Shown here in pieces: positions 1 through 64,000 of a stretch of DNA of 64,000 nucleotides. The notes beneath the pieces are model-generated. The model had not been told where the DNA came from and did not search any database. It saw only the letters and a program-made list of their open reading frames with translations. This DNA comes from an uncultured bacterium (lineage in GTDB: Bacteria > Bacillota > Clostridia > Lachnospirales > Lachnospiraceae): positions 59,774-123,773 of the forward strand of contig CANDBT010000008.1 in NCBI GenBank assembly GCA_947383005.1. The letters run 5' to 3'. The position numbers were made by a program, and so were the translations under genes. Numbering within the stretch: position 1 is the stretch's first letter; each line of letters begins with the position of its first letter.

Positions 1-1004
1 GTGGAAAAATGAGATTTTTCGTTATCGCAGCGTTTTTCCGGCTGCCGCGCGACGCGTTCTTTTATTTGCCGAAGAAAATTTTCCGGCCCTAATACTTTGA
101 TTACCGGCCCAAACGAAAGGATTTGTATTACCAGTTCTGTCTCCCAATGTGGGTCATAGTAAATCGAGCAGCGATAAGTTTCGTTTTCTTCCTGTTTTTC
201 CACAATTTTTTGATAGGAAGCGAAATGCAGCATTGTGCGTTCCAAAGCGTTCCGCTGGTTGGTTATTTCCAACACCACAGGTTCTTTGCACAAAGCATTT
301 TTCAGATATGGGTTGATATCCACGGGTTCTGTCAAGGGTTGGCTAGATTTGGCAAGGCAAAGGATCCGGCCAATGTTGAGGACATCCAAGCGGCAGATTT
401 TATTTTTTCGCATTAAAAGGGCACAGAGCCGGAATTTTCCGTCTTTGAGAGAATATTCCAGATGGCTGGGCAGATAGGTTTGCTGAATCAGCCGGTTTTT
501 AACGGAAAGATAACGGATTTTTAATGGCTGCCGATGGTGGATGGCTTGTAAAAGTTTCTGAAAATGCTCCTGATACATGACGGAGTGAACCGGGTCACGA
601 TCATGGTAGCAGTCAAAATAACAGAAATCCTCAGGATTATATAAAGGTTCTGTGTCATGCAGGGCCTTTTTTAATTGTATAAGCTGCCTGTCCGTAAAGA
701 AGAGGGAAATCCGCTTATCGTACAACAAAGCTTTCAGCCAGGATTTTTGAAGACCGGTCAGGGGAAAGTATGGCAGATGCTTAAGCCGGGAACGGTAGCT
801 GGTTCCCGGGGGGATATCGGAATACAACAAATGCCAATCACCCTCGATAAGATGGGGAAGGATGGAAAACATACTTTCCCTATAGCCATAGGCTTTGGTA
901 AGTTTTGTGATTTGCTGCCGGTTAATCGGTTTGTCAGAGGCTTCCTCCAAAATCCGGGCAACTGCCTGATAGTAGCAATTATATAATTCAGAAAACAAAT
1001 TCAT
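1..1004 (-). CDS. WYL-domain transcriptional regulator (3' end outside window)
   Basis: This reading frame is open from an ATG at 1004 to the window edge without a stop, giving at least 334 residues (MNLFSELYNCYYQAVARILEE...). It begins 2 bp after the TGA of the gene at 1007-2272, so the two form one transcription unit. The middle holds a WYL-like segment (residues about 180-225, around PLKIRYLSVKNR and a later FRLCALLMRKNKICRLDVLNI), the Sm-like fold that senses ligands in many bacterial regulators. The early part could be a winged helix, but I cannot identify it firmly. The tandem pair is divergent from rtcB, so a role in controlling rtcB is an inference from position. Ligand and operator are unknown. 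Confidence 0.7.
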   Translation of the reverse strand, partial: MNLFSELYNCYYQAVARILEEASDKPINRQQITKLTKAYGYRESMFSILPHLIEGDWHLLYSDIPPGTSYRSRLKHLPYFPLTGLQKSWLKALLYDKRISLFFTDRQLIQLKKALHDTEPLYNPEDFCYFDCYHDRDPVHSVMYQEHFQKLLQAIHHRQPLKIRYLSVKNRLIQQTYLPSHLEYSLKDGKFRLCALLMRKNKICRLDVLNIGRILCLAKSSQPLTEPVDINPYLKNALCKEPVVLEITNQRNALERTMLHFASYQKIVEKQEENETYRCSIYYDPHWETELVIQILSFGPVIKVLGPENFLRQIKERVARQPEKRCDNEKSHFS

Positions 1005-1006
1005 GG

Positions 1007-2272
1007 TCAATCTTCTTTCTTTTGATTGATATATAGATTTTTCATCGTTTCCATATCATGCCAAAGGCGGTCTTCCACCTCTTTATTGGAGCAGGTAAAG
1101 GAGAAAATCCGCCCGGTGAAGCTCTTAATCCAGGGCAGCATTTCCGAGGCGTCCCAACAGGAGCAGGTATATTGATACAAGTCTGGTTTAAGACGGGTGA
1201 TACATCCACCCCGTTTTTCCCGTTCCAGCCGGTGGATGATGTGCTTTTCCGTTTCTTCATTGACGGCTATCTGCAGGCAGACGGTTTCCGGCTTTCGGTT
1301 TGTACCGAAGGAAACACCCCAGGAGATATCGCGGTTTTTTAGAAAATCGCTTAGGTATTGTCCGTAATGGGAATCGATATTCAGTAATTTTACCGTGCGG
1401 ATATTGTCCAGGCGGTAAGAAGCCAGGCGCCGGGTGGAAGATTTATGTATACATATATAATGGCGGCCGGTTTGTGTGCTGATTAGTATTTTCAGAGGGA
1501 CGCCGATGATTGTCCGTTCCGGAGAGGATTTGCCATTGTTGCGGTTCTTGCTGCTCTTTGTGCTAAAGGAGATCTGACGCTTTTCTTTTATGGCAGTCAG
1601 AAGAGAAAGAAGGATTTCATCATCTAATGTGTGAACCAGAAAATTATGGCGGAACCGAAAACACCGGTTGGAAGTATGGTAATAATCAAGTATAGTACTG
1701 CCGATAAAACCTAATGGCGCTGCCGCCTGGAAGAAACTGACGGCATCTAAAAGAGCAGGCAGTAACTGTGAGTTGTTTTCCAGGAACGCAGGAGAAAGGG
1801 AATAAAGATATTGGCGGCTTTCTTTGGAAGCGGTTATCAATCCTTCCTGTATATATTCTGTCAATTTGCGGCGGATAACCTGAGTATCAAATAATATCTG
1901 GTAGCGTTGTAAAAGCGCATCCGCAATATCCTCAATTCCCCATTTTCCGCCTTCCCCCAAAAGATCCAGTAAGAAAAAATGAAGCATGATATCGTTGGCT
2001 GTAAAACTTTTTGATTTCCAGGCGCGATAAAGGGGATTTATGGCAATTTGGCTGCTGTCTATGGTAATAAATACGGATTTTTTGTGATCCGTATGATATT
2101 CATAGCGAATATAACCGGAAAACCAGCTTTCCATCCGCCGTCGTTGATTATCATAAGTCCGGCTGCTTTTATCCTGGTAATCCTGGCGTGTTTTAAAGCC
2201 GTAGAGATAAAAATCGCGGATATAAGAGCGGATTTTGCTGAAATTTTTGATTAATTCATTGTAGTCAGACAT
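1007..2272 (-). CDS. WYL-domain transcriptional regulator
   Basis: This is a 421-residue protein starting MSDYNELIKNFSK. The ATG at 2272 was chosen because AGGAG lies 6 bp upstream; a longer frame to 2353 has no such site. The N-terminal half resembles a helical and winged-helix region (a segment around residues 95-150 reads like a DNA-binding wing). The second half carries a WYL-type core, roughly residues 225-300, with VPLKILIST, a GRHYICIHK strand and ASYRLDNIRTVK, matching the usual 'Y-hydrophobic ... fRldrI' pattern. WYL proteins bind small ligands or nucleic acid and regulate transcription. It lies 2 bp before a second WYL gene and diverges from rtcB across a 176-bp gap, which makes rtcB a plausible target by position only. 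Confidence 0.75.
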   Translation of the reverse strand: MSDYNELIKNFSKIRSYIRDFYLYGFKTRQDYQDKSSRTYDNQRRRMESWFSGYIRYEYHTDHKKSVFITIDSSQIAINPLYRAWKSKSFTANDIMLHFFLLDLLGEGGKWGIEDIADALLQRYQILFDTQVIRRKLTEYIQEGLITASKESRQYLYSLSPAFLENNSQLLPALLDAVSFFQAAAPLGFIGSTILDYYHTSNRCFRFRHNFLVHTLDDEILLSLLTAIKEKRQISFSTKSSKNRNNGKSSPERTIIGVPLKILISTQTGRHYICIHKSSTRRLASYRLDNIRTVKLLNIDSHYGQYLSDFLKNRDISWGVSFGTNRKPETVCLQIAVNEETEKHIIHRLEREKRGGCITRLKPDLYQYTCSCWDASEMLPWIKSFTGRIFSFTCSNKEVEDRLWHDMETMKNLYINQKKED

Positions 2273-2448
2273 AATATTCTCCTGGTGTTTAACAACTTGG
2301 TATTGGCAAATTATTTGGCTTACGGAGATAAATATAGTATAAGGAAAAAGCAAAGAGATGGCAAGCGGGATTTTCGCAGCTTTTTTGAAATGATATATGG
2401 GATGAAAAATGGTAGGATTAGGTTATCAAAAGAATAAGGGGTGAGAAG

Positions 2449-3681
2449 ATGTTTGTAATCTATAATGAAAACACAAAGAAGCCGATCAAAGTCTGGCTTG
2501 AGAATCCGAATGATATAGAGGAGGGCTGTTTGGAACAGGCTTACCATCTGGCCAATCTTCCTTTTATTCACAAGTGGGTATGTCTGATGCCGGATACCCA
2601 TACAGGAAAAGGGATGCCTATTGGCGGGGTGCTTGCGGTGAAGAACGTGATTATCCCTAATGCAGTCGGCGTTGATATTGGATGCGGGATGAATTTTGTT
2701 TCTACAGATGTCCGTATGGATGATATCCGTTCGGTGGTAACAGGAAATGGAACACTGATACAGGCAATGATTTCTGATATTATGAGAAATATTCCTGTGG
2801 GATTTAATTCCCATAAAGAGCGTCAGGTATCTCCGGTATTGGATGAAGCGATGGAGCAGGCAGGGCTTTACCGGGCCAATGAGGAGCTGTTCCCGCTTAT
2901 TGAGGATGCTTATTACCAGGTGGGGACTTTGGGAGGAGGGAATCATTTTATTGAACTGCAGGAGAATCAGGATGGTTATTTGGGAATAATGATTCATTCC
3001 GGCAGCCGTCATTTTGGCAAACGGATTTGCGACGAATATCATCAGAAGGCCCGTATTTTAAATGCCATGTGGCATAGCGGGGTGCCGGATGAATACAGGC
3101 TGGCCTTCCTTCCGGTTCAGTCAGATGAGGGACAGGAATATATATTATGGATGGATCTTGCCATGAGATATGCTTATGAAAACCGCGAGCGGATGATGGA
3201 GAAGGTGAAAGCCGTGGTAGAGGCGAAGATTGGCAAATACCTGGGGAAGCCGGTACGGTTTTCGGAAGAAATCAACTGCCATCATAATTATGCTGCCCTG
3301 GAGCATCATTATGATGAAGATGTCTGGGTTCACCGCAAAGGGGCCACCCGTGTACGGCAAGGAGAGATGGCGGTTATTCCGGGAGCCATGGGATCTTACA
3401 GCTACGTGGTGAAAGGAAAGGGAAAAGAGGAAAGCTTTTGCAGTTCCTCCCACGGGGCAGGGAGGGCATACTCCCGTAAAGGTGCAATGGAGGCTTTTAC
3501 CTGCGAACAGGTAATGGTGGATTTGAAAAAACAAGGTGTGGTATTGGGAAAGTCAAGAAAGTCCGATGTGGCAGAGGAGTGCCGTTTTGCCTATAAGGAT
3601 ATCGAGAAAGTTATGGAAAATCAGCAGGATTTGGTGGAAACGGTAATGAGGCTGAAGACAGTGGGCGTGGTGAAAGGATAA
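2449..3681 (+). CDS. rtcB: RtcB family RNA-splicing ligase
   Basis: RtcB joins 2',3'-cyclic phosphate or 3'-phosphate RNA ends to 5'-OH ends, using GTP and Mn2+. The 410-residue product shows the family motifs in order: PDTHTGKGMPIGG (residues 48-60), GVDIGCGM with the metal-binding cysteine at about 79, GTLGGGNHFIEL, HSGSRHFGK, a paired-histidine HHNYAALEHH segment, RKGATRVRQGE, PGAMGSYSYVVKGKG, and SSSHGAGRAYSR with the histidine expected to be guanylylated. The length fits the shorter bacterial RtcB class. The start has GGGGTGAG just upstream. No rtcA is adjacent. The divergent WYL pair may be its regulator, as RtcR is in E. coli although from a different family. Its role is probably RNA repair after stress cleavage. 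Confidence 0.93.
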   Translation: MFVIYNENTKKPIKVWLENPNDIEEGCLEQAYHLANLPFIHKWVCLMPDTHTGKGMPIGGVLAVKNVIIPNAVGVDIGCGMNFVSTDVRMDDIRSVVTGNGTLIQAMISDIMRNIPVGFNSHKERQVSPVLDEAMEQAGLYRANEELFPLIEDAYYQVGTLGGGNHFIELQENQDGYLGIMIHSGSRHFGKRICDEYHQKARILNAMWHSGVPDEYRLAFLPVQSDEGQEYILWMDLAMRYAYENRERMMEKVKAVVEAKIGKYLGKPVRFSEEINCHHNYAALEHHYDEDVWVHRKGATRVRQGEMAVIPGAMGSYSYVVKGKGKEESFCSSSHGAGRAYSRKGAMEAFTCEQVMVDLKKQGVVLGKSRKSDVAEECRFAYKDIEKVMENQQDLVETVMRLKTVGVVKG

Positions 3682-3705
3682 TCAAGGGGGGCGGGTTTTG
3701 GCTAA

Positions 3706-3734
3706 GCATATTCCTTCTTTTCTTAGCATAGGAT
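3706..3734 (+). promoter_or_regulatory. Predicted sigma-E promoter of spoIIID
   Basis: GCATATT (3706-3712), a 14-bp spacer and CATAGGAT (3727-3734) match KMATATT-N14-CATACAMT at 7/7 and 6/8 positions. The distance to the spoIIID ATG at 3763 is 28 bp. spoIIID is a known member of the sigma-E mother-cell regulon in B. subtilis. The consensus is quoted from memory and no transcript start is available. Confidence 0.65.
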
Positions 3735-3762
3735 GATAAAAACGTCCTTAAAAGGTAAAGCG

Positions 3763-3894
3763 ATGAAGGATTATATCGAAGAGCGGGCGGTGGCTATCGC
3801 GAATTACATTATAGACCACAATGCAACGGTGAGACAGACGGCAAAAAGGTTTGGGATAAGCAAGAGTACGGTACATATGGTAGTAATAAAATAG
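3763..3894 (+). pseudogene. spoIIID: spoIIID, 5' part (interrupted; rejoined by excision)
   Basis: The first 37 codons read MKDYIEERAVAIANYIIDHN... ending GISKSTV. This matches the start of SpoIIID, the mother-cell transcription regulator that acts after sigma-E and before sigma-K. After the histidine of 'STVH' the frame runs into five unrelated codons (MVVIK) and a TAG at 3892, exactly where the TACATA repeat begins. The missing remainder (HKDVTDRLENINPS...) is found intact at 8037-8201 beyond the recombinase. Joining 3763-3876 to 8040-8201 gives 91 residues, close to the usual length of about 90. The break falls inside the helix-turn-helix recognition helix, so this fragment alone should not bind DNA. 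A sigma-E-like promoter precedes it. It is labelled pseudogene only because the gene is split; it may well be functional after excision. Confidence 0.9.
3872..3877 (+). other. Left attachment repeat TACATA
   Basis: TACATA here is followed by TGGTAG, the element arm, and preceded by spoIIID sequence (GAGTACGG). It is identical to the repeat at 8035-8040. The central CA (3874-3875) is the likely crossover dinucleotide, because it is the centre of symmetry in the predicted circle junction. Confidence 0.8.
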
Positions 3895-3928
3895 AACGAT
3901 TGATATAGAGAATCAAATAGATTATCAT

Positions 3929-3979
3929 AAGCCATTTCTGGGAATGCATAAGTATTCAGGAGATGGCTTTGTTTTTTAT
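3929..3979 (+). terminator. Rho-independent terminator inside the element's left end
   Basis: A long hairpin (AAGCCATTTC paired with GAGATGGCTT, plus an inner GAATGC/GTATTC arm around an ATAA loop) is followed by a T-rich tract. It lies 35 bp after the premature stop of the 5' spoIIID fragment, so transcripts from the spoIIID promoter should end here while the element is in place. Confidence 0.7.
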
Positions 3980-4022
3980 TCAATGGAAATTGGTTGTGAA
4001 ACTGAGGGAGGATAGGGTATAA

Positions 4023-4120
4023 TATAACTTATTGGAAATTGCGAAGTAATTTCCGATAAAAGGCACAGCTTTTCGTGCCGTAAATCGATTATAGGAAGCC
4101 GATTTTGCTTCCTATAATAT
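4023..4120. repeat. Repeat A, copy 1 (three-hairpin unit)
   Basis: This unit of about 98 bp contains three successive inverted repeats: TTATTGGAAATT pairing with AATTTCCGATAA, GGCAC with GTGCC, and TATAGGAAGC with GCTTCCTATA. It is closely related to two back-to-back copies at 10182-10380. This copy lies inside the spoIIID element. Confidence 0.8.
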
Positions 4121-4152
4121 ATGTATGATGCAGTAGGTCGTATGTTATGCCA

Positions 4153-4353
4153 GTGCCATTTTTTGATATGCTTGCATGTGCGAAAAGAATGGAAGAGGAA
4201 CAGATTCGTACTTTTGCGGAATATGATGAGAAATACAGTATTCATTACTACTGAGAGGCGTGGACGGATGAATTGTGCAGGCTTTTACAGGAGAATCAGG
4301 ATATCGAAAAATATCAGGAGGTTGCCGGATTTATCTCTGAAAAGGGCAGATAA
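4153..4353 (+). pseudogene. Decayed ORF upstream of the ATPase gene
   Basis: One frame reads [20 protein letters not shown]...IHYY, meets a TGA at 4252-4254, and continues in the same frame as [20 protein letters not shown] to a TAA at 4351. Protein-like composition on both sides of a single nonsense codon suggests a degraded gene of about 65 residues or more. I do not recognise the family. It ends 19 bp before the next start codon. Confidence 0.35.
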
Positions 4354-4372
4354 TGGGAAAAGGAGTGAGTTT

Positions 4373-6067
4373 ATGGCCAGGACAATAGGCATCGGGCGGC
4401 AGGATTTTGAGAAGATCCGTATAAAGCATAATTTTTATATTGATAAGACCCGCTTTATCAAAGAATGGTGGGAGTCGGACGATGACGTGACCTTGATCGC
4501 GCGTCCAAGAAGGTTTGGAAAAACCCTGAATATGAGTATGTTAGAAAAATTCTTTTCTGTAGAATATGAAAGGCGTGGGGAATTGTTCGAGGGTCTGGCT
4601 ATATGGGAAGAAGAACGATATAGAGATTTGCAGGGAACGTATCCACTTATCTTTCTTTCTTTTGCCAATATAAAAGAACAGAATTTTGAAACGGCGCGGA
4701 ATAAGATCTGTCAGATTCTGTCAGACCTCTATTCTAAAAATATATTTCTGCTGGAAACGGAAATATTAGACCCAAAAGAAAGAAAATTTTTTGAAGATGT
4801 GTCAAAGGAGATGGATGACGTGACAGCAACGCTTGCTATCCATCAGTTATCGTTATACCTGGAACGCTGCTACAAGAAAAAAGTGATCATTCTTTTGGAC
4901 GAATACGATACCCCGATGCAGGAGGCATATGTGAATGGGTACTGGAATGAAATGTCAGGGTTCATTCGAAGCCTGTTCAACTCAACATTTAAGACGAACC
5001 CTTATCTGGAGCGGGCGATTATGACAGGCATAACAAGGGTAAGTAAAGAATCAATCTTTTCAGATTTGAATAATCTGGAAGTCGTCACTACAACTTCTGA
5101 TAAATATGCGGATGTTTTTGGATTTACGGAAGAGGAAGTCTTTGCGGCATTGGACGAGTTCGGGCTGTCCGATAAAAAACAGGGGGTGAAGAGATGGTAT
5201 GATGGCTTCACTTTTGGGAAACAGTCAGAGATTTATAATCCATGGTCTATCATCAATTATCTGGATAAGAGGGAGGAAGGATTATATTGGGCGAATACCA
5301 GCTCGAACAGTCTGGTAGGGAAACTTTTGCGGGAAAGCAATCCGGAGATCAAGCAGAAATTCGAGAGCCTTCTGGATGGTAAAGTGCTGATCGCAGAAAT
5401 GGATGAACAGATCATATATGACCAGCTAGATCAGAATGAAGAGGCGATCTGGGCGCTTCTGCTTGCCAGCGGATACCTGAAGGTGAGCCGCTATGAGATC
5501 ATTACGGATGCGTACGGAGGCTGGAAAAAAGAATACACCTTAGAATTGACAAATTTTGAAGTAAGGGTCATGTTCCGGAATATGATCCGGCATTGGTTTG
5601 GTTCTGTAAAGTCGGAATATAATGCATTCATCAGGGCGTTGCTAGGGAATGATGTAAAAGCAATGAATGCCTATATGAATAAAGTGGCAATGAGTACGTT
5701 CAGTTACTTTGATACAGGGAAGAGGCCGTCGGGAAGTGAGCCGGAGCGATTTTACCATGGATTTGTACTGGGACTTATCGTGGAACTGGCGGACCGTTAT
5801 GTGGTCACATCCAACAGAGAAAGCGGATTCGGAAGATATGACGTGATGCTGGAGCCAAGAAGGCAGGAGGATGATGGGATAATTCTGGAATTTAAGGTGC
5901 AGGATATCATTGACGGTGAAAAAGAACTTTCTGATACGGTGGAATCTGCCCTGCGGCAGATTGAGGATAAGAACTATGAGGCTGTGCTGGCAGCGAAGGG
6001 AATTGCGAAAGAGCGGATACGTAAATACGGCTTTGCGTTTCGGGGAAATCAAGTTCTAATTGGATAA
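4373..6067 (+). CDS. AAA-like ATPase with C-terminal PD-(D/E)XK nuclease fold
   Basis: The 564-residue protein starts at an ATG preceded by AAAAGGAG at 7-bp spacing; the open frame extends further upstream but without a good ribosome site. It has the layout of the PF09820 AAA-ATPase-like plus PF08011 nuclease family. A Walker A-like [12 protein letters not shown] lies near residue 42. The Walker B-type [13 protein letters not shown] lies around residue 175. Near the C terminus [11 protein letters not shown] followed by GIILEFKV fits the D...ExK core of PD-(D/E)XK enzymes. The family is very common in gut anaerobes and its function is not established. It is cargo of the spoIIID element and is separated from the recombinase unit by a terminator at 6096-6143. 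A defence or element-maintenance role is only a guess. Confidence 0.85.
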
Positions 6068-6095
6068 AAATCTTTTTTATTGTTATAAGGAGTGT

Positions 6096-6143
6096 AAGGA
6101 CATTCATAGACCGTAAAGAATAGGTCTGAGGATGTCCTTTTTG
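6096..6143 (+). terminator. Terminator after the ATPase gene
   Basis: The stem AGGACAT...AGACC pairs with GGTCT...ATGTCCT and is followed by TTTTT. It separates the ATPase gene from the recombinase transcription unit, whose predicted promoter starts 13 bp further on. Confidence 0.75.
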
Positions 6144-6155
6144 TATTTTAGAAAA

Positions 6156-6184
6156 GCTTATTGACAGAAGAGGGGGGATACAAT
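6156..6184 (+). promoter_or_regulatory. Predicted sigma-E promoter of the recombinase unit
   Basis: GCTTATT (6156-6162), exactly 14 bp, then GATACAAT (6177-6184) match KMATATT-N14-CATACAMT at 6/7 and 7/8 positions. An overlapping TTGACA at 6161-6166 has no well-placed -10 box. Mother-cell expression of the recombinase is what a skin-type switch needs. This is a consensus match from memory, not a mapped start site. Confidence 0.6.
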
Positions 6185-6274
6185 TGTGAAAGATTGTTTG
6201 AGAACGTTTCATAAATTTAGATTGGTTTTCATAGAATGGACAAAGACCATGAGGGCGGGGAGGTGTTTCCCACC

Positions 6275-6442
6275 ATGAGTGATTCTTCAGATGAAAATAA
6301 ACGAAAGTTGAATTACGTTATACATAATCCCAATACCTTAGATGAGACAGTAAAAAAACTGTTGGATGTATTGATTCAGGCAAATGCCGGAAAGGTGGAG
6401 AGGAAGCTTAGGATTTTAGGTACTATCGCAACAACAGAATAA
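6275..6442 (+). CDS. Small ORF preceding the serine recombinase
   Basis: The 55-residue product starts MSDSSDENKRKLNYVIHNP and is charged and probably helical. The ATG at 6275 was chosen because GGGGAGG lies about 10 bp upstream; an in-frame ATG at 6236 lacks such a site. It ends 27 bp before the recombinase start and would be co-transcribed with it from the predicted sigma-E promoter. No catalytic motif is visible. Small ORFs with an 'HNPNT...' segment often sit beside large serine recombinases in Clostridia as far as I recall. It could be a directionality or accessory factor, but nothing in the sequence proves that. Confidence 0.65.
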   Translation: MSDSSDENKRKLNYVIHNPNTLDETVKKLLDVLIQANAGKVERKLRILGTIATTE

Positions 6443-6469
6443 AATAGATTATAACAGAGAGGTATTCCC

Positions 6470-8041
6470 ATGAACATCGCTGCATATTGCCGCGTATCCA
6501 CCGACAAAGCCGACCAATTGAACAGCCTGGAAGCCCAAAAATCTTTTTTTTCCGAATATACGGAACGTACAGGGGACAACCTTGTGCGTCTCTATGCTGA
6601 CGAAGGCATATCCGGCACAAAAATCAAAAACCGAAAAGAATTTCTTCGCATGATGTCCGATGCCGAACATGGTCTGTTCGATATGGTAGTGGTAAAAGAT
6701 ATTTCCCGCTTTGCCAGAAATACGGTAGATCTGCTGCAAAATGTCCGCAAGTTGAAATCTTTTGGTATTGAAACCCAATTTTTGACTGCCAACATGACAA
6801 ATATGGGAAACAGCGAATTTGTCCTAACTATTTTTGGTGCTTTAGCGCAGGAAGAAAGTGCTAACACTTCCAAGCGTGTGAAATTTGGCAAAAAGATGAA
6901 CGCGGAAAAAGGGCGTGTCCCAAACATCGTCTATGGTTATGATAAAACAATAGGCGATTATTTTAATTTAGAAATTAACAAGACAGAAGCGGAAGTAATC
7001 AAGCAGATTTACAGATGGTATTTGCAGGAAGGTTATGGAGCGGCTAAAATTGCCAATATGCTCAATGAAAGAGGACTCAAAACAAAACGAAATTGCAACT
7101 GGAGCCAAAATGCCGTCTGCCGGATTTTAACCAATGAACTTTATACGGGAAAAGTCATTAATGGTAAACAGGAAGTAGAGGATTTTCTTACCGGAAAGCG
7201 GAAAGCCAAAGATGAAACGGAATGGATGGTCATGGAACGTTCCGATCTGAAAATTATTGAGCCATCGGATTTTGAAAAGGCACAGGAAATTCTGCATGGC
7301 AGACATGCTTCATTTAACATGAACAGAGAGCGTCAGAGCAATAAGCATCTCTTTTCCACTTTAATTCGTTGCAAAGAGTGTGGCTGGTCTTTCCGCAGAA
7401 CCGTGCGCACATACAAAAATACTTATGTTCGCTGGGTATGCTCCGGCCATAATGGAAAAGGGGCGAATAGCTGCCCTAATGCAGTCACGGTGGATGAAGA
7501 CGAGATGATTGATGTTTTACAGGAGTATTTTAATCACATTCTCAGCCAGAAAAAGAAGGTAATCCAGTATGTAGTGGGAGAGTTTCAGCGTATTTACAAA
7601 GCAAAAGATGAAAATCTGGAATACGAGAAAGAATTAAAAAGCCAGCTAAACAAATTGACAAAAGCCAGACAGAAATATATGGATATGTACACAGACGATC
7701 TGATTTCCAGACAGGAACTAAATGACAAAATTGGCGGCTCCAGAAAGGAAATCGAACGGCTGAAAAAGGAATTGAAAATGGTATCCTATCATTTGACGAA
7801 AGGAGAGCAGCTGGAAAGTGTTTTAAATCACACGTTCAAGGAAATAGAGGACATTACGGATATTCGGGAGATGACCAACACCCAATTAAAACACATGATT
7901 CAGAAAATTGAAGTGGATAAGGAAGGCAATGTAGAGATTTTTCTGTGTCTGTTCGGGGATTTAGGCTTGGAAGAAAAGGTAATGATTGAGGATGGGTATG
8001 CAAGAAACAGGGACGCTCCAAATAATTACAACCATACATAA
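6470..8041 (+). CDS. Large serine recombinase (SpoIVCA/skin type)
   Basis: The 523-residue protein catalyses site-specific recombination through a serine nucleophile. The resolvase domain covers about residues 1-150 with YCRVSTDKAD (Ser10) and DISRFARNTVDLL. The 'recombinase' domain follows at about 155-260. A zinc ribbon comes next with CKECGWSF and further cysteines at WVCSGHNG and SCPN. A coiled coil occupies about residues 385-450. This is the full architecture and usual length of SpoIVCA-like recombinases, and no motif is missing. The ribosome site is GAGAGG. The TAA stop (8039-8041) overlaps the right TACATA repeat; in the excised circle the frame would run on for ten codons. Its likely job is excision of the element to rebuild spoIIID. 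Confidence 0.93.
   Translation: MNIAAYCRVSTDKADQLNSLEAQKSFFSEYTERTGDNLVRLYADEGISGTKIKNRKEFLRMMSDAEHGLFDMVVVKDISRFARNTVDLLQNVRKLKSFGIETQFLTANMTNMGNSEFVLTIFGALAQEESANTSKRVKFGKKMNAEKGRVPNIVYGYDKTIGDYFNLEINKTEAEVIKQIYRWYLQEGYGAAKIANMLNERGLKTKRNCNWSQNAVCRILTNELYTGKVINGKQEVEDFLTGKRKAKDETEWMVMERSDLKIIEPSDFEKAQEILHGRHASFNMNRERQSNKHLFSTLIRCKECGWSFRRTVRTYKNTYVRWVCSGHNGKGANSCPNAVTVDEDEMIDVLQEYFNHILSQKKKVIQYVVGEFQRIYKAKDENLEYEKELKSQLNKLTKARQKYMDMYTDDLISRQELNDKIGGSRKEIERLKKELKMVSYHLTKGEQLESVLNHTFKEIEDITDIREMTNTQLKHMIQKIEVDKEGNVEIFLCLFGDLGLEEKVMIEDGYARNRDAPNNYNHT
8035..8040 (+). other. Right attachment repeat TACATA
   Basis: The repeat is preceded by the element arm (TTACAACCA) and followed by AAGATGTAACGG, which is spoIIID sequence. 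It matches the left repeat at 3872-3877. Joining at the shared bases restores the STVHKDVTDRL reading of SpoIIID. Confidence 0.8.
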
Positions 8042-8201
8042 AGATGTAACGGATCGTCTGGAGAACATTAACCCTTCTCTGGCAGCCCAAGCACGGATTG
8101 TGTTGGATGTAAACAAATCGGAACGGCATATCCGCGGCGGTTTGGCTACTAGGGAGAAATACCAGCATCGGCTGGCTATATGCAGCAAGCAGGAAGAGTA
8201 A
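8037..8201 (+). pseudogene. spoIIID: spoIIID, 3' part (lacks its own start)
   Basis: From CAT at 8037 the frame reads HKDVTDRLENINPSLAAQAR and continues through NKSERHIRGGLATREKYQ to a stop at 8199-8201, 54 residues in all. This is the second half of SpoIIID, including the conserved 'R-H-[IL]-R-G-G-x-A-T' stretch and the basic C-terminal region used for DNA binding. It has no promoter or ribosome site of its own. The upstream frame that would include it is recombinase sequence in another phase. Together with 3763-3876 it makes a 91-residue SpoIIID with no stop or frameshift at the seam. The absence of decay in either half argues that the joined gene is under selection. Confidence 0.9.
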
Positions 8202-8202
8202 C

Positions 8203-8300
8203 GGGGATGTCCATCCGATGTGGAACTTGATATAAATTTGGAATTGCAAGCAAGCTTGACACCCTAATTTATGTCAAATTCCCCGTCGTCCGGACTGTTG
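8203..8300. repeat. Repeat B, copy 1 (imperfect)
   Basis: Starting 2 bp after the spoIIID stop, the sequence GGGGATGTCCATCCGATGTG is followed by an inverted repeat around GCAAGCAAGCTTGAC and then CCGTCGTCCGGACTGTTGC. It aligns with the longer copies at 50951-51098 and 57030-57180. It could also act as the end of the spoIIID transcript, since its arms form a hairpin. Confidence 0.7.
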
Positions 8301-8307
8301 CAAACGA

Positions 8308-9687
8308 TCATTGTAAAAATAGCCGAATTAATAATTGGTAGATTTTCCGGTAAGGTTGGTAGCGCATAGGCAGATCCAACCAGGTTTTTTTATCAAGGAT
8401 ACTTTTCTTGTGAGAGAATGTGAAAAATCCTTCTTTTCCATGGTAGGAGCCCATGCCGCTTTCGCCAAATCCGCCGAATCCCATTTCATTGGTAGCCAGA
8501 TGAACGAGAGTGTCATTGATGCAGCCTCCGCCGAATCCGCAGCGGGCAATGATTTTCTTGGCAAGCCGTTGGCGGCTGGTAAAAATATAGAGAGCCAATG
8601 GATGGGGAAGGGAATTAATCTGGCTGATGGCTTCATCAAAGGAGCTGTATGTTACAATAGGCAGAATGGGGCCAAAGATTTCTTCCTGCATAATGGCATC
8701 GTTAAAGTTTACCTTATCCATAACCGTAGGTTCAATCTGCAGGGTAGCAGGATTGGACTTTCCGCCCATAATGGTTTTAGCAGGATCAATCAACCCGGTC
8801 AGCCGCTTAAAATGTTTTTCATTAATGATTTTTCCGTAATTTTTATTTTGCAGCGGATCTTTGCCCATTTGATAGCGTATCTGCTTGCGTATTTCTTTTA
8901 TTAACTGATATTTGACGGCTTCGTCACAATAAATATAATCAGGAGCCACGCAGGTTTGGCCACAGTTTAAAAATTTGCCGAAAACGATTCGCTTGGCTGC
9001 CAGCCGCAGATTGGCGGTCCGCTCTACGACACAAGGGCTTTTGCCGCCCAGTTCTAAGGTGACAGGAGTCAGATAGGAAGCGGCTTGTTTCATGACTTCG
9101 CGTCCGACGGCCTGGCTTCCGGTAAAAAAGATATAATCAAAGCGCTGCTGAAGGAGACAAGCATTTTCGGCGCGGCCGCCGGTAACTATGCTGACCAGGC
9201 GCGGGTCAAAACATTCGGTAATTAAATCTTGAATAATTTTGCTGGTGAAAGGGGAGTAAGCGCTGGGTTTTACGACGGCCGTATTGCCTGCTGCCAGGGC
9301 ATCCACCAAAGGCTGCATAGTCAGCAGAAAAGGATAATTCCAGGGACTCATGATCAGTACAACCCCATAAGGCGACGGCTTTTGGTAGCTCCTGGCGTGA
9401 AATTGGGGCAGCGGGGTATGTACGTTTTTTTCTTTGGCAAACTGGTAAATGTGTTTTAGCATATAGGTGATTTCATCGAGGACAAGTCCGGTTTCGCACA
9501 TATAGCTTTCAAAACTGCTTTTGCCCAAATCCATGTGGATAGCCTGCGATATGTCTTTTTCGTGTTTTAAAATACATTGTCTCAGTTTACACAAGGCGCG
9601 GATCCGGCTGCTGATTTTTAAGGTGGCGCCGGTAAAAAACCAGGTGCGCTGCGTGTGGATAATTTGTTGGATTTCCTGCTGGTTCAT
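8308..9687 (-). CDS. NAD(P)-dependent aldehyde dehydrogenase (class 3-like)
   Basis: The 459-residue enzyme should oxidise an aldehyde to a carboxylate with NAD(P)+. Family motifs are intact: SPWNYPFLL near residue 114, FFTGS in the nucleotide-binding region, the general-base segment TLELGGKSP, and NCGQTCVAPDY with the catalytic cysteine. The C-terminal part has EEIFGPILP and FGESGMGSYHGKEGF. The lack of an N-terminal extension and the C-terminal hydrophobic LLIRLFLQ resemble the short class 3 / YwdH type. The start has AAAGGGAT upstream. On the same strand, and probably functionally linked, are a small membrane protein (9729-10157) and an iron-type alcohol dehydrogenase (10435-11664). The substrate cannot be read from sequence. 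Confidence 0.9.
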   Translation of the reverse strand: MNQQEIQQIIHTQRTWFFTGATLKISSRIRALCKLRQCILKHEKDISQAIHMDLGKSSFESYMCETGLVLDEITYMLKHIYQFAKEKNVHTPLPQFHARSYQKPSPYGVVLIMSPWNYPFLLTMQPLVDALAAGNTAVVKPSAYSPFTSKIIQDLITECFDPRLVSIVTGGRAENACLLQQRFDYIFFTGSQAVGREVMKQAASYLTPVTLELGGKSPCVVERTANLRLAAKRIVFGKFLNCGQTCVAPDYIYCDEAVKYQLIKEIRKQIRYQMGKDPLQNKNYGKIINEKHFKRLTGLIDPAKTIMGGKSNPATLQIEPTVMDKVNFNDAIMQEEIFGPILPIVTYSSFDEAISQINSLPHPLALYIFTSRQRLAKKIIARCGFGGGCINDTLVHLATNEMGFGGFGESGMGSYHGKEGFFTFSHKKSILDKKTWLDLPMRYQPYRKIYQLLIRLFLQ

Positions 9688-9728
9688 AAAAGATCCCTTT
9701 CTTTAATGAGAATACTGAATGGTATGGT

Positions 9729-10157
9729 TCATTGTTCTGTTCCCTGATTTTCCTGGCCTTTGCTGGAAGAGAGCTGCTTTGCATGTGCCTGCAATTCATT
9801 GAGCAGGTCGTCAATACGGCGGCTGCCGAAAAAGAGGGTAAGGAATAAAATTGTGATGATGTTGTACAGCGTGCCGAAGAACCTGACGTAAAATAAATAA
9901 AATCCCCCTCCCATTGCGGCGGAAGCGATGGCATCTATCAAAAAACCGCCTGGCATTGTGAAAGAGAGGCAGAGGAATGACAGTGCCACCATGAAAACAA
10001 GGCCGATACATGAAAAGGAGAACCAGTCGATACATGAAAAGGAGAACCGGAGTTTGGCTTTGGCTCCGCGTAAGGGAATTTTGGCTTCTTCCAGGTTTTT
10101 CAGGAAGAGATCCAACTGGGCATCAGGGCCGGCATGGCGTAATTTGGCGGGTATCAT
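9729..10157 (-). CDS. Small membrane protein of unknown function
   Basis: The 142-residue product has an N-terminal soluble stretch, then hydrophobic segments at about residues 45-68 (CIGLVFMVALSFLCL) and 80-110 (AAMGGGFYLFY ... IITILFLTLFF), and a polar tail. I do not recognise a family. The coding sequence contains a 24-bp direct duplication (10004-10024 and 10028-10048 share CGATACATGAAAAGGAGAAC), so the protein reads FSFSCIDW and FSFSCIGL in succession just before the first membrane segment. AAAGGA precedes the start. It lies between the aldehyde and alcohol dehydrogenase genes on the same strand, with repeat A copies upstream. Confidence 0.65.
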   Translation of the reverse strand: MIPAKLRHAGPDAQLDLFLKNLEEAKIPLRGAKAKLRFSFSCIDWFSFSCIGLVFMVALSFLCLSFTMPGGFLIDAIASAAMGGGFYLFYVRFFGTLYNIITILFLTLFFGSRRIDDLLNELQAHAKQLSSSKGQENQGTEQ

Positions 10158-10181
10158 AAGTAGTTTTTTCCTTTCATGTAA

Positions 10182-10281
10182 TATAAATACTTATCAGAAT
10201 TTGCGAAGCAAATTTTGATAAAAGGCGCATGTTTTTTGCGCCGCAAATCCGATTACAGGGTTCACGAAGCGGTTCCTGTAA
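10182..10281. repeat. Repeat A, copy 2
   Basis: The same three-hairpin plan as copies 1 and 3 is present, but with changes on both sides of the stems. The third hairpin reads TTACAGG...CCTGTAA where the others read TTATAGG...CCTATAA, so paired positions changed together. It lies tandem with copy 3, upstream of the membrane protein gene. Confidence 0.8.
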
Positions 10282-10380
10282 TATAACTTATCGGAAATTG
10301 CGCAGCGATTTCCGATAAAAGGCGCGTTCTTAGCGCCGTAAATCCGATTATAGGAAGCTGATTTTGCTTCCTATAATATA
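10282..10380. repeat. Repeat A, copy 3
   Basis: The three perfect stems are TTATCGGAAAT/ATTTCCGATAA, GGCGC/GCGCC and TATAGGAAGC/GCTTCCTATA. The unit follows copy 2 directly and fills the gap between the membrane protein gene and the alcohol dehydrogenase gene. Confidence 0.8.
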
Positions 10381-10434
10381 GCGAGCATACTATACCAGGA
10401 GGGTGAAGTCAAGGATTTTTCTTCGTATTACGAT

Positions 10435-11664
10435 TTACGGGTTAGCTGTGGATTGTAACTTCTTTGTACTCAGCAGAGGATAATAAAACTGCTGCAGTTC
10501 TTCCGCATCCATCAGTATCGGTACCGGATACAGGGGATTAGCTTCCCTATCGGCGTACCGGGCGAGCTTGGGAATATCTGTGGGCTGAAGCTGCGGCAGT
10601 ACGTCTTCAATACCCATCCGTTTTTTCATTTGTTTAATGGCGGTGATAAATGCCTGGGCGGCAGCTTTTCTCGGGGTATGGCGATTGGCAATTCTGGCGG
10701 CGATAGCCAGTTGATAAAGCTTCTTGTCAATGACAGGACGGCTGGCCTCCAAAACTGACGGCAGCAAGATGGAATTGGCCAGGCCGTGAGGGACACCATA
10801 TTCTCCGCCTAGTGAATGGGCGACAGCGTGTACATAGCCCACATAGGATTTGCTGAATGCCCATCCGGCATAGTAGGAAGCGATGAGCATTTGCCGCCGG
10901 GCTTGCCGGTTCCGGCCATCTTCGTAAGCGATTTCCAGGTTGGAAAAAATTAAACGGACGGCTTTCAGGGCAGCCCGACGGGTATCCCGGGTAGTAGATT
11001 GACCAATATAGGCTTCTACTGCGTGAGTGAGGGCGTCCAGGCCGGTAGTGGCAGTAAGCGATGGCGGAAGGCTGAGGGTAATATCTGGTTCCATCACGGC
11101 ATAGAGGGGAATCAATGGGAAGTCGCTGATGGCGAATTTGTGGTGAGTGCAGGAGTCCGTAATGACGGCGGCTAAAGTGGTTTCGCTGCCGGTTCCCGCT
11201 GTGGTAGGTATCGCAATCAGCAGCGGAAGTTTGCGGCGTATTGTCAGAATCCCTTCCATCCTTTCCAAAGGTTTGTCCGGCCGGGCAATCCTTGCGCCTA
11301 CGGCTTTTGCACAGTCCATGCAAGAGCCGCCGCCAAAACCGATAATAGCACGGCAATGGGCTTTCTGATAAAGCTTTCGCGCTTCTTCTACGTTGGCAGC
11401 AGTAGGGTTGGCTACGGTCCGGTCATATATGGTGAAGGAAATATTGCAGCGGGCCAGCGCATTTTCTAACGGTTTGGTAAGTCCCAGCCGGGCGATGGAC
11501 GGGTCGGTGATAATCAGTACATTTTGACATTGGTGCTGCAGCAGTATCTTTGGCAGTTTAGCAACACCGGAAATCAAGGTGGGTTTTCGGTAAGGGAGGA
11601 CTGGCAGCACCAGACGGAAACAAGCCTGGTAGGTACGGCAGTATAGTTTTCGGATAATATTCAT
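10435..11664 (-). CDS. Iron-containing alcohol dehydrogenase
   Basis: The 409-residue protein belongs to the group III metal-dependent alcohol dehydrogenases, which interconvert alcohols and aldehydes with NAD(P)H. GFGGGSCMDCAKAVGA (about residue 95) is the nucleotide-binding motif, and PTTAGTGSETT follows. Metal-binding residues are in DALTHAVEAY and HAVAHSLGGEYGVPHG. The ATG at 11664 was preferred over the GTG six codons earlier because AAAGGA is correctly placed for it. The N terminus (KLYCRTYQACFRLVLPVLPYRKP) is somewhat longer and more hydrophobic than usual. Together with the aldehyde dehydrogenase downstream on the same strand it could pass an aldehyde intermediate along, but the substrate is unknown. 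Confidence 0.9.
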   Translation of the reverse strand: MNIIRKLYCRTYQACFRLVLPVLPYRKPTLISGVAKLPKILLQHQCQNVLIITDPSIARLGLTKPLENALARCNISFTIYDRTVANPTAANVEEARKLYQKAHCRAIIGFGGGSCMDCAKAVGARIARPDKPLERMEGILTIRRKLPLLIAIPTTAGTGSETTLAAVITDSCTHHKFAISDFPLIPLYAVMEPDITLSLPPSLTATTGLDALTHAVEAYIGQSTTRDTRRAALKAVRLIFSNLEIAYEDGRNRQARRQMLIASYYAGWAFSKSYVGYVHAVAHSLGGEYGVPHGLANSILLPSVLEASRPVIDKKLYQLAIAARIANRHTPRKAAAQAFITAIKQMKKRMGIEDVLPQLQPTDIPKLARYADREANPLYPVPILMDAEELQQFYYPLLSTKKLQSTANP

Positions 11665-11856
11665 CACGCGAAATCCTTTCACAAAATGATTGGTAAGTTA
11701 AAACCTGATTCCTATTTTATGATAAATCCAGGCGTTTAGCAAGGAGTTATAGAAAATACGGCATAGATATAACCCCGCAAGAATATATTAGTAATAATCA
11801 AAGGTAGCTGTGAAGCGGCAGATACAGTTATCGTTAAACTTTATGGGGAGGTCCAT

Positions 11857-12288
11857 ATGAATAAAACAGAGAAAGGAAAGATAGTTTGGTTTGCCGGTTT
11901 ACTGATTTGGGTGTTATTGGTACGCCTGCTGACCGGGTGTAGCGTGGAAAAAGAAAATCAGGATAAGGTACGGGATTTGGAGTTTGCCATAACAAGCGAA
12001 GCAGATTTGCCGGAGGAGCTGAAGAATTTAATAACGGAAAAAAAGACAGCGCCGTTTAAGCTGACTTACAGTAATGATCAGGGCCTGTATATAGTTGTCG
12101 GCTATGGGGAACAGGCTACGGGAGGATACAGTATTTCAGTTAATGAACTATATCTAACGGAAAATTCCATTGTAATCGACACGGAACTTAAGGGGCCGGA
12201 AAAGGGGGAGAGCGTTGGGGAAGAAAAATCTTATCCCTACATTGTAGTCAGAACAGAATATTTGGAAAATCCGGTAATTTTTCAGTAG
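11857..12288 (+). CDS. PrcB-like (protease-complex-subunit family) lipoprotein
   Basis: The 143-residue protein begins with a basic, hydrophobic leader and a lipobox-like LLTGC at about residues 24-28, suggesting lipid attachment outside the membrane. The C-terminal part carries IVVGYGEQATGGYSISV and a final YIVVRTEYLENPVIF, the pattern of the PrcB C-terminal domain (PF14343), first named from a treponeme dentilisin complex. In Clostridia such proteins are usually single genes of unknown function. The start has GGGGAGG 8 bp upstream. A strong terminator follows at 12325. Confidence 0.75.
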   Translation: MNKTEKGKIVWFAGLLIWVLLVRLLTGCSVEKENQDKVRDLEFAITSEADLPEELKNLITEKKTAPFKLTYSNDQGLYIVVGYGEQATGGYSISVNELYLTENSIVIDTELKGPEKGESVGEEKSYPYIVVRTEYLENPVIFQ

Positions 12289-12324
12289 CATACATAAAAT
12301 TCGAGGATTTAAGGTGGAAGAGGG

Positions 12325-12366
12325 CTGCCGCTTTAACGATAAAAATCGTGAAGCGGCAGTTTTTAT
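12325..12366 (+). terminator. Terminator after the PrcB-like gene
   Basis: CTGCCGCTT pairs with AAGCGGCAG around ACGATAAAAATCGT, which itself pairs, followed by TTTTT. It is directly followed by repeat C copy 1. Confidence 0.85.
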
Positions 12367-12428
12367 ATGCACAGGCCCGCACGCCGCTAAAGCGGCGAGT
12401 AGGGGAAATACCCTCCCCTACTCGATTT
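12367..12428. repeat. Repeat C, copy 1
   Basis: It reads TGCACAGGCCCGC, then GCCGCTAAAGCGGC, then GAGTAGGGGA...TCCCCTACTC and GATTT. Related copies are at 27461-27550 and 45293-45375. All begin TGCACA(G/C)G(G/C) and end in a GAGTAGGGGAA/TTCCCTGCTCGATTT hairpin. Confidence 0.75.
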
Positions 12429-12481
12429 GTTGCCGCTCCCATCCCACATACCTAAGGGTTGAAATGTGGGGAATTTATGGT

Positions 12482-12860
12482 ATAATCTCGACAGAGATTA
12501 TACCCGCGCCAGTTCGCGTCCGACCAGAGGGAGGACAAACACCTAAGCGAACTGTGCGCATCCCCCGGAGGGGAAGATATCCGAAGGATATATTGATAAT
12601 CTCGACAGAGATTATACCCGCGCCAGTTCGCGTCCGACCAGAGGGAGGACAAACACCTAAGCGAACTGTGCGCATCCCCCGGAGGGGAAGATATCCGAAG
12701 GATATATTGATAATCTCGACAGAGATTATACCCGCGCCAGTTCGCGTCCGACCAGAGGGAGGACAAACACTTAAGCGAACTGTGCGCATCCCCCGGAGGG
12801 GAAGATATCCGAAGGATATGTGATAATCTCGACAGAGATTATACCCGCGCCAGTTCGATG
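12482..12860. repeat. 114-bp tandem repeat array, three full copies plus a partial
   Basis: Units start at 12482, 12596, 12710 and 12823, each with ATAATCTCGACAGAGATTAT. The first two periods are exactly 114 bp and the third is 113. Each unit holds a palindrome (AATCTCGACAGAGATT), an inverted pair (CAGTTCGC...GCGAACTG), a CCCCCGGAGGGG hairpin and GATATCCGAAGGATAT. Copies are nearly identical, so the array is recent or kept uniform. The last unit stops after CGCCAGTTCG. Because 114 is a multiple of 3, artefact reading frames run through it on both strands. No gene is called here. Confidence 0.92.
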
Positions 12861-12919
12861 TCGCGCAAAGCGCGGCAAAATATGAAACCTAATATAGAGG
12901 AAATTTAGGAGGGACAAAA

Positions 12920-14065
12920 GTGAAAAAAAGGAATATTTTATTGGCTGTTATTCTGACAGGGATGTTGTCAACGGCTTGCTCGAACGGCAGAAAGTTTGTA
13001 AAACCAGTTGATGCGTCTGCCCAAGAGACCGAAATTCCGGCGCAAGAAACTACAGTGGCGGGAAGCGAAGAAACCCAGACGACAGCGGCGATACAGGAAA
13101 CGGTTACAGCGCCTCAGGCGACAATGCCGCCGCAAGAGACGGCTACGGCAGCCGATCCGTTTTTGGTGTCGTCCGGATCATCCGTTGTTTCTCATGATGA
13201 AAAGATCCGGTATATTCAAAATGCATACCAGAGAACAATAGCTAATCGGGGGACATACCAGCAATCTGGAGGCCGATACTATACGGCAGGAGGGGTATTG
13301 GCAGAAGCGGCAGTATCTAACGGAGATTCGGTACTGGACAATGCTATGAGTAAAAACGGGTATTCCACATATACTTTGGATTATTATTTTGACGATACAT
13401 CAACTCAGGATAATTATCCGCTTCTTATCTGTGCAGTAATTGACGGGAAAGCTTATGAGTATTATTTCTGGCAAGGCGAATTTATCCGCCGGGTGGGGCC
13501 GGAAGGCGGCGGCAATACGAACGATGCGCCCCAAGCCAATACGTTTATCAATACACTTAGAGACAGAGGGTTGGCCTACCGCGGCGAGCAAACGGCTGCG
13601 CCGGTACAAACGCCGGTAAAACCGGCTACCCGGGCGGAACAAATAGCTTATGTTCAGAATGTGTATGAAGATATTGTGAGAAACCAGGCGAACTCTTATA
13701 GCAATGGCTTTGGAGGATATTATAATCAGGATGGAGGCATAGAAAAGGCAATATTGCTTAATGGTAACGGAAGCCTGGCACTTAATGAAGCGATGAGGAA
13801 AAATGGATATTCTGTGTATGAATTAGAGTACTATTATGACCGGATGTATGTCAGCAGCGGTGAAGATCCGGTGTTGATCCATGCAAGAATTGATGGAAAA
13901 GAATATTGGTATTATTTCTTTAACGGCGAGTTTATCCGCCGGGTAGGGCCGGAAGGCGGCGGCAATACAAATGATGCCCCGAATGTCAATGATTTTATCA
14001 TAGCTCTTCGCGATGAAGGGGCATCTCTTCGGACTCGGTATCCTTCCACTGGCTGCGGCGCTTAA
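12920..14065 (+). CDS. Secreted lipoprotein with two homologous domains
   Basis: The 381-residue product starts at GTG with AGGAGGG upstream. A signal peptide ends in LSTAC, a lipobox at about residues 16-20. A Thr/Glu/Gln-rich linker covers about residues 30-90 and resembles cell-wall spacers. Two related domains of about 130 residues follow (about 92-215 and 238-370). Each starts with an 'I-x-Y-[IV]-Q-N-x-Y' segment and has a 'L..AM.KNGYS.Y.L.YYYD' centre. Each ends in the same FIRRVGPEGGGNTNDAP, showing an internal duplication. I do not recognise the domain. It is preceded by the tandem repeat array and stands alone, so it is probably an extracytoplasmic binding protein of unknown function. 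Confidence 0.8.
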   Translation: MKKRNILLAVILTGMLSTACSNGRKFVKPVDASAQETEIPAQETTVAGSEETQTTAAIQETVTAPQATMPPQETATAADPFLVSSGSSVVSHDEKIRYIQNAYQRTIANRGTYQQSGGRYYTAGGVLAEAAVSNGDSVLDNAMSKNGYSTYTLDYYFDDTSTQDNYPLLICAVIDGKAYEYYFWQGEFIRRVGPEGGGNTNDAPQANTFINTLRDRGLAYRGEQTAAPVQTPVKPATRAEQIAYVQNVYEDIVRNQANSYSNGFGGYYNQDGGIEKAILLNGNGSLALNEAMRKNGYSVYELEYYYDRMYVSSGEDPVLIHARIDGKEYWYYFFNGEFIRRVGPEGGGNTNDAPNVNDFIIALRDEGASLRTRYPSTGCGA

Positions 14066-14175
14066 ATATCAGTAAATATTCTTAAACCGGCGGTTACAAG
14101 CTGCTGTTTACAGATACCTTGAGAATAGTACACTTAAGAATAATACCCTTAAGAACCGTACTCTCAACAATTCAC

Positions 14176-14205
14176 TTGTCATCCTTGCTCAACATATGAT
14201 ATGAT
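14176..14205 (+). promoter_or_regulatory. Probable sigma-A promoter upstream of cysE
   Basis: TTGTCA (14176-14181), 18 bp, then TATGAT (14200-14205). The predicted leader to the cysE start is about 250 nt and includes hairpin repeats. Confidence 0.45.
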
Positions 14206-14379
14206 ATAGGACATTAGTAACAGACATTAATCAATGTTTTAGGGCGCTAAACGCCCGGTGGATGTTTGTCCGGCGCGACTGTAGCGAAGCGAAGACGTGG
14301 AAGCGCGAAGTGCGGAACAATCTGTGTATCATAGGGGTCAAAACACCTTTTGGCCCCAACATTATGTTATAGTTCAAAT

Positions 14380-14443
14380 GTAACAGTTCAGGCGGGTATC
14401 TTCTTGCCCGTCTACGCCGGTCAAAAGCCGTCTGAACTGTTAC
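14380..14443. repeat. Repeat B, copy 2 (short form)
   Basis: Outer arms GTAACAGTTCAG and CTGAACTGTTAC enclose an inner GCGGGTATCTTCTTGCCCGT hairpin. It lacks the long central palindrome present in copies 3 and 4, so it looks like a deletion derivative. It ends 20 bp before cysE. Confidence 0.8.
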
Positions 14444-14463
14444 GTTCAAATAAATAAAAAGGG

Positions 14464-15135
14464 ATGACTATTATGATTTTAAAGGATATCTGGCTGGATG
14501 TGAAGGCTGTTCAGGAACGGGACCCGGCAGCTCGTAATGCCCTTGAGGTGCTCTTTTTGTATCAGGGTGTCCATGCGCTGATTTGGCATCGTTTTGCCCA
14601 TTGGTTTTATAAACATCGGATGTTTTTTATTGCCAGGCTGTTGTCTCAGATGGCTCGTTTCTTTACCTTGATTGAGATTCATCCGGGAGCGGAAATGGGG
14701 CACGGGATTTTGATTGACCATGGCTGCGGGGTGGTTATTGGGGAAACGACGGTCGTGGGGGATAATTGTACGATTTATCAGGGCGTAACTTTGGGAGGCG
14801 TGGGATTAAATAAAGGAAAGCGTCATCCGACTTTGGGCAATAATGTGACGGTAGGCGCCGGCGCAAAGATTTTGGGAGCTTTTGAGGTAGGGGATAATTG
14901 CCGTGTTGCCGCCAATGCGGTTTTATTGAAGCCGCTGGAGAATGATACCACCGCTGTGGGTATTCCCGCCCGCCCGGTGAAAATCGGCGGGGTGCCTGTG
15001 CCCAAGGAACAAAGGGAGGAAACCGTGACTAAGGAACAGTATAAGGCCATGGAAGAACGGGTACAGAAGATGGAAGAGGAGCTGAAGAGACTGCGTCAGC
15101 AATTGGATTTGTTTTCCGGCCAATCGGAAACATAA
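14464..15135 (+). CDS. cysE: Serine O-acetyltransferase
   Basis: CysE transfers acetyl from acetyl-CoA to L-serine, giving O-acetylserine, the precursor used by cysteine synthase. The 223-residue product has the short N-terminal helical region of the gram-positive enzymes (DPAARNALEVLFLYQG, WHRFAHWFYKH). A left-handed beta-helix of hexapeptide repeats follows at about residues 70-175, with HPGAEMGHGILIDHG, VVIGETTVVGDN and YQGVTLGG. The catalytic histidines are in HPGA and IDHG. The C-terminal tail (about 195-220) is a charged coiled coil (EERVQKMEEELKRLRQQ). No cysK is next to it. An in-frame ATG three codons later is an alternative start. Confidence 0.93.
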   Translation: MTIMILKDIWLDVKAVQERDPAARNALEVLFLYQGVHALIWHRFAHWFYKHRMFFIARLLSQMARFFTLIEIHPGAEMGHGILIDHGCGVVIGETTVVGDNCTIYQGVTLGGVGLNKGKRHPTLGNNVTVGAGAKILGAFEVGDNCRVAANAVLLKPLENDTTAVGIPARPVKIGGVPVPKEQREETVTKEQYKAMEERVQKMEEELKRLRQQLDLFSGQSET

Positions 15136-15158
15136 TTTCTCAGGCATCCACATAAACT
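15130..15158 (+). promoter_or_regulatory. Possible sigma-E promoter of sipL
   Basis: ACATAAT (15130-15136), 14 bp, then CATAAACT (15151-15158) match KMATATT-N14-CATACAMT at 5/7 and 7/8 positions. The -35 box overlaps the cysE stop codon. SipL is made in the mother cell in C. difficile, which fits, but the match is moderate. Confidence 0.45.
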
Positions 15159-15201
15159 TTCTATAAAAGATTAAAATAGAAAGTAAGGTGGGTGCTTTTT
15201 C

Positions 15202-16782
15202 ATGTTGGAGCTGGTAAAAAAGAATATACATATGAATCGATGGAAAAACCAAGTGAATACACAGGTGACTTTGGATGATGATTTTATTGTTCCGGATACA
15301 ATGAGTGATATTGCGCAGGTGATCCTGGATACAGGTGAGATTCAGATTGAGCCGGTAAAAGTTCAGAGCGAGAAAGTGTCGGTACGGGGGAAACTGGATT
15401 TTCATGTGTTGTACCGCAAGGAAGAGGGAGGGCTACAGACACTTGGAGGGCTGATTCCGTTTGAGGAAACCATCAATGTACCAGGATTAGAGGAGAAAGA
15501 CTATGTAGGGGTAAGCTGGCAGTTGGAAGACTTAAATGTGGATATTATCAATTCCCGGAAGTTAAGCATTAAAGCGATTGTCACGCTGGAGGTCAAAGTG
15601 GAATCTCTGTTTGATACGGAGGCGGCTGTAGATTTGGGCACGGTGGAAGACGGGGAAGATAATGCCCCGCAAATCGAAGCGCTGAAAAAGACGATAGATG
15701 TGGCGGCGATTGCCTTAAGGCGTAAAGATACATATCGCTTAAAAGAGGAAATCACCCTTTCCGGAAGTAAACCGGCTATCGATAGGATTCTTTGGACACA
15801 AATGCGTTTGGCCGGGGTATCGACTCGTCCTTTGGATGGACAGATTCATATGGAAGGGTCATTGATGGTATTTGCCATTTATGAAAGTGAAGGCGATAAT
15901 CCTATTATACAGTGGGTGGAGGAAATGATACCTTTTTCCGGAGAATTGGAAATGCAGGGAGCGGTAGAGGAAATGATACCGGCGATTTCTGCCCGTTTGA
16001 TTCACAAAGAGATCGAGGAAAAGCCGGATTATGATGGGGAAATGCGGGAATTGGAAGTGGATGCGGTAATCGAATTGGATATTCGCCTGTATCAGGAACA
16101 GCAGATGGAAATTTTAAGTGACCTCTATGCAACTAACCGGGAGTTGTCAGTGGAAACCGGGGAAGCCTGCTTTGACAAAATCCTGGCCAGAAATACCGGG
16201 AAATGCAAAATAGCGGAAAAAATCTCCCTGAGCGGCGGGCCACGTATTTTGCAAATCTGTCACAGTACGGGAATGATTAAACTGGATGAAGTGGAGGCAA
16301 GAGAAAACACTCTGGTAATGGACGGGGCATTGGAGGTGAGGATACTCTATTTGACTGATGATGACAGCCGTCCGGTCCAGTCCGTTACGGAACTTTTGCC
16401 ATTCCACTATGAAGCGGAAGTAATGGACATCAGCAAGGACAGTGTTTGGTATTTGGAGACGGATGTGGAGCAATTGATGGCGGCTATGGTCGGCGGGGAA
16501 AATGTGGAAGTAAAAGCCGTTGTCCTGTTGGATATGTTGGTGCTGGAGCCGATTAACCGTCCGGTTATTCTGCAGGCAGATACGGCGCCTTTGGACACAA
16601 AGCGCCTGCAGCAAATGCCTGGTATTGTCGGATATCTGGTGCAGGAAGGGGATGAACTTTGGAATATTGCCAAACGTTTCCATACGACCACGGAAAACAT
16701 TATTACAACGAATAACCTGGCTTCGGATACAGTGCGGCCCGGGGATTGCCTGATTTTGGTAAAAGAGATTGTGCGGGCGTGA
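15202..16782 (+). CDS. sipL: Spore coat morphogenesis protein SipL (SPOCS + LysM)
   Basis: SipL localises to the forespore surface with SpoIVA and is needed to encase the spore in coat. The 526-residue protein begins with a DUF3794/SPOCS-type region (TQVTLDDDFIVPDTMSDI, VRGKLDFHVLYRKE) repeated about three times; similar 'hvLY' strands recur near residues 225 and 380 (MVFAIYESEGDN, VRILYLTDDD). The C-terminal 45 residues are a LysM module (GDELWNIAKRFHTTTENI...LASDTVRPGDCLILV), the part known in C. difficile to contact SpoIVA. A GGTGG ribosome site precedes the ATG and a sigma-E-like promoter lies 40 bp upstream. Together with spoIIID this shows the organism is a sporeformer. Confidence 0.92.
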   Translation: MLELVKKNIHMNRWKNQVNTQVTLDDDFIVPDTMSDIAQVILDTGEIQIEPVKVQSEKVSVRGKLDFHVLYRKEEGGLQTLGGLIPFEETINVPGLEEKDYVGVSWQLEDLNVDIINSRKLSIKAIVTLEVKVESLFDTEAAVDLGTVEDGEDNAPQIEALKKTIDVAAIALRRKDTYRLKEEITLSGSKPAIDRILWTQMRLAGVSTRPLDGQIHMEGSLMVFAIYESEGDNPIIQWVEEMIPFSGELEMQGAVEEMIPAISARLIHKEIEEKPDYDGEMRELEVDAVIELDIRLYQEQQMEILSDLYATNRELSVETGEACFDKILARNTGKCKIAEKISLSGGPRILQICHSTGMIKLDEVEARENTLVMDGALEVRILYLTDDDSRPVQSVTELLPFHYEAEVMDISKDSVWYLETDVEQLMAAMVGGENVEVKAVVLLDMLVLEPINRPVILQADTAPLDTKRLQQMPGIVGYLVQEGDELWNIAKRFHTTTENIITTNNLASDTVRPGDCLILVKEIVRA

Positions 16783-16913
16783 AAAATGCTTGCGCTTCAA
16801 ACTCTTTGAATGGAAAAAAGTGTCTGAGGTATCCTGAATTTTTGGGATATACTATTTCCGGATAAAGATTTATGACGTTTCCTATAAAGGGGCACATTTT
16901 CAGCCTGAATGGT

Positions 16914-17100
16914 ATATATTAAAAATGTGGGCGCCCGTCAGGATGCAAACAGCTTTGCAGCCGGAAAAAAGCTGTGGCCGTTTGTTTTACAGCTACCCGC
17001 ATTCAGCTGGTGCTTCAGATAGATCAGGGAAACCTGGACGGCATGCGTGGACTTGCAAGCACGAATGCCGTTTACATAGAACCGTATTCTTCCCTTGATA
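16914..17100 (+). ncRNA. Structured RNA candidate, about 180 nt, upstream of the SPFH operon
   Basis: The 524-bp gap between sipL and the SPFH gene holds nested complementary segments. GGGCGCC (about 16929) pairs with GGTGCTT (about 17009). Inside it GGATGC (16941) pairs with GCATTC. Inside that CAAAC pairs with GTTTG, and ACAGCTTT with AAAGCTGT. Further on CAGG-GAAA-CCTG is a tetraloop hairpin, and ACGGCAT (17037) pairs with ATGCCGT, enclosing CGTG/CACG. A TATATT box at 16914 could be its -10. No open frame of note overlaps it. Size and complexity suggest a raiA-motif-like or 6S-like RNA, but I cannot confirm either consensus from memory. No T-run terminator is clear, so it might also be a leader of the next gene. 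Confidence 0.5.
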
Positions 17101-17306
17101 AAACAGAACCAGTCGTGTTACAATTACAGTAACCCCCATTGTCTGCCATCAGGCGTCGCTATGAATACAGGACTGTCGTGATAAGTGTCCGGTTTCGGCG
17201 TGGCAGGCACGGGGGATGTCGACAGCGGGGAATAGGAAAAAGGCATGCTTTTGTTGAAGAACGGAGGACAGGAGCTGCAGAATGTGCGATACAGGAGGAT
17301 ATAGAG

Positions 17307-18644
17307 ATGGGAATTATTAAAGCGGCGGCTACTGCAGTACGGGGAGCGCTGGCAGATCAGTGGCTGGAAGTTGTGGAGCCAGGAAGCATGGGGGATCAGA
17401 CGGTTTTTGTCAGTGGGGAAAAAATCCGCAGGGGCGCCAATATTAAAGGAAGCGATAATACGGTGTCTGACGGGTCGGTCATTCATGTGTATCCCAATCA
17501 ATTTATGATGGTGGTGGACGGCGGAAAGGTTGTCGATTATACGGCAGAAGAGGGATATTATACGGTGAAAGATTCTTCCCTGCCATCCCTGTTTAACGGG
17601 CAGTTGGCGGATACGCTGCGGGAGTCGTTCAACCGCATCAGATTTGGTGGGGAGACGCCCCGGCTGCAAAAAGTATTTTATGTAAATTTACAAGAAATAA
17701 AAGGAATAAAATTCGGTACCCGCAACCCGGTAAATTATTTTGACAGTTTTTATAATGCGGAGCTGTTTTTGCGCGCTCATGGTACGTATTCGATTAAAAT
17801 TACCGATCCGCTGTTGTTTTATGCTCAGGTGATTCCCAAAAATGCCAGCCGGGTTGAAATCGGATCAGTTAATGAACAATATATGAATGAGTTTTTGGAA
17901 GCGCTGCAAGCTTCTATCAATAAAATGTCCGCTGAAGGGGAACGGATTTCTTTTGTGGCATCAAAAGGGACAATACTTAGCCGTCATATGGCAGAAGTGT
18001 TGGATGAAGACTGGAAGCGGGAGCGCGGTTTTGAAGTTATGAGCGTGGGGTTGGCCAGCATTTCTTATGATGCTGAGTCGCAAAAGCTGATTAATATGCG
18101 TAATCAAGGGGCCATGCTGGGAGATCCCAATGTCAGGGAAGGCTATGTCCAGGGCGCCGTTGCCCGGGGGCTGGAAGCAGCCGGATCAAACAGGAATGGC
18201 GCTGTGGCAGGTTTTATGGGTATGGGTGCAGGCATGAATGCGGGAGGCGGGTTTATGGGCGCTGCATCAGCCGCCAATATCCAGCAGATGCAGATGAATG
18301 CACGGAGCGGAAATATGCAGGGAAACGGTGGGAATAGTATCCCGGCTGGAGGGGTGCAGGAAACCGGCGGGAATAGCGGCGCCAGCGGTTTTGGCGCCAA
18401 TGAACAGGGAAAGAGCAGTTGGACGTGCCAATGCGGAACGGCAAATACCGGTAAATTCTGCAGTGAGTGCGGGAGTCCCCGTCCACAAGCAAAGACCTGG
18501 ACATGCAAATGCGGTACGGTAAATGCCGGAAAATTCTGTAGCGAATGCGGTTCGCCAAAACCGGATGACGGTACCTGGGTATGCCAATGCGGCGCGGTAA
18601 ATACTGGAAAATTCTGTGGTCAGTGTGGCCGTCCCAGGGGGTAA
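17307..18644 (+). CDS. SPFH-domain protein with C-terminal zinc ribbons (YdjI-like)
   Basis: The 445-residue protein starts at an ATG after AGGAGG; an upstream in-frame extension is not supported. Residues about 30-265 resemble the SPFH/band-7-like 'virion core protein' family, with NPVNYFDSFYNAELFLRAHG and ITDPLLFYAQVIP. A Gly/Met/Asn-rich linker follows (about 290-370). Three consecutive zinc modules come last, each of the form W-x-C-x-CG-x3-[NT]xGKFC-x2-CG (residues about 372-445). Order and domains match B. subtilis YdjI. The zinc-ribbon gene follows after 8 bp and the TPM-domain gene follows that, as in the ydj operon, whose products act at the membrane with PspA. No pspA is seen here. 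A structured RNA candidate lies upstream. Confidence 0.82.
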   Translation: MGIIKAAATAVRGALADQWLEVVEPGSMGDQTVFVSGEKIRRGANIKGSDNTVSDGSVIHVYPNQFMMVVDGGKVVDYTAEEGYYTVKDSSLPSLFNGQLADTLRESFNRIRFGGETPRLQKVFYVNLQEIKGIKFGTRNPVNYFDSFYNAELFLRAHGTYSIKITDPLLFYAQVIPKNASRVEIGSVNEQYMNEFLEALQASINKMSAEGERISFVASKGTILSRHMAEVLDEDWKRERGFEVMSVGLASISYDAESQKLINMRNQGAMLGDPNVREGYVQGAVARGLEAAGSNRNGAVAGFMGMGAGMNAGGGFMGAASAANIQQMQMNARSGNMQGNGGNSIPAGGVQETGGNSGASGFGANEQGKSSWTCQCGTANTGKFCSECGSPRPQAKTWTCKCGTVNAGKFCSECGSPKPDDGTWVCQCGAVNTGKFCGQCGRPRG

Positions 18645-18652
18645 ATGAAAAT

Positions 18653-19702
18653 ATGGCAGCAGTTATATTTAAATGCCCGAATTGTGGCGGTGATTTGCAA
18701 TTTGAGCCTGGGAAACAGACGTTTCGGTGCGAGTATTGTTTGTCGGAATTTTCACAGGGACAGATGGAAAACCTGACGGAGAATGTCGAAGAGAAGGAAC
18801 CTGATCGGACGACAGGGGATGTCGGGGAGGCCGTGGTATATTCATGCCCGGGCTGTGGGGCGGAAATTGCCACCACAAAGACCACGGCGGCGACTTTTTG
18901 CTATTATTGTCATAATCCTGTAGTGCTGTCCGGGCGGATGCAGGGGCAGTATCACCCGGATGGAGTGCTTCCGTTTGCCGTTGGCCGGGAAAGGGCATTG
19001 GAGATTTTCAGCCAGTGGATGGGCAGGAAAAAATACATACCAAAAGAGTTCTACTCCCAGGAACAGATAGAAAAGCTGACAGGAGTATATTTTCCCTATT
19101 GGCTGTATAGCTGCCAGGTAGAAGGGAAAATGGAAGCAGAAGGCAGGAAGTTTTCCCGGTGGACAGAAGGAAATATGCGGGTTACCCGGATGGAAGAATA
19201 TGTAATCAGCCGTGACGGGAGTATGAAGATTGCGAACGTAACCCGAAATGGCCTTTCGAAAGCCGACAGAAAATTGGCTGAGGGGGTTATGCCTTTCGAA
19301 ATGGAGAAAATGAAACCTTTTCACATCGGGTATTTGTCAGGATTTTTGGCGGAGAACCGGGATTTGGAGCAGCAATATTTTGCTGATGAAGTGGAAAAAG
19401 AAGTACGGGATTTTGCGGAAGCGTCTTTGCGCAGCAATATTGGCGCCGGTTATGATTCAGTGAAAATCAACAGCAAAGAAGTGCAGGTTTTGGACCCCGA
19501 ATGGAAGTATGTGCTGATGCCGGCCTGGACTTTGACTTATAGGGACAGGAAGACAGATAAAATATATTATTTTGCCTGTAATGGGCAGACGGGAAAAGTC
19601 TGTGGTGAGCTTCCGGTTGACAAGGGGAAGCTGACATGGCTGTTTATCTCCGTTTTTGTGCCGATATTTGCCGTGCTTTTGACGGTGAGCTTTATGCTGT
19701 GA
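18653..19702 (+). CDS. TFIIB-type zinc-ribbon membrane protein (YdjG-like)
   Basis: The 349-residue protein begins with a zinc ribbon (FKCPNCGGDLQF...FRCEYCLSEF, about residues 6-35) and has a second at about 64-90 (YSCPGCGAEI...CYYCHNPVV). A long soluble region follows. One C-terminal membrane segment (LTWLFISVFVPIFAVLLTV, about 325-345) would anchor it with the zinc domains in the cytoplasm. This layout fits B. subtilis YdjG. The start was placed at 18653 because AGGGGG overlapping the previous stop is the only ribosome site and the zinc ribbon begins directly. It is translationally close to the SPFH gene and is followed by the TPM-domain gene, so the three probably form one complex. Confidence 0.8.
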   Translation: MAAVIFKCPNCGGDLQFEPGKQTFRCEYCLSEFSQGQMENLTENVEEKEPDRTTGDVGEAVVYSCPGCGAEIATTKTTAATFCYYCHNPVVLSGRMQGQYHPDGVLPFAVGRERALEIFSQWMGRKKYIPKEFYSQEQIEKLTGVYFPYWLYSCQVEGKMEAEGRKFSRWTEGNMRVTRMEEYVISRDGSMKIANVTRNGLSKADRKLAEGVMPFEMEKMKPFHIGYLSGFLAENRDLEQQYFADEVEKEVRDFAEASLRSNIGAGYDSVKINSKEVQVLDPEWKYVLMPAWTLTYRDRKTDKIYYFACNGQTGKVCGELPVDKGKLTWLFISVFVPIFAVLLTVSFML

Positions 19703-19778
19703 AGACAGCCGGCAGATATATAGGAAACATTATAATAGGAAACGTTATAAATGGAGTTTACTTATCAAGAGGTGCAAA

Positions 19779-20702
19779 ATGGACGAGAGGGACGGAGAAC
19801 GCAAGAAAGGACGGAAGCTTTTCCGGGCTTTGCTGACAGGGCTGGTTGCCGGCGTGCTGGGCGTATTTGCAGGAGGAATGGCATTATCGGTCAGGGCAGC
19901 AGACCAATGGCCAGATAAGCCTGGCCAAAAGCGGGTATACGATCAGGCAGAGATTCTGTCGGAGACGGAAGAGGAGACGCTGGCGGAAAGCCTGCAGATG
20001 CTGCGGGAAAAATCAGGGATGGATGCAGTTCTGGTGACGACAAACAATACAGGGGGAAAGTCTTCGGAGCAGTATGCGGATGATTTTTATGATGAATTTG
20101 GATTTGGTGTAGGAAAAGATAAGAGCGGGGTCCTTTATTTGATGGATATGGACAATCGTGAACTGGTTATTTCCGCCTGCGGTGAGATGCTCTGGATCTT
20201 GACGGATAAACGGATAAACGAAATGTTGGATGCCGCCGTTAATGACATGGCTGACGGAGATTATGCGGGTTGTGGCCAGAGGCTAATTGAAAATACCTGG
20301 CATTGGAGTAAAGTGGGGATTGAAAGCGGCCAGTACAATATTGACAGGGAGACGGGAGAGATCAGTTTTTACAAGCCTCGCAAAAGTATCCGCTGGTATG
20401 AGGCGTTGCTCTCGGCTGCGGTGTCTGCTGTTTGTGCGGGAAGCGTGTGCATGAAGGTGAAGCAAGATTATGCCATGGAGAAAGAGAGGGGAAAGATTTC
20501 CGGCTATTATTTGTCATATCGGGCGGGCGCCGGATTTTATTTTCACAATCAGAATGATGTTTTGGTAAACAGCAATATTACGCGGCAGATGATTCCGCGT
20601 ACTTCCCACAGGACAACCAGCCATGTCAGAAGCAGCGGACGCAGCACTACTCACCGCTCCAGCAGCGGGCGTCGCCATGGAGGCGGCGGAAGAAGATTCT
20701 GA
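19779..20702 (+). CDS. TPM-domain membrane protein (YdjH/YgcG-like)
   Basis: The 307-residue product has a basic N terminus, a membrane or signal segment at about residues 16-40 (LLTGLVAGVLGVFAGGMAL), and then a TPM domain of about 130 residues (VYDQAEILSETEEETL..., VLVTTNNTGG, YADDFYDEFGFG, GVLYLMDMDNRELVIS). A second hydrophobic stretch (YEALLSAAVSAVCAGSVC) follows at about 210. The C terminus is rich in Ser, Thr, Arg and Gly and ends in RRHGGGGRRF, a common ending in this family. TPM proteins are membrane-linked, sometimes with phosphatase activity. It is the third gene of the ydj-like set. AGAGGTG precedes the ATG. Confidence 0.8.
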   Translation: MDERDGERKKGRKLFRALLTGLVAGVLGVFAGGMALSVRAADQWPDKPGQKRVYDQAEILSETEEETLAESLQMLREKSGMDAVLVTTNNTGGKSSEQYADDFYDEFGFGVGKDKSGVLYLMDMDNRELVISACGEMLWILTDKRINEMLDAAVNDMADGDYAGCGQRLIENTWHWSKVGIESGQYNIDRETGEISFYKPRKSIRWYEALLSAAVSAVCAGSVCMKVKQDYAMEKERGKISGYYLSYRAGAGFYFHNQNDVLVNSNITRQMIPRTSHRTTSHVRSSGRSTTHRSSSGRRHGGGGRRF

Positions 20703-20722
20703 TAAGGAGACAGATATAGGCG

Positions 20723-21022
20723 GTGAAGGAAGAAAAAACCACAGCAACGGCAAATTACACCTATTTGCTGAGATGTGCGGACGGAAGTTTTTACTGTGGG
20801 TGGACGAATCATCTGAAAGAGCGGGTGGAAGCTCACAACAGAGGCGCAGGGGCAAAATATACAAAGGGACGCAGGCCGGTAACTTTGGTATATTATGAGG
20901 AATTCCCTACAAAACAGGAGGCTATGCGCCGGGAATACGAGTTGAAAAAGTTGAGCCGTATTCAGAAGCAGCGATTGATAGCAAATTCAACATCGGATGA
21001 ACATTCGGTGCTTCTTGTCTGA
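20723..21022 (+). CDS. GIY-YIG nuclease-superfamily protein (YhbQ/UPF0213-like)
   Basis: The 99-residue protein starts at GTG. It has the single-domain GIY-YIG fold: YTYLLRCADGSFYCGWTN contains the paired 'Y-x-Y-L-L ... Y-x-G' core, followed by LKERVEAHNRG with the conserved arginine. GAKYTKGRRPVTLVYYEE follows, and then AMRREYELKKLSRIQK with the catalytic-type glutamate. Length and motif spacing match the UPF0213 group. Activity on DNA is expected for the superfamily, but the role of the bacterial stand-alone members is little known. It starts 20 bp after the TPM gene, so it may share that transcript. Confidence 0.85.
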   Translation: MKEEKTTATANYTYLLRCADGSFYCGWTNHLKERVEAHNRGAGAKYTKGRRPVTLVYYEEFPTKQEAMRREYELKKLSRIQKQRLIANSTSDEHSVLLV

Positions 21023-21093
21023 CGCAGACGGGAAAGAAGATATCCGGTCTGAATAATTACAATTTTTGTGATGTTAGGAGAAAGCAGATATTT

Positions 21094-22194
21094 ATGAAAA
21101 AATACGATTATGTATTGGTAGGAAGCGGATTATATGCGGGTGTATGGGCGAATGAAGCGAAAAAGAGGGGCCGGACATGCCTGGTAGTAGAAAAAAGGGA
21201 TCATATAGGCGGAAATGTGTATTGTAAGGATATAGAAGGAATTCATGTGCATCAGTACGGGGCACACATTTTTCATACCAGTGACCGGAAAGTGTGGGAT
21301 TATGTCAATGGATTGGCCGAGTTTAACCGTTACACAAACAGTCCAGTAGCCAACTATCGGGGAGAAATGTACAATATGCCGTTTAATATGAATACCTTCA
21401 GCAAAATGTGGGGAATCAGCACGCCTGAAGAGGCTAAAATTATTATAGAAAAGCAGAAAAGGTCAATTAGCGGTGAGCCCCGGAATTTAGAGGAGCAGGC
21501 GATCAGCCTGGTAGGGACAGATATTTACAAAAAGCTGGTAAAAGGCTATACGGAGAAACAATGGGGACGGGACTGCAAAGACTTACCGGCATTTATTATC
21601 AAACGGTTGCCTGTACGTTTTACGTATGACAATAATTATTTTGACGATTTGTATCAGGGAATTCCCATAGGCGGCTACAATGTGATTATCGACCGTATGT
21701 TTGAGGATTGTACGATTCATACAGGAGTGGATTACCTGCAGCATAAGGAATATTATGATAAGCAGGGGGAAAAGGTGGTATATACCGGGGCTATTGATGC
21801 TTATTATCAGTATCAGTTTGGCAAATTGGAATACCGGAGTCTGCGGTTTGAGACGGAAGTGTTGGATACGGATAATTATCAGGGGGTGGCTGTCGTCAAT
21901 TATACGGACAGGGAGACTCCTTACACGCGAATTATCGAACATAAGCATTTTGAATTTGGAACCCAGCCCAAAACCGTAATTACCCGGGAATATCCGGTGG
22001 ATTGGAAGGAATGCCTGGAAGCCTATTATACCGTCAATGACGAAAAAAATCAGAATTTATACCGCCAATATGCAGAATTGGCCGATAAAGAGGAAAATGT
22101 GATTTTTGGCGGGCGTTTGGCGGAATATAAGTATTATGATATGGATAAGGTTATTGCTTCGGCTTTAGGGCGAATACGGAAATTTGGTTTGTAG
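21094..22194 (+). CDS. glf: UDP-galactopyranose mutase
   Basis: Glf is a flavoenzyme that converts UDP-galactopyranose to UDP-galactofuranose, the donor of galactofuranose in surface glycans. The 366-residue length is typical. The FAD-binding N terminus (YDYVLVGSGLYAGVWANEAK) is followed by VVEKRDHIGGNVYC. The family signature HQYGAHIFHT is present, as are YTEKQWGRD, RLPVRFTYDNNYF and the C-terminal GRLAEYKYYDMD. The start has TAGGAG upstream. It is the first gene of the polysaccharide locus, and together with the transferases it implies a galactofuranose-containing polymer. Confidence 0.95.
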   Translation: MKKYDYVLVGSGLYAGVWANEAKKRGRTCLVVEKRDHIGGNVYCKDIEGIHVHQYGAHIFHTSDRKVWDYVNGLAEFNRYTNSPVANYRGEMYNMPFNMNTFSKMWGISTPEEAKIIIEKQKRSISGEPRNLEEQAISLVGTDIYKKLVKGYTEKQWGRDCKDLPAFIIKRLPVRFTYDNNYFDDLYQGIPIGGYNVIIDRMFEDCTIHTGVDYLQHKEYYDKQGEKVVYTGAIDAYYQYQFGKLEYRSLRFETEVLDTDNYQGVAVVNYTDRETPYTRIIEHKHFEFGTQPKTVITREYPVDWKECLEAYYTVNDEKNQNLYRQYAELADKEENVIFGGRLAEYKYYDMDKVIASALGRIRKFGL

Positions 22195-22230
22195 GATATC
22201 AAAAGCTTAAGAGATACAGGAGACTTTGTG

Positions 22231-25200
22231 ATGAATGTGGTCTATGCTTCCAATGAGAATTATGTTCGCCATCTGGCCGTATCTATGATTTCTTTGTTTG
22301 ACCGGAATACGTCCGCGTCAGAAATTACCGTTTATGTACTTTCCATGGGGATTACCGGGACAAGCCGTAAGCGGCTGAAAACCATGGCGCAGATGTATAA
22401 AAGAGAAGTCCATATTATTGAGTTTTCCCATATCCGGGAATGTTTTTCTGCTGCCGTAAATACCCGCGGATTTGATATCAGTGCTATGGGACGGTTATTT
22501 GTAGGGCAGCTTTTGCCAGAGGAAGTTAAACGGGTATTGTATCTGGATTGTGATACGGTGGTGGTGCGTTCCCTGGAAAGGTTGTGGAATACGGATTTGC
22601 AGGGCTGTATTTTAGGGGCGGTTATGGAGCCGACAATTTATGAAAGCGTGAAAGAGCAGGCCGGTCTTGGAGTACGGGATGCCTATATCAATTCGGGGGT
22701 TTTGCTGATTGATCTTGTCCGGTGGCGCCAGTTTGGGACAGAAAAACGGCTGTTGGATTTTTATGAGGAAAAAGGGGCAAACTTGTTTGCCTGTGATCAG
22801 GATACAATCAATGGCGCATTGAAGGGGGAGATCTTTTTTTTGTCTCCGCGCTACAACTTTTTCTCCAATTACCGTTATTTTTCCTATAAAGAATTGGTGA
22901 AGTACAGCCGAACTTATGAGACGGTAGGAGAGAAAGAATATAAGAGGGCTAAAGCATATCCGGCAATTATTCACTATGCGGGCGATGAGCGTCCCTGGGT
23001 TGCCGGGAACAGAAATCATTACCGCGGGGCTTATGAGAAATACCTGGCAATGACGCCCTGGGCGGGAACGCCGAAAGAAAAAGGGAAAGAGCTGTATATG
23101 TTGGCTTATCATTTAATGGATTATGTGACAGCGCTTTGTCCGGGATTTCGGCGAATGATTATCCGGCGGGGAACCGGTATGAAGGTGGTAGAGGCCCGAA
23201 AGACAGGCAAGACAGATTTCGTAGTTCAAAGTGATTTGCTGACCAGGCCGGATTTTTCAGTGAATACCGCTTTTCCGATTGATGCCGTTTATCGGGACAG
23301 GATAGTTGTCCTGTTGGCGGCTTATGAAGGTGAAGCGTATATCGGCGCACAGTTGGACTCTATTTTGGCGCAGAGCATATCCGGAATTCAGATTATTGTT
23401 TCGGATGACGGTTCACAGGATAAAACCAGGGATATTTTGGAGGGTTATCAGAAGGCTTATCCGGAAAACATACGATTGTGCCATCGGGGCAGGAATATGG
23501 GCCGGGATGAAGTACCTGCTCCCGCAATGAACTTTTTCTGGCTGCTTTCTCAGGCTGATGCCGATTATTATTTGTTCAGCGATCAGGATGATATATGGCA
23601 TCCGCAAAAAGTGGAAATCCTCTTGGCGCAAATGAAGAAAGCCGAGAAAGAAGGAGGCCCGCTTTTGGTTTATTCCGATATGGAAGTGGTAGATGAAAAG
23701 CTGCGGCGACTAAGTCCCAGTTTTTGTTCTTATGCCCACAGCAATTCCCGGCGGCTTTCTTTTTCCGAAATCCTCGTGGAAAATCCGGTGACAGGCGGGG
23801 CGATGATGATTAATCAATCGCTGAAAGAACTGGTGCAGACTGTTCCCGAAGCCTGTTTTATGCATGATTGGTGGATTGCCTTGTGTGCTTCCTGTTTTGG
23901 CAGAATTATTTATGTTCCTCAGCCATTGTCTAAGTATCGTCAGCATGGCGGAAATCTTTTGGGAGCGGAGAAAGCCGATATCCTGCATACGTTAAAATGC
24001 CGGAAGGAGAGGCAAAAGCAGGTGGAGGATAATTATAGGAAAATGTTCAGGCAGGCGGAAGCGTTTTGGGAATGTTATGGCTCGAGGATGTCTCCGGGCC
24101 AGCGTATTGTACTGAAGCAGTTTTTATCTTTGCCGGCCGGGAAACCATGGGAGAGGCTGAGATTGATTGTCAAGGGCCGTTTTTTTAAAAGTTCGTTGCT
24201 TCAGACATTAGCGCAGCCGGTGACTATACCGTCTGTCCATGTCTGCGGGAAACAACAGGAAAAAATACGAAAACGGGAGAATATGAATCTTTATTGTGTA
24301 GTGGTCAATTTTAACGAGGCTGAGACGACGGAGCGCCTGATCCGTCAGATAGAGGGTTTTTCCTGCTTGAAACGGATAATTGTCGTGGATAATGCCTCAT
24401 CGGACGATTCCTGGGAATATCTGCAATCTTTTAGCAGCGAAAAAATCATTCTTCTTCGGGCCGGGAAAAACGGCGGGTACGGAGCAGGCAATAATCTTGG
24501 TATCCGGTATGCAGAAAAAGAGGGAGCCACTCATGTACTGATTGCGAATCCTGATGTGCGTTTCGGCGAAGATTGCCTGAATGGTATGCTGCAGGTATTT
24601 CAGGACCATCCTCAGGTAGGAATTGTAGCAGCATTGATGAAAGATGGAAGCTATGGGAAATTTCCTAATGGATGGAGGCTTCATGGCTTTGCGGGACAGC
24701 TTTTGTTTATGGGACCGATAAGCCGGCGGCTTTTTTCCTGGTTGTTGTATTATCCGTCTGGTCATTTCCGAAAAGGTAAGGGCATTTATGTAGATGTGGT
24801 GCATGGTTCCATGCTTATGGCGGAGGTGATGGCTTTTCGGGAATGCGGCGGTTACGATGAAGGGATTTTTTTGTATCAGGAGGAAGATGTGCTGGCTTTC
24901 CGGATGAAAAAAGCCGGACGCCGGACCGTGCTCCTGCCCAATGTATTTTATGAACATCTCCATCCGGTCATGGAGGGGGAGCCTTCTGCGGTTCTGATAA
25001 AGCGCCAGCGTCTGCGGGAAGAGAGCGTGCTCTACTATATGGATCATTATTTGTCGATTAAGCCGGTGCAAAAAACGTTGGCCAGATTGTGGTTTTGGGG
25101 GATCCGTATGGAAATATTGCTTTGGGGGAAGCTTCGGGAGAATCGCTCCGGAAACGGCAAAAGGGAATCGGCCGGGGAAGAAAAGGAGGCGCAGCTTTGA
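22231..25200 (+). CDS. Three-domain glycosyltransferase (GT8 + GT2 + GT2)
   Basis: The 989-residue protein has three catalytic modules. Residues about 1-270 are GT8-like (MNVVYASNENYVRHLAVS, YLDCDTVVV with the DxD, YINSGVLLIDL, FACDQDTING, PAIIHYAG). Residues about 352-600 are GT2 (IVVLLAAYEGEAYI, IIVSDDGSQDKT, LFSDQDDIWHPQKV). Residues about 685-960 are a second GT2 of rhamnosyltransferase type (LYCVVVNFNEAETT, RIIVVDNASSDDS, VLIANPDVRFG, GIFLYQEEDVLAF). The ATG at 22231 has AGGAG at 8 bp; a GTG lies one codon before. Such fusions suggest three sequential sugar additions by one cytoplasmic enzyme. It is followed by a membrane glycosyltransferase with overlapping stop and start. Donor sugars cannot be read. 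Confidence 0.87.
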   Translation: MNVVYASNENYVRHLAVSMISLFDRNTSASEITVYVLSMGITGTSRKRLKTMAQMYKREVHIIEFSHIRECFSAAVNTRGFDISAMGRLFVGQLLPEEVKRVLYLDCDTVVVRSLERLWNTDLQGCILGAVMEPTIYESVKEQAGLGVRDAYINSGVLLIDLVRWRQFGTEKRLLDFYEEKGANLFACDQDTINGALKGEIFFLSPRYNFFSNYRYFSYKELVKYSRTYETVGEKEYKRAKAYPAIIHYAGDERPWVAGNRNHYRGAYEKYLAMTPWAGTPKEKGKELYMLAYHLMDYVTALCPGFRRMIIRRGTGMKVVEARKTGKTDFVVQSDLLTRPDFSVNTAFPIDAVYRDRIVVLLAAYEGEAYIGAQLDSILAQSISGIQIIVSDDGSQDKTRDILEGYQKAYPENIRLCHRGRNMGRDEVPAPAMNFFWLLSQADADYYLFSDQDDIWHPQKVEILLAQMKKAEKEGGPLLVYSDMEVVDEKLRRLSPSFCSYAHSNSRRLSFSEILVENPVTGGAMMINQSLKELVQTVPEACFMHDWWIALCASCFGRIIYVPQPLSKYRQHGGNLLGAEKADILHTLKCRKERQKQVEDNYRKMFRQAEAFWECYGSRMSPGQRIVLKQFLSLPAGKPWERLRLIVKGRFFKSSLLQTLAQPVTIPSVHVCGKQQEKIRKRENMNLYCVVVNFNEAETTERLIRQIEGFSCLKRIIVVDNASSDDSWEYLQSFSSEKIILLRAGKNGGYGAGNNLGIRYAEKEGATHVLIANPDVRFGEDCLNGMLQVFQDHPQVGIVAALMKDGSYGKFPNGWRLHGFAGQLLFMGPISRRLFSWLLYYPSGHFRKGKGIYVDVVHGSMLMAEVMAFRECGGYDEGIFLYQEEDVLAFRMKKAGRRTVLLPNVFYEHLHPVMEGEPSAVLIKRQRLREESVLYYMDHYLSIKPVQKTLARLWFWGIRMEILLWGKLRENRSGNGKRESAGEEKEAQL

Positions 25201-26831
25201 GAAATCAGCTAAAGATAAGAAAAGCAGCAGCTCTTTTAATCGGTATGCAGGTCTTTGTTTTGTTGATGTTTACCGCGCAGAAAAAAGGGTATTTCATTGA
25301 CGAGATTTATTCCTGGGGATTGTCCAATGGCTATTATAAACCGTTTGTGGTTTCCTATGACGTGTTCGGACGCTGGGTGGAAGGAAGTGAGCTGCAAAAA
25401 TACATGACTGTCCAACCGGGGGAGTTTTCTTATGGCTCGGTATTTTATAATCAGAGCCAGGATGTGCATCCGCCTTTTTTCTATTTGCTGCTTCATACCA
25501 TTTGTTCATTTACGCCGGATGTTTATGGAATATGGCAGGGGATGGTGATTAATGTAGTCGCTTATACCGGCTGTCTGGTGATGATTTTTTTGACCGCCAG
25601 GCTTCTCTGGCGAAGTGATAAAATAGCTCTGGCAGCAATGGCAGTTTGGGGATTATCCCCCGGAGCATTGAGTACAGGGGTATATATCCGGATGTACATG
25701 ACGGTAACATTTTTCGCTTCAGTCAGTATGTATCTCCATGTGAAAATGTGGATAAAAGGCCAGACGCTCCGGCGGCTGGCGGGTATCTGCCTGGTGACTT
25801 TTTTGGGGTTGCTGACGCAATATTATTTTGTGTTTTTTGCTTTTTTCCTCTCAGCAGTTTACGTGTTGGGAAAGCTGAAGGATAAAAGGTGGAGGGAGGC
25901 ATTCATTTATTCTGCAGCGCTTATTGGGGCGGTAGGAGCCATGGTGCTGACATTTCCAGCCTGTATTACCCAATTGACCAGAAATGACGAATTTGTAGCA
26001 CAGGAAACCCGGAGCAATTTGGCCAGCGGTGCTATGCTGGCGACGAATATTATTTCCTATATATCTTGTGTGAATATGGATTTTCTCGGTGGCTGGATAC
26101 GCCCAATGGCGGTGGGAGGATTTTTGGTATTTGCCGTTTGCCTTTGGAAGGGTTTAAAAAGAGAAAAGACAGGTTCGGGTGCAGGACAAGGACGTGTTAA
26201 GCTGTGTTTGAATGTCCGGTCGCCGGAGGATAAGGCGGCGTTGTCTTTGACTTTGGCGCTGGGGGGAGCCGGGTTGGCTGTCGCCTGGGCAGCCGTGGTA
26301 CCTGGAGCACGTTATATTTATAATCTCTATCCGGTAATGGCAGTCCTGGCAACCGGATGGGTTAGCCGCTTTGTTTTGTGGTGTCTGGGAAAAGGGAAAG
26401 AGGCGGAGCGGATGAATCTGGCGCTGCTGGCGGCGCTGCTGATTTTGTTTGTTCGGGGCTACAGCCAAGGCTATGTCCAATATCTGTATCCCGAAAACGA
26501 AGAACGAATTCGTCTGGCAGCCAGTTATCAGCAGAATTATTGTCTTTATATCAATAATGGTGAAAATGCCCCATTAACACAAGATCTGATAGAACTTTCC
26601 GCTTTTCGTGGTTTATATGCCATGCCCAAAGAAGATATCGTTCATGTAAATAAGATTTTGGAGGAGAAGGGGATTAACAGCGGGATTGTGGTTTATGTTG
26701 ACACTAATGAGTTCTGGAGCAGTGGTTATGACGGGGAAGAGGTCATGGAAGAGCTGAAAACCCTGACGGGTTACAGCCGGTACCGCCTTCTGTATTCCCA
26801 TGAACTCTCGGAGACTTATATTTTGGAATGA
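25197..26831 (+). CDS. Membrane glycosyltransferase, GT39/ArnT-like
   Basis: A TTG at 25197 overlapping the previous TGA (TTGA) was chosen as the start because AAAGGAGG lies 7 bp upstream and it gives a clean first membrane helix (AAALLIGMQVFVLLMF). The longer frame from 25089 is sequence of the preceding gene in another phase. The 544-residue protein has about ten hydrophobic segments. Between the first two lies YFIDEIYSWG, the acidic-pair motif of GT39/GT83-type enzymes, then VHPPFFYLLLH. Such enzymes transfer sugars from polyprenyl-phosphate carriers on the outer face of the membrane. The C-terminal 120 residues are soluble and extracellular. It probably decorates the polymer made by this locus. 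Confidence 0.82.
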   Translation: MRNQLKIRKAAALLIGMQVFVLLMFTAQKKGYFIDEIYSWGLSNGYYKPFVVSYDVFGRWVEGSELQKYMTVQPGEFSYGSVFYNQSQDVHPPFFYLLLHTICSFTPDVYGIWQGMVINVVAYTGCLVMIFLTARLLWRSDKIALAAMAVWGLSPGALSTGVYIRMYMTVTFFASVSMYLHVKMWIKGQTLRRLAGICLVTFLGLLTQYYFVFFAFFLSAVYVLGKLKDKRWREAFIYSAALIGAVGAMVLTFPACITQLTRNDEFVAQETRSNLASGAMLATNIISYISCVNMDFLGGWIRPMAVGGFLVFAVCLWKGLKREKTGSGAGQGRVKLCLNVRSPEDKAALSLTLALGGAGLAVAWAAVVPGARYIYNLYPVMAVLATGWVSRFVLWCLGKGKEAERMNLALLAALLILFVRGYSQGYVQYLYPENEERIRLAASYQQNYCLYINNGENAPLTQDLIELSAFRGLYAMPKEDIVHVNKILEEKGINSGIVVYVDTNEFWSSGYDGEEVMEELKTLTGYSRYRLLYSHELSETYILE

Positions 26832-27319
26832 TGCAGGGATTTTTGGTAGGCGAGACGTAAATCACCATCAGTTAACCGAATAATACCGCATTTTACAAAT
26901 CCGTTTTTTTCCAACATTCTTTGCATGGGAAGATTGTCCTGATGAGTGTCAATCCGGATATTTCCGCCGCTTTTTAGCATACACCAGTTCAGACAGAAGG
27001 AGGCGGTGCCTTTCCGCCCGCCCGGTGCGGCTATCCGGTGAACGACACCATAGGGAAGTTGGTTCAGCCAGGCGCCGTCATATATGTGGGCATAAGTAGG
27101 TTCTTCCGTTTTGGCGTAATAAAAGACACCGAGAATTTGTCCGTCTTCCACGCACACATAGCTGCAACCATGCCGGATATCGTCGGATATCTGTTCTTTA
27201 GAAGGGCGATTGTCTCCCCATTGGTGAGGGTTGCCGTGGTCCTTCATGAATTGACGGGCTTGGGCATAGATTTCCAATACGATATCAAAATCTTTCATAG
27301 TGGTTTTCCTGATTTCCAT
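26816..27319 (-). CDS. GNAT-family N-acetyltransferase
   Basis: The 167-residue protein starts MEIRKTTMKDFDIVLEIYAQ at an ATG with AGGAG 9 bp upstream; the longer frame to 27502 is unsupported. It follows the GNAT fold: IRKTTMKDF (strand 1), CSYVCVEDGQILGVFYY (strands 2-4), then GVVHRIAAPGGRKGTASF as the acetyl-CoA binding loop (usual form 'RvaV.p..rgkGig..L'), and IRIDTHQDNLPMQRMLEKNGF. It lies on the opposite strand to the locus and overlaps the end of the GT39-like gene by 16 bp. The substrate is unknown and a link to the polysaccharide is not required. Confidence 0.88.
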   Translation of the reverse strand: MEIRKTTMKDFDIVLEIYAQARQFMKDHGNPHQWGDNRPSKEQISDDIRHGCSYVCVEDGQILGVFYYAKTEEPTYAHIYDGAWLNQLPYGVVHRIAAPGGRKGTASFCLNWCMLKSGGNIRIDTHQDNLPMQRMLEKNGFVKCGIIRLTDGDLRLAYQKSLHHSKI

Positions 27320-27403
27320 GAATCCATTCTCCTTATTTTTGCGGGGTGCAATGTTTTCAAATAGCGTTCCATTTCGCACGGATCGCTGCATGGCCGAATA
27401 GCT

Positions 27404-27456
27404 ATAAAAAATCAAGCAGCCGGTACTGCCGTCAAGGGACAGAATTCCGGCTGCTT
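27404..27456 (-). terminator. Terminator of the L,D-transpeptidase gene
   Basis: Read on the minus strand, AGCAGCCGG pairs with CCGGCTGCT and is followed by TGATTTTTT. It lies about 100 bp beyond the stop of the minus-strand gene 27555-29099, with repeat C copy 2 between. Confidence 0.7.
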
Positions 27457-27460
27457 TGCT

Positions 27461-27550
27461 GTGCACAGGCCCGCGTATGGAAGTTTGCTGCTGATGCAGC
27501 ACGTGGGCCGCGCGGCGAGTAGGGGAAGATGGCTCTTCCCTGCTCGATTT
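27461..27550. repeat. Repeat C, copy 2
   Basis: TGCACAGGCCCGCG, a variable centre (GCTGCTGATGCAGC) and GGCGAGTAGGGGAAGA with TCTTCCCTGCTCGATTT. As with copy 1 it sits next to a terminator. Confidence 0.75.
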
Positions 27551-27554
27551 TCGC

Positions 27555-29099
27555 TTATTGTCCTCCGAACTGGGCTACCGCTAATGGATCAGTCGGATCC
27601 CAATGTTGTGTGGAGGGAACAACTTCCTTTATGGTCGGACGGTCATAGGGGCCGGGTATCGGTGAATTATATACCTGGATAGTGGTACCGAGCGGACAAT
27701 GGTCAAAAATCCATTTGGCATCGCCGGAGGTAAAACGGATACAGCCGGCGGAACGGGCAATACCAAGGTAATTGTAAGTGTCAGGGTGCATGGTATTGAT
27801 ATTCTGCACATCGTAAATAATAGAATGGAGCAGGAAGCTTAAGCCTGATCCGAGCCTGGTGGCATATTGGCAGGAAACGCCGCTGTTCATCAGGCGCCAG
27901 CGGTATTTTTCAGGGGTATGGAAAGTTCCCAGCGGGGTGTCGTCACCGGTGGAGCAGAGGAACGACTTAAGGGGGATAATGTATCCGTTGTCCCCGTCCG
28001 CCACATATACGGTGGTAGTGTTCATTTCTTTGTTGATTTTGATCAGATACGGACCGTGAGCGCCGATAATCGGCTCCAGGTCTGTGACGAGTTTTCCGTC
28101 TTCGGCAAAGTAATACTTGTAGCCGTCTATGTACTGCCAGCCGGTTACCGGGTAGGAATCGGAGAAGAAATAGCGCTGTCCTTCAACCCAGCCCCATCCC
28201 GAGTGGTTTGAGCCGTCACCGTTGATATAGCGAAGAGCGCCATCCACATATTGGACGCCGTCTGTAGTGGCGGCGGCCAGGGAATCACCGACAGTGATAT
28301 CCGGCGGGTCCGCTTTGCGGAAAAAGGCCATACGGATAGCGGAAACAGCGGCCCCTTGATGCTCCATGGTTCCGGCTGTCATGCCGTTTTTGGCCCATCC
28401 AAGTTCCCGTCCGTCGGTCAGGCGCACATTGTAATACAGGTCATATTCATCCAGGACCGGACCGCTAAAGCGAATCTGAACTGCTTCGACAGGGGCAAAG
28501 CCCGCAGGGATGCTGGTCTGTTGCCCATTCATGGCCCAGCTTGTCCATCCATGGTTGGATGTGTAGGTACGATAGAGAATATTTCCGATGGCAGCTTCCA
28601 TAAATATAGAAACGGAATAGAATGTCTCTCCTGCCTCACACCACTGGTCATTGACAAAAGGGGCAGACCAGGCGTGATGGCTCAGAAGAAGCGTGGTCTG
28701 CAGCCGGGGCTGGGGAGAGACGGCCTTTGGCTCGGCGGATGGTGTTTCGGGAGCCGGGGTCTCGTTTTCCGGCTGAGTTTCGCCTTCTGGTTGAGTTTCG
28801 CCTTCCGGCTGAGTTTCGTTTTCTGGCTGAGTCCCGCTTTCCGGCTGAGTTTCGCTTTCCGGTTGAGTTTCGCCTGTTTCCGGTGAGGAAGGGGATTCTG
28901 TCTCCGGCTGAGTTGTGCCTTCGCCGGTTTCTGCTTCCGGTGTGGCCGATTCGCCGGTTTCTGTCTCCGGCTGCTCTGAACTGTAGCGGGGGTCAAAGGC
29001 CGGGCCGGCATTTTGATCCGCAAAGGCACAGAAGACGGAGCTGAGAGTCATTACTCCGGCTAAAATCGGCGCCAGCCATAATTTTTTATTGCTGTTCAT
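27555..29099 (-). CDS. Secreted L,D-transpeptidase (YkuD) with repeat and cell-wall modules
   Basis: The 514-residue precursor has a signal peptide (KLWLAPILAGVMTLSSVFCAFA). A Pro/Glu/Thr/Gln-rich low-complexity spacer with repeated 'ETQPE' units covers about residues 35-125. A region with several Trp-containing repeats (W-x-x-P, GWTSWAMNGQ, GRELGWAKNGM) resembles clostridial hydrophobic-W repeats. Choline-binding/cell-wall-type repeats follow (GWGWVEGQRYFFSD, GWQYIDGYKYYFAEDG). The YkuD catalytic domain covers about 345-485 with HSIIYDV and the active-site SAGCIRF. YkuD enzymes make 3-3 crosslinks or attach proteins to peptidoglycan. The second ATG (29099) was chosen because AGGAGG is only 2 bp from the first. 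It is on the strand opposite the polysaccharide genes. Confidence 0.9.
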   Translation of the reverse strand: MNSNKKLWLAPILAGVMTLSSVFCAFADQNAGPAFDPRYSSEQPETETGESATPEAETGEGTTQPETESPSSPETGETQPESETQPESGTQPENETQPEGETQPEGETQPENETPAPETPSAEPKAVSPQPRLQTTLLLSHHAWSAPFVNDQWCEAGETFYSVSIFMEAAIGNILYRTYTSNHGWTSWAMNGQQTSIPAGFAPVEAVQIRFSGPVLDEYDLYYNVRLTDGRELGWAKNGMTAGTMEHQGAAVSAIRMAFFRKADPPDITVGDSLAAATTDGVQYVDGALRYINGDGSNHSGWGWVEGQRYFFSDSYPVTGWQYIDGYKYYFAEDGKLVTDLEPIIGAHGPYLIKINKEMNTTTVYVADGDNGYIIPLKSFLCSTGDDTPLGTFHTPEKYRWRLMNSGVSCQYATRLGSGLSFLLHSIIYDVQNINTMHPDTYNYLGIARSAGCIRFTSGDAKWIFDHCPLGTTIQVYNSPIPGPYDRPTIKEVVPSTQHWDPTDPLAVAQFGGQ

Positions 29100-29269
29100 T
29101 ATCATAACCTCCTAAATTAAGTGTCCTTTGTTAATTTAACACATTTGATTGAAAAATTCCATATGTGATTTACAATTTCTAGGGAATATTGTAAAATAAA
29201 AGGGAAGAGAAAGGAAAATGTAATGAATTTTTTATTTGTAAGAGACGAAACGGCGAGGATTTAAACAGC

Positions 29270-30721
29270 GTGGCAGGGAAAGAAATAAAACAGAAAATAG
29301 CCGGAGGGATTTTTTGGAAACTGATGGAAAACGGCGGGGCACAGGGAATTCAGTTTGTTATTGCCATAATTTTGGCACGGCTGCTGACTCCGGCGGAGTA
29401 TGGCGTGGTGGGGATTATCATGATCTTCATTATTATCGCCAATGTGATTGTGCAGAACGGTTTCAGCACGGCGCTTGTGCAGAAGCAAAATGCAGACGAG
29501 GTGGATTTTTCTTCGGTATGTTATTTTGATCTGCTGGTGGCGTGCTTCATGTATGGGATTCTTTATCTGGCAGCGCCGGCTATTGCCAGGTTTTATCGTA
29601 TTGAAGAGTTGCGGGCGATTGTCCGAGTGCTGGCAGTCGTGTTGTTTCCGGGCGGGGTGATTTCTGTACAGACAGCCTATGTGTCCCGGAAATTGGAATT
29701 TAAAGGATTGTTTTTGTCCACTTTGGCGGCTTCGGTGGTTTCCGGGATGGTCAGTATCTGGATGGCTTATACGGGATTTGGCGTGTGGGCTATGGTGGGC
29801 CAGCAGGTGGTTTATTATTTTGCGCTGATGGGGGCTTTATTTCTGATGGTCTCCTGGAAACCGGCGGCACTGTTCGCCTGGGACAGGATTAAAGAGATGT
29901 TTGCCTTTGGAGGGAAGCTATTGGCGGCCTCGCTGATAGATACTTTGTTTAATAATTTGTATGGGCTGATTATGGGAAAGATCTATAACAAGGAAATTTT
30001 GGGCGTGTATAACCGCGGGGATCAGTTTCCCAAAATGATTGTCAATAATTTGGGGGCAGCGATTCAATCGGTATTGCTTCCGGCGTTTTCTGTCCATCAG
30101 AAAGAGCCGCAAAAGATGCGTCAGATGCTCCGGCGTGCGGTACAGCTCAGCTCTTTTTTGGTGCTTCCCATGTTGTTGGGCCTGTGTGCGGTAGCGGATA
30201 CGCTGGTTCTGGCGCTTTTGGGAGAAAAATGGATCTCCTGCGTGCCTTATTTGCGGATTATGTGTGTGGCCTATTCCTTTTGGCCGATTCATATTACCAA
30301 TTTACAGGCCATTAATGCAATCGGACGCAGCGATGTTTTCCTGAAATTGGAAATTATCAAGAAAATTGTCGGCATTATGGGGCTTCTGGCCGGGATTCCG
30401 TTCGGGCCGTTAGTGCTGGTAGGCATTAAGGCGGCGCTGGATTTTTTCTGTACGTTTATCAATGCCTGGCCGAATAAACGGCTGCTTGGTTACGGGATTC
30501 TGCGTCAGTGGGCGGATATCATTCCGTCGGCGGGGATTTCCCTGGCCATGTGCATGGCAGTATATGCTTTGGGGTCGGCTCTTTCCGCCGGGCCGTGGAT
30601 AAAGCTGGCAGTACAGATATTGGCAGGAATCGGAATTTATTGTCTGCTGGCAGTTTTATTTGCCAGGGAAAACCTTCGGTTTTTGCTGGGGGTGGCCAGA
30701 GAGCGCAGCCAGTCAAGATAA
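29270..30721 (+). CDS. Lipopolysaccharide/oligosaccharide flippase (Wzx/WzxC-like)
   Basis: The 483-residue polytopic protein has about 12-14 hydrophobic segments. It starts KQKIAGGIFWKLMENGGAQGIQFV with ARLLTPAEYGVVGI, the typical N terminus of the polysaccharide-synthesis (PF13440/WzxC) flippases, which move lipid-linked repeat units across the membrane. The start is GTG with GAGGA upstream. It begins a long same-strand run of polysaccharide genes to 45.2 kb. A second flippase-like gene occurs at 34742 and an ABC-2 permease at 40004, so the locus has three export candidates. Confidence 0.88.
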   Translation: MAGKEIKQKIAGGIFWKLMENGGAQGIQFVIAIILARLLTPAEYGVVGIIMIFIIIANVIVQNGFSTALVQKQNADEVDFSSVCYFDLLVACFMYGILYLAAPAIARFYRIEELRAIVRVLAVVLFPGGVISVQTAYVSRKLEFKGLFLSTLAASVVSGMVSIWMAYTGFGVWAMVGQQVVYYFALMGALFLMVSWKPAALFAWDRIKEMFAFGGKLLAASLIDTLFNNLYGLIMGKIYNKEILGVYNRGDQFPKMIVNNLGAAIQSVLLPAFSVHQKEPQKMRQMLRRAVQLSSFLVLPMLLGLCAVADTLVLALLGEKWISCVPYLRIMCVAYSFWPIHITNLQAINAIGRSDVFLKLEIIKKIVGIMGLLAGIPFGPLVLVGIKAALDFFCTFINAWPNKRLLGYGILRQWADIIPSAGISLAMCMAVYALGSALSAGPWIKLAVQILAGIGIYCLLAVLFARENLRFLLGVARERSQSR

Positions 30722-30759
30722 GTTTTTGCGGATGACAAAAAGAGAATGGAGCCGGAGAA

Positions 30760-31797
30760 TTGGAAAAAAGATTGAACAGAAAAAGATTGAACAAAAAATA
30801 TTTGAATAAAAATAAATTAACTCCCGAAACGTGCGCACCGCTGGTGAGCATTTGCTGCCTTACTTACAACCATAAAGATTTTATCCGTGATGCTTTGGAC
30901 GGGTTTTTAAAGCAGAAGGTAAACTTTTCTTATGAAATTTTGGTTTATGATGATGCGTCTACGGATGGGACGGCAGATATTATCCGGGAGTATGCAGAAC
31001 GTTATCCCCAGGTGTTTAGACCTTTTCTTCAGACGGAGAATCAATATTCCCAGGGAGTTACCAATCCCAGCGGGGCTTTCAATTTCCCAAGGGCCAAAGG
31101 GAAATACATTGCGATGTGTGAGGGGGACGATTATTGGACGGATCCGTATAAACTTCAGATGCAGGTGGAGTATCTGGAAAGCCATCCCGGGTGCAGTCTA
31201 TGTATTCACAGCGCCAGAATTGTCACGGTAGACGGTTCGCGGTCGGACAAGCAGGTGCGTCCTTATCGGGAGAGCCGGGTGATTCTGCCGGAAGAGATTA
31301 TCGATAAAAGGAGTGGCTATGCGACGGCTTCGCTGGTTTTTCCTGCCCGTTTGGTAAAAATTCTTCCTTCGTATTATACGGACTGTCCGGTGGGAGATAT
31401 TCCGCTGCAGCTTATGGCGGCGGCGGAAGGGTATGGTTATTATCTGGATCGGGATATGAGTGTATATCGGGTAGGGGTATCCGGATCATGGACGGTCCAG
31501 AGCAAAACAGGAGATTATGCGGCAAAACAGCAGCGGTATTACGAGCAGATGAAAGAGTCTTACCAGGCTTTTGACCAGGCTACAGACAGGCGTTTTCATC
31601 AGGTAGTGAAGAGCGCTGTCCGCAGACTGTGGTTTTTGACGAAAGTCAATACCCGCCAGTATGATGTGGTCCTTGACCGGAAATACAGGCGTTATTATCA
31701 GGAATTGACGGGACGGACAAGGTTTTATATCCAGATGGAGGCGCGGATGCCTTGGCTGTATAAACTGTTGGCGGAGATTGCGAGGAGAGTCCGATGA
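30760..31797 (+). CDS. Family 2 glycosyltransferase
   Basis: The 345-residue protein has a Lys/Arg/Asn-rich start (KRLNRKRLNKKYLNKNKLT), then a GT-A fold: APLVSICCLTYNHKDFIRDAL, VYDDASTDGTADIIREYA and MCEGDDYWTDPYKLQMQ as the DxD-type region. This is typical of GT2 enzymes of the 'WbbK/EpsE' type with the E-G-D-D-Y-W motif. The start is a TTG with GGAG 8 bp upstream; several other TTG codons follow within the A-rich repeat at 30765-30810, so the exact start is uncertain. It overlaps the ATP-grasp gene by 4 bp (ATGA). Confidence 0.85.
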   Translation: MEKRLNRKRLNKKYLNKNKLTPETCAPLVSICCLTYNHKDFIRDALDGFLKQKVNFSYEILVYDDASTDGTADIIREYAERYPQVFRPFLQTENQYSQGVTNPSGAFNFPRAKGKYIAMCEGDDYWTDPYKLQMQVEYLESHPGCSLCIHSARIVTVDGSRSDKQVRPYRESRVILPEEIIDKRSGYATASLVFPARLVKILPSYYTDCPVGDIPLQLMAAAEGYGYYLDRDMSVYRVGVSGSWTVQSKTGDYAAKQQRYYEQMKESYQAFDQATDRRFHQVVKSAVRRLWFLTKVNTRQYDVVLDRKYRRYYQELTGRTRFYIQMEARMPWLYKLLAEIARRVR

Positions 31798-32831
31798 ATA
31801 TTTTGCTGACTAGTGCGGGGAGAAGGACATATTTAGTGGATTATTTTAAGGAGGCGCTGGTTATGGCCGGCTTTGACGGCCAAGTGCATGTGGCCAACAG
31901 TGAGGTCAGCCCGGCGTTTTCTGCCGCGGATCGGCAGGTGGTGACGCCTTTAATCTATGACTGTCAGTATATTCCTTTTTTGTTGGAGTATTGCCGGGAA
32001 TGGAAAATTCGCCTGCTGGTTCCTCTGTTTGATTTGGACTTACCGGTTCTGGCGGCCCGGAGGGAGGAGTTTGCGTCTGCCGGTACGATTGTGGTTACGG
32101 CGGATGAGGAAGCGGTTAAAGTATGTAATGATAAATGGAAAACCTACTGCCTGCTGACGGAGAAGGGCATAAATGTACCTCAAAGCTGGCTGGATACAGA
32201 GGCGGCGGTCAGAGCAGCCAGGGAAGGCATTATGGCTTACCCGCTTATCGTTAAGCCCAGATGGGGTATGGGTTCCCTGTCTGTGTATCAGGCAGATGAT
32301 GAGGAAGAGCTGAGAGTGTTTGTCAGGAAGATCCGCCGGGAAATAGAGGGGTGCTATTTGAAATATGAAGCGGTCCAGGACAGGGCTGCCAACGTCCTTA
32401 TCCAGGAAAAGGTCGCGGGGCGGGAGTTTGGGCTTGATGTGGTCAACGGACTGGATGGCCGATATCGCAAAACCGTGGTTAAGGAAAAGATGGCTATGCG
32501 GGCGGGGGAGACTGATGCGGCCGAAACGGTTGAATCTCCCGTGCTGGAAGAGATGGGAAGACGTTTGGCGGAGATTTTGCAGCACAGAGGAAACCTGGAT
32601 GTAGATATACGCGAGGCCGGCGGGGAATATTTTGTGCTGGAACTAAATGCCCGTTTTGGCGGCGGTTATCCTTTCAGCCATGCGGCGGGGGTAAATCTGC
32701 CTTATGCGCTGGTGATGTGGGCTGCGGGGAAGGAGCCGGAGGCGCAATATTTAGAGGCCCGCTCAGGGGTGAGGGGGCGCAAGGATATACGGATATTGAC
32801 AGGGGATGTGATTCCCCGTGAGGAAGGATAG
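31794..32831 (+). CDS. ATP-grasp family ligase
   Basis: The 345-residue protein resembles CarB-like ATP-grasp enzymes, which form carboxylate-amine or thioester bonds through an acyl phosphate. It opens with MNILLTSAGRRTYLVDYFKEA and a pre-ATP-grasp fold (LLVPLFDLDLPVLAARRE). The ATP-binding part follows (NDKWKTYCLLTEKGINVPQSW, YPLIVKPRWGMGSL). Metal and phosphate residues are in FVLELNARFGGGYPFSHAAG (usual 'E-x-N-x-R'). It overlaps the preceding transferase (ATGA) and lies 1 bp before a DegT aminotransferase. That pairing suggests modification of an amino sugar, for example by an amino acid, but this is inference. Confidence 0.82.
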   Translation: MNILLTSAGRRTYLVDYFKEALVMAGFDGQVHVANSEVSPAFSAADRQVVTPLIYDCQYIPFLLEYCREWKIRLLVPLFDLDLPVLAARREEFASAGTIVVTADEEAVKVCNDKWKTYCLLTEKGINVPQSWLDTEAAVRAAREGIMAYPLIVKPRWGMGSLSVYQADDEEELRVFVRKIRREIEGCYLKYEAVQDRAANVLIQEKVAGREFGLDVVNGLDGRYRKTVVKEKMAMRAGETDAAETVESPVLEEMGRRLAEILQHRGNLDVDIREAGGEYFVLELNARFGGGYPFSHAAGVNLPYALVMWAAGKEPEAQYLEARSGVRGRKDIRILTGDVIPREEG

Positions 32832-32832
32832 G

Positions 32833-33945
32833 ATGAACGAGAAAATGCAGACGCCGGTAGCAGTAACCAGATCTTCTCTGCCGCCGTTAGAGGAATATGT
32901 GGAGATGCTTAAGCCTTTGTGGGAGAGCGCATGGCTGACCAATATGGGGGATTACCATGAGACGTTTAAGCAGCAATTGAAAGAATACCTGGAAACGCCC
33001 AGGCTGGAACTGTTTGTCAACGGTCATATGGCCCTTGAGCTGGTTTTGCAGGCAATGGAGCTTGAGGGGGAAGTGCTGACTACGCCGTTTACTTTTGCTT
33101 CGACTACCCATGCCATAGTCAGAAACGGTTTGGAGCCGGTGTTCTGTGATATTAACCCTGTAGATTATACATTGGATGCAGAGGCGCTGGAAGAGCGGAT
33201 TACCGGGCGGACCACGGCAATTGTGCCGGTTCATGTATACGGAAATATCTGTGATGTGGAAAAGATTCAGGCGATTGCCGACAGACATCATCTGAAAGTG
33301 ATTTATGATGCTGCCCATACATTTGGCGAGCGGCTGGATGGGAAGGGGATCGCCCAGCTTGGCGATGCGTCCATGTTCAGCTTCCATGCGACCAAGGTTT
33401 TCAACAGTATTGAGGGGGGGGCGATTTCCTATCGCGATGAGCGCCTGGGGAAAAGGCTGTATCAGTTGAAAAATTTTGGTATCATGGGAAGTGAGAGCGT
33501 GGAGTATGTCGGCGCCAACGGGAAGATGAATGAATTCCAGGCGGCTATGGGAATCTGCAATCTGCGCCATGTAGATAAAGAAATCCAAAAAAGGAAAGAG
33601 CGGGCAATGCGTTATCGGGAGCATCTTTCAGGAGTGGACGGAATACGGTTGTGCCCGGAGAATCCCCGTGTTCGCAGCAATTATGCGTATATGCCGGTAG
33701 TGTTTGACGGGTATAGGCGCGACCGGGACGAAATTTTTGAGGAGTTGGCCAGACATCGGATTTATGCCAGAAAATATTTTTATCCTTGTGTTAATCATTA
33801 TGCCTGCTACCGAGACCGTTTTGATGAGAGGGAGACGCCGGTGGCAGCAAAAATTTCCCGTCAGGTGCTGACGCTGCCGCTGTATGCGGATTTGCCGTTG
33901 GAGACGGTGGATGGGATATGTGAGATTATATTGGGAGTTTCGTGA
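32833..33945 (+). CDS. DegT/DnrJ/EryC1/StrS aminotransferase
   Basis: The PLP enzyme of 370 residues should aminate a keto sugar nucleotide. It begins PPLEEYVEMLKPLWESAWLTNMG, the usual N terminus of this family. FVNGHMALELVLQAM, TTPFTFASTTHAI, VPVHVYGNICDVEKIQ and YDAAHTFGERLDGKG (the PLP-contact Asp) follow. FSFHATKVFNSIEGGAI holds the Schiff-base lysine, and the glycine-rich loop after it is normal. The ATG at 32833 has AGGAAGG upstream and lies 1 bp after the ATP-grasp stop; a GTG at 32818 is an alternative. No sugar dehydratase that would supply its substrate is in the window. Confidence 0.9.
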   Translation: MNEKMQTPVAVTRSSLPPLEEYVEMLKPLWESAWLTNMGDYHETFKQQLKEYLETPRLELFVNGHMALELVLQAMELEGEVLTTPFTFASTTHAIVRNGLEPVFCDINPVDYTLDAEALEERITGRTTAIVPVHVYGNICDVEKIQAIADRHHLKVIYDAAHTFGERLDGKGIAQLGDASMFSFHATKVFNSIEGGAISYRDERLGKRLYQLKNFGIMGSESVEYVGANGKMNEFQAAMGICNLRHVDKEIQKRKERAMRYREHLSGVDGIRLCPENPRVRSNYAYMPVVFDGYRRDRDEIFEELARHRIYARKYFYPCVNHYACYRDRFDERETPVAAKISRQVLTLPLYADLPLETVDGICEIILGVS

Positions 33946-34011
33946 TTTTGGCAATGATGCAGACAGGCGGGAAAGTATTCCGTTTGAATGGTTATTCATG
34001 GAGGTTTGGCT

Positions 34012-34713
34012 GTGAACAGGCAAAACGAAGTGCTGGTGATCATACCGGCATATAACGAAGAAGCGAATATCCGACAGGTGGTGGGAGAACTGGTGCGGGA
34101 TTATCCGGAGCTGGATTATGTGGTGGTTAATGACGGCTCTACCGACCGCACGGCGGAAATTTGCCGGGAGGAAGGATACAATCTTTTGGATTTGCCGGTG
34201 AATCTGGGATTGGCCGGATGCTTTCAGACAGGGATGAAGTATGCGTATTATGAAGGCTATAGCTGTGCGATTCAGTTTGATGGGGACGGACAGCACCGGC
34301 CGGAGTATATCCATCTGATGGAAGGAAAAATAAGAGAAGGCTATGATATTGTTATTGGCAGCCGTTTTCTCAACAAGCCCAAGGATTGTTCCGTGCGGAT
34401 GATAGGCAGCCGGCTTTTAGAGGGAGCGATACGGCTGACTACAGGGGTGAAGGTGGCGGACCCCACGTCCGGGATGCGGATGTTCAATAAAAAAATGATC
34501 CGGGAGTTTGCTTTGAATTTGAATTATGGACCGGAACCGGATACGGTTTCCTATTTGTTGAAGCAGGGAGCTAAGGTGGCGGAGGTGCCGGTGGAAATTG
34601 CAGAGAGAATCGGTGGGGAAAGCTATTTGAAGCCCACAGTGGCGGTTCGTTATATGGTCAGGATGCTATTGTCGATTCTGCTTATCCAGAATTTTCGCAA
34701 ACGGACTGCGTAA
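34012..34713 (+). CDS. Family 2 glycosyltransferase (dolichol-phosphate mannosyltransferase-like)
   Basis: The 233-residue protein is a compact GT2 enzyme: NEVLVIIPAYNEEANIRQVV, YVVVNDGSTDRTAEICRE, LPVNLGLAGCFQTGM and IQFDGDGQHRPEYI with the DxD. IVIGSRFL is followed by ADPTSGMRMF. It resembles polyprenyl-phosphate sugar synthases but has no obvious membrane anchor beyond a C-terminal hydrophobic patch (YMVRMLLSILLIQNF). The GTG at 34012 was chosen because GGAGG lies 7 bp upstream. It could make the polyprenyl-phosphate donor used by the membrane GT39-like and DUF2142 proteins in this locus, which is inference. Confidence 0.87.
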   Translation: MNRQNEVLVIIPAYNEEANIRQVVGELVRDYPELDYVVVNDGSTDRTAEICREEGYNLLDLPVNLGLAGCFQTGMKYAYYEGYSCAIQFDGDGQHRPEYIHLMEGKIREGYDIVIGSRFLNKPKDCSVRMIGSRLLEGAIRLTTGVKVADPTSGMRMFNKKMIREFALNLNYGPEPDTVSYLLKQGAKVAEVPVEIAERIGGESYLKPTVAVRYMVRMLLSILLIQNFRKRTA

Positions 34714-34741
34714 TCGATTGAAAGTGAAAGGGAAATAAACG

Positions 34742-36055
34742 ATGCAGGTCGTGGACAGATGGGCGGCGTTTTTGCTAAAAACCGGGCCAAACAGGGAAAA
34801 ACAGAATATAATTTGGAATATGGCGGGCAGTTTTTGCTACGCATTTGCCAGCATGGTTCTGTCCTTTCTGGTTATGCGGATTGCGGGAAAAGAACAGGGC
34901 GGGATTTTTGCCTTTGGTTTCAGTACTTTAGGCCAGCAAATGTTTATTCTGGCCTATTTCGGTATCCGTCCTTTTCAGATTACGGATGGGACAGGTGAGT
35001 ATCGGTTTGGGGATTATTTATATCACCGGTATTTGACTTGCGGGCTTGCGTTGGCGGCAGCTGCCGGGTATCTGTTGTTTTGCGGGTATACAAAAGAAAA
35101 AGCGCTGGTCATTTTTCTATTGGTGTGTTATAAAGTTATCGATGGGTTTGCGGATGTATATGAATCGGAATTTCAGCGCCAGGGTCATCTTCATTTGACG
35201 GGAAAATCCAATACTTTTCGGACTGTCTTGTCAGTATTTGTGTTTCTGTCCGTATTGACAGCCGGCCAGCCGCTGGTTATGGCCTGTATGAGTGCGGTGG
35301 CGGCACAGGCGGCAGGGTTGGTGTTTTTTGATATGCCGGCGATTAAGTATTTATTTGTGGCCGACGTAAAAGGAGATATCCGGCGGATAAAGCCTTTGAC
35401 CAGTGCCACTTTTTTGCTGTTTGTCTCCGCCTTTCTTGACTTCTATATTTTTTCCGCCGCTAAGTATGCTATCGATGCCCATATGGATGATATTTCATCG
35501 GGGTATTTTAACGTGATTTTTATGCCCACTTCCGTTATCAATTTAGCGGCGGGATTTGTTATTCGTCCTGTGCTGACTTATCTGACCGAATATTGGAACA
35601 ACGGTCAATATGCGGAGTTTTCCCATATGCTGAAAAAAATTTCGGTGCTGATTGGGGCTTTGGGTCTTTTGGCGGTGTTTTTGACGTTTACACTCGGGTG
35701 GTTGGTATTGGGAGTCATGGAACGGATTTTGGGCGCGGCATATCAGGGAAGCCTTACGGGATACCAGGGAGCATTTGTATTGGTAGTGCTGGGAGGCGGG
35801 TTTTATGCTTTGCTGAATCTATATTATTATGTGTTGGTGATTTTGCGCAGGCAAAAAGTGATTTTTGTTATTTATCTGATACTGACGGTAGCAGCGGCAT
35901 CGGTGGCGCCGGTTTTTGTCAAAAGATGGGGGATTTCAGGGGCGGCATACGCTTATCTGCTGTTGATGATTTTGATGGCGGCAGGATTTGTGTCAGGGGC
36001 ATGGATTGCTTACAAGAAAGGAAGTCGGAATGAAAAATTTAAGACAGGCGGATGA
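34742..36055 (+). CDS. Polytopic polysaccharide-export protein, flippase-like
   Basis: The 437-residue protein has about 12 hydrophobic segments and starts with a cytoplasmic piece (KTGPNREKQNIIWNMAGSFCYAFASMVLSFL), then VMRIAGKEQGGIFAFGFSTLG. This fits the MVF/polysaccharide-transporter superfamily better than a polymerase, since no large extracellular loop is visible. It is only distantly like the flippase at 29270. The last 26 bp overlap the start of the next glycosyltransferase. Whether it moves a different lipid-linked substrate or is a paralogue is unknown. Confidence 0.7.
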   Translation: MQVVDRWAAFLLKTGPNREKQNIIWNMAGSFCYAFASMVLSFLVMRIAGKEQGGIFAFGFSTLGQQMFILAYFGIRPFQITDGTGEYRFGDYLYHRYLTCGLALAAAAGYLLFCGYTKEKALVIFLLVCYKVIDGFADVYESEFQRQGHLHLTGKSNTFRTVLSVFVFLSVLTAGQPLVMACMSAVAAQAAGLVFFDMPAIKYLFVADVKGDIRRIKPLTSATFLLFVSAFLDFYIFSAAKYAIDAHMDDISSGYFNVIFMPTSVINLAAGFVIRPVLTYLTEYWNNGQYAEFSHMLKKISVLIGALGLLAVFLTFTLGWLVLGVMERILGAAYQGSLTGYQGAFVLVVLGGGFYALLNLYYYVLVILRRQKVIFVIYLILTVAAASVAPVFVKRWGISGAAYAYLLLMILMAAGFVSGAWIAYKKGSRNEKFKTGG

Positions 36056-37031
36056 GCAGGAGAAACCCTGGCAGGTGGATGTGATTATTCCTGTATATCG
36101 GCCGGGGCGGAAGCTGGATCGTATCTTGTATAGGCTTAAACGGCAGACTTGGCCGGTTGGACGGATTATCATTGTCAATACGGAACGAAAATACTGGAAT
36201 GAGGCGAAATACGAGAAAATTTCCGGATTAGAGGTTTATCATGTGACAAAAGAGGAGTTTGACCACGGAAGAACCAGAAATTTTGGCGCGGGACTTTCTG
36301 ACGCTGATGTGATGATTTTTATGACCGATGATGCGGTTCCTGCGAATAAGTATCTGGTGGAGTATCTGGTGAAGGCGCTTTTAAAAAAAGGGCCGGAGGG
36401 GGAAAATATAGCCATGGCCTATGCCCGGCAGCTTCCGGATAGGGAATGTCAGATGATTGAGCGATATACCCGAAGTTTTAATTACCCGGAGAGAAGCCAG
36501 GTAAAAACGGCAAAAGACCTTCCCGGCATGGGAATCAAGGCTTATTTTGCTTCCAATGTCTGCTGTGCGTACAGGAAGGACATTTTTGAGCAGCAGGGAG
36601 GATTTATTACCAGGACGATTTTTAATGAAGATATGATTTACGCTGCCGGGGTAATTGGCGCCGGATATGGAATTGCTTATGTGGCTCAGGCAGAAGTTAT
36701 CCATTCACATAATTTGACTCTCAGACAGCAGTTTCGCCGCAATTTTGATTTGGCGGTATCCCAGGCGGACCATCCGGAAATATTTGACGGACTGCCGGCA
36801 GAAGGGGAGGGTATCCGTCTGGTAGCAAGTACCGCCCGGTGGCTTATCCGACAAAAGAAGCCATGGCTTGTGCCGTGGTTGGTTGTTGTAAGCGGGGGTA
36901 AATATTTGGGGTATCGTTTGGGAAGGAATTATCGTCTTTTGCCAGGATGGATGGTGCGCCGGTGCAGTACGAACCTCAGCTATTGGGATAAGCCAGGGAA
37001 AATCACAATAGAGAAGGGGGACAACCGATGA
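36030..37031 (+). CDS. Family 2 glycosyltransferase (rhamnosyltransferase-like)
   Basis: The 333-residue protein starts MKNLRQADEQEKPWQVDVII at an ATG with AAAGGAAG 5 bp upstream. GT2 motifs are VDVIIPVYRPGRKLDRIL, RIIIVNTERKYWNEAK and VTKEEFDHGRTRNFGAGLSD. IFMTDDAVPANKYL (D-D motif) follows, and later FNEDMIYAAGVIGAGY. The 'F-D-H-G-x-T-R-N' pattern is typical of RfbF/RhaT-like rhamnosyltransferases. It agrees with rfbC in this locus in suggesting rhamnose in the polymer. It overlaps both neighbours, so the genes are tightly coupled. Confidence 0.87.
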   Translation: MKNLRQADEQEKPWQVDVIIPVYRPGRKLDRILYRLKRQTWPVGRIIIVNTERKYWNEAKYEKISGLEVYHVTKEEFDHGRTRNFGAGLSDADVMIFMTDDAVPANKYLVEYLVKALLKKGPEGENIAMAYARQLPDRECQMIERYTRSFNYPERSQVKTAKDLPGMGIKAYFASNVCCAYRKDIFEQQGGFITRTIFNEDMIYAAGVIGAGYGIAYVAQAEVIHSHNLTLRQQFRRNFDLAVSQADHPEIFDGLPAEGEGIRLVASTARWLIRQKKPWLVPWLVVVSGGKYLGYRLGRNYRLLPGWMVRRCSTNLSYWDKPGKITIEKGDNR

Positions 37032-37435
37032 TGACAATGACTCTCAGGATTGCCTTGATTCTGGTGTCCGTGGGAACTTTGTTTTTGATGATGCGGAAAA
37101 TCCGTCAGTCAAAAGTGCAGATTGAAAGTGCGATTTTTTGGATTGTGTTGGCTTTGGTACTGGTAGTCTTCAGTATTTTTCCGATAGTGGCGGATTTTAC
37201 CGCTTCTTGCCTGGGTATCTATTCCACGGCTAACTTTCTGTTCCTGTTTGCTATTTTTGTGCTGATTGTGAAAGTGTTTTATATGACGATTCATATTTCC
37301 CAGTTGGAGACGAAGATTAAGGAGTTGGTTCAGCAGATTGCGCTGGATGAAAAAAGGGCGCTGGAAGACAAAAAGAGCGGGGACGAGAAACTGGCTTTGG
37401 TGGAAAAACGTATTCAGGACGAACAAAAAGAGTGA
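37028..37435 (+). CDS. DUF2304 membrane protein
   Basis: The 135-residue protein has three hydrophobic segments (about residues 5-22, 36-54, 65-90) and a charged C-terminal coiled coil (ISQLETKIKELVQQIALDEK...). The length and the RKSKVQIESAIFWIVLAL-like centre fit DUF2304. Members of this family are usually found beside GT2 or rhamnosyl/glucosyl transferases in polysaccharide loci and may act as membrane partners. It overlaps the preceding transferase by 4 bp (ATGA) and is followed by a DUF2142 gene 10 bp on. Confidence 0.8.
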   Translation: MMTMTLRIALILVSVGTLFLMMRKIRQSKVQIESAIFWIVLALVLVVFSIFPIVADFTASCLGIYSTANFLFLFAIFVLIVKVFYMTIHISQLETKIKELVQQIALDEKRALEDKKSGDEKLALVEKRIQDEQKE

Positions 37436-37445
37436 CGGGAATATC

Positions 37446-39149
37446 ATGACAAGAAAAAAGCATGAAGGAAAGCGAAATGACGGGGGCGGGGGAAGATTGA
37501 GACGGGATTTCCGGATGGTGGGAATAGCTATTCTGGCAGCTTTCGGGCTGTGGCATTTGGGAGATGTCCGTTCAGGAGCCTTGGTAAGCGGAGACATGTG
37601 GCTGGTAAACGGGTATCTGGTACTTTTAGCTGCGGGTCTGGCGGCTGCGGGAATTCTTGGTTTGCTTTTATCCGGGAGGGGCAGGACGGGGGAAGAAAGA
37701 GCGGGACGGAACATGGAGCGGATATATTTTGTCGCTGGCTTATCCTTGGGATTATTATATTTGTTTGTGCTGCCGCCTTTGTCGGCGCCAGATGAGATCA
37801 GCCATTATATCAGCGCCTATCAGTTGTCCAGCCACATGCTGGGCCGTCCTTCCAATAGCGAGGACGGTCATGTGCTGGTGCGGATGGAGGACTGGTTTTT
37901 AGAAGATGTTTATGGTGATTACACATATCACGCAGAAGAGGGGATTTGGGTCAAGGATGGGACAACGGACGGGACCGGTCTTGCTACCGTGCTGGGACAG
38001 TCTTTGGAAGAAGAAACCTATCGGCTGATTTATGAAAATGGTTTTAATAGAAACAGGGCCGATCCGTCGGGAGAGCTGGCTCAATCACCTTATCCGCCGG
38101 TGATAACTACGCCGTTGGCATATATCCCCCAGGCCGCAGGTATAGCGTTGGCCAGGATACTGAAAACCGGCAGTCTGGGTCTGGCTTATTTAGGGCGTCT
38201 GGGCAATTTGCTTTTTTTTGTGGGAGTAACCGGACTGGCAATGAAGCGTATGCCTTTTGGCAAAGAGGTTTTGTTTGCGGTTGCGCTTTTGCCGATGACG
38301 CTGCATTTGTCGGCCTCTTTTTCTTATGATGCATGGATTATGGCCTGGATTTTTTATTTTACAGCTTGCTGCCTGGATTTGGCTTATCAGGCAGAACGGG
38401 TGCGGACGGAGGATATTGTGACGTTGGCAGCGGTCATGGCTATGGCAGGGCCATGCAAAATGATTTATGCTGTCTTTATGGGGCTGTGTCTGTTGATTCC
38501 CCTGTATAAGTTCGGCAGCAGAAAAAGGTGGATTTTGTCTGCAGGTTGTGTATTGTCTGTCTGGGCTGTTGCCATGTTGCTGGTAAACCGAGGTACGGTA
38601 ACGTCTTATGTGACGGAGACGGAAAGCTATGTGGAGTGGGCCGGAGAGGCAGGATATACGTTGGGGACGCTGATCCATCAGCCGATAAAATGTCTGCGTT
38701 TGTTGTTTAATACTTTAGTATGGCAGGCAGAACATTATCATCTGACGATGATTGGCGCGTATCTGGGCAATATTGATCCGATACTGAATATTACGTATCC
38801 GGTTGTAATGCTGTTTACCGCATGTCTTGCTTTGATTACATTCAGAAAGCCGGGGGAAGACTTGATTTTAACCGGTGGGAGACGGCTGTGGATTTGGCTG
38901 TTGTGCCTGGGATGCGCAGGAGCGGCTATGTTTTCTATGCTGCTGGCCTGGACCCCATTGAGCGCTCAGGTTATAAGCGGAGTGCAGGGAAGATATTTTC
39001 TGCCGTTTCTGCCAGTTCTGTTGATGACGTTTAAAAATGACTGTTTGGTTCTTACCGGAGATAAAACCAAAGAATTGCTGTATGTGATGTGCTGCGCGAA
39101 TGTTTATGTTTTGCTGCGTATTTTCAGCATAGTGGCAATGAGGTTGTAG
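37446..39149 (+). CDS. DUF2142 polytopic membrane protein
   Basis: The 567-residue protein has about 12 membrane segments with a large extracellular loop after the second or third (about residues 110-220). That loop opens with LPPLSAPDEISHYISAYQLS. The acidic pair D-E in 'PDE.sHy..' is characteristic of DUF2142 and looks like the GT-C catalytic motif, so it may be a polyprenyl-phosphate-dependent glycosyltransferase acting outside the membrane. The ATG at 37446 starts the basic leader (MTRKKHEGKRNDGGGG). The ribosome site is weak (GGGA), which suggests coupling to the upstream genes. The actual donor is unknown. Confidence 0.8.
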   Translation: MTRKKHEGKRNDGGGGRLRRDFRMVGIAILAAFGLWHLGDVRSGALVSGDMWLVNGYLVLLAAGLAAAGILGLLLSGRGRTGEERAGRNMERIYFVAGLSLGLLYLFVLPPLSAPDEISHYISAYQLSSHMLGRPSNSEDGHVLVRMEDWFLEDVYGDYTYHAEEGIWVKDGTTDGTGLATVLGQSLEEETYRLIYENGFNRNRADPSGELAQSPYPPVITTPLAYIPQAAGIALARILKTGSLGLAYLGRLGNLLFFVGVTGLAMKRMPFGKEVLFAVALLPMTLHLSASFSYDAWIMAWIFYFTACCLDLAYQAERVRTEDIVTLAAVMAMAGPCKMIYAVFMGLCLLIPLYKFGSRKRWILSAGCVLSVWAVAMLLVNRGTVTSYVTETESYVEWAGEAGYTLGTLIHQPIKCLRLLFNTLVWQAEHYHLTMIGAYLGNIDPILNITYPVVMLFTACLALITFRKPGEDLILTGGRRLWIWLLCLGCAGAAMFSMLLAWTPLSAQVISGVQGRYFLPFLPVLLMTFKNDCLVLTGDKTKELLYVMCCANVYVLLRIFSIVAMRL

Positions 39150-39215
39150 AAAATGAAGAAGTGTCACAAAAAATTTCAGATGTATTTTCGGAGTCTCTCC
39201 GTGCCTGAATTTGCG

Positions 39216-39343
39216 AGATGATTTTTGGTCAGATGTGTATAAATTGATGAGGCGTACGTAAAACGTACGTTGATTAAATTTAGGTGCATATGGCGGAAAA
39301 TCTGGCACAAAGGCAGGTGCAGGAGAGATTCCGGGAGTACATA
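39216..39343. repeat. Repeat D, copy 1
   Basis: This segment of about 128 bp reads AGATGATTTTTGGTCAGATG, then a CGTACGTAAAACGTACG palindrome, GTGCATATGGCGGA and GAGAGATTCCGGGAGTACAT. It aligns along its length with 54470-54595. Both copies end about 20-25 bp before the start codon of the next gene (rfbC here). Confidence 0.85.
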
Positions 39344-39362
39344 CAGAACAAAAGGAGAAAAA

Positions 39363-39920
39363 ATGGGAAAAATTAGTGTAACATCATGTGAGATTGAAGG
39401 CTTGTATGTGATTGAACCTACCGTATTCAAAGATGAAAGAGGTTATTTTGTGGAAACCTATAATCAGAATGATTTTCGTGCTGCTGGCCTGGATATGATA
39501 TTTGTGCAGGATAATCAATCCATGTCCGTGAGAGGCGTACTGCGTGGGTTGCATTTCCAGAAACAATATCCTCAGGGCAAGCTGGTGCGGGTGCTGCGGG
39601 GGGCAGTATATGACGTGGCTGTGGATTTGCGTTCGAGTTCCCCTACTTTCGGCAAATGGTTTGGTGTGGAATTGACAGCCGACAATAAAAAACAGTTCTA
39701 CATTCCGGAGGGTTTTGCCCATGGTTTTTTGGTTTTGTCGGATGAGGCGGAATTTGCTTATAAGTGTACGGACTTTTATCATCCGGGAGATGAGGGAGGC
39801 GTGGCCTGGAATGATCCGGAGCTGGGGATAAATTGGCCTTTACAGGAAGGCGTGGAGCTGATTATTTCGGAAAAAGATCAAAAGTGGGGAGGATTTTCGG
39901 AAACATTCCGGTTTTCGTGA
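39363..39920 (+). CDS. rfbC: dTDP-4-dehydrorhamnose 3,5-epimerase
   Basis: RfbC epimerises dTDP-4-keto-6-deoxyglucose on the way to dTDP-L-rhamnose. The 185-residue length is typical of the cupin-fold enzyme. Motifs are VIEPTVFKDERGYFVETYN, FVQDNQSMSVRGVLRGLHFQ (with the catalytic-type histidine), GKLVRVLRGAVYDVAVDLR, FYIPEGFAHGFLVLSDEAEFAYKC and a C-terminal GVAWNDPELGINWP. AAAAGGAG lies 5 bp before the ATG; the longer frame from 39270 runs through repeat D. rfbA, rfbB and rfbD are not in the window and must be elsewhere if rhamnose is made. Confidence 0.95.
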   Translation: MGKISVTSCEIEGLYVIEPTVFKDERGYFVETYNQNDFRAAGLDMIFVQDNQSMSVRGVLRGLHFQKQYPQGKLVRVLRGAVYDVAVDLRSSSPTFGKWFGVELTADNKKQFYIPEGFAHGFLVLSDEAEFAYKCTDFYHPGDEGGVAWNDPELGINWPLQEGVELIISEKDQKWGGFSETFRFS

Positions 39921-40003
39921 TATGGGAACAGTTACGGATTTTAGGCAACGGTTCAGCGTTTTCAGAAGGGCCGCATTTCAAGGACAGGAGAGAGGAATAA
40001 TCC

Positions 40004-40819
40004 ATGATAATTTATGTAATTTCGCTGATAAAGGAAATCGTTAAAAAGCGAAAATTGATTTGGGATTTATCGAAAGCGGATTTCCGAAAACGGTTTGTCG
40101 GCTCATATTTTGGTATCGTATGGATGTTTGTTCAGCCAATGGTGACGGTGCTGATCTATTTTTTCGTTTTTCAAATTGGCCTTAAGAATGTTCCGCCGGT
40201 TCCGGGAGTGCCGTATGTGGTGTGGCTTGTACCGGGGATTGTCCCCTGGTTTTATTTCAGCGAAGCTTTGAATTGTGTGACGGGATGCTTGCAGGAGTAT
40301 AGCTATCTGGTAAAAAAGGTGGTGTTTCCGGTGGAAATCCTGCCGGTTATCAAATTGATTTCCTGTCTTTTGGTCCATACTTTTTTCTTGCTGATTATGC
40401 TGCTGATGTTCATTTTTTACCGGCGGACGCCAATGCTTTATTGGGGACAGGTGCTGTATTATTCTGCGGCGGCGTCAGTTTTGGCTTTGGGGATTGGCTA
40501 TTTGACATCGGCGATAAATGTGTTTTTTAAGGATACAGCTCAGATTGTCGGGATTTCCCTCCAATTCGGGATGTGGCTGACACCGATTATGTATCATGAG
40601 AGTATATTTGCAGATGCGCCATCCTGGCTGACGGGAGTGATGAAGTTAAACCCGTTTTATTATATTGTTGCGGGATGCAGGGACAGTATGCTGACAGGCA
40701 ATGGATTTTGGGAGAGGCCAAAACTGACTTTGTACTTTTGGGGGATAAGCATTGTGCTGATGTTTTTGGGGCTGAAGGTGTTTAAGCAGCTTAGACCGCA
40801 TTTTTCGGATGTATTGTAA
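40004..40819 (+). CDS. ABC-2 type polysaccharide export permease (Wzm/TagG-like)
   Basis: The 271-residue protein has six hydrophobic segments and the family's N-terminal cytoplasmic part (KRKLIWDLSKADFRKRFVGSYFGIVW, typical of Wzm/RfbA/TagG). PGIVPWFYFSEALNCVTGCLQ follows, then KLNPFYYIVAGCRDSML near the end. Such permeases export whole polysaccharide chains with an ATP-binding partner (Wzt/TagH). The expected partner gene normally follows directly. Here the next gene is a glycosyltransferase, and no ABC ATPase occurs anywhere in the 64 kb. The start has GAGAGGAA upstream. The function is therefore clear by family, but the partner must lie elsewhere or the system is incomplete. Confidence 0.88.
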   Translation: MIIYVISLIKEIVKKRKLIWDLSKADFRKRFVGSYFGIVWMFVQPMVTVLIYFFVFQIGLKNVPPVPGVPYVVWLVPGIVPWFYFSEALNCVTGCLQEYSYLVKKVVFPVEILPVIKLISCLLVHTFFLLIMLLMFIFYRRTPMLYWGQVLYYSAAASVLALGIGYLTSAINVFFKDTAQIVGISLQFGMWLTPIMYHESIFADAPSWLTGVMKLNPFYYIVAGCRDSMLTGNGFWERPKLTLYFWGISIVLMFLGLKVFKQLRPHFSDVL

Positions 40820-40921
40820 TGGCGGGGGATAAAAGGCCTTGACAAGATAGAAAAAGCGTTGTATTAAAAAAGATAAGCCAAAAGTTGCGTGAACGTTTAG
40901 TTTAAGGTACTGGAGGGACAA

Positions 40922-41944
40922 ATGAAAACCATCAGCGTTGTGGTGCCATGTTATAATGAAGAAGCCAATGTGGAAGCATTGGCGGCTGCTTTGCGGGATA
41001 TGTTCCGGATAGAGCTTCCTGCTTACCACTATGAAATACTTTTTATTGATAATGATTCAAAGGATGGCACCAGAGAGGCCATATGCCGACTGTGTGCGGA
41101 GGACCCGGCGATTAAGGCCATTTTTAATGCTAAAAATTTCGGACAGTTTAATTCTCCTTATTACGGCATGCTTCAGACTACCGGTGACTGTACGGTGTTG
41201 ATGGCGGCAGATTTTCAAGATCCGGTGGAAATGGTTCCCCGGTATGTGGAGGAATGGGAAAAAGGATATAAAATTGTCATCGGCATAAAAAAGTCCAGCA
41301 GGGAAAATAAATTGATGTATTGGCTGAGAGGATGTTATTATAAGTTGATTAAATGGCTTTCCGATGTGGAGCAAATCGAGCAGTTTACTGGTTTTGGACT
41401 GTATGATGCCCGATTTATTCAGGTATTGAGGGAACTGGATGATCCGACGCCGTTTCTGCGCGGAATTGTGGCGGAACTGGGATTTAGGCGCAAAGAAATA
41501 CCGTATGACCAGCCATTGAGACGTGCGGGGAAGACCAGCAATAATTTTTACCGGTTATATGATGCTGCCATGTTAAGCGTTACCTCCTATACAAAGGCGG
41601 GGCTGAGACTGGCTACATTTATCGGCGGTTTTAGCTGTATGTTCAGCATGGCTGTGGCGTTGGCTTATTTGATCATGAAGTTAGTCTGGTGGGATCGTTT
41701 TCCGGCGGGGATGGCGCCTATGCTGCTGGGAATGCTGTTTTTGGGGTCCGTGCAGATTTTTTTTATCGGAATGGTGGGAGAGTATATATTGGCGATTAAC
41801 CAGCGGATGATGAAACGGCCTCTGGTTGTTGAAGAGAAACGGCTGAACTTTGAGCCGGAATACGGAAGCGGGCAGGGAGAAAAAGGGCAGGGAGAGAAGC
41901 TGAAGAATTCAGAGAAAAAGGAAGTCATAACCAATGAAATATAA
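40922..41944 (+). CDS. Membrane-anchored family 2 glycosyltransferase (GtrB/DPM1-like)
   Basis: The 340-residue protein has the GT-A domain of the polyprenyl-phosphate glycosyltransferases: ISVVVPCYNEEANVEAL, ILFIDNDSKDGTREA, IFNAKNFGQFNSPYYGM and VLMAADFQDPVEMVPR (D-x-x-D). Two C-terminal membrane helices are at about residues 228-250 and 262-285 (LATFIGGFSCMFSMAVALAY, PMLLGMLFLGSVQIFFIG). These fit GtrB-like enzymes that load a sugar onto undecaprenyl phosphate. The C-terminal tail is charged with a short repeat (GQGEKGQGEK). GGAGGG precedes the ATG at 9 bp. It overlaps the next gene by 11 bp. Confidence 0.88.
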   Translation: MKTISVVVPCYNEEANVEALAAALRDMFRIELPAYHYEILFIDNDSKDGTREAICRLCAEDPAIKAIFNAKNFGQFNSPYYGMLQTTGDCTVLMAADFQDPVEMVPRYVEEWEKGYKIVIGIKKSSRENKLMYWLRGCYYKLIKWLSDVEQIEQFTGFGLYDARFIQVLRELDDPTPFLRGIVAELGFRRKEIPYDQPLRRAGKTSNNFYRLYDAAMLSVTSYTKAGLRLATFIGGFSCMFSMAVALAYLIMKLVWWDRFPAGMAPMLLGMLFLGSVQIFFIGMVGEYILAINQRMMKRPLVVEEKRLNFEPEYGSGQGEKGQGEKLKNSEKKEVITNEI

Positions 41945-44132
41945 AATTGACATAGTAAGGATACGGGAAAATTCTATAACCTTAAATGGCTGGGTTATCG
42001 GAAAAACGCCTCAGTCCAGGGCAGCCTTCCGTGTTGTCGGCGAAGATCGGAGGCCGGTGAAATTCCGTCATGTATCTACCCGGCGGGACGATGTGAGCCA
42101 GATTTATTATAAGCGTACTTATGATCGGGATTTTGGGTTTGATATCTGTTTTCCTTATGAGCGGGGGAAAAACTACTGGCTGCTTATCCGCTGTGACGGC
42201 AGGGTTGCCCGAATAAAGTTTAATGAGGAATTGATTGCCAAGAGATCCAGTGTCGCTTACAAACGGATGGAGAAAATCCGTGATCTGATGAATTGGGAAA
42301 CGGTTCGGGTAGCATGTGAGTTTGCGAGAAAGCACGGGTTGAAGGCTTTGTTTCTCAAATCCAAGCATAAGCTGCAGGGATTTGACAATGATTATGATTA
42401 CCAGGAATGGTATGAATTGACCAAACCGAGTCAGGAAGAACTGGAGCGGCAGAGGAAAGAAAAACTGCCTGTTCAGCCATTGCTTTCCGTGGTGATTCCA
42501 GCGTACAAAACGCCTGAGGATTATCTGCGGGAAATGTTGGATTCGATTCAGGCTCAGACTTACAGCAATTGGGAAGTCTGTGTGGTTAATGGAAGCCCGG
42601 AGGGACAAGGCCAGACAATTGAAAAAGTGATGAGCCAATATGCAAAAAGAGATTCCCGTTTTCGTTATAAAAATTTAGGAGAAAACAGAGGGATTTCCGG
42701 AAATACCAATGCGGCTATCGATATGGCTGAGGGGGGCTATATTGTTTTAGCGGATCATGATGATACGTTGCCGGAGCATGCCCTTTATGAGGTGGCTGCC
42801 GCTATTAATGTCCATCCCCAATGCGAGATGATTTATTCTGATGAAGATAAGCTGGACATGGATGGCGGCGCGTTGTTTGACCCGCATTTTAAACCGGATT
42901 TTAATGCGGATTTGCTGACCAGCGTCAATTATATCTGCCATTTGCTGATTGTCAAAAGGGAGCTTTTGGAACGGGTGGGCGGTTTCCGTCATGAATTTGA
43001 CGGGGCGCAGGACTATGATTTTATTTTCCGTTGTACGGAGGCTGCCAGGGAGATTTATCATATTCCTAAAGTCCTGTATCATTGGCGGTGTCATCAGCAA
43101 TCCACAGCCAGCAATCCGCAGAGCAAACTCTATGCATTTAGCGCTGGTTCGCGTGCAATTATGGCGCATTATGAGCGGTGCGGGATCCCGGCAGAAAAAG
43201 TGGAAAAGGGAGTGGATTATGGGATTTATCATACGACTTTCTGTATCCGGGATAACCCGTTGGTATCTGTGGTGATCCCGAATAAAGATCATCGAAAAGA
43301 TTTGGATCTTTGTATCCGTTCGATTTTGGAAAAGGCCACTTATAAGAATCTGGAATTTATTATTATCGAGAATAACAGTACAGAAAAGGAGACTTTTGCT
43401 TATTATCAGTCCATACAGAAGGAGTTTCCGCAGATACGGGTAGTGACCTGGGAGCGGGAATTTAATTATTCCGCTATCAATAATTACGGTGCGACTTTTG
43501 CCAAAGGAGAGTATCTTCTGTTTTTGAATAATGATACGGAAATCATAGAGCCGCGGCTTTTTGAGGAAATGCTGGGTTTTTGCCAGCGAAAGGAAGTGGG
43601 GGTTGTGGGCGCCAGGCTCCTGTACCAGGATGACACCATTCAGCATGCCGGAGTGGTAATCGGTTTTGGCGGTATTGCCGGGCATACGTTTATCGGCCTG
43701 CATCAGGCGGAGAACAGCTATTTCCATCGGGCAATGTGTGCTCAGGACTACAGTGCCGTGACAGCGGCGTGTATGATGACCAAGGCTGGAGTGTTCCGCC
43801 AGGTAGGAGGGTTTACGGAAGAACTGGCTATAGCTTTCAATGATATCGACTATTGCATGAAGGTACGGGCGGTTGGTTTTTTGGTGGTTTATGCACCTTA
43901 TGCCCTTATGTATCATTATGAATCCAAGTCCCGTGGGCTTGAGGACACACCGGAGAAAGAAGCGCGTTTTAATCGGGAAATTGCGATTTTCGCGCGCCGT
44001 TGGCCAGATATTCTGGCAAAGGGTGATCCTTATTACAATCCCAATCTGACTTTGCGAAAATCCAATTTTGCCTTGCGGGATTTGTTAAAGGAAAAAATCG
44101 GAGAGCCATATCGGCTGGAGGTAAGATTGTGA
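41934..44132 (+). CDS. Two-domain family 2 glycosyltransferase
   Basis: The 732-residue protein has an N-terminal beta-rich domain of about 130 residues (KIDIVRIRENSITLNGWVIGK). The first GT2 module covers about 180-420 (LSVVIPAYKTPEDYLREML, VCVVNGSPEGQGQTIE, IVLADHDDTLPEHALYE, YSDEDKLD). The second covers about 440-690 (VSVVIPNKDHRKDLDLCIRS, FIIIENNSTEKETF, YLLFLNNDTEIIEPRLFEEM, AIAFNDIDYCMKVRAVG). The layout resembles WsaE/RgpF-type bifunctional rhamnan or S-layer glycan synthases. It probably adds two linkage types in turn in the cytoplasm. It overlaps the upstream gene by 11 bp, and a further GT2 gene follows. Confidence 0.87.
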   Translation: MKYKIDIVRIRENSITLNGWVIGKTPQSRAAFRVVGEDRRPVKFRHVSTRRDDVSQIYYKRTYDRDFGFDICFPYERGKNYWLLIRCDGRVARIKFNEELIAKRSSVAYKRMEKIRDLMNWETVRVACEFARKHGLKALFLKSKHKLQGFDNDYDYQEWYELTKPSQEELERQRKEKLPVQPLLSVVIPAYKTPEDYLREMLDSIQAQTYSNWEVCVVNGSPEGQGQTIEKVMSQYAKRDSRFRYKNLGENRGISGNTNAAIDMAEGGYIVLADHDDTLPEHALYEVAAAINVHPQCEMIYSDEDKLDMDGGALFDPHFKPDFNADLLTSVNYICHLLIVKRELLERVGGFRHEFDGAQDYDFIFRCTEAAREIYHIPKVLYHWRCHQQSTASNPQSKLYAFSAGSRAIMAHYERCGIPAEKVEKGVDYGIYHTTFCIRDNPLVSVVIPNKDHRKDLDLCIRSILEKATYKNLEFIIIENNSTEKETFAYYQSIQKEFPQIRVVTWEREFNYSAINNYGATFAKGEYLLFLNNDTEIIEPRLFEEMLGFCQRKEVGVVGARLLYQDDTIQHAGVVIGFGGIAGHTFIGLHQAENSYFHRAMCAQDYSAVTAACMMTKAGVFRQVGGFTEELAIAFNDIDYCMKVRAVGFLVVYAPYALMYHYESKSRGLEDTPEKEARFNREIAIFARRWPDILAKGDPYYNPNLTLRKSNFALRDLLKEKIGEPYRLEVRL

Positions 44133-44180
44133 GGAGCCGGCAGCAGTTCAAGGATTATCTGGACTGTACAGGAAGCTGAG

Positions 44181-45179
44181 GTGTTTATGAAAAGTACAAC
44201 AATTATTATTCCCAATTATAATGGGCTTGAGTTTCTGGAGCCATGTCTGAATGCTCTGAAGAATCAGGAGTATCAGGATTTTGACGTCCTCGTGGTGGAT
44301 AATGGTTCTGACGACGGCAGCGTACAATGGTTAAAGGAAAAGCATATTCCCGCGTTGTTTTTGGCGGAAAATACTGGTTTTTCCGGTGCGGTAAACGCAG
44401 GGATACGGGAAGCGGCTACACCATATGTCATTCTCCTGAATAATGATACCGAGGCAGAACCGGGATACATCAGGCATTTGGTGAAGGCGATTCAGGTTTC
44501 ACCGAGGGTTTTTTCTGTCAGTCCTAAAATGATTCAGCTTTATCATAAGGATCGGATGGACGATGCCGGCGATATGTACAGCATAATGGGGTGGGCTTAT
44601 CAGAGGGGGGTAGGGCAGGAAACAGAAAGGTATAACCGTCCGTGTCATATTTTTGCCGCTTGTGCCGGCGGCGCAATTTACCGGAGACAGATTTTTGAGG
44701 AAATCGGGTATTTTGATGAAATGCACTTTGCCTATTTGGAAGATATTGATGTGGGATATCGGGCGAAAATAGCCGGATATTTTAATCTGTACTGCCCTCG
44801 GGCGGTGCTGTATCATGTAGGCAGCGGTACCAGCGGTTCCAAATATAATGCCTTTAAAGTTCGGTTGGCTGCCCGTAATACGGTTTATTTGAATTATAAA
44901 AATATGCCCCTGCTGCAGCTTCTGGTCAACAGTCTGCCTATAAGTGCAGGAATGGGGATAAAATACCTGTTTTTTAAAAAAATAGGTTTTGGCAGGGAGT
45001 ATTTATCGGGGCTTTGGGAAGGGATAAGAACTGTCCGAAAAACGAAGAAAGTTCCGTACAGGCCGCAGGATTTAGAAAATTATCTGGCTATCCAGTGGGA
45101 GCTGATATATGGGACAGCATTATATATTTATGAGTTTTTAAGGCGCCAAATGAGAAAGAAATGGGAAGCTGCTGATTGA
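44181..45179 (+). CDS. Family 2 glycosyltransferase (rhamnosyltransferase type)
   Basis: The 332-residue protein shows TTIIIPNYNGLEFLEPCLNAL, VLVVDNGSDDGSVQWL, LAENTGFSGAVNAGIREA and YVILLNNDTEAEPGY. MHFAYLEDIDVGYRAKIAGY follows, which are the standard motifs of the WbbL-like group of GT2 enzymes. The start is a GTG at 44181 with AGGAAG 5 bp upstream; an ATG two codons on (44187) is possible. It ends the main run of cytoplasmic glycosyltransferases and is separated from the initiating transferase by a 212-bp gap that contains repeat C copy 3. Confidence 0.88.
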   Translation: MFMKSTTIIIPNYNGLEFLEPCLNALKNQEYQDFDVLVVDNGSDDGSVQWLKEKHIPALFLAENTGFSGAVNAGIREAATPYVILLNNDTEAEPGYIRHLVKAIQVSPRVFSVSPKMIQLYHKDRMDDAGDMYSIMGWAYQRGVGQETERYNRPCHIFAACAGGAIYRRQIFEEIGYFDEMHFAYLEDIDVGYRAKIAGYFNLYCPRAVLYHVGSGTSGSKYNAFKVRLAARNTVYLNYKNMPLLQLLVNSLPISAGMGIKYLFFKKIGFGREYLSGLWEGIRTVRKTKKVPYRPQDLENYLAIQWELIYGTALYIYEFLRRQMRKKWEAAD

Positions 45180-45292
45180 TTGGCGGAGAAAATGTCAAAA
45201 GAATGTCGATTTAAGAGAAATTTAATGGAACAACAAGAGGAATTCGTGTATAATTGTACCGATTTAGGAATGGTTGGGGAGCTGCGTTTTTT

Positions 45293-45375
45293 ATGCACAC
45301 GGGCGCCCAAAGGAAGATGTCAGCTAAAGCTGACGGCGCCCGGCGGGTAGGGGAAAAATCTTCCCTGCTCGATTT
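45293..45375. repeat. Repeat C, copy 3
   Basis: TGCACACGGGCGCCC, an inner GTCAGCTAAAGCTGAC hairpin, GGCGCCCGGCGGGTAGGGGAA and TTCCCTGCTCGATTT. The GGGCGCC/GGCGCCC arms pair. It lies 17 bp before the sugar transferase gene. Confidence 0.75.
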
Positions 45376-45391
45376 CATAAGGTGATATACT

Positions 45392-46807
45392 ATGATAAAA
45401 GATAACCAAAAGAGATTGAATCGTCTGCATGTGGCTTTGGATGCGCTTGTCATTGTGGCGGTTTACGTCTTTAGCTGGTATATTCTAATCGGAAGCGGCT
45501 GGTTTCGAGGAGCCAATGAGGTTCTGAGTCCCAGAATATATCTGGGTGTGTTGGTAATTATAGCGCCAGCATATTTATTATTATATACTATTTTTCAGTT
45601 GTTTACTCCTAAGCGTGCCCAGGGGCGCCGGCAGGAGTTTGCTAATATCTGCAAGGCAAACCTGCTGGGATTGCTGTTGTTCGGGTTAGTGTTGTATTTG
45701 GGAGGGAAAAATCCGTTTTTTCAACATTTTTCCCGACGGTTGGTGGTCTTTTTCTTTTTCCTCAATACAGCAGCGGAAACGCTGGAACGAAATTTGATCC
45801 GCAATGTCCTCCGAACAATCCGCTCCAAAGGTTATAATCAAAAACATGTGCTGCTGGTTGGATATAGTAAAGCAGCAGAGGGATATATTGACCGGGTATT
45901 GGCGAATCCTGAGTGGGGATACCAGATCAAGGGAATATTGGATGATCATAAAGCCCATGGTGAAAGCTATCGGGGAGTGGAGGTGCTTAACGATACTCGT
46001 GGCCTGAAAGAAATTCTCGATATGAATTTGCTGGATGAGATTGCGATTACGTTGAGCATTAAGGATTACAGCGGATTGGAACGGATTGTTGCCGAATGCG
46101 AGAAATCCGGCGTGCATACCAAATTCATTCCGGATTATAATAAGTTTATTCCCACCCGTCCTTATATGGAGGATTTACAGGGGCTTCCGGTAATCAATAT
46201 CCGTCATGTGCCGTTGAATAACTTCCTGAATGCCGCCGTAAAGCGGATAGTGGATATTGTGGGAGCTGTGTTTGCTTTATTTTTGTTTGCCCCGGTGATG
46301 ATTTTTGCGGCGGCCGTTATCAAACTTACCTCTCCGGGGCCGATAATTTACAGTCAGGAGAGGGTAGGGCTGCACAACAGGCCCTTTAAAATGTATAAAT
46401 TTCGATCGATGACCGTACAGCCGCTGTCGAAAGAGAAGGGACAATGGACAACACCTCACGATCCGAGAGTTACTCCTATTGGCCGGCTGATTCGCAGTAC
46501 AAGTATTGATGAGATGCCTCAGTTATTTAATGTATTGGCAGGAAATATGAGTCTGGTGGGTCCAAGGCCGGAACGTCCGTTTTTTGTGGAGCGATTCAAA
46601 GAGGAGATTCCCCGTTATATGATTAAGCACCAGGTCCGTCCCGGAATGACCGGATGGGCGCAGGTCAATGGGTACCGGGGGGATACGTCTATTGAGAAAC
46701 GAATCGAGCATGATTTGTATTATATTGAAAATTGGACCTTGGGATTTGATTTTAAGATTTTGTTTTTGACTATTTTTAAAGGTTTTGTCAATAAAAATGC
46801 TTATTGA
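45392..46807 (+). CDS. Undecaprenyl-phosphate sugar phosphotransferase (WcaJ-type)
   Basis: This enzyme starts glycan assembly by moving a sugar-1-phosphate to undecaprenyl phosphate. The 471-residue protein has four N-terminal membrane segments (about residues 10-125) and a central Rossmann-like region (HVLLVGYSKAAEGYIDRVL, about 145-270). A fifth hydrophobic segment (VGAVFALFLFAPVMIFAAAVI) follows, and then the catalytic domain with SPGPIIYSQERVGLHNRPF, YKFRSM, STSIDEMPQLFNVL, MSLVGPRPERP and VRPGMTGWAQVNGYRG. The motifs are complete. It is probably the first step of the pathway encoded from 21 kb onward. The ribosome site AAGGTG precedes the ATG. Confidence 0.93.
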   Translation: MIKDNQKRLNRLHVALDALVIVAVYVFSWYILIGSGWFRGANEVLSPRIYLGVLVIIAPAYLLLYTIFQLFTPKRAQGRRQEFANICKANLLGLLLFGLVLYLGGKNPFFQHFSRRLVVFFFFLNTAAETLERNLIRNVLRTIRSKGYNQKHVLLVGYSKAAEGYIDRVLANPEWGYQIKGILDDHKAHGESYRGVEVLNDTRGLKEILDMNLLDEIAITLSIKDYSGLERIVAECEKSGVHTKFIPDYNKFIPTRPYMEDLQGLPVINIRHVPLNNFLNAAVKRIVDIVGAVFALFLFAPVMIFAAAVIKLTSPGPIIYSQERVGLHNRPFKMYKFRSMTVQPLSKEKGQWTTPHDPRVTPIGRLIRSTSIDEMPQLFNVLAGNMSLVGPRPERPFFVERFKEEIPRYMIKHQVRPGMTGWAQVNGYRGDTSIEKRIEHDLYYIENWTLGFDFKILFLTIFKGFVNKNAY

Positions 46808-47105
46808 TTGTTGTTTAATTGTTACTGTTCACAGGTACCCTGTGAACGTAACAGCATATGCCCATTTGAAATTGCCTACGGCGGTTCTAAGCGCCAGTGG
46901 CGTTTGTTCAAAACCGACCGAAACGGAGTGTGGACCGGGGCATATGCTTTAGCCCTATAACTGTATTGGCTCATGACTAATCATCGGAGTGATTAGTCAT
47001 GGTGTGAATAGTAACGTTTAATCTACTTTAATCGTAACCAGTTTGGGTGGGCGGAAAGATGCCTTCTCGCCCGAATTGTTACAATCTAACAAAGAGGTAT
47101 ATCGC
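46808..47105. repeat. Gene-free region of nested inverted repeats (includes repeat E copy 1)
   Basis: This 298-bp gap holds four palindromes. GTTCACAGG/CCTGTGAAC is flanked by TGTTAC/GTAACA (46820-46853, repeat E arms). AGCATATGCCC (46853-46863) pairs with GGGCATATGCT (46938-46948). A perfect 11-bp hairpin, ATGACTAATCA/TGATTAGTCAT, lies at 46973-47000. Near 47038 a GGGTGGGCGG / TCGCCCGAATTGTTAC pair resembles the arms of repeat B. One of these may terminate the polysaccharide transcript, but none has a clear T-run. Confidence 0.75.
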
Positions 47106-49169
47106 ATGAGCCATGGATATGATGATGAAATGAAACGTCCGACGGAACGCAGAAGCCGGAGAAACCAGAATCAGAGGGGAACAGGCGGACGCCGTATACC
47201 TTCTGGAGCGGAAAGACAGACAGAAGGTTTGAACGTGATGAACGGCAGTTCTCTGCGTTCTTCTCCCCGGAGCGCTTCCCGCCGTGGGGCGGCTCAGACG
47301 GCTGCAACGTCTGTAGGAGTGGGGAAAAGATCTGGGGGAAGCATGCCGAGACGGGCAAGGGACAATACCCGAAAAAGGACGCGGCGTCGGATCATTACGA
47401 TGATTGTGGCAGAATGCTTTGCCTTGGTTTTTATTTTTGGTTATGCTTATGTGTCACGGCTGCTCAATAAAGTGAATCGGCCGGAGATTAATATGGAAGA
47501 AGTACAGAATCAGGATCTGGATGTGGTGACCAGGGAAAAGCTGAAAGGGTATTGGACAATTGCCGTGTTTGGCGTGGATGCCAGAGATAAGGCGATCAAC
47601 AGTGGCACCAATTCAGATGTAAATATTATCTGTAATATTAATCTGGAAACAGGTGAAATCAAGCTGGTATCCTTGTTTCGTGACACATATCTGAATATTT
47701 CTAAAGAAGGTTCTTACAATAAGTTTAATCAGGCTTATTTTGTAGGGGGGCCGGAACAGGCTATGTCGGCGATGAACCGGAATCTGGATTTAAACATTTC
47801 GGATTATATTACCTTCAACTGGAAAGCCGTGGCAGATGCCATCAATATATTAGGCGGCGTGGATATTGAATTGAGTAATGCGGAGTTTTATTATATTAAT
47901 TCATTCATTACAGAGACGGTAAAAGTTACCGGTATTGGCTCCCAGCATCTTAGCCACGCAGGAATGAACCATTTGGACGGTGTCCAGGCCGTAGCTTACG
48001 GACGTCTCAGACTGATGGATACGGATTTTGCCAGGACGGAGAGGCAGAGGAAGGTTATCAAGCAGACTTTTGAAAAAGCGAAACAAGCGGATTTTGAGAC
48101 ATTAAACCGGGTATTGGGCACGGTATTTCCGCAGATTTCCACCAGTTTATGGGTGGATGATATCTATGTCAGCCTGAAAAACATTAATAAGTATCATTTG
48201 GGTGACAGTATGGGATTTCCGGCGGCAAGAGGAGATGTAAATATTCCTAAAAAGGGAGCATGTGTAATTCCGCAGACGCTGGAGACAAACGTCGTTAAGC
48301 TTCATGAATTTTTATTTGACACGGAAGAGTACACCCCGTCGGAAGCGGTAAAAAATATCAGTCAGAAAATAGCGGCCGATACGGGTATGTATAAAGAGGG
48401 TACTTATGTAAAAAGCGTAGATACTGACGGCGGAGTGATCCAGCCGCCCAAGGCGACAAAAGCGGCAGCGCAGGAATCGACAAGGAAGGCGGAGGAGGCG
48501 ACTAAAGCATCGGTGTCCGACGATAAGGAATATGAAGATATATATGTTTTGGACGCTGATGGGAAAAAAGTAAAAAAGACGATTGTCCGGGAAACGGATT
48601 CGGATGGCGATTATGTGAAGCAGGAGACAAATGCCGATGGAATTGCTGTAAATTGGGAAATAAATGAGGAAGGAAAGCTTGTGCGCAAGAGAGGAGGCAC
48701 GACGTCACCTACCAGCACAAGCGAGTCGGAAACGGCAGTTTGGCCGGGTGGCAGGGAAAGCGGCGGGCAATTGAATCCCGATGAAAGCAGTTCGCCGTAT
48801 GGTCCGACGACGGCTCCGGAAAACCCAGGTACACTTTCTCCGCAAAGACCAGGTGGCCATCCGACTGATAGTTCCGGAAGTCCGCAGCAGAGCAGGCCAT
48901 CTGCGCCGACAGAGTCGGAATCAGCATCGCGCAATTCTCTGGTGGGGCCGAGCGGCAGCGGAACTTTGACAGAAAGCGAAACTCCTTCTCAGAATGCTCC
49001 TGTCTCTGTGCCTAATACCAGTCCTGCCAGCCCGATTTCACCTGGCGGTCCGGGGCAGGGGACGACGCCGCTTCCCGGCGGAACAGGAGGTCCGCCGAAT
49101 GGTGCCGGGAGCACGGGCCCTACGAGCCAGGAGCCTGGTGGTTTTATAGCGGCGCCAGGTCAGCCTTAG
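47106..49169 (+). CDS. LCP (LytR-CpsA-Psr) family glycopolymer transferase
   Basis: LCP proteins move polyprenyl-linked glycopolymers onto peptidoglycan. The 687-residue product has a basic cytoplasmic N terminus of about 95 residues (many RR, SR pairs) and one membrane helix (IITMIVAECFALVFIFGYAYV). The LCP domain covers about 150-350: WTIAVFGVDARD, TNSDVNIICNINLETGEIKLVSLFRDTYL, YNKFNQAYFVGG and DYITFNWKAVADAINILGGVDIEL. HLDGVQAVAYGRLR and DFARTERQRKVI complete it, including the conserved arginines. The last 200 residues are Ser/Pro/Gly/Thr-rich, probably threading the wall. The ATG at 47106 has AGAGGT upstream. It lies next to the polysaccharide locus and is the natural candidate for attaching its product. 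Confidence 0.92.
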   Translation: MSHGYDDEMKRPTERRSRRNQNQRGTGGRRIPSGAERQTEGLNVMNGSSLRSSPRSASRRGAAQTAATSVGVGKRSGGSMPRRARDNTRKRTRRRIITMIVAECFALVFIFGYAYVSRLLNKVNRPEINMEEVQNQDLDVVTREKLKGYWTIAVFGVDARDKAINSGTNSDVNIICNINLETGEIKLVSLFRDTYLNISKEGSYNKFNQAYFVGGPEQAMSAMNRNLDLNISDYITFNWKAVADAINILGGVDIELSNAEFYYINSFITETVKVTGIGSQHLSHAGMNHLDGVQAVAYGRLRLMDTDFARTERQRKVIKQTFEKAKQADFETLNRVLGTVFPQISTSLWVDDIYVSLKNINKYHLGDSMGFPAARGDVNIPKKGACVIPQTLETNVVKLHEFLFDTEEYTPSEAVKNISQKIAADTGMYKEGTYVKSVDTDGGVIQPPKATKAAAQESTRKAEEATKASVSDDKEYEDIYVLDADGKKVKKTIVRETDSDGDYVKQETNADGIAVNWEINEEGKLVRKRGGTTSPTSTSESETAVWPGGRESGGQLNPDESSSPYGPTTAPENPGTLSPQRPGGHPTDSSGSPQQSRPSAPTESESASRNSLVGPSGSGTLTESETPSQNAPVSVPNTSPASPISPGGPGQGTTPLPGGTGGPPNGAGSTGPTSQEPGGFIAAPGQP

Positions 49170-49262
49170 AACAAAGAGTCCGGCTTGCCGGACTCTCGCG
49201 CCGGAGCGCGGCTGCGCCAGCAGCCATCTTCCTTTGCGCGGAGTGCGCATCCATGCGGAGCG

Positions 49263-49295
49263 TTTTTTCATAGGACGTACTTTCCTATGAAAAAA
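49263..49295. terminator. Bidirectional terminator-type hairpin
   Basis: TTTTTCATAGGA pairs perfectly with TCCTATGAAAAA (12 bp) around CGTACTT. A second GC-rich hairpin, GAGTCCGGC/GCCGGACTC, lies directly after the LCP stop. Between them is a GC-rich stretch with no gene. Confidence 0.75.
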
Positions 49296-49441
49296 TAAAG
49301 GTATCCGTCTGAGCGGTTACAGATGAATCTGTTCACATAGAAATTATAATTCCATCACAAATTTATCACAATTCGTTGTTATATTGATCAGGAAAGCAAA
49401 AATGATGTTGTTTACACCTGTTTCGGAAAGGGGATTATAAT

Positions 49442-50818
49442 ATGTACGAAGATGAGAAAAAAGTTGATACGGGTATTGACAGAGAGGCTGATTGGAGACG
49501 TCAGGAAGAGGCTCGCGGGTGGCAGCAGTATGGTCAGGAAAATGCCTATAACCGAATGAATGCAAATCACATTCCGAAGGAACCGGAAAAGAAATCCGGC
49601 GGAAAAGGAAAGATGGTTGCTACGTTTGCAGGGATAGTTGTGGCTGCGGTTTTATTTGGAGCGGTATCAGGAAGCGTAATGTTCGGCGTTAATACTCTTG
49701 GTGAATATATGAAAGCGAAAAATTTACCAAAAAGTGATGTGCAGGTCAGTGTGGAGACTGCCGGTACGCAGATGCCGGAGGAACAGCCGGCCAGCGCGGC
49801 GCCCGCTTTGCAGACAGATGTATCGGCTATCGTAGAAAAAGCTATGCCTTCAGTGGTGGCAATTACCAATACCGTGGTAATGGAACAGCGTACATGGTTT
49901 GGCGGTCCGAATCAGAGATATGAGGTACCCAGCAGCGGTTCCGGCATTATTATCGGACAAAATGACAGTCAGTTGCTGATCGTTACGAATAATCATGTGG
50001 TAGAGGATTCGACGGAGCTGTTAGTGACTTTCATTGATGATACCACAGTAAATGCGGTGATTAAGGGGACAGATTCGGACAGTGACCTGGCGGTGATTGC
50101 CGTTCCGCTTTCCGATATCGGGGCAGAAACGACAGAAAAAATAAAAGTGGCGGTAATGGGTGACTCGGATGCACTGAAAGTAGGGCAAGGGGTAATCGCC
50201 ATCGGGAATGCTTTGGGATATGGCCAGTCAGTGACGGTTGGCTATGTAAGTGCTCTGGATCGGGAAGTGAAGACTGATGAAAAGACCACCCGGAATTTGC
50301 TGCAGACAGATGCGGCGATTAATCCGGGCAATAGCGGCGGCGCTCTTGTGAATATGCGTGGTGAGGTCATTGGTATCAACGCAGCAAAATATTCTTCTAC
50401 AGACGTTGAAGGTATGGGATATGCTATACCGATTTCGAAAGCACAGGATATTATCAACGAATTGATGAACCGGGAGATTCGTGAGGAAGTGGATGAACAG
50501 AAGCAGGGGTATCTGGGGATTCAGGGAATGAATATTGATGATACGGCGGCAGCGATGTACGGGATGCCTAAAGGCATTTATGTATACAAGATTGTAGAAG
50601 GGAGTGCGGCAGCGAAGTCTGATTTGTGGGAAAAGGATATTATCACTAAATTTGATGGACAGACCGTGCGTACCATGGCTGATTTGCAGAATATGCTGAC
50701 TTATTACGAGGGGAATACTACAGTTGAGCTGACCGTGCAGTCTCTGGCAAACGGAGAGTATACAGAGCGGATAGTAGAAATTACCCTTGGTTTCAAAACA
50801 GATGCAGAAGCGGATTAA
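49442..50818 (+). CDS. HtrA/DegP-type serine protease
   Basis: The 458-residue membrane-bound protease has a polar cytoplasmic N terminus of about 55 residues and one membrane helix (MVATFAGIVVAAVLFGAVSGSVMFG, about 58-82). The trypsin-like domain carries the triad His in VTNNHVVEDS, Asp in DSDLAVIAV and Ser in INPGNSGGALV. The PDZ domain at about 345-445 has GYLGIQGMNI, GIYVYKIVEGSAAAKSDL and DIITKFDGQTVRTMADLQNML. It fits the gram-positive HtrA group that degrades misfolded proteins outside the membrane. The start has GAAAGGGG upstream. A hairpin at 50875-50909 may end its transcript. Confidence 0.93.
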   Translation: MYEDEKKVDTGIDREADWRRQEEARGWQQYGQENAYNRMNANHIPKEPEKKSGGKGKMVATFAGIVVAAVLFGAVSGSVMFGVNTLGEYMKAKNLPKSDVQVSVETAGTQMPEEQPASAAPALQTDVSAIVEKAMPSVVAITNTVVMEQRTWFGGPNQRYEVPSSGSGIIIGQNDSQLLIVTNNHVVEDSTELLVTFIDDTTVNAVIKGTDSDSDLAVIAVPLSDIGAETTEKIKVAVMGDSDALKVGQGVIAIGNALGYGQSVTVGYVSALDREVKTDEKTTRNLLQTDAAINPGNSGGALVNMRGEVIGINAAKYSSTDVEGMGYAIPISKAQDIINELMNREIREEVDEQKQGYLGIQGMNIDDTAAAMYGMPKGIYVYKIVEGSAAAKSDLWEKDIITKFDGQTVRTMADLQNMLTYYEGNTTVELTVQSLANGEYTERIVEITLGFKTDAEAD

Positions 50819-50950
50819 AGCAGTATTCGGGAGGCTTTTGCCATTTATAATGATAAAACAGATATGGCTGGGACAATACTCAGAGTGCCGTAATGGCGCC
50901 CTGAGTATTTGTGTAAACATAATTGTTCATGGCAGGCTGGTAAAAAACAC

Positions 50951-51098
50951 GTAACAGTTCAGATGGGTATCTTCCTGCTCGTCTATGCCGGACAAAAGCC
51001 AGGATGTCCATTCGATGTGGAATTTTACATGAATTTTGGCTTCAAGCAAGCTTGACGCCAAAAATTCATGTAAAATTCCCTGCCGTCTGAACTGTCAC
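50951..51098. repeat. Repeat B, copy 3 (full length)
   Basis: Arms GTAACAGTTCAGATGGG and CCGTCTGAACTGTCAC enclose GGATGTCCATTCGATGTGG and a central palindrome in which GAATTTTACATGAATTTTGG pairs with its complement around CAAGCAAGCTTG. The 148-bp unit fills most of the htrA-clpX gap (50819-51142). Nothing else is seen in that gap apart from a hairpin after htrA. Confidence 0.85.
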
Positions 51099-51142
51099 AA
51101 AAATACATTACGGGCAAACAACAAGGAAAGGGAAAAGAAAAT

Positions 51143-52588
51143 ATGGAAGACAAAGACCAGCAAAAGGGTCAGACGAATAGAACGAATGAGGGCGGAGCGG
51201 GAGACGGCCAGGAATATGAGAAAATTTGTTATATGTGCCGCAGGCCGGAGAGTAAAGCGGGTAACATGATTGTTATGCCGGGGAATATGTGCCTGTGCCA
51301 TGACTGCATGCAAAAAGCATTTGATTCAGTGATGGGAGGAAATATGGATTTATCCAGGATTGATTGGTCCCAGCTTTCCCATATGCCATATATGAATCTG
51401 AATTTAGTCCCTTCTGCAGATGGCGACAATATTATGCAGATTCCACAAAAGCAGAAAGTAAAAAAGAAAAAAGAAAAATCCGGTCCCGCATTTGAATTGA
51501 AAGATATTCCTGCGCCTCATACCATCAAGCGGATGCTGGATGAATATGTGATCGGGCAGGAACATGCGAAAAAAGTGATTTCTGTAGCTGTTTACAATCA
51601 TTATAAGCGGGTTTATGCGGAAAGCATAAGAAAAACTGTGGGGAAAAAGGGACAGATTGAGGACAGGGAGGATATCCGTATTGAAAAGTCCAACATTCTG
51701 ATGGTTGGCCCTACAGGAAGCGGTAAAACGTATCTGGTAAAAACTTTGGCTCGTTTGCTTGACGTGCCTTTGGCTATAGCGGATGCCACATCTCTGACAG
51801 AGGCGGGATATATTGGTGATGATATAGAAAGCGTGGTGTCCAAATTGCTGGCTGCCGCCGGAAATGATGTGGAACGGGCAGAGCATGGCATAATTTTTAT
51901 TGATGAGATTGATAAAATAGCGAAAAAGCGTCAGACTAATACGCGGGATGTAAGCGGAGAGTCGGTGCAGCAGGAGCTTTTGAAGCTGTTGGAGGGAAGC
52001 AATGTGGAAGTACCGGTAGGTTCAAATCAGAAAAATGCGCTTACTCCGCTGACTACGGTTAATACAGATAATATTTTGTTTATTTGCGGCGGGGCATTTC
52101 CCGATTTGGAGAGAATCATTCGAACCCGTTTGGCCAAGAAAGCATCTATGGGGTTTGGGGCCGAGCTGAAGGATAAATATGAGCAGGATGAAAATATCAT
52201 ATGTCAGGTTTCCCCCGCGGATTTAAGAGAGTTCGGCATGATCCCTGAATTTTTGGGCCGTCTTCCCGTAACGGTTACATTGGAAAAGCTGACAGAAAAG
52301 CTGCTTGTGAAAATATTAAAGGAGCCTCGAAATGCGATTTTAAAACAGTATATCTGTTTGCTGGATATGGATGAAGTAAAATTGACATTTGACGAAGACG
52401 CGCTGGGCTGGATTGCACAGGAGGCATTAAAGCGCGAGACGGGCGCCCGCGCTTTACGTGCCATATTGGAAGAGTATATGCTGGATATCATGTATGAAAT
52501 TCCGAAAGATCCGAATATCGGTTCGGTGGTGATTACCCGGGCGTATTTGGAGAAACGGGGCGGGCCTCTGATACAGATGAGAGGCTGA
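51143..52588 (+). CDS. clpX: ClpX-type AAA+ unfoldase (paralogue)
   Basis: ClpX unfolds tagged proteins and feeds them to ClpP. The 481-residue protein has an N-terminal zinc-binding domain (CYMCRRPE...CLCHDC, about residues 33-58), then a long linker. The AAA+ module carries Walker A VGPTGSGKTYL, pore loop AGYIGDDIE (usual GYVGED), Walker B IIFIDEIDKIA, and RLPVTVTLEKLT and KRETGARALRAI as sensor regions. The ClpP-docking tripeptide position reads MGF (ASMGFGAEL) instead of the usual I/L/VGF. The long linker, the MGF loop and the absence of clpP or tig next to it suggest a second ClpX-like protein, not the housekeeping copy. It may still dock ClpP. Confidence 0.85.
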   Translation: MEDKDQQKGQTNRTNEGGAGDGQEYEKICYMCRRPESKAGNMIVMPGNMCLCHDCMQKAFDSVMGGNMDLSRIDWSQLSHMPYMNLNLVPSADGDNIMQIPQKQKVKKKKEKSGPAFELKDIPAPHTIKRMLDEYVIGQEHAKKVISVAVYNHYKRVYAESIRKTVGKKGQIEDREDIRIEKSNILMVGPTGSGKTYLVKTLARLLDVPLAIADATSLTEAGYIGDDIESVVSKLLAAAGNDVERAEHGIIFIDEIDKIAKKRQTNTRDVSGESVQQELLKLLEGSNVEVPVGSNQKNALTPLTTVNTDNILFICGGAFPDLERIIRTRLAKKASMGFGAELKDKYEQDENIICQVSPADLREFGMIPEFLGRLPVTVTLEKLTEKLLVKILKEPRNAILKQYICLLDMDEVKLTFDEDALGWIAQEALKRETGARALRAILEEYMLDIMYEIPKDPNIGSVVITRAYLEKRGGPLIQMRG

Positions 52589-52611
52589 ATACTTTCCTTT
52601 CGATTTGCTGA

Positions 52612-54339
52612 TTAGCGTCCAACCAGGAAGGATTGGTATAAGTTAAGAGTACCATAACCCCATGTACGGTTGGGATAGGTGAAAGCAGGATTGCGGCTGG
52701 CGCCTCGAATCAGCATGGAAGTGACTGCCGCCGAACCAAGAAAAGGGTTATTGTTATTGACAATGCCCCAATGAAAAAGATCGGCTACGGCGCCGGCAGT
52801 AATAGCGGCCGCTACGGAGGAGCCGGTACGGCGGGTAAAACGGATACCTCCGCCGGGAGGTGTTACCGTAGGCCCCTGGACCTCCACACCGGGTGCGGCT
52901 AAATCTGGTTTGATTCGGCCGCTGGGGGTATATCCCCGGCTGCTGTGGATATAAATACTATTATTAGCATGGTTGTAGGTGCTGACAGTCAGGGGCATAG
53001 GCGCATTGCCCGGGTCGGTGATCGTATTGTCCGGGTTAGGACGCAAAAATATAGTCTGTTTTGACAAGAAACCATCCATAGGCAGCCAAATATGGAAGAG
53101 TCCTGATACCAGTACAATAGGATAGACACGAATATGCCAGATGCCTGCCGCCGGGGACTGGAACCGCATAAAGATCAATTGGTTGCCGGAGCCGCTTTCG
53201 TTATTTTGATAATTGACGGTGATGGTGGTGGAATCCAGTTTCAGGGGGATTACTGTTTCCGAACCCAGAGTCAAAGGAACCCGCTCGACGACTTCACCGG
53301 AAGGGGAGACAAAGCCTACCGCATATAGATTGGGTTCGCCAGCCCATAGTTCGGCGCAGAAACCGGTTTCATCGGCGCCTACCCGCAGTTCAATATCGTC
53401 GTATTCCTGATCGGAAGAGAGTGTGCCCATATAATGATGGTGAAGACCGAGTTCATTACCGGCGGCAGCTACGGCGGCTATACCGCTATAGCCAGCCAGA
53501 TTCTGAAGCTGATGTCCGAGAGGCGTACTTCCTTCATGGCTGCCTTGATTGGTGCCAAGCCCCAGGTAGAGAATCAGCGGCATTTGATATTGAAGCGACA
53601 ATTCGGTCATATAGGTGATGGCCGACATGATATCATTTTCCTGAAATGCAGTTGCGTCCGGACGCAGCAGAAAAAAATCCCGAAGATATTGTTTGGCTTG
53701 TTTCAGTTTAACAATGACCAGAGAGGAATCAGGCGCGGCGCCAAAAAACGTTGTGGGTTGGCTTACCCGGTTGCCGGCAGCAACACCGGCCATAAAAGTC
53801 CCGTGGCCGTCTGTATCGCGGCTGGGTACCAGGTCATAGGGGTTTTCTGAATTTAGGGCAGCATTGATTTCTTCCTGGCTGTATACGCTCCCGTATATAG
53901 GCTGGTAGCTGCCAATTGTTGGGAGGGGCTTATCGCTGTCGATCGTCTGATCCCAAATGCCCAGGATACGGCTGGATCCATCAGCGTTGCGAAAGAGTTC
54001 GCTGGTATAATCAATACCTGTATCAGCAATGCCGATGATTACATTACGGCCGGTGCTTAACAGCGAAGGCTGGTCAAAAACCGGCGGAATTTCACTTTCC
54101 TCCAAAGCCGTGGTGTCCAAAAGCCCATAGAGTTTGGGAATAATGCCATAAGGGAATTTGGAGATCGTCAGAGGCGCCACATTGCTCCGTTTAGCATAAA
54201 TGACGGCAAAATCCTGATCGATGAAATTGATGCATGTGCTTGATGATGCTTGGTATAAAGACTCTACAGCGTGGGAGGAATAGCGCAGGATAAAATCATA
54301 ATAATCGTCAGAAGAAGGGGAATATTCACAAGCAGGCAA
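52612..54339 (-). CDS. S8 subtilisin-like protease, Csp-like
   Basis: The 575-residue protease has the catalytic Asp in IIGIADTGIDYTS, the His in DTDGHGTFMAGV and the Ser in RTGSSVAAAITAG, so the triad is complete. An insert of about 180 residues with a jelly-roll-like region (GFCAELWAGEPNLYAVGFVSP ... IWHIRVYPIVLV) lies between His and Ser. This is the layout of the clostridial Csp proteases, which activate the cortex enzyme SleC during germination, and of related S8 peptidases of unknown role. No signal peptide is seen. The TTG start has AAAGGA 7 bp upstream. It converges with clpX (23-bp gap). Whether it is a germination protease or a general one is open. Confidence 0.82.
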   Translation of the reverse strand: MPACEYSPSSDDYYDFILRYSSHAVESLYQASSSTCINFIDQDFAVIYAKRSNVAPLTISKFPYGIIPKLYGLLDTTALEESEIPPVFDQPSLLSTGRNVIIGIADTGIDYTSELFRNADGSSRILGIWDQTIDSDKPLPTIGSYQPIYGSVYSQEEINAALNSENPYDLVPSRDTDGHGTFMAGVAAGNRVSQPTTFFGAAPDSSLVIVKLKQAKQYLRDFFLLRPDATAFQENDIMSAITYMTELSLQYQMPLILYLGLGTNQGSHEGSTPLGHQLQNLAGYSGIAAVAAAGNELGLHHHYMGTLSSDQEYDDIELRVGADETGFCAELWAGEPNLYAVGFVSPSGEVVERVPLTLGSETVIPLKLDSTTITVNYQNNESGSGNQLIFMRFQSPAAGIWHIRVYPIVLVSGLFHIWLPMDGFLSKQTIFLRPNPDNTITDPGNAPMPLTVSTYNHANNSIYIHSSRGYTPSGRIKPDLAAPGVEVQGPTVTPPGGGIRFTRRTGSSVAAAITAGAVADLFHWGIVNNNNPFLGSAAVTSMLIRGASRNPAFTYPNRTWGYGTLNLYQSFLVGR

Positions 54340-54469
54340 GGCAAGTTCCTTTCATGGGCGGCCTTTTATAGATGGCCTTTTTCATAAAGTATGAAAGAAA
54401 ATGTGTATTTGCGCATGATTTTTATAAATAATAAATACATTCTTGGAGTTTCTTTGTGTTTGGATCGTA

Positions 54470-54595
54470 AGATGATTTTTGTCAGATGTGCAAAAATTTA
54501 TGAGACGTATGCGGAACGTATGTTGATTGGTTTATGTGCATATGGCGGATAATCAGCCGTAAATGCAGGCGGAGGAGAGATTCCGGGAGTAGATA
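54470..54595. repeat. Repeat D, copy 2
   Basis: It aligns with 39216-39343: AGATGATTTTTGTCAGATG, CGTATGCGGAACGTATG palindrome, GTGCATATGGCGGATAATC, GAGAGATTCCGGGAGTAGAT. The palindrome differs from copy 1 by paired changes (CGTACG versus CGTATG arms). It ends 25 bp before the next start codon. Confidence 0.85.
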
Positions 54596-54619
54596 ATAAG
54601 GATAAAGGAGGTTTTTACT

Positions 54620-55135
54620 ATGGTGTATGCGGCAATAATTGGATTACTGGCATCGGGGGATTTGTGGGCCAAATGGAGGATTGAGTCCCAAAAACCGGAA
54701 GATTTTCCACGGCCATTAAAAGGGACGAAAGATAAGGTCTGGCTGTACCGCAATCACAATGAAGGTTTTCCCTTTGGATTAATGAAAAAGCAAAGCCAGT
54801 TGGTGAGGACACTTTCGCTGGCAGTCACCTCAGGGCTGGCAGGAGCACTGACGGCTTTGTTGTCCAAAAAAGGGAATCATCTCCCGAAGATCGCGCTGAC
54901 TTTGGTGATCGGCGGATCTTTAAGCAATCTGTATGATCGCTACATGCGCCATTATGTTATTGATTATTTTAGCCTGCGGTTGGGGCCGTTGAAAAAAGTG
55001 GTGTTTAATTTGGGGGATATTTGTATATTCCTTGGTTCGGGATTATTGTTTATCTATAAGCTGTGTCAGGAAATCCGCAGGCCGTCGGATACGGATTCCC
55101 TGGATACCATGGATTACTTAAAAGCCATGGAGTAA
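54620..55135 (+). CDS. Signal peptidase II-like protein (divergent LspA)
   Basis: The 171-residue protein has four hydrophobic segments and keeps the two LspA active-site regions in altered form. GGSLSNLYDRYMRHYVIDYF corresponds to the usual 'GGAxGNLxDR...VvDf'. KKVVFNLGDICIFLGSGLL corresponds to 'FNxADxxI.iG', and both catalytic aspartates are present. LYRNHNEGFPFGL matches the N-x-GaaF region. Signal peptidase II cleaves prolipoproteins, and several lipoproteins occur in this window. The divergence suggests a paralogue with a special substrate; a canonical lspA may lie elsewhere. The start follows a strong AAAGGAGG. Confidence 0.78.
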   Translation: MVYAAIIGLLASGDLWAKWRIESQKPEDFPRPLKGTKDKVWLYRNHNEGFPFGLMKKQSQLVRTLSLAVTSGLAGALTALLSKKGNHLPKIALTLVIGGSLSNLYDRYMRHYVIDYFSLRLGPLKKVVFNLGDICIFLGSGLLFIYKLCQEIRRPSDTDSLDTMDYLKAME

Positions 55136-55140
55136 AGCTG

Positions 55141-55172
55141 TTGACAGAAAAAACGAATTATTGTAGTATAAT
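55141..55172 (+). promoter_or_regulatory. Probable sigma-A promoter of the CorC-like gene
   Basis: TTGACA (55141-55146) is followed 17 bp on by TAGTATAAT, which offers overlapping -10 boxes TAGTAT (17-bp spacer) and TATAAT (20-bp spacer). It lies 55 bp upstream of the start at 55227. Confidence 0.6.
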
Positions 55173-55226
55173 AGCTGTGCTGCCAGCAAATATATTTTGT
55201 TTTGGGAAGGAGATTAAAATTTTTTT

Positions 55227-56528
55227 ATGTTAGATTCAGGAGACAGTACAGGCATACAGATAGGTATGGTTGTTGTGTTGCTTTGCTTGTCCGCCTTTTT
55301 TTCATCGGCGGAAACGGCGCTTACTACCGTAAACCGCATGAGAGTGCGGACTCTGGCGGAAGCAGGGGATAAAAGAGCGATTACCTTATCTAAGGTGATT
55401 GAAAATCCGGGAAAGATGCTGAGTACGATTTTGGTGGGAAATAATATTGTAAACCTGACAGCTTCATCCTTGATGACAACCCTTACATTGCAGCTTTTCG
55501 GAAGTAAAGCGGTGGGAGTGGCGACTGGTATGCTGACACTGTTGATTTTGGTTTTTGGTGAAATTTCTCCGAAAACTTTGGCGACGATTTATTCGGAAAG
55601 TCTTTCTTTGCGATATGCCAGGATAATTTATCTGTTGATGACCTTGCTGACGCCGGTGATTTTTTGCATCAATCAGTTGTCTTTGGGCTTTTTGCTTCTT
55701 TTGCGAATCGACCCGAATAAAAAACAGGAAGCGATTACGGAGGATGAATTGCGGACAATTGTGGAAGTCAGCCATGAAGAGGGTGTTATTGAAAGTGAAG
55801 AGAAAAAGATGATCAATAATGTATTTGATTTTGGCGATTCCGTGGCTAAAGATGTGATGGTACCCCGCATCGATATGGTGATGGTAGAAGTAAATACCAC
55901 ATTTCCGGAGTTGATGGAGATCATTCGGCGGGAGAAATTTACCCGTTTCCCTGTTTATGAAGATTCGACAGACAATGTAATCGGCATCATCAATGTAAAA
56001 GATATTTTGTTGGCGGAGAACCGACAGGATTTTACGATCCGTAAATTTATGCGTCAGCCATTGTATACTTATGAATATAAGAAAACCGCGGAGCTGATGG
56101 CGGAAATGCGCAAAACATTTAACAATTTTATTATTGTATTGGATGAGTATGGCGCTACTGCGGGAATGGTGACTTTGGAGGATATGCTGGAAGAAATTGT
56201 CGGAGAAATCCGGGACGAATTTGATGAGGATGAAGAGGATACAATAAAAAAACTGGCAGATGATGAATATGAGGTCAGCGGATCGGCTAAGCTGGACGAT
56301 TTAAATCGTTGGCTGGATTTGAAATTGAAATCGGATGATTATGATTCGATTGGCGGTCTGGTAATTGGTTTGTTGGATCATCTTCCCGACAGCGGCGAAG
56401 AGGTTTGCCATGGCAATTTACGTTTAATTGTGGAAAAGGTAGAGAAAAACCGGATTGAAAAAATTCATCTGTATCTTCTGCATGAGGAACAATCAGAGAT
56501 GCTTGAGGAGCAAACAGCGGCATCTTGA
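55227..56528 (+). CDS. CNNM/HlyC/CorC-type membrane protein with CBS pair
   Basis: The 433-residue protein has an N-terminal DUF21 (CNNM) domain with about four membrane helices (residues 8-190), including FFSSAETALTTVNRMRVRTLA and PGKMLSTILVGNNIVNLTASS. Two CBS domains follow at about 205-330 (VMVPRIDMVMVEVNTTFPELM, FTRFPVYEDSTDNVIGIINVKD, YGATAGMVTLEDMLEEIVGEI). A C-terminal CorC_HlyC transporter-associated domain lies at about 345-415 (EYEVSGSAKLDDLNRWLDL). Members take part in Mg2+/Co2+ movement and some have been called hemolysins. AAGGAG lies about 14 bp before the ATG, a little far. Confidence 0.92.
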   Translation: MLDSGDSTGIQIGMVVVLLCLSAFFSSAETALTTVNRMRVRTLAEAGDKRAITLSKVIENPGKMLSTILVGNNIVNLTASSLMTTLTLQLFGSKAVGVATGMLTLLILVFGEISPKTLATIYSESLSLRYARIIYLLMTLLTPVIFCINQLSLGFLLLLRIDPNKKQEAITEDELRTIVEVSHEEGVIESEEKKMINNVFDFGDSVAKDVMVPRIDMVMVEVNTTFPELMEIIRREKFTRFPVYEDSTDNVIGIINVKDILLAENRQDFTIRKFMRQPLYTYEYKKTAELMAEMRKTFNNFIIVLDEYGATAGMVTLEDMLEEIVGEIRDEFDEDEEDTIKKLADDEYEVSGSAKLDDLNRWLDLKLKSDDYDSIGGLVIGLLDHLPDSGEEVCHGNLRLIVEKVEKNRIEKIHLYLLHEEQSEMLEEQTAAS

Positions 56529-56562
56529 TTTTCCGGTAATCATTTGGATAGAGGCGGGCAGG

Positions 56563-56616
56563 AGCGGCTGCAAAATACAAGCCAGGTAAAACTGGCGTTT
56601 TGCAGCCGCTTTTTTG
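56563..56616. terminator. Terminator between convergent genes
   Basis: AGCGGCTGCAAAA pairs perfectly with TTTTGCAGCCGCT (13 bp), with an inner GCCAG/CTGGC hairpin, and is followed by TTTTTT on the plus strand. The short gap serves both the CorC-like gene and the minus-strand membrane protein gene. Confidence 0.88.
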
Positions 56617-56622
56617 TAAATT

Positions 56623-56982
56623 TTAGCTGAATATTCCTCCGGCAATACCGCCGGACACACAGCATCCCATGACGGTCATTGCATGGGAAATATCCGGTAT
56701 GGTATTGTTTTTTTGACCGATAAGCCAGGAGACGGCAAACAGTATTGCGAAATAAGCCAGCCCGGTAAGGAGTCCCCAAAAGAAACGTTGTGAACGGATT
56801 GCCTTGCCGGCCAGAAATCCTCCGAACAAACATGCAGCTACATAGATTACATAGATAGCGGAATTGATTTGGGATTCACTTAATTTCATGCGATAGAGGG
56901 CGAAAGAAAGTATCAGCAGCAAAAGACCTGACAACAGGTAGGAGAGTAACAAGGAGCGCAGCAAAGCTTTGGATTTGTCCAT
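56623..56982 (-). CDS. TIGR04086-type four-helix membrane protein
   Basis: The 119-residue protein consists of four hydrophobic segments (about residues 10-26, 42-60, 70-86, 100-118) with a glycine-rich last one (CCVSGGIAGGIFS) and a central GGFLAGKAIRSQRFFWGLLTG. Length, helix spacing and the G-x-x-A-G-K segment fit the TIGR04086 family found in Clostridia and Bacillus (B. subtilis YrzE-like). Its function is unknown. AGGAAA lies upstream of the ATG. The repeats B copy 4 and E copy 2 fill the DNA upstream. Confidence 0.8.
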   Translation of the reverse strand: MDKSKALLRSLLLSYLLSGLLLLILSFALYRMKLSESQINSAIYVIYVAACLFGGFLAGKAIRSQRFFWGLLTGLAYFAILFAVSWLIGQKNNTIPDISHAMTVMGCCVSGGIAGGIFS

Positions 56983-57029
56983 GAGAGTTTCCTTTCTTGT
57001 AACGGCTTGATTGATGAGTTATCGGTTTT

Positions 57030-57180
57030 CCGTTCACAGTGAGGGGCATCTTCCTGCCCGTTTTAAACGGACAAGAAGCATCGGATGTCCATCCAATGTA
57101 GAATTTAACATGAATTTTGGCTTACAAGCAAGCTTGATGCCCAAAATTCGTGTAAAATTCCCCGCCGTCTGAATTGTTAC
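57030..57180. repeat. Repeat B, copy 4 (full length)
   Basis: It contains GGATGTCCATCCAATGTAG, the central palindrome around CAAGCAAGCTTGATG and the right arm CCGCCGTCTGAATTGTTAC, aligning with copy 3. The left arm has diverged (GTTCACAGTGAGGGGCATC). Confidence 0.8.
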
Positions 57181-57331
57181 AGTTACTGTTCACTCCCATG
57201 TCAAGCACTACGCTGCTTGGCATGGGGGATGCACGTAATGGCAGCGAACCAGGCCGCCCATCGCCGCAGGCGATTTTAAATGGCGGCCTGAGTTGCTGTT
57301 CGCTGGGTACCAGTGAACAGTAACCTGTTAC
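57176..57331. repeat. Repeat E, copy 2 (long inverted repeat)
   Basis: GTTACTGTTCACT (57182-57194) is the exact reverse complement of AGTGAACAGTAAC (57312-57324). Inside are two further hairpins, CCCATGTCAAGCA/TGCTTGGCATGGG and CAGGCCGCC/GGCGGCCTG. The arms match the smaller palindrome at 46820-46853. With repeat B copy 4 it fills the 56983-57360 gap, which has no gene. Confidence 0.8.
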
Positions 57332-57362
57332 AAGATATTCGTGAAAAATTGAAAAAATTACC

Positions 57363-57391
57363 TTGACATGAATTTATAATGTAGATATAAT
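57363..57391 (+). promoter_or_regulatory. str operon promoter
   Basis: TTGACA (57363-57368), 17 bp, TATAAT (57386-57391): a perfect sigma-A promoter, 128 bp before rpsL, as expected for highly expressed ribosomal genes. Confidence 0.85.
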
Positions 57392-57437
57392 GGTAAGGCG
57401 TGTGAATTTCACACTTGTTTTTTGTGTATACAAAGCA

Positions 57438-57460
57438 AGCATACGAATGTGTGCTTTTTT
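57438..57460 (+). terminator. Terminator-like hairpin in the rpsL leader (possible attenuator)
   Basis: AGCATAC pairs with GTGTGCT around GAAT and is followed by six T. It lies between the promoter and the rpsL start, so it could end a share of transcripts early and allow control of the operon. Confidence 0.55.
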
Positions 57461-57518
57461 GTATTACATGAAGAAGATTAAAAGCAACCACAGACAATAT
57501 CACAGGAGGTGAAGAGGA

Positions 57519-57941
57519 ATGCCAACATTTAATCAGTTAGTCAGAAAAGGAAGACAGACATCGGTCAAGAAGTCTACCGCACCGGCTCTGCAGAGAGGAT
57601 ATAACTCTTTGAGAAAACGTGCTACCGGTACTTCTTCTCCGCAGAAGAGAGGGGTATGTACCGCCGTAAAGACAGCTACTCCGAAGAAGCCTAATTCCGC
57701 TCTTCGTAAGATTGCCAGAGTACGTCTTTCGAATGGTATCGAAGTAACCAGCTATATTCCGGGAGAGGGACACAATCTGCAGGAGCATAGCGTGGTGCTC
57801 ATCCGTGGCGGGAGGGTAAAAGATTTGCCAGGTACCAGATATCATATTATCAGGGGAACTCTGGATACTGCCGGCGTGGCCAACCGGAAACAAGCCCGCT
57901 CCAAATATGGTGCGAAGCGGCCGAAGGCTGCTAAAAAGTAA
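57519..57941 (+). CDS. rpsL: 30S ribosomal protein S12
   Basis: S12 lies at the decoding centre of the small subunit. The 140-residue protein has the standard sequence: [12 protein letters not shown] at the N terminus, [20 protein letters not shown] (the loop with the lysines whose change gives streptomycin resistance), [23 protein letters not shown]-type segment ([17 protein letters not shown]) and a basic tail. Wild-type lysines are seen at TPKKPNS and in the GGRVKDLPG region. AGGAGGTG lies 8 bp before the ATG. It is the first gene of the rpsL-rpsG-fusA-tuf operon. Confidence 0.98.
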
Positions 57942-58166
57942 ACGATTGCGGAGCAATGCTTAAAAGGTAGAATCACTAACAGCAGTAAAGTGGACTGCAC
58001 AGCAGTAACGATGCCTGCGGCAAAAGCTTTAAGGTATCCGTTTTGTTAGTGCCGGTGATATTAGCCTGTGGGTTGCAGGATATAGATAGAAATACCGAGC
58101 ACGAACACATTTTATGGAAACATGTGAGTACCGATGATTTAATTTATTATTAAGGAGGGAAGTACC
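57942..58166 (+). other. rpsL-rpsG intercistronic region with pairing segments
   Basis: This 225-bp gap holds CACTAACA (57974-57981), which pairs with TGTTAGTG (58044-58051) enclosing a GCAGT/ACTGC hairpin. Further on CACAT pairs with ATGTG near 58107-58128. The corresponding gap in E. coli carries the S7 autoregulatory site; a similar function here is only a possibility. Confidence 0.45.
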
Positions 58167-58637
58167 GTGCCACGTAAAGGACATATTCAGAAAAGAGACG
58201 TATTGGCAGATCCTTTATATAACAATAAGGTTGTGACCAAACTGATCAATAATATTATGCTGGATGGAAAAAAGGGAATCGCACAGAAGATCGTATATGG
58301 TGCATTTGCCCGTGTGGAAGAGAAGACGGGCAAACCGGCTGTAGAAGTTTTTGAAGAGGCGATGAACAACATCATGCCGGTTTTGGAAGTTAAAGCAAAG
58401 AGAATCGGCGGCGCCACCTATCAGGTACCTATCGAGGTAAAGCCTGAACGGAGGCAGACCCTGGCTCTTCGTTGGATTACCATGTTTTCTCGTAAAAGAA
58501 ACGAAAAAACCCAGGAAGAGCGGCTGGCGAATGAGATTATGGATGCGGCCAACAATACCGGTGCATCCGTAAAGCGGAAAGAAGATATGCATAAGATGGC
58601 AGAGGCGAACAAGGCCTTCTCCCATTTTAGATTCTAA
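58167..58637 (+). CDS. rpsG: 30S ribosomal protein S7
   Basis: S7 nucleates assembly of the 30S head and contacts the E site. The 156-residue protein reads [60 protein letters not shown] and [10 protein letters not shown], then [20 protein letters not shown], matching the family over its length. The start is GTG with AAGGAGGG upstream. It ends 15 bp before fusA, in the conserved str operon order. Confidence 0.98.
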
Positions 58638-58652
58638 TAGGAGGACAAAGCT

Positions 58653-60770
58653 TTGGCTGGAAGAGAATATCCGTTAGAGAGAACCAGGAATATTGGAATC
58701 ATGGCTCATATCGATGCGGGTAAGACTACGTTGACTGAGCGAATTTTATATTATACTGGTGTAAACTATAAGATTGGCGATACCCATGAAGGTACTGCTA
58801 CGATGGACTGGATGGAGCAGGAGCAGGAGAGGGGTATTACGATTACTTCGGCAGCGACTACCTGTCACTGGACTTTGCAGGAGAACTGCAAACCCAAGAA
58901 GGATGCGCTTGAGCACCGGATCAATATTATTGATACTCCCGGACACGTTGATTTTACCGTTGAAGTAGAACGCTCTCTCCGCGTACTGGATGGCGCAGTA
59001 GGCGTGTTCTGCGCAAAGGGCGGTGTGGAGCCGCAGTCTGAGAACGTTTGGCGTCAGGCAGATACCTATAACGTTCCTCGTATGGCATTCATTAATAAGA
59101 TGGATATTATGGGCGCAGATTTCTTTGGCGCTGTAGACCAGATTCGTACACGTTTGGGAAAGAATGCCATTTGCCTGCAATTGCCTATCGGCAAAGAGGA
59201 TGATTTCAAGGGGATTATTGATCTTTTTGAGATGAAGGCATATATTTATAACGATAATAAGGGTGAAGATATCTCTATTATTGATGTGCCGGAAGACATG
59301 CGGGATGATGCGGAATTGTATCATACCGAGCTGGTGGAAAAAATCTGCGAGCTGGATGACGATTTGATGATGCAGTACCTGGAAGGGGAAGAACCTTCCG
59401 TGGAAGATATGAAGAAAGCACTGAGGAAGGCGACCTGCGAATGCACGGCTATTCCCGTATGCTGCGGCAGCGCTTATCGGAACAAAGGTGTGCAGAAACT
59501 TTTGGATGCAATTTTGGAATATATGCCGGCGCCGACGGATATCCCGTCAATTAAGGGTACAGATCCGGACGGCAATGAGATTGAGCGCCATTCTTCGGAC
59601 GAGGAGCCATTCTCTGCGTTGGCATTTAAGATTATGACCGATCCGTTCGTAGGAAAGCTGGCGTTTTTCCGGGTGTATTCCGGTACGCTCAATTCCGGTT
59701 CTTATGTGCTCAATGCGACAAAAGACAAGAAAGAGCGTGTAGGGCGTATTTTGCAGATGCATGCTAACAAGAGACAGGAGCTGGATAAGGTTTATTCCGG
59801 TGATATTGCGGCAGCGGTAGGTTTTAAGCTGACTACTACAGGCGATACCATTTGTGATGAGCAGCATCCGGTGATTCTGGAATCCATGGAATTCCCGGAG
59901 CCGGTTATTGATATCGCTATTGAGCCCAAGACCAAGGCTGGTCAGGGTAAGATGGGCGAGGCATTGGCGAAGCTGGCGGAGGAAGACCCGACTTTCAGAG
60001 CGAGGACCGATCAAGAGACAGGCCAGACGATTATTTCCGGTATGGGCGAGCTGCATTTGGAGATTATTGTAGACCGTCTGCTTCGGGAGTTCAAGGTTGA
60101 GGCTAATGTAGGGGCGCCTCAGGTTGCTTACAAAGAGTCCTTTACCAAGGCTGTGGACGTGGATAGTAAATATGCCAAGCAATCCGGCGGACGTGGTCAA
60201 TATGGGCATTGTAAAGTGCATTTTGAACCTATGGATGCCAATGCTGAGGAAACGTTTAAGTTTGAGTCTACAGTCGTAGGCGGCGCTATCCCGAAGGAGT
60301 ATATCCCGGCGGTAGGCGCAGGTATCGAAGAGGCTTCGAAAACAGGTGTACTGGCTGGTTTCCCTGTGTTGGGTGTAAAGGCAACCGTTTATGATGGCTC
60401 TTATCATGAGGTAGACTCCAGTGAGATGGCATTCAAAATTGCCGGCTCCATGGCGTTTAAAGAAGCAATGCAGAAGGCTGGTTCCATTCTGCTTGAGCCG
60501 ATTATGAAGGTGGAAGTGACTATGCCTGAGGAATATATGGGTGATGTAATCGGGGATATCAATTCCCGTCGCGGCCGTATTGAAGGTATGGATGATTTGG
60601 GAGGCGGCAAGATTGTAAGAGCATATGTGCCTCTTTCCGAAATGTTTGGCTATTCCACAGACCTGCGTTCAAAGACCCAGGGCAGAGGCAACTACTCGAT
60701 GTTTTTTGAGCGGTATGAGCCGGTTCCCAAGTCTGTGCAGGAAAAGATTGTATCCGAACACAAGAACTAA
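58653..60770 (+). CDS. fusA: Elongation factor G
   Basis: EF-G is the GTPase that moves tRNA and mRNA after peptide bond formation. The 705-residue protein has G1 [13 protein letters not shown], switch I/G2 with [12 protein letters not shown]3 DTPGHVDFT and G4 NKMD. Domain II-V motifs include [38 protein letters not shown] and a C-terminal [14 protein letters not shown]. The start is TTG, preceded by AGGAGG at 8-bp spacing; the N terminus ([20 protein letters not shown]) begins where EF-G normally does. tuf follows 109 bp later. Confidence 0.98.
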
Positions 60771-60790
60771 AAGCAGTATAGAAATTAGGC

Positions 60791-60819
60791 TTGAAAAACT
60801 TGCGGAAATCGCATATAAT
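60791..60819 (+). promoter_or_regulatory. Internal promoter of tuf
   Basis: TTGAAA (60791-60796), 17 bp, TATAAT (60814-60819). It gives tuf its own promoter in addition to the str operon transcript. Confidence 0.75.
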
Positions 60820-60879
60820 AAGGACAGCCTATATATAAATGATAGCCCATAGTGGCCAAATTAAGGAGGACGTTTTAAA

Positions 60880-62073
60880 ATGGCAAAAGCAAAGTTTGAA
60901 AGAAACAAACCGCATTGTAACATCGGTACCATCGGCCACGTTGACCATGGTAAAACCACACTGACAGCCGCTATTACCAAGACTCTGCATGAGAGACAGG
61001 GTACCGGTGAAGCTGTAGCGTTTGATATGATTGATAAGGCTCCGGAAGAGAGAGAGCGTGGTATCACAATTTCTACTGCTCACGTAGAATATGAGACAGA
61101 GCACAGACATTATGCTCACGTTGACTGCCCAGGGCATGCTGACTACGTTAAGAACATGATTACCGGCGCTGCCCAGATGGACGGTGCAATTCTGGTAGTT
61201 GCTGCTACTGACGGTGTTATGGCACAGACAAGAGAGCACATTCTGCTGGCTCGTCAGGTAGGCGTTCCTTATATCGTTGTATTCATGAATAAGTGCGATA
61301 TGGTTGATGATGAAGAGCTGTTGGAGCTGGTTGATATGGAGATTCGTGAACTGCTCAACGAGTACGAGTTCCCGGGCGATGATACTCCGATTATCCAGGG
61401 TTCTGCTCTTAAGGCTCTGGAAGATTCCAGCGGTGAGTGGGGCGACAAGATTATGGAACTGATGGCTGCTGTTGATGAGTGGATTCCTGATCCTGAGCGT
61501 GAGACGGATAAGCCGTTCCTGATGCCTGTAGAGGATGTATTTACCATTACTGGTCGTGGTACAGTTGCTACCGGCCGTGTAGAGCGTGGTACTTTGCATC
61601 TGAATGACGAAGTTGAGATTGTTGGTATCAAAGAAGAAACCAGAAAGACTGTTGTTACCGGTATCGAGATGTTCCGTAAGCTGTTGGATGAGGCTCAGGC
61701 TGGTGATAATATCGGCGCTTTGCTCCGTGGCGTGCAGAGAACAGAGATTGAGCGTGGCCAGGTTCTGGTAAAACCAGGCTCCGTAAAATGCCATCATAAG
61801 TTTACTGCCCAGGTATACGTTCTGACTAAGGACGAGGGTGGCCGTCATACGCCTTTCTTTAACAACTATCGTCCGCAGTTCTACTTCAGGACAACTGACG
61901 TTACCGGTGTTTGCCAGTTGCCGGACGGCACAGAGATGTGTATGCCTGGTGATAACGTAGAGATGAGCGTTGAGCTGATTCATCCGGTAGCTATGGAGCA
62001 GGGTCTTCGTTTCGCTATCCGTGAGGGTGGTAGGACTGTTGGTTCAGGAAGGGTTGCTACTATCGTTGAGTAA
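60880..62073 (+). CDS. tuf: Elongation factor Tu
   Basis: EF-Tu carries aminoacyl-tRNA to the ribosome. The 397-residue protein is complete: [20 protein letters not shown] (G1), [14 protein letters not shown] (G2), [18 protein letters not shown] (G3), MNKCDMVDD (G4) and GSALKAL (G5). Domain II has [13 protein letters not shown], and domain III ends [27 protein letters not shown] lies 11 bp before the ATG. A strong terminator follows 23 bp after the stop, closing the operon. Confidence 0.98.
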
Positions 62074-62095
62074 TTATAATTTATTCAGTAAAATC

Positions 62096-62128
62096 AAGGC
62101 TTTCGGGGATTTCTCCGAAAGCCTTTTT
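62096..62128 (+). terminator. Terminator of the str operon
   Basis: AAGGCTTTCGG pairs with CCGAAAGCCTT (11 bp) and is followed by a T-run. Everything to its right appears to belong to a separate mobile element. Confidence 0.92.
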
Positions 62129-62215
62129 ACGTTGTGAAACAATTCAAAAATGCTTTGTGGTTCTAATATGGTTCTAAAAAATTTGTTCATCAGTAAAATA
62201 TATCCAAAGTGTCTT

Positions 62216-62716
62216 CTAATAGTTCTCTACTGGAATATTAAATGAATTCATCAAACTGTCTATCCATATGTTGTATTCATCACTATCAATTTTTTCACTT
62301 TCCAGTTCTTTATTCAATTCATTCCAACGAGATACAAGAGATGCAATCTGCGGACTTTCTATGTTGATAGATGCCACTAAACGTCGGGTAGCAGTATTGA
62401 CAGATGTGGAACATTCTACAGGAATACCTGCTCTTATCAATTCCATAATTACCTTTAAAATATCTGAATATGTGTTAATGCTCAATTCTTCGTTGGGTTT
62501 AATCGTATATCCAAAAAATAATTCTTCTTTAATACCAATAATAGAACAGAATTTTTGTATTACTTCCATAGGCGGTTCGCTATAACCGTTTTCGTAATTA
62601 GAATAAGTCGGAACAGACAGTTCCAACTTCGCAGCCATTTCTTTTTGAGACATATCAGCTCCCATACGAAAGGACTTCAAACGTTTATCTACATGTAAAT
62701 AATGTGCTATTCGCAT
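62216..62716 (-). CDS. XRE-family repressor of the integrative element
   Basis: The 166-residue protein has an N-terminal helix-turn-helix (LKSFRMGADMSQKEMAAKLELSVPTYSNYENGYSEPP, residues about 13-48), the XRE/Cro fold. A helical C-terminal region of about 100 residues follows, without peptidase motifs, so it is not a LexA-type autoprotease. It is divergent from the excisionase-like and integrase genes. The region between them contains a TATAAT for this gene (62745-62750 on the minus strand) and an operator-like palindrome in the opposing promoter. A role as element repressor is inferred from this layout. Confidence 0.85.
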   Translation of the reverse strand: MRIAHYLHVDKRLKSFRMGADMSQKEMAAKLELSVPTYSNYENGYSEPPMEVIQKFCSIIGIKEELFFGYTIKPNEELSINTYSDILKVIMELIRAGIPVECSTSVNTATRRLVASINIESPQIASLVSRWNELNKELESEKIDSDEYNIWIDSLMNSFNIPVENY

Positions 62717-62801
62717 ATTCTCACCTCACATTGGATTTTTAATTATTATACCACAATTTCAACAAAAATAAATAGAAATATTCATATTTTAATATTTTTG
62801 C

Positions 62802-62830
62802 TTGACATATCTAAAAATAGATATTATGAT
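62802..62830 (+). promoter_or_regulatory. Promoter of xis-int with a palindromic operator in the spacer
   Basis: TTGACA (62802-62807), 17 bp, TATGAT (62825-62830). The spacer is almost entirely the palindrome ATATCTA-AAAA-TAGATAT (62807-62824), so a bound dimer would sit between the -35 and -10 boxes. The divergent XRE protein is the obvious candidate to bind it. Confidence 0.7.
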
Positions 62831-62885
62831 AAAAATACAAGAAATTAAATATTTCTATTAAAATTCAAATTGTAAGGAGGGTTAT

Positions 62886-63080
62886 ATGAAGTTAAATTAC
62901 ATGATGGATGCGGAAGATGTGGCTAATGAGTTGGGAATTTCTAAAGGACATGCTTATAAGGTCATTCGTCTGCTTAATGGAGAGTTGGAGAAATCTGGCT
63001 TTATTATTGTGGCAGGGAAAGTTCCCAGAGCATTTTGGGAAAAGAAGTTCTACGGTTATCAAACAGTGCAGACAGCATAA
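62886..63080 (+). CDS. Excisionase-like small DNA-binding protein
   Basis: The 64-residue protein has a single winged-helix/HTH motif (MDAEDVANELGISKGHAYKVIRLLNGEL) of the kind in MerR-like excisionases and HTH_17 proteins, followed by a short basic-aromatic tail (VPRAFWEKKFYG). It lies 13 bp before a tyrosine integrase, the usual position of xis in gram-positive integrative elements, and AAGGAGGG precedes the ATG. Excisionases bend DNA at the attachment site to favour excision. Some similar small proteins act as transcription factors instead. Confidence 0.75.
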   Translation: MKLNYMMDAEDVANELGISKGHAYKVIRLLNGELEKSGFIIVAGKVPRAFWEKKFYGYQTVQTA

Positions 63081-63093
63081 GGAGGGAAAACAG

Positions 63094-64000
63094 ATGCCAG
63101 CATATAAGGATGAAAAAAGGAATACTTGGCTAAGCCTGTTCTACTATGAGGATTGGCAGGGCAACAAGAAGAAAAAGCAGAAACGTGGGTTTAAAACAAA
63201 GAAAGAAGCATTGGAGTGGGAAAATAATTTCAAATTATCCGCTAATGCCAATATGGATATGGCGTTGGGAGCATTTGTTGAGATTTATTTTCGTGATAAA
63301 GAGGGCGAGTTGAAGGAGCGTTCAATCAAGAATAAAAGGTACATGATAGAAGCGCATATTCTTCCTTACTTTGAAAATAAGAAAATGAATGAGATTACTC
63401 CGTCAGATATTATCCAGTGGCAGAACGCTATGAGGGAAAAAGGGTATGCGCAGACCTATCTTCGCATGGTGCAAAATCAGATTACTGCCTTATTCACTCA
63501 TGCAAGCAGTATTTACAATTTGGCGAATAATCCATGTAAGAGAGTGAAAAAGATGGGAAAGCCAGATGCGGATAAGCTGGACTTTTGGACAAAAGAGGAA
63601 TACGACAAGTTTATCAGTACGATTGAGGTTGAAAGCCGCTATTACGTGATTTTTGAAATTTTGTTCTGGACGGGAATTAGGGAAGGCGAACTACTTGCCT
63701 TAACAAAATCGGACGTAGATTTTCAGAACAACCGTATGAGTATCACAAAGACCTATTATCGGACGGAAAGGCGAGATGTGATTACTGCCCCTAAAACGGA
63801 ACAATCTGTGCGAGTAATCGAGCTGCCAGAATTCTTGACACAGGAAATAAAAGAATATGTGGATAAGTTATATGAGCTGCCGGATGATGAACGCATCTTC
63901 CCTATTGTGGCAGAAGCATTGCAGCATAAATTGAAGCGGCAAGCAGAAAAGGCAGGAGTGAAAAAGATACGTGTCCATGATATTCGTCACAGCAGTGTAG
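63094..64000 (+). CDS. Tyrosine recombinase/integrase (3' end outside window)
   Basis: The open frame runs from the ATG at 63094 (GGAGGG upstream) to the window edge, 302 codons. The N terminus is an AP2-like arm-binding region (WLSLFYYEDWQGNKKKKQKRGFKTKKEALEWE), as in Tn916-type integrases. A SAM-like core-binding domain covers about residues 60-150 (RSIKNKRYMIEAHILPYFENKKM). The catalytic domain has arginine I in WTGIREGELLAL and the HxxR box in VHDIRHSS at the end of the window. The nucleophilic tyrosine should lie just beyond. With the repressor and xis it forms an integration module. Chromosomal attachment ends could not be identified. Confidence 0.92.
   Translation, partial: MPAYKDEKRNTWLSLFYYEDWQGNKKKKQKRGFKTKKEALEWENNFKLSANANMDMALGAFVEIYFRDKEGELKERSIKNKRYMIEAHILPYFENKKMNEITPSDIIQWQNAMREKGYAQTYLRMVQNQITALFTHASSIYNLANNPCKRVKKMGKPDADKLDFWTKEEYDKFISTIEVESRYYVIFEILFWTGIREGELLALTKSDVDFQNNRMSITKTYYRTERRDVITAPKTEQSVRVIELPEFLTQEIKEYVDKLYELPDDERIFPIVAEALQHKLKRQAEKAGVKKIRVHDIRHSSV

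Follow-up and report, generated by a model that had tools for sequence, protein, structure and literature searches.

Intervening elements that carry their own recombinases have been described in several sporulation genes. In Clostridioides difficile, the skin element, like the element described here, brings a large serine recombinase (CD1231) into the gene of a mother-cell regulator, sigK, and encodes a small directionality factor (CD1234) with a sigma-E promoter, for which a candidate counterpart is reported below; the sigma-K of this organism lacks a pro-sequence (PMC5025042). In Bacillus cereus ATCC 10987, the gin element, likewise non-phage and using serine recombination, splits gerE, which encodes a short mother-cell transcription factor and is rebuilt in sporulation (PMC5595907). 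SPbeta in spsM, vfbin in spoVFB, vrin in spoVR and yin in yabG also intervene in sporulation genes with recombinases of their own, differing in their target genes and in being mostly prophage-like, with spoIIID not named in the portions of these reports available to us (PMC4191935, PMC6957869, PMC10747680). SpoIIID has a mother-cell role (PMC517825, PMC3789822), and a phage encoding a spoIIID gene has been reported (PMC5027557). The sequence-only reading that preceded this analysis knew of no such element with spoIIID as an established target, and the literature searched, mostly by title and start of abstract, agreed with it in holding no report of one.

The interrupted spoIIID gene and its element

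The window (the whole 64,000-nucleotide stretch of DNA analysed, from an uncultured member of the Lachnospiraceae) holds spoIIID as two halves, both on the + strand, as are all window features given here. The 5' half (codons 1-38, 3763-3876) was found behind a sigma-E-type promoter read from the sequence (3706-3734; -35 GCATATT at 3706-3712, a 14-bp spacer and -10 CATAGGAT at 3727-3734), and its unrearranged reading frame ends at a stop at 3892-3894. The 3' half (codons 39-91 and the stop, 8040-8201) is contained in an ORF starting at 7986, and the Pfam SpoIIID profile (PF12116) matches each half separately. Between them lies an element of 4163 bp (3878-8040), inserted at the His38 codon and marked by two copies of TACATA (3872-3877 and 8035-8040) that are spaced by 4163 bp. 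Fusion of these copies in silico gave an open 91-amino-acid SpoIIID with STVHKDV over the seam, so that both the coordinates of the halves and the uninterrupted product proposed by the sequence-only reading were borne out. That reading had named a second intact spoIIID as evidence against itself; a profile search of the 4.99-Mb assembly (136 contigs) found no SpoIIID match beyond the two halves, at a completeness (97.9%) that leaves room for a further copy in the missing part.

The attL site (3846-3903) comprises the left half of attB, contributed by spoIIID, the TACATA core with its central CA, and the right arm of attP; attR (8011-8066) comprises the left arm of attP, which lies within the 3' end of the recombinase gene, the second core and the right half of attB in spoIIID. 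Both sites were assigned from the repeat fusion, from arms that recur among related elements and from the attP palindrome, with attL assigned also from the empty site in relatives. When attP was built from the two element ends it was palindromic at 17 of 26 positions, the maximum among 20,000 random places in the window being 16. In relatives of the genus, L006, L007, L011 and L013 among them, the flanks of the element are joined with an overlap of exactly 6 bp, and in these four the same downstream gene, for an aldehyde dehydrogenase, follows this empty site; the alignment with close relatives that had been suggested beforehand thus met exactly at the predicted seam. Full-length spoIIID was present in 20 of the 24 genomes of the genus and split in the other four. 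Chance is excluded by the exact empty sites, by the attP palindrome and by the position of the recombinase relatives, 76 of 80 of which are followed within 320 nt by a spoIIID 3' half, and sequence comparison confirmed the element as a real insertion in spoIIID.

A Pfam scan found no phage structural genes among the three clear ORFs of the element. The cargo gene (4373-6067) encodes a 564-amino-acid protein with AAA-ATPase-like and PDDEXK_9 nuclease domains (PF09820, 7.6e-45; PF08011, 2e-16). The recombinase gene (6470-8041) encodes 523 amino acids with Resolvase, Recombinase and Zn-ribbon domains which, together with the palindromic attP and its central 2-bp core, identify the large serine recombinase that the earlier reading had attributed to the element; it also matches phage integrase families. 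Its TAA stop is created at the attR junction with spoIIID, and of the 76 relatives having a nearby 3' half, 65 have their stop precisely there. The gene extends through attP, and a free circle would encode an extra tail (consensus TYGSNKIER[FL][VI]WxIx) that integration would remove, the new stop being completed by a base of spoIIID.

A small ORF of 55 amino acids (6275-6442), of a KLNYxIHNPN family, follows a mother-cell-type promoter (6211-6245; ATAAATTT at 6211-6218, -10 CATAGAAT at 6230-6237, then GGACAAAG at 6238-6245). It was found in 64 of the 80 recombinase loci searched, window included, and among the 24 genus genomes in exactly the four with split spoIIID. There was no NCBIfam or PHROG match to the small ORF and no Pfam match to the longer in-frame ORF covering it. 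The strict mother-cell-type pattern preceded it at 16 of 59 loci (shuffles mean 0.6), and a strict sigma-E-type pattern was present upstream of 31 of 49 spoIIID 5' halves (shuffles mean 0.4). Judged by its position, its conservation and this sigma-E/K-type promoter, the 55-amino-acid protein is likely a recombination directionality factor. Of 50 non-redundant small-ORF promoters, 25 were followed by GGACAA (1.4 in shuffles); the sample was obtained from 64 small ORFs, of which 60 had a usable CATA, by removal of near-duplicates. We take GGACAAG to be the consensus of the SpoIIID box, a form that no paper found in the literature search gives. sigK is a SpoIIID target in other organisms. As upstream of sigK GGACAA was not enriched (6 of 30 against 3.8 expected), a SpoIIID box behind the small-ORF promoter is not claimed. 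The box of C. difficile SpoIIID is KRTAACARK (PMC5025042).

Spread of the element family and its movement between hosts

The positions of the relatives show, at the level of sequence, a recombinase lineage dedicated to the spoIIID site. Among 250 genomes sampled from the family, at nearly one per genus, 159 had a SpoIIID match over the cut-off and 91 had none; 18 of the 159 (about 1 in 9) had insertions in spoIIID, in three of the 18 by a distantly related type with three recombinases. The second spoIIID element type, at L261, L263 and L264, has three recombinase ORFs. Loci L226, L231 and L233 were rejected as members of the same family, being of the distantly related three-recombinase type, and G171 was rejected as an insertion, the interruption being a contig break. 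In the fusion test on 51 genomes, the retrieved loci contained both halves in 45, and in all 45 of these usable genomes the halves fused in frame and stop-free; the other six lacked a pair. Full-length spoIIID was absent from 47 of the 50 genomes behind the recombinase loci. In two of the three exceptions (G034 and G040), the intact copy differs from the genome's own halves, so it was rejected as a rearranged copy and is likely contamination or a paralogue; the third (G041) has an intact spoIIID, with its recombinase locus (L051) lying elsewhere.

Element size ranged from about 3.5 to 75 kb with variable cargo, recognisable att arms recurred across elements, and the sequence before the 3' half, an attP arm, differed between them. 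A 62-kb phage-like IMG/VR contig (L241) carries a relative, with the same module and a free attP. Many carriers are metagenome assemblies, but there are also named cultured carriers, among them Schaedlerella arabinosiphila DSM 106076, Extibacter muris DSM 28560, Blautia schinkii MSK.6.26 and Agathobaculum butyriciproducens DSM 100391, which are gut commensals. One carrier bears the name Sporofaciens. On this survey, the window contains one locus of a large family of such elements that occupies spoIIID in many gut bacteria.

All 18 split genomes retained full-length SpoIVA; it was found in each of 20 intact-spoIIID genomes hand-picked from 140, against three of 20 spoIIID-less genomes (the 20 listed of 85). 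Two near full-length sigma-K/E-type matches were present in 30 of the 33 split genomes searched, and the sigma-K cut-off was passed in 10, including that of the window. sigK was taken as the best match to the sigma-K profile, which in G055, with its single match, may be another sigma factor. In the window genome this match (G000:C12:14188-14799) is unsplit, the element therefore not being in sigK, and it begins at position 24 of the 227-position model, so that sigma-K seems to lack a pro-sequence, as in C. difficile. No report of spore formation by a carrier was found in the literature searched.

In 17 pairs the recombinase was under purifying selection (pS 0.07-0.45, pN 0.005-0.044). pN/pS across all pairs was saturated and most insertions are recent; the conservation seen in the halves therefore largely dates from before insertion, is weak evidence of selection since then, and by itself is no proof that the fused gene is used. 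The window recombinase is 92% identical to that of G024, with sigK only 55% identical, whereas against the genus-mate G066 sigK is 90% and the recombinase 77% identical; in G028, G030 and G036, recombinase pS was 0.23-0.27 against 0.09-0.10 for spoIIID. This disagreement between recombinase and host-gene divergence shows that the elements move between hosts.

Proposed excision and rival explanations

We consider it very probable that the insert is an integrative mobile element with site specificity, which uses the conserved HTH-coding stretch of spoIIID as attB and rebuilds the gene in the mother cell. The use of this site is seen in the sequence itself, in the dedicated recombinase lineage, the palindromic attP, the central CA, the exact empty sites and the in-frame halves, and the steps of excision are inferred. 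In the mother cell, sigma-E would turn on the 55-amino-acid protein, which, as directionality factor, would set the element's serine recombinase to cross attL with attR at CA; the element would leave as a circle, an intact spoIIID would remain from which SpoIIID would be made, and the forespore copy would stay interrupted and carry the element onward. Since excision would take place only in the doomed cell and the gene would be repaired, the cost to the host would be low and spread among hosts possible. A search with an attP pattern over 58 genome entries (including the same-genome pairs G004/G069 and G005/G066) found no circle junction, all 23 hits (in 21 entries) being attL-type; this was a weak test, the pattern, loose in its left arm and strict in its right, having missed the attL of the entries without hits.

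One rival is that the junctions are products of assembly or binning, and many carriers are indeed metagenome assemblies, but the same junctions recur in independent assemblies and both halves are present in the one-contig genome G266 and, in Schaedlerella arabinosiphila and Sporofaciens musculi, on a single multi-megabase contig each; the artefact named beforehand as a possible refutation is thereby excluded for the family, and its probability is negligible. It is very unlikely that the insertions are sterilising, with spoIIID broken in non-sporulating lineages and the halves looking intact through youth of the insertion. Insertions are often recent and spoIIID loss is common (the 91 of 250 above), yet spoIVA stays full-length in all 18 split genomes as against few spoIIID-less ones, the halves fuse stop-free in all 45 usable genomes with att arms recognisable and recurrent, the element's small ORF has a mother-cell-type promoter, and the recombinase is under purifying selection. 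The same selection and the keeping of the att arms oppose the notion that the halves function unexcised as separate peptides, for which the promoter and short ORF of the 5' half and the ORF from 7986 around the 3' half could be cited; the HTH region would be cut, and what precedes the 3' half is an attP arm that differs between elements, making this highly implausible.

The sequence-only reading had seen the logic of skin at this locus and, if excision is needed, a developmental gate. The former is well supported: a mother-cell gene is split, fusion at short repeats in att sites restores its frame, the element has its own site-specific recombinase, no second copy was found and sporulation genes are kept. 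The latter, obligate gating by a dedicated element, is the less likely description. A domesticated element, kept by the host to delay SpoIIID as skin delays sigma-K, would suit the position of spoIIID in the cascade and the unsplit sigK, seemingly without pro-sequence, of the window genome, and skin deletion in C. difficile leads to premature sigma-K activity (PMC5025042). Such a role is nonetheless very unlikely, as most of the genus has spoIIID intact, size and cargo vary, and the elements are horizontally mobile, with turnover among close hosts (G028, G030 and G036). Being optional and transferred horizontally, the element is better called a mobile element that lands in a mother-cell gene.

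Beyond this mobile-element reading, we tentatively raise an extension, itself rather doubtful, in which integration would edit the very integrase that performs it. The long form would favour integration and the short form, acting with the directionality factor, excision. With that factor driven by sigma-E, and possibly shut off by SpoIIID, this would make a self-limiting one-shot circuit, present in a large part of the gut Lachnospiraceae and also outside them.

Implications and comparison with known systems

If excision is confirmed, SpoIIID, acting between sigma-E and sigma-K, would be added to the few sporulation genes that a DNA rearrangement rebuilds, and this would apply beyond one strain, to the 18 of 159 sampled family genomes given above. 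The spread of the elements suggests that a master step in sporulation must often be put together from two parts, and genomes with only half-length pieces could easily be annotated as lacking spoIIID. With the named cultured carriers the prediction can already be tested, and the family offers many recombinases whose att sites are well defined. Were the self-editing integrase true, some of the spore-forming gut flora would need a DNA rearrangement for the onset of SpoIIID.

Compared with gin (28.6 kb, three recombinases, in gerE; PMC5595907), the window element is small (4.2 kb) and has one recombinase. Relative to skin, the target is spoIIID, one step earlier than sigK, and the family is widespread and horizontally mobile. 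In C. difficile, expression of CD1234 requires SpoIIID (PMC5025042), which would be impossible here before excision, so the wiring must differ. In the integration-dependent switching of temperate phages, attP lies inside a regulatory gene. The element resembles these in having attP in a coding end, such that integration alters the C-terminus of an element protein, but here, unlike in the phages, it is the recombinase that is altered, and its cut end would return on excision.

The split spoIIID gene and its empty site

The sequence-only reading, that spoIIID is split by an element with TACATA ends and that joining the halves gives an open 91-residue fusion, was confirmed on the window sequence. 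Codons 1-38 lie at 3763-3876 (from the ORF and the fusion) and codons 39-91 at 8040-8201 (from the fusion), and fusing the TACATA copies (3872-3877 and 8035-8040) that bound the 4163-bp element results in a 91-residue SpoIIID in open frame. A search for a second spoIIID found none, the two split pieces being the only Pfam SpoIIID matches in the window's genome assembly (4.99 Mb, 136 contigs, 97.9% complete). Within the genus, 20 of 24 genomes gave a full-length SpoIIID match, with partial matches alone in the window's genome (G000), G004, G005 and G021. Alignment of close relatives bore out the predicted empty site: in four intact loci (L006, L007, L011 and L013) the equivalents of window 3726-3877 and 8035-8201 form one continuous stretch, the window flanks overlapping by exactly 6 bp at the seam when aligned to intact relatives, and in all four an aldehyde dehydrogenase gene (Pfam) follows spoIIID in the same order.

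From left to right, the locus comprises the sigma-E-type promoter of the 5' half (GCATATT, 14 bp, CATAGGAT), the 5' half, attL, a cargo gene, a promoter (ATAAATTT...CATAGAAT), a 55-aa ORF (6275-6442), a 523-aa large serine recombinase (6470-8041), attR and the 3' half. The 564-aa cargo protein, encoded between attL and the small ORF, has AAA-ATPase-like and PDDEXK_9 domains. The attP obtained by fusing the two ends of the element is imperfectly palindromic, its arms matching at 17 of 26 positions where 20,000 random places reached 16 at most, and is centred on the CA with which the His38 codon begins; attL and attR arms were recognisably alike between genomes. Elsewhere in the window (12482-12857), a 114-bp unit is repeated 3.3 times in tandem, nearly unchanged (98% matches), among overlapping ORFs.

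A recombinase family at spoIIID and its spread

Scanning a collection of one genome per species (84,980 species) gave 104 relatives of the recombinase, the best 80 of which were analysed. In 76 of these 80, no more than 320 nt separate the recombinase stop from a spoIIID 3' half, and in 65 of the 76 that stop is created exactly at the spoIIID junction. Among the exceptions, L108 has its 3' half 2.4 kb further on, L107 meets a contig edge, L109 has a 5' half approximately 0.5 kb upstream and a 3' half approximately 7 kb downstream, and L051 (5965-7563) was the only one of the best 80 seen inserted outside spoIIID. The 50 genomes searched behind the recombinase loci held only partial spoIIID matches in 47 cases and a full-length match in three; two of these full-length copies differ from their own genome's halves and the third belongs to G041, the source of L051. 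The fused halves were stop-free and retained the SpoIIID sequence in 45 genomes, the window's included, out of 51 considered (no half pair was present in the fetched loci of G027, G034, G041, G063, G068 and G071; the profile anchor was shifted where one codon off, and the first 5' half was taken where there were several). L253 (MT838016.1), whose record describes it as a human faecal phage, also has a spoIIID 3' half after the recombinase and looks like an integrated element.

Prevalence was estimated from 250 genomes sampled across the window's family at nearly one per genus; a SpoIIID match over the cut-off was present in 159 (140 near full-length and 19 only partial, as read from the match table). 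Three of the partial cases were insertions already known (the window's, G094 and G229, the latter two identified by coordinates as G053 and G045), and 15 of the other 16 had an att arm or adjoining recombinase; the partial gene of G171 was rejected as an insertion, being at a contig break. Insertions were thus carried by 18 of the 159 genomes, 15 of the window type (for G075 and G285 only the 5' side was seen, and the recombinases of G117 and G298 share just 45-48% identity with the window's) and three of a second type (G134, G185 and G216, at L261 ~1739-7030 on the reverse strand, L263:1-4685 and L264:4800-10016). In the second type, three serine recombinases in tandem immediately precede the 3' half; they are only distantly related to the window's (22-29% identity), and the break in spoIIID falls one or two codons further on. 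In the two cases tested, the recombinase closest to spoIIID contains Resolvase and Recombinase domains. Since G266 is a one-contig genome, an assembly artefact is excluded for its split.

Where both halves shared a contig (47 cases) the element measured from approximately 3.5 to 75 kb (median 9.3 kb), the largest (G162:C33:63511-138633) possibly being a large prophage or conjugative element. One element carried McrBC-like, RES, MobA/L and RepA genes and another an AbiLi-like gene.

Sequence comparisons indicate that the element moves between hosts. Recombinase and sigK distances across 30 genomes were only partially correlated (Mantel r 0.36, a value reached in 0 of 2000 permutations). G024 shares 92% identity with the window's genome in the recombinase, yet only 55% in sigK; the genus-mate G066 shares 90% in sigK, yet 77% in the recombinase. 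In agreement with movement, a quick FastTree tree clustered the recombinases of L080, L096 and L099 together and apart from the window's. Between G058 and G066, pS was 0.07 for the recombinase and 0.75 for spoIIID. The close relatives G028, G030 and G036 have recombinases more diverged than their spoIIID (pS 0.23-0.27 against 0.09-0.10), which suggests element turnover at the site. For the 17 pairs whose pS was below 0.45, recombinase pN stayed at 0.005-0.044. The module of recombinase and small ORF also seems to be used by phages, as a 62-kb phage-like IMG/VR contig (IMGVR_UViG_3300028833_003189; L241, L242) that encodes an endolysin and a DNA ligase has both, the recombinase at 68% identity, together with an attP that is not interrupted.

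In G029, G033 and G035 (L178, L145 and L146) a single 3' half is accompanied by two or three 5' halves. Most of these 5' halves retain the att arm as well as an upstream block bearing a sigma-E-type -10, and they could possibly be alternative partners for rebuilding; one copy each in G033 and G035 is decayed. Two of the 20 intact genus genomes, G016 and G014, gave a partial match besides the full-length one, a decayed 5' half upstream of intact spoIIID (L254 8551-8676 and L255 3553-3666, both reverse strand), probably the scar of a lost element. We read the tandem and decayed halves as likely traces of repeated insertion and loss.

Sporulation genes of the hosts and proposed control of the recombinase

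Were the insertion sterilising, split hosts would no longer sporulate, but their gene content speaks against this: SpoIVA was found in 18/18 split genomes and in 20/20 with intact spoIIID (hand-picked from 140), versus 3/20 without spoIIID (the 20 listed of 85), and all 33 split genomes searched matched the sigma-K profile. Ten passed its curated cut-off, and 30 had two near full-length matches, taken as sigma-K and a paralogue. The window genome's own sigK is unsplit (G000:C12:14188-14799), and its match, starting at model position 24 of 227, is consistent with the lack of a pro-sequence; with both features, neither classical sigma-K control seems present.

The small ORF is likely to encode the directionality factor. 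Among 80 loci searched (the window and 79 of the 80 best relatives, L066 being left out), 64 carry a member of its family upstream of the recombinase and in the same orientation, L092 having a second, weaker match on the opposite strand; the 16 loci without a match include several short contigs. Within the genus it occurs in exactly the four split-spoIIID genomes and in 0/20 others. No NCBIfam or PHROG model matched the 55-aa ORF and no Pfam model matched a longer in-frame ORF containing it. A strict sigma-E-type pattern was present upstream of 16/59 small ORFs (shuffle mean 0.6, maximum 3), 31/49 spoIIID 5' halves (shuffle mean 0.4) and 0/78 recombinases, and many remaining small ORFs have a common CATAGTTATG form upstream. 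In the accessible text of PMC3789822, C. difficile -35 elements are given as AC for sigma-K and ATA for sigma-E; because the -35 of the CATAGTTATG form is closer to the former, we assign the small ORF a putative promoter of mother-cell type and claim no specific sigma factor.

A free circle would give the recombinase an extra C-terminal tail, conserved in many relatives. When the circle form was modelled by reading into the attL arm, the frame stayed open in most of 50 attL sequences, with a stop after exactly 15 codons (counts include the core Thr) in 21, after 19 in eight and after 18 in five; four stopped immediately (G028, G030, G032 and G036), three ran through 25 codons without a stop, and the others were scattered. 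The 15-codon consensus is TYGSNKIER[FL][VI]WxIx, and the phage-form tail of L241, read by eye, ends ERFIWLIS. Conservation of the tail is in part DNA-level conservation of the att arm, but its [FL][VI]Wx[IV] end is located outside the arm and shows variation at synonymous sites. The window copy has a stop in place of the tail Trp codon, leaving 11 codons (8036-8041 and 3875-3908).

Comparison with known intervening elements

A recombinase element splitting a sporulation gene is a mechanism of known kind, with sigK, spoVFB, spoVR, spsM, gerE and yabG among the targets described in the available portions of PMC5595907, PMC4191935, PMC6957869 and PMC10747680. A search of open-access literature found no report of spoIIID as a target, and PMC10083194, which systematically surveyed large serine recombinases, does not use the word spoIIID in its main text. 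Within the bounds of that search, four features appear new to us: the spoIIID target, how widely it is used, the candidate directionality factor and the exchange of the recombinase tail. The second spoIIID type resembles gin, the gerE element, in its three-recombinase content. The C. difficile directionality factor CD1234 is, by the accessible part of PMC5025042, likewise a small protein, under the control of sigma-E and SpoIIID; its need for SpoIIID sets it apart, such dependence being impossible for a spoIIID element before excision.
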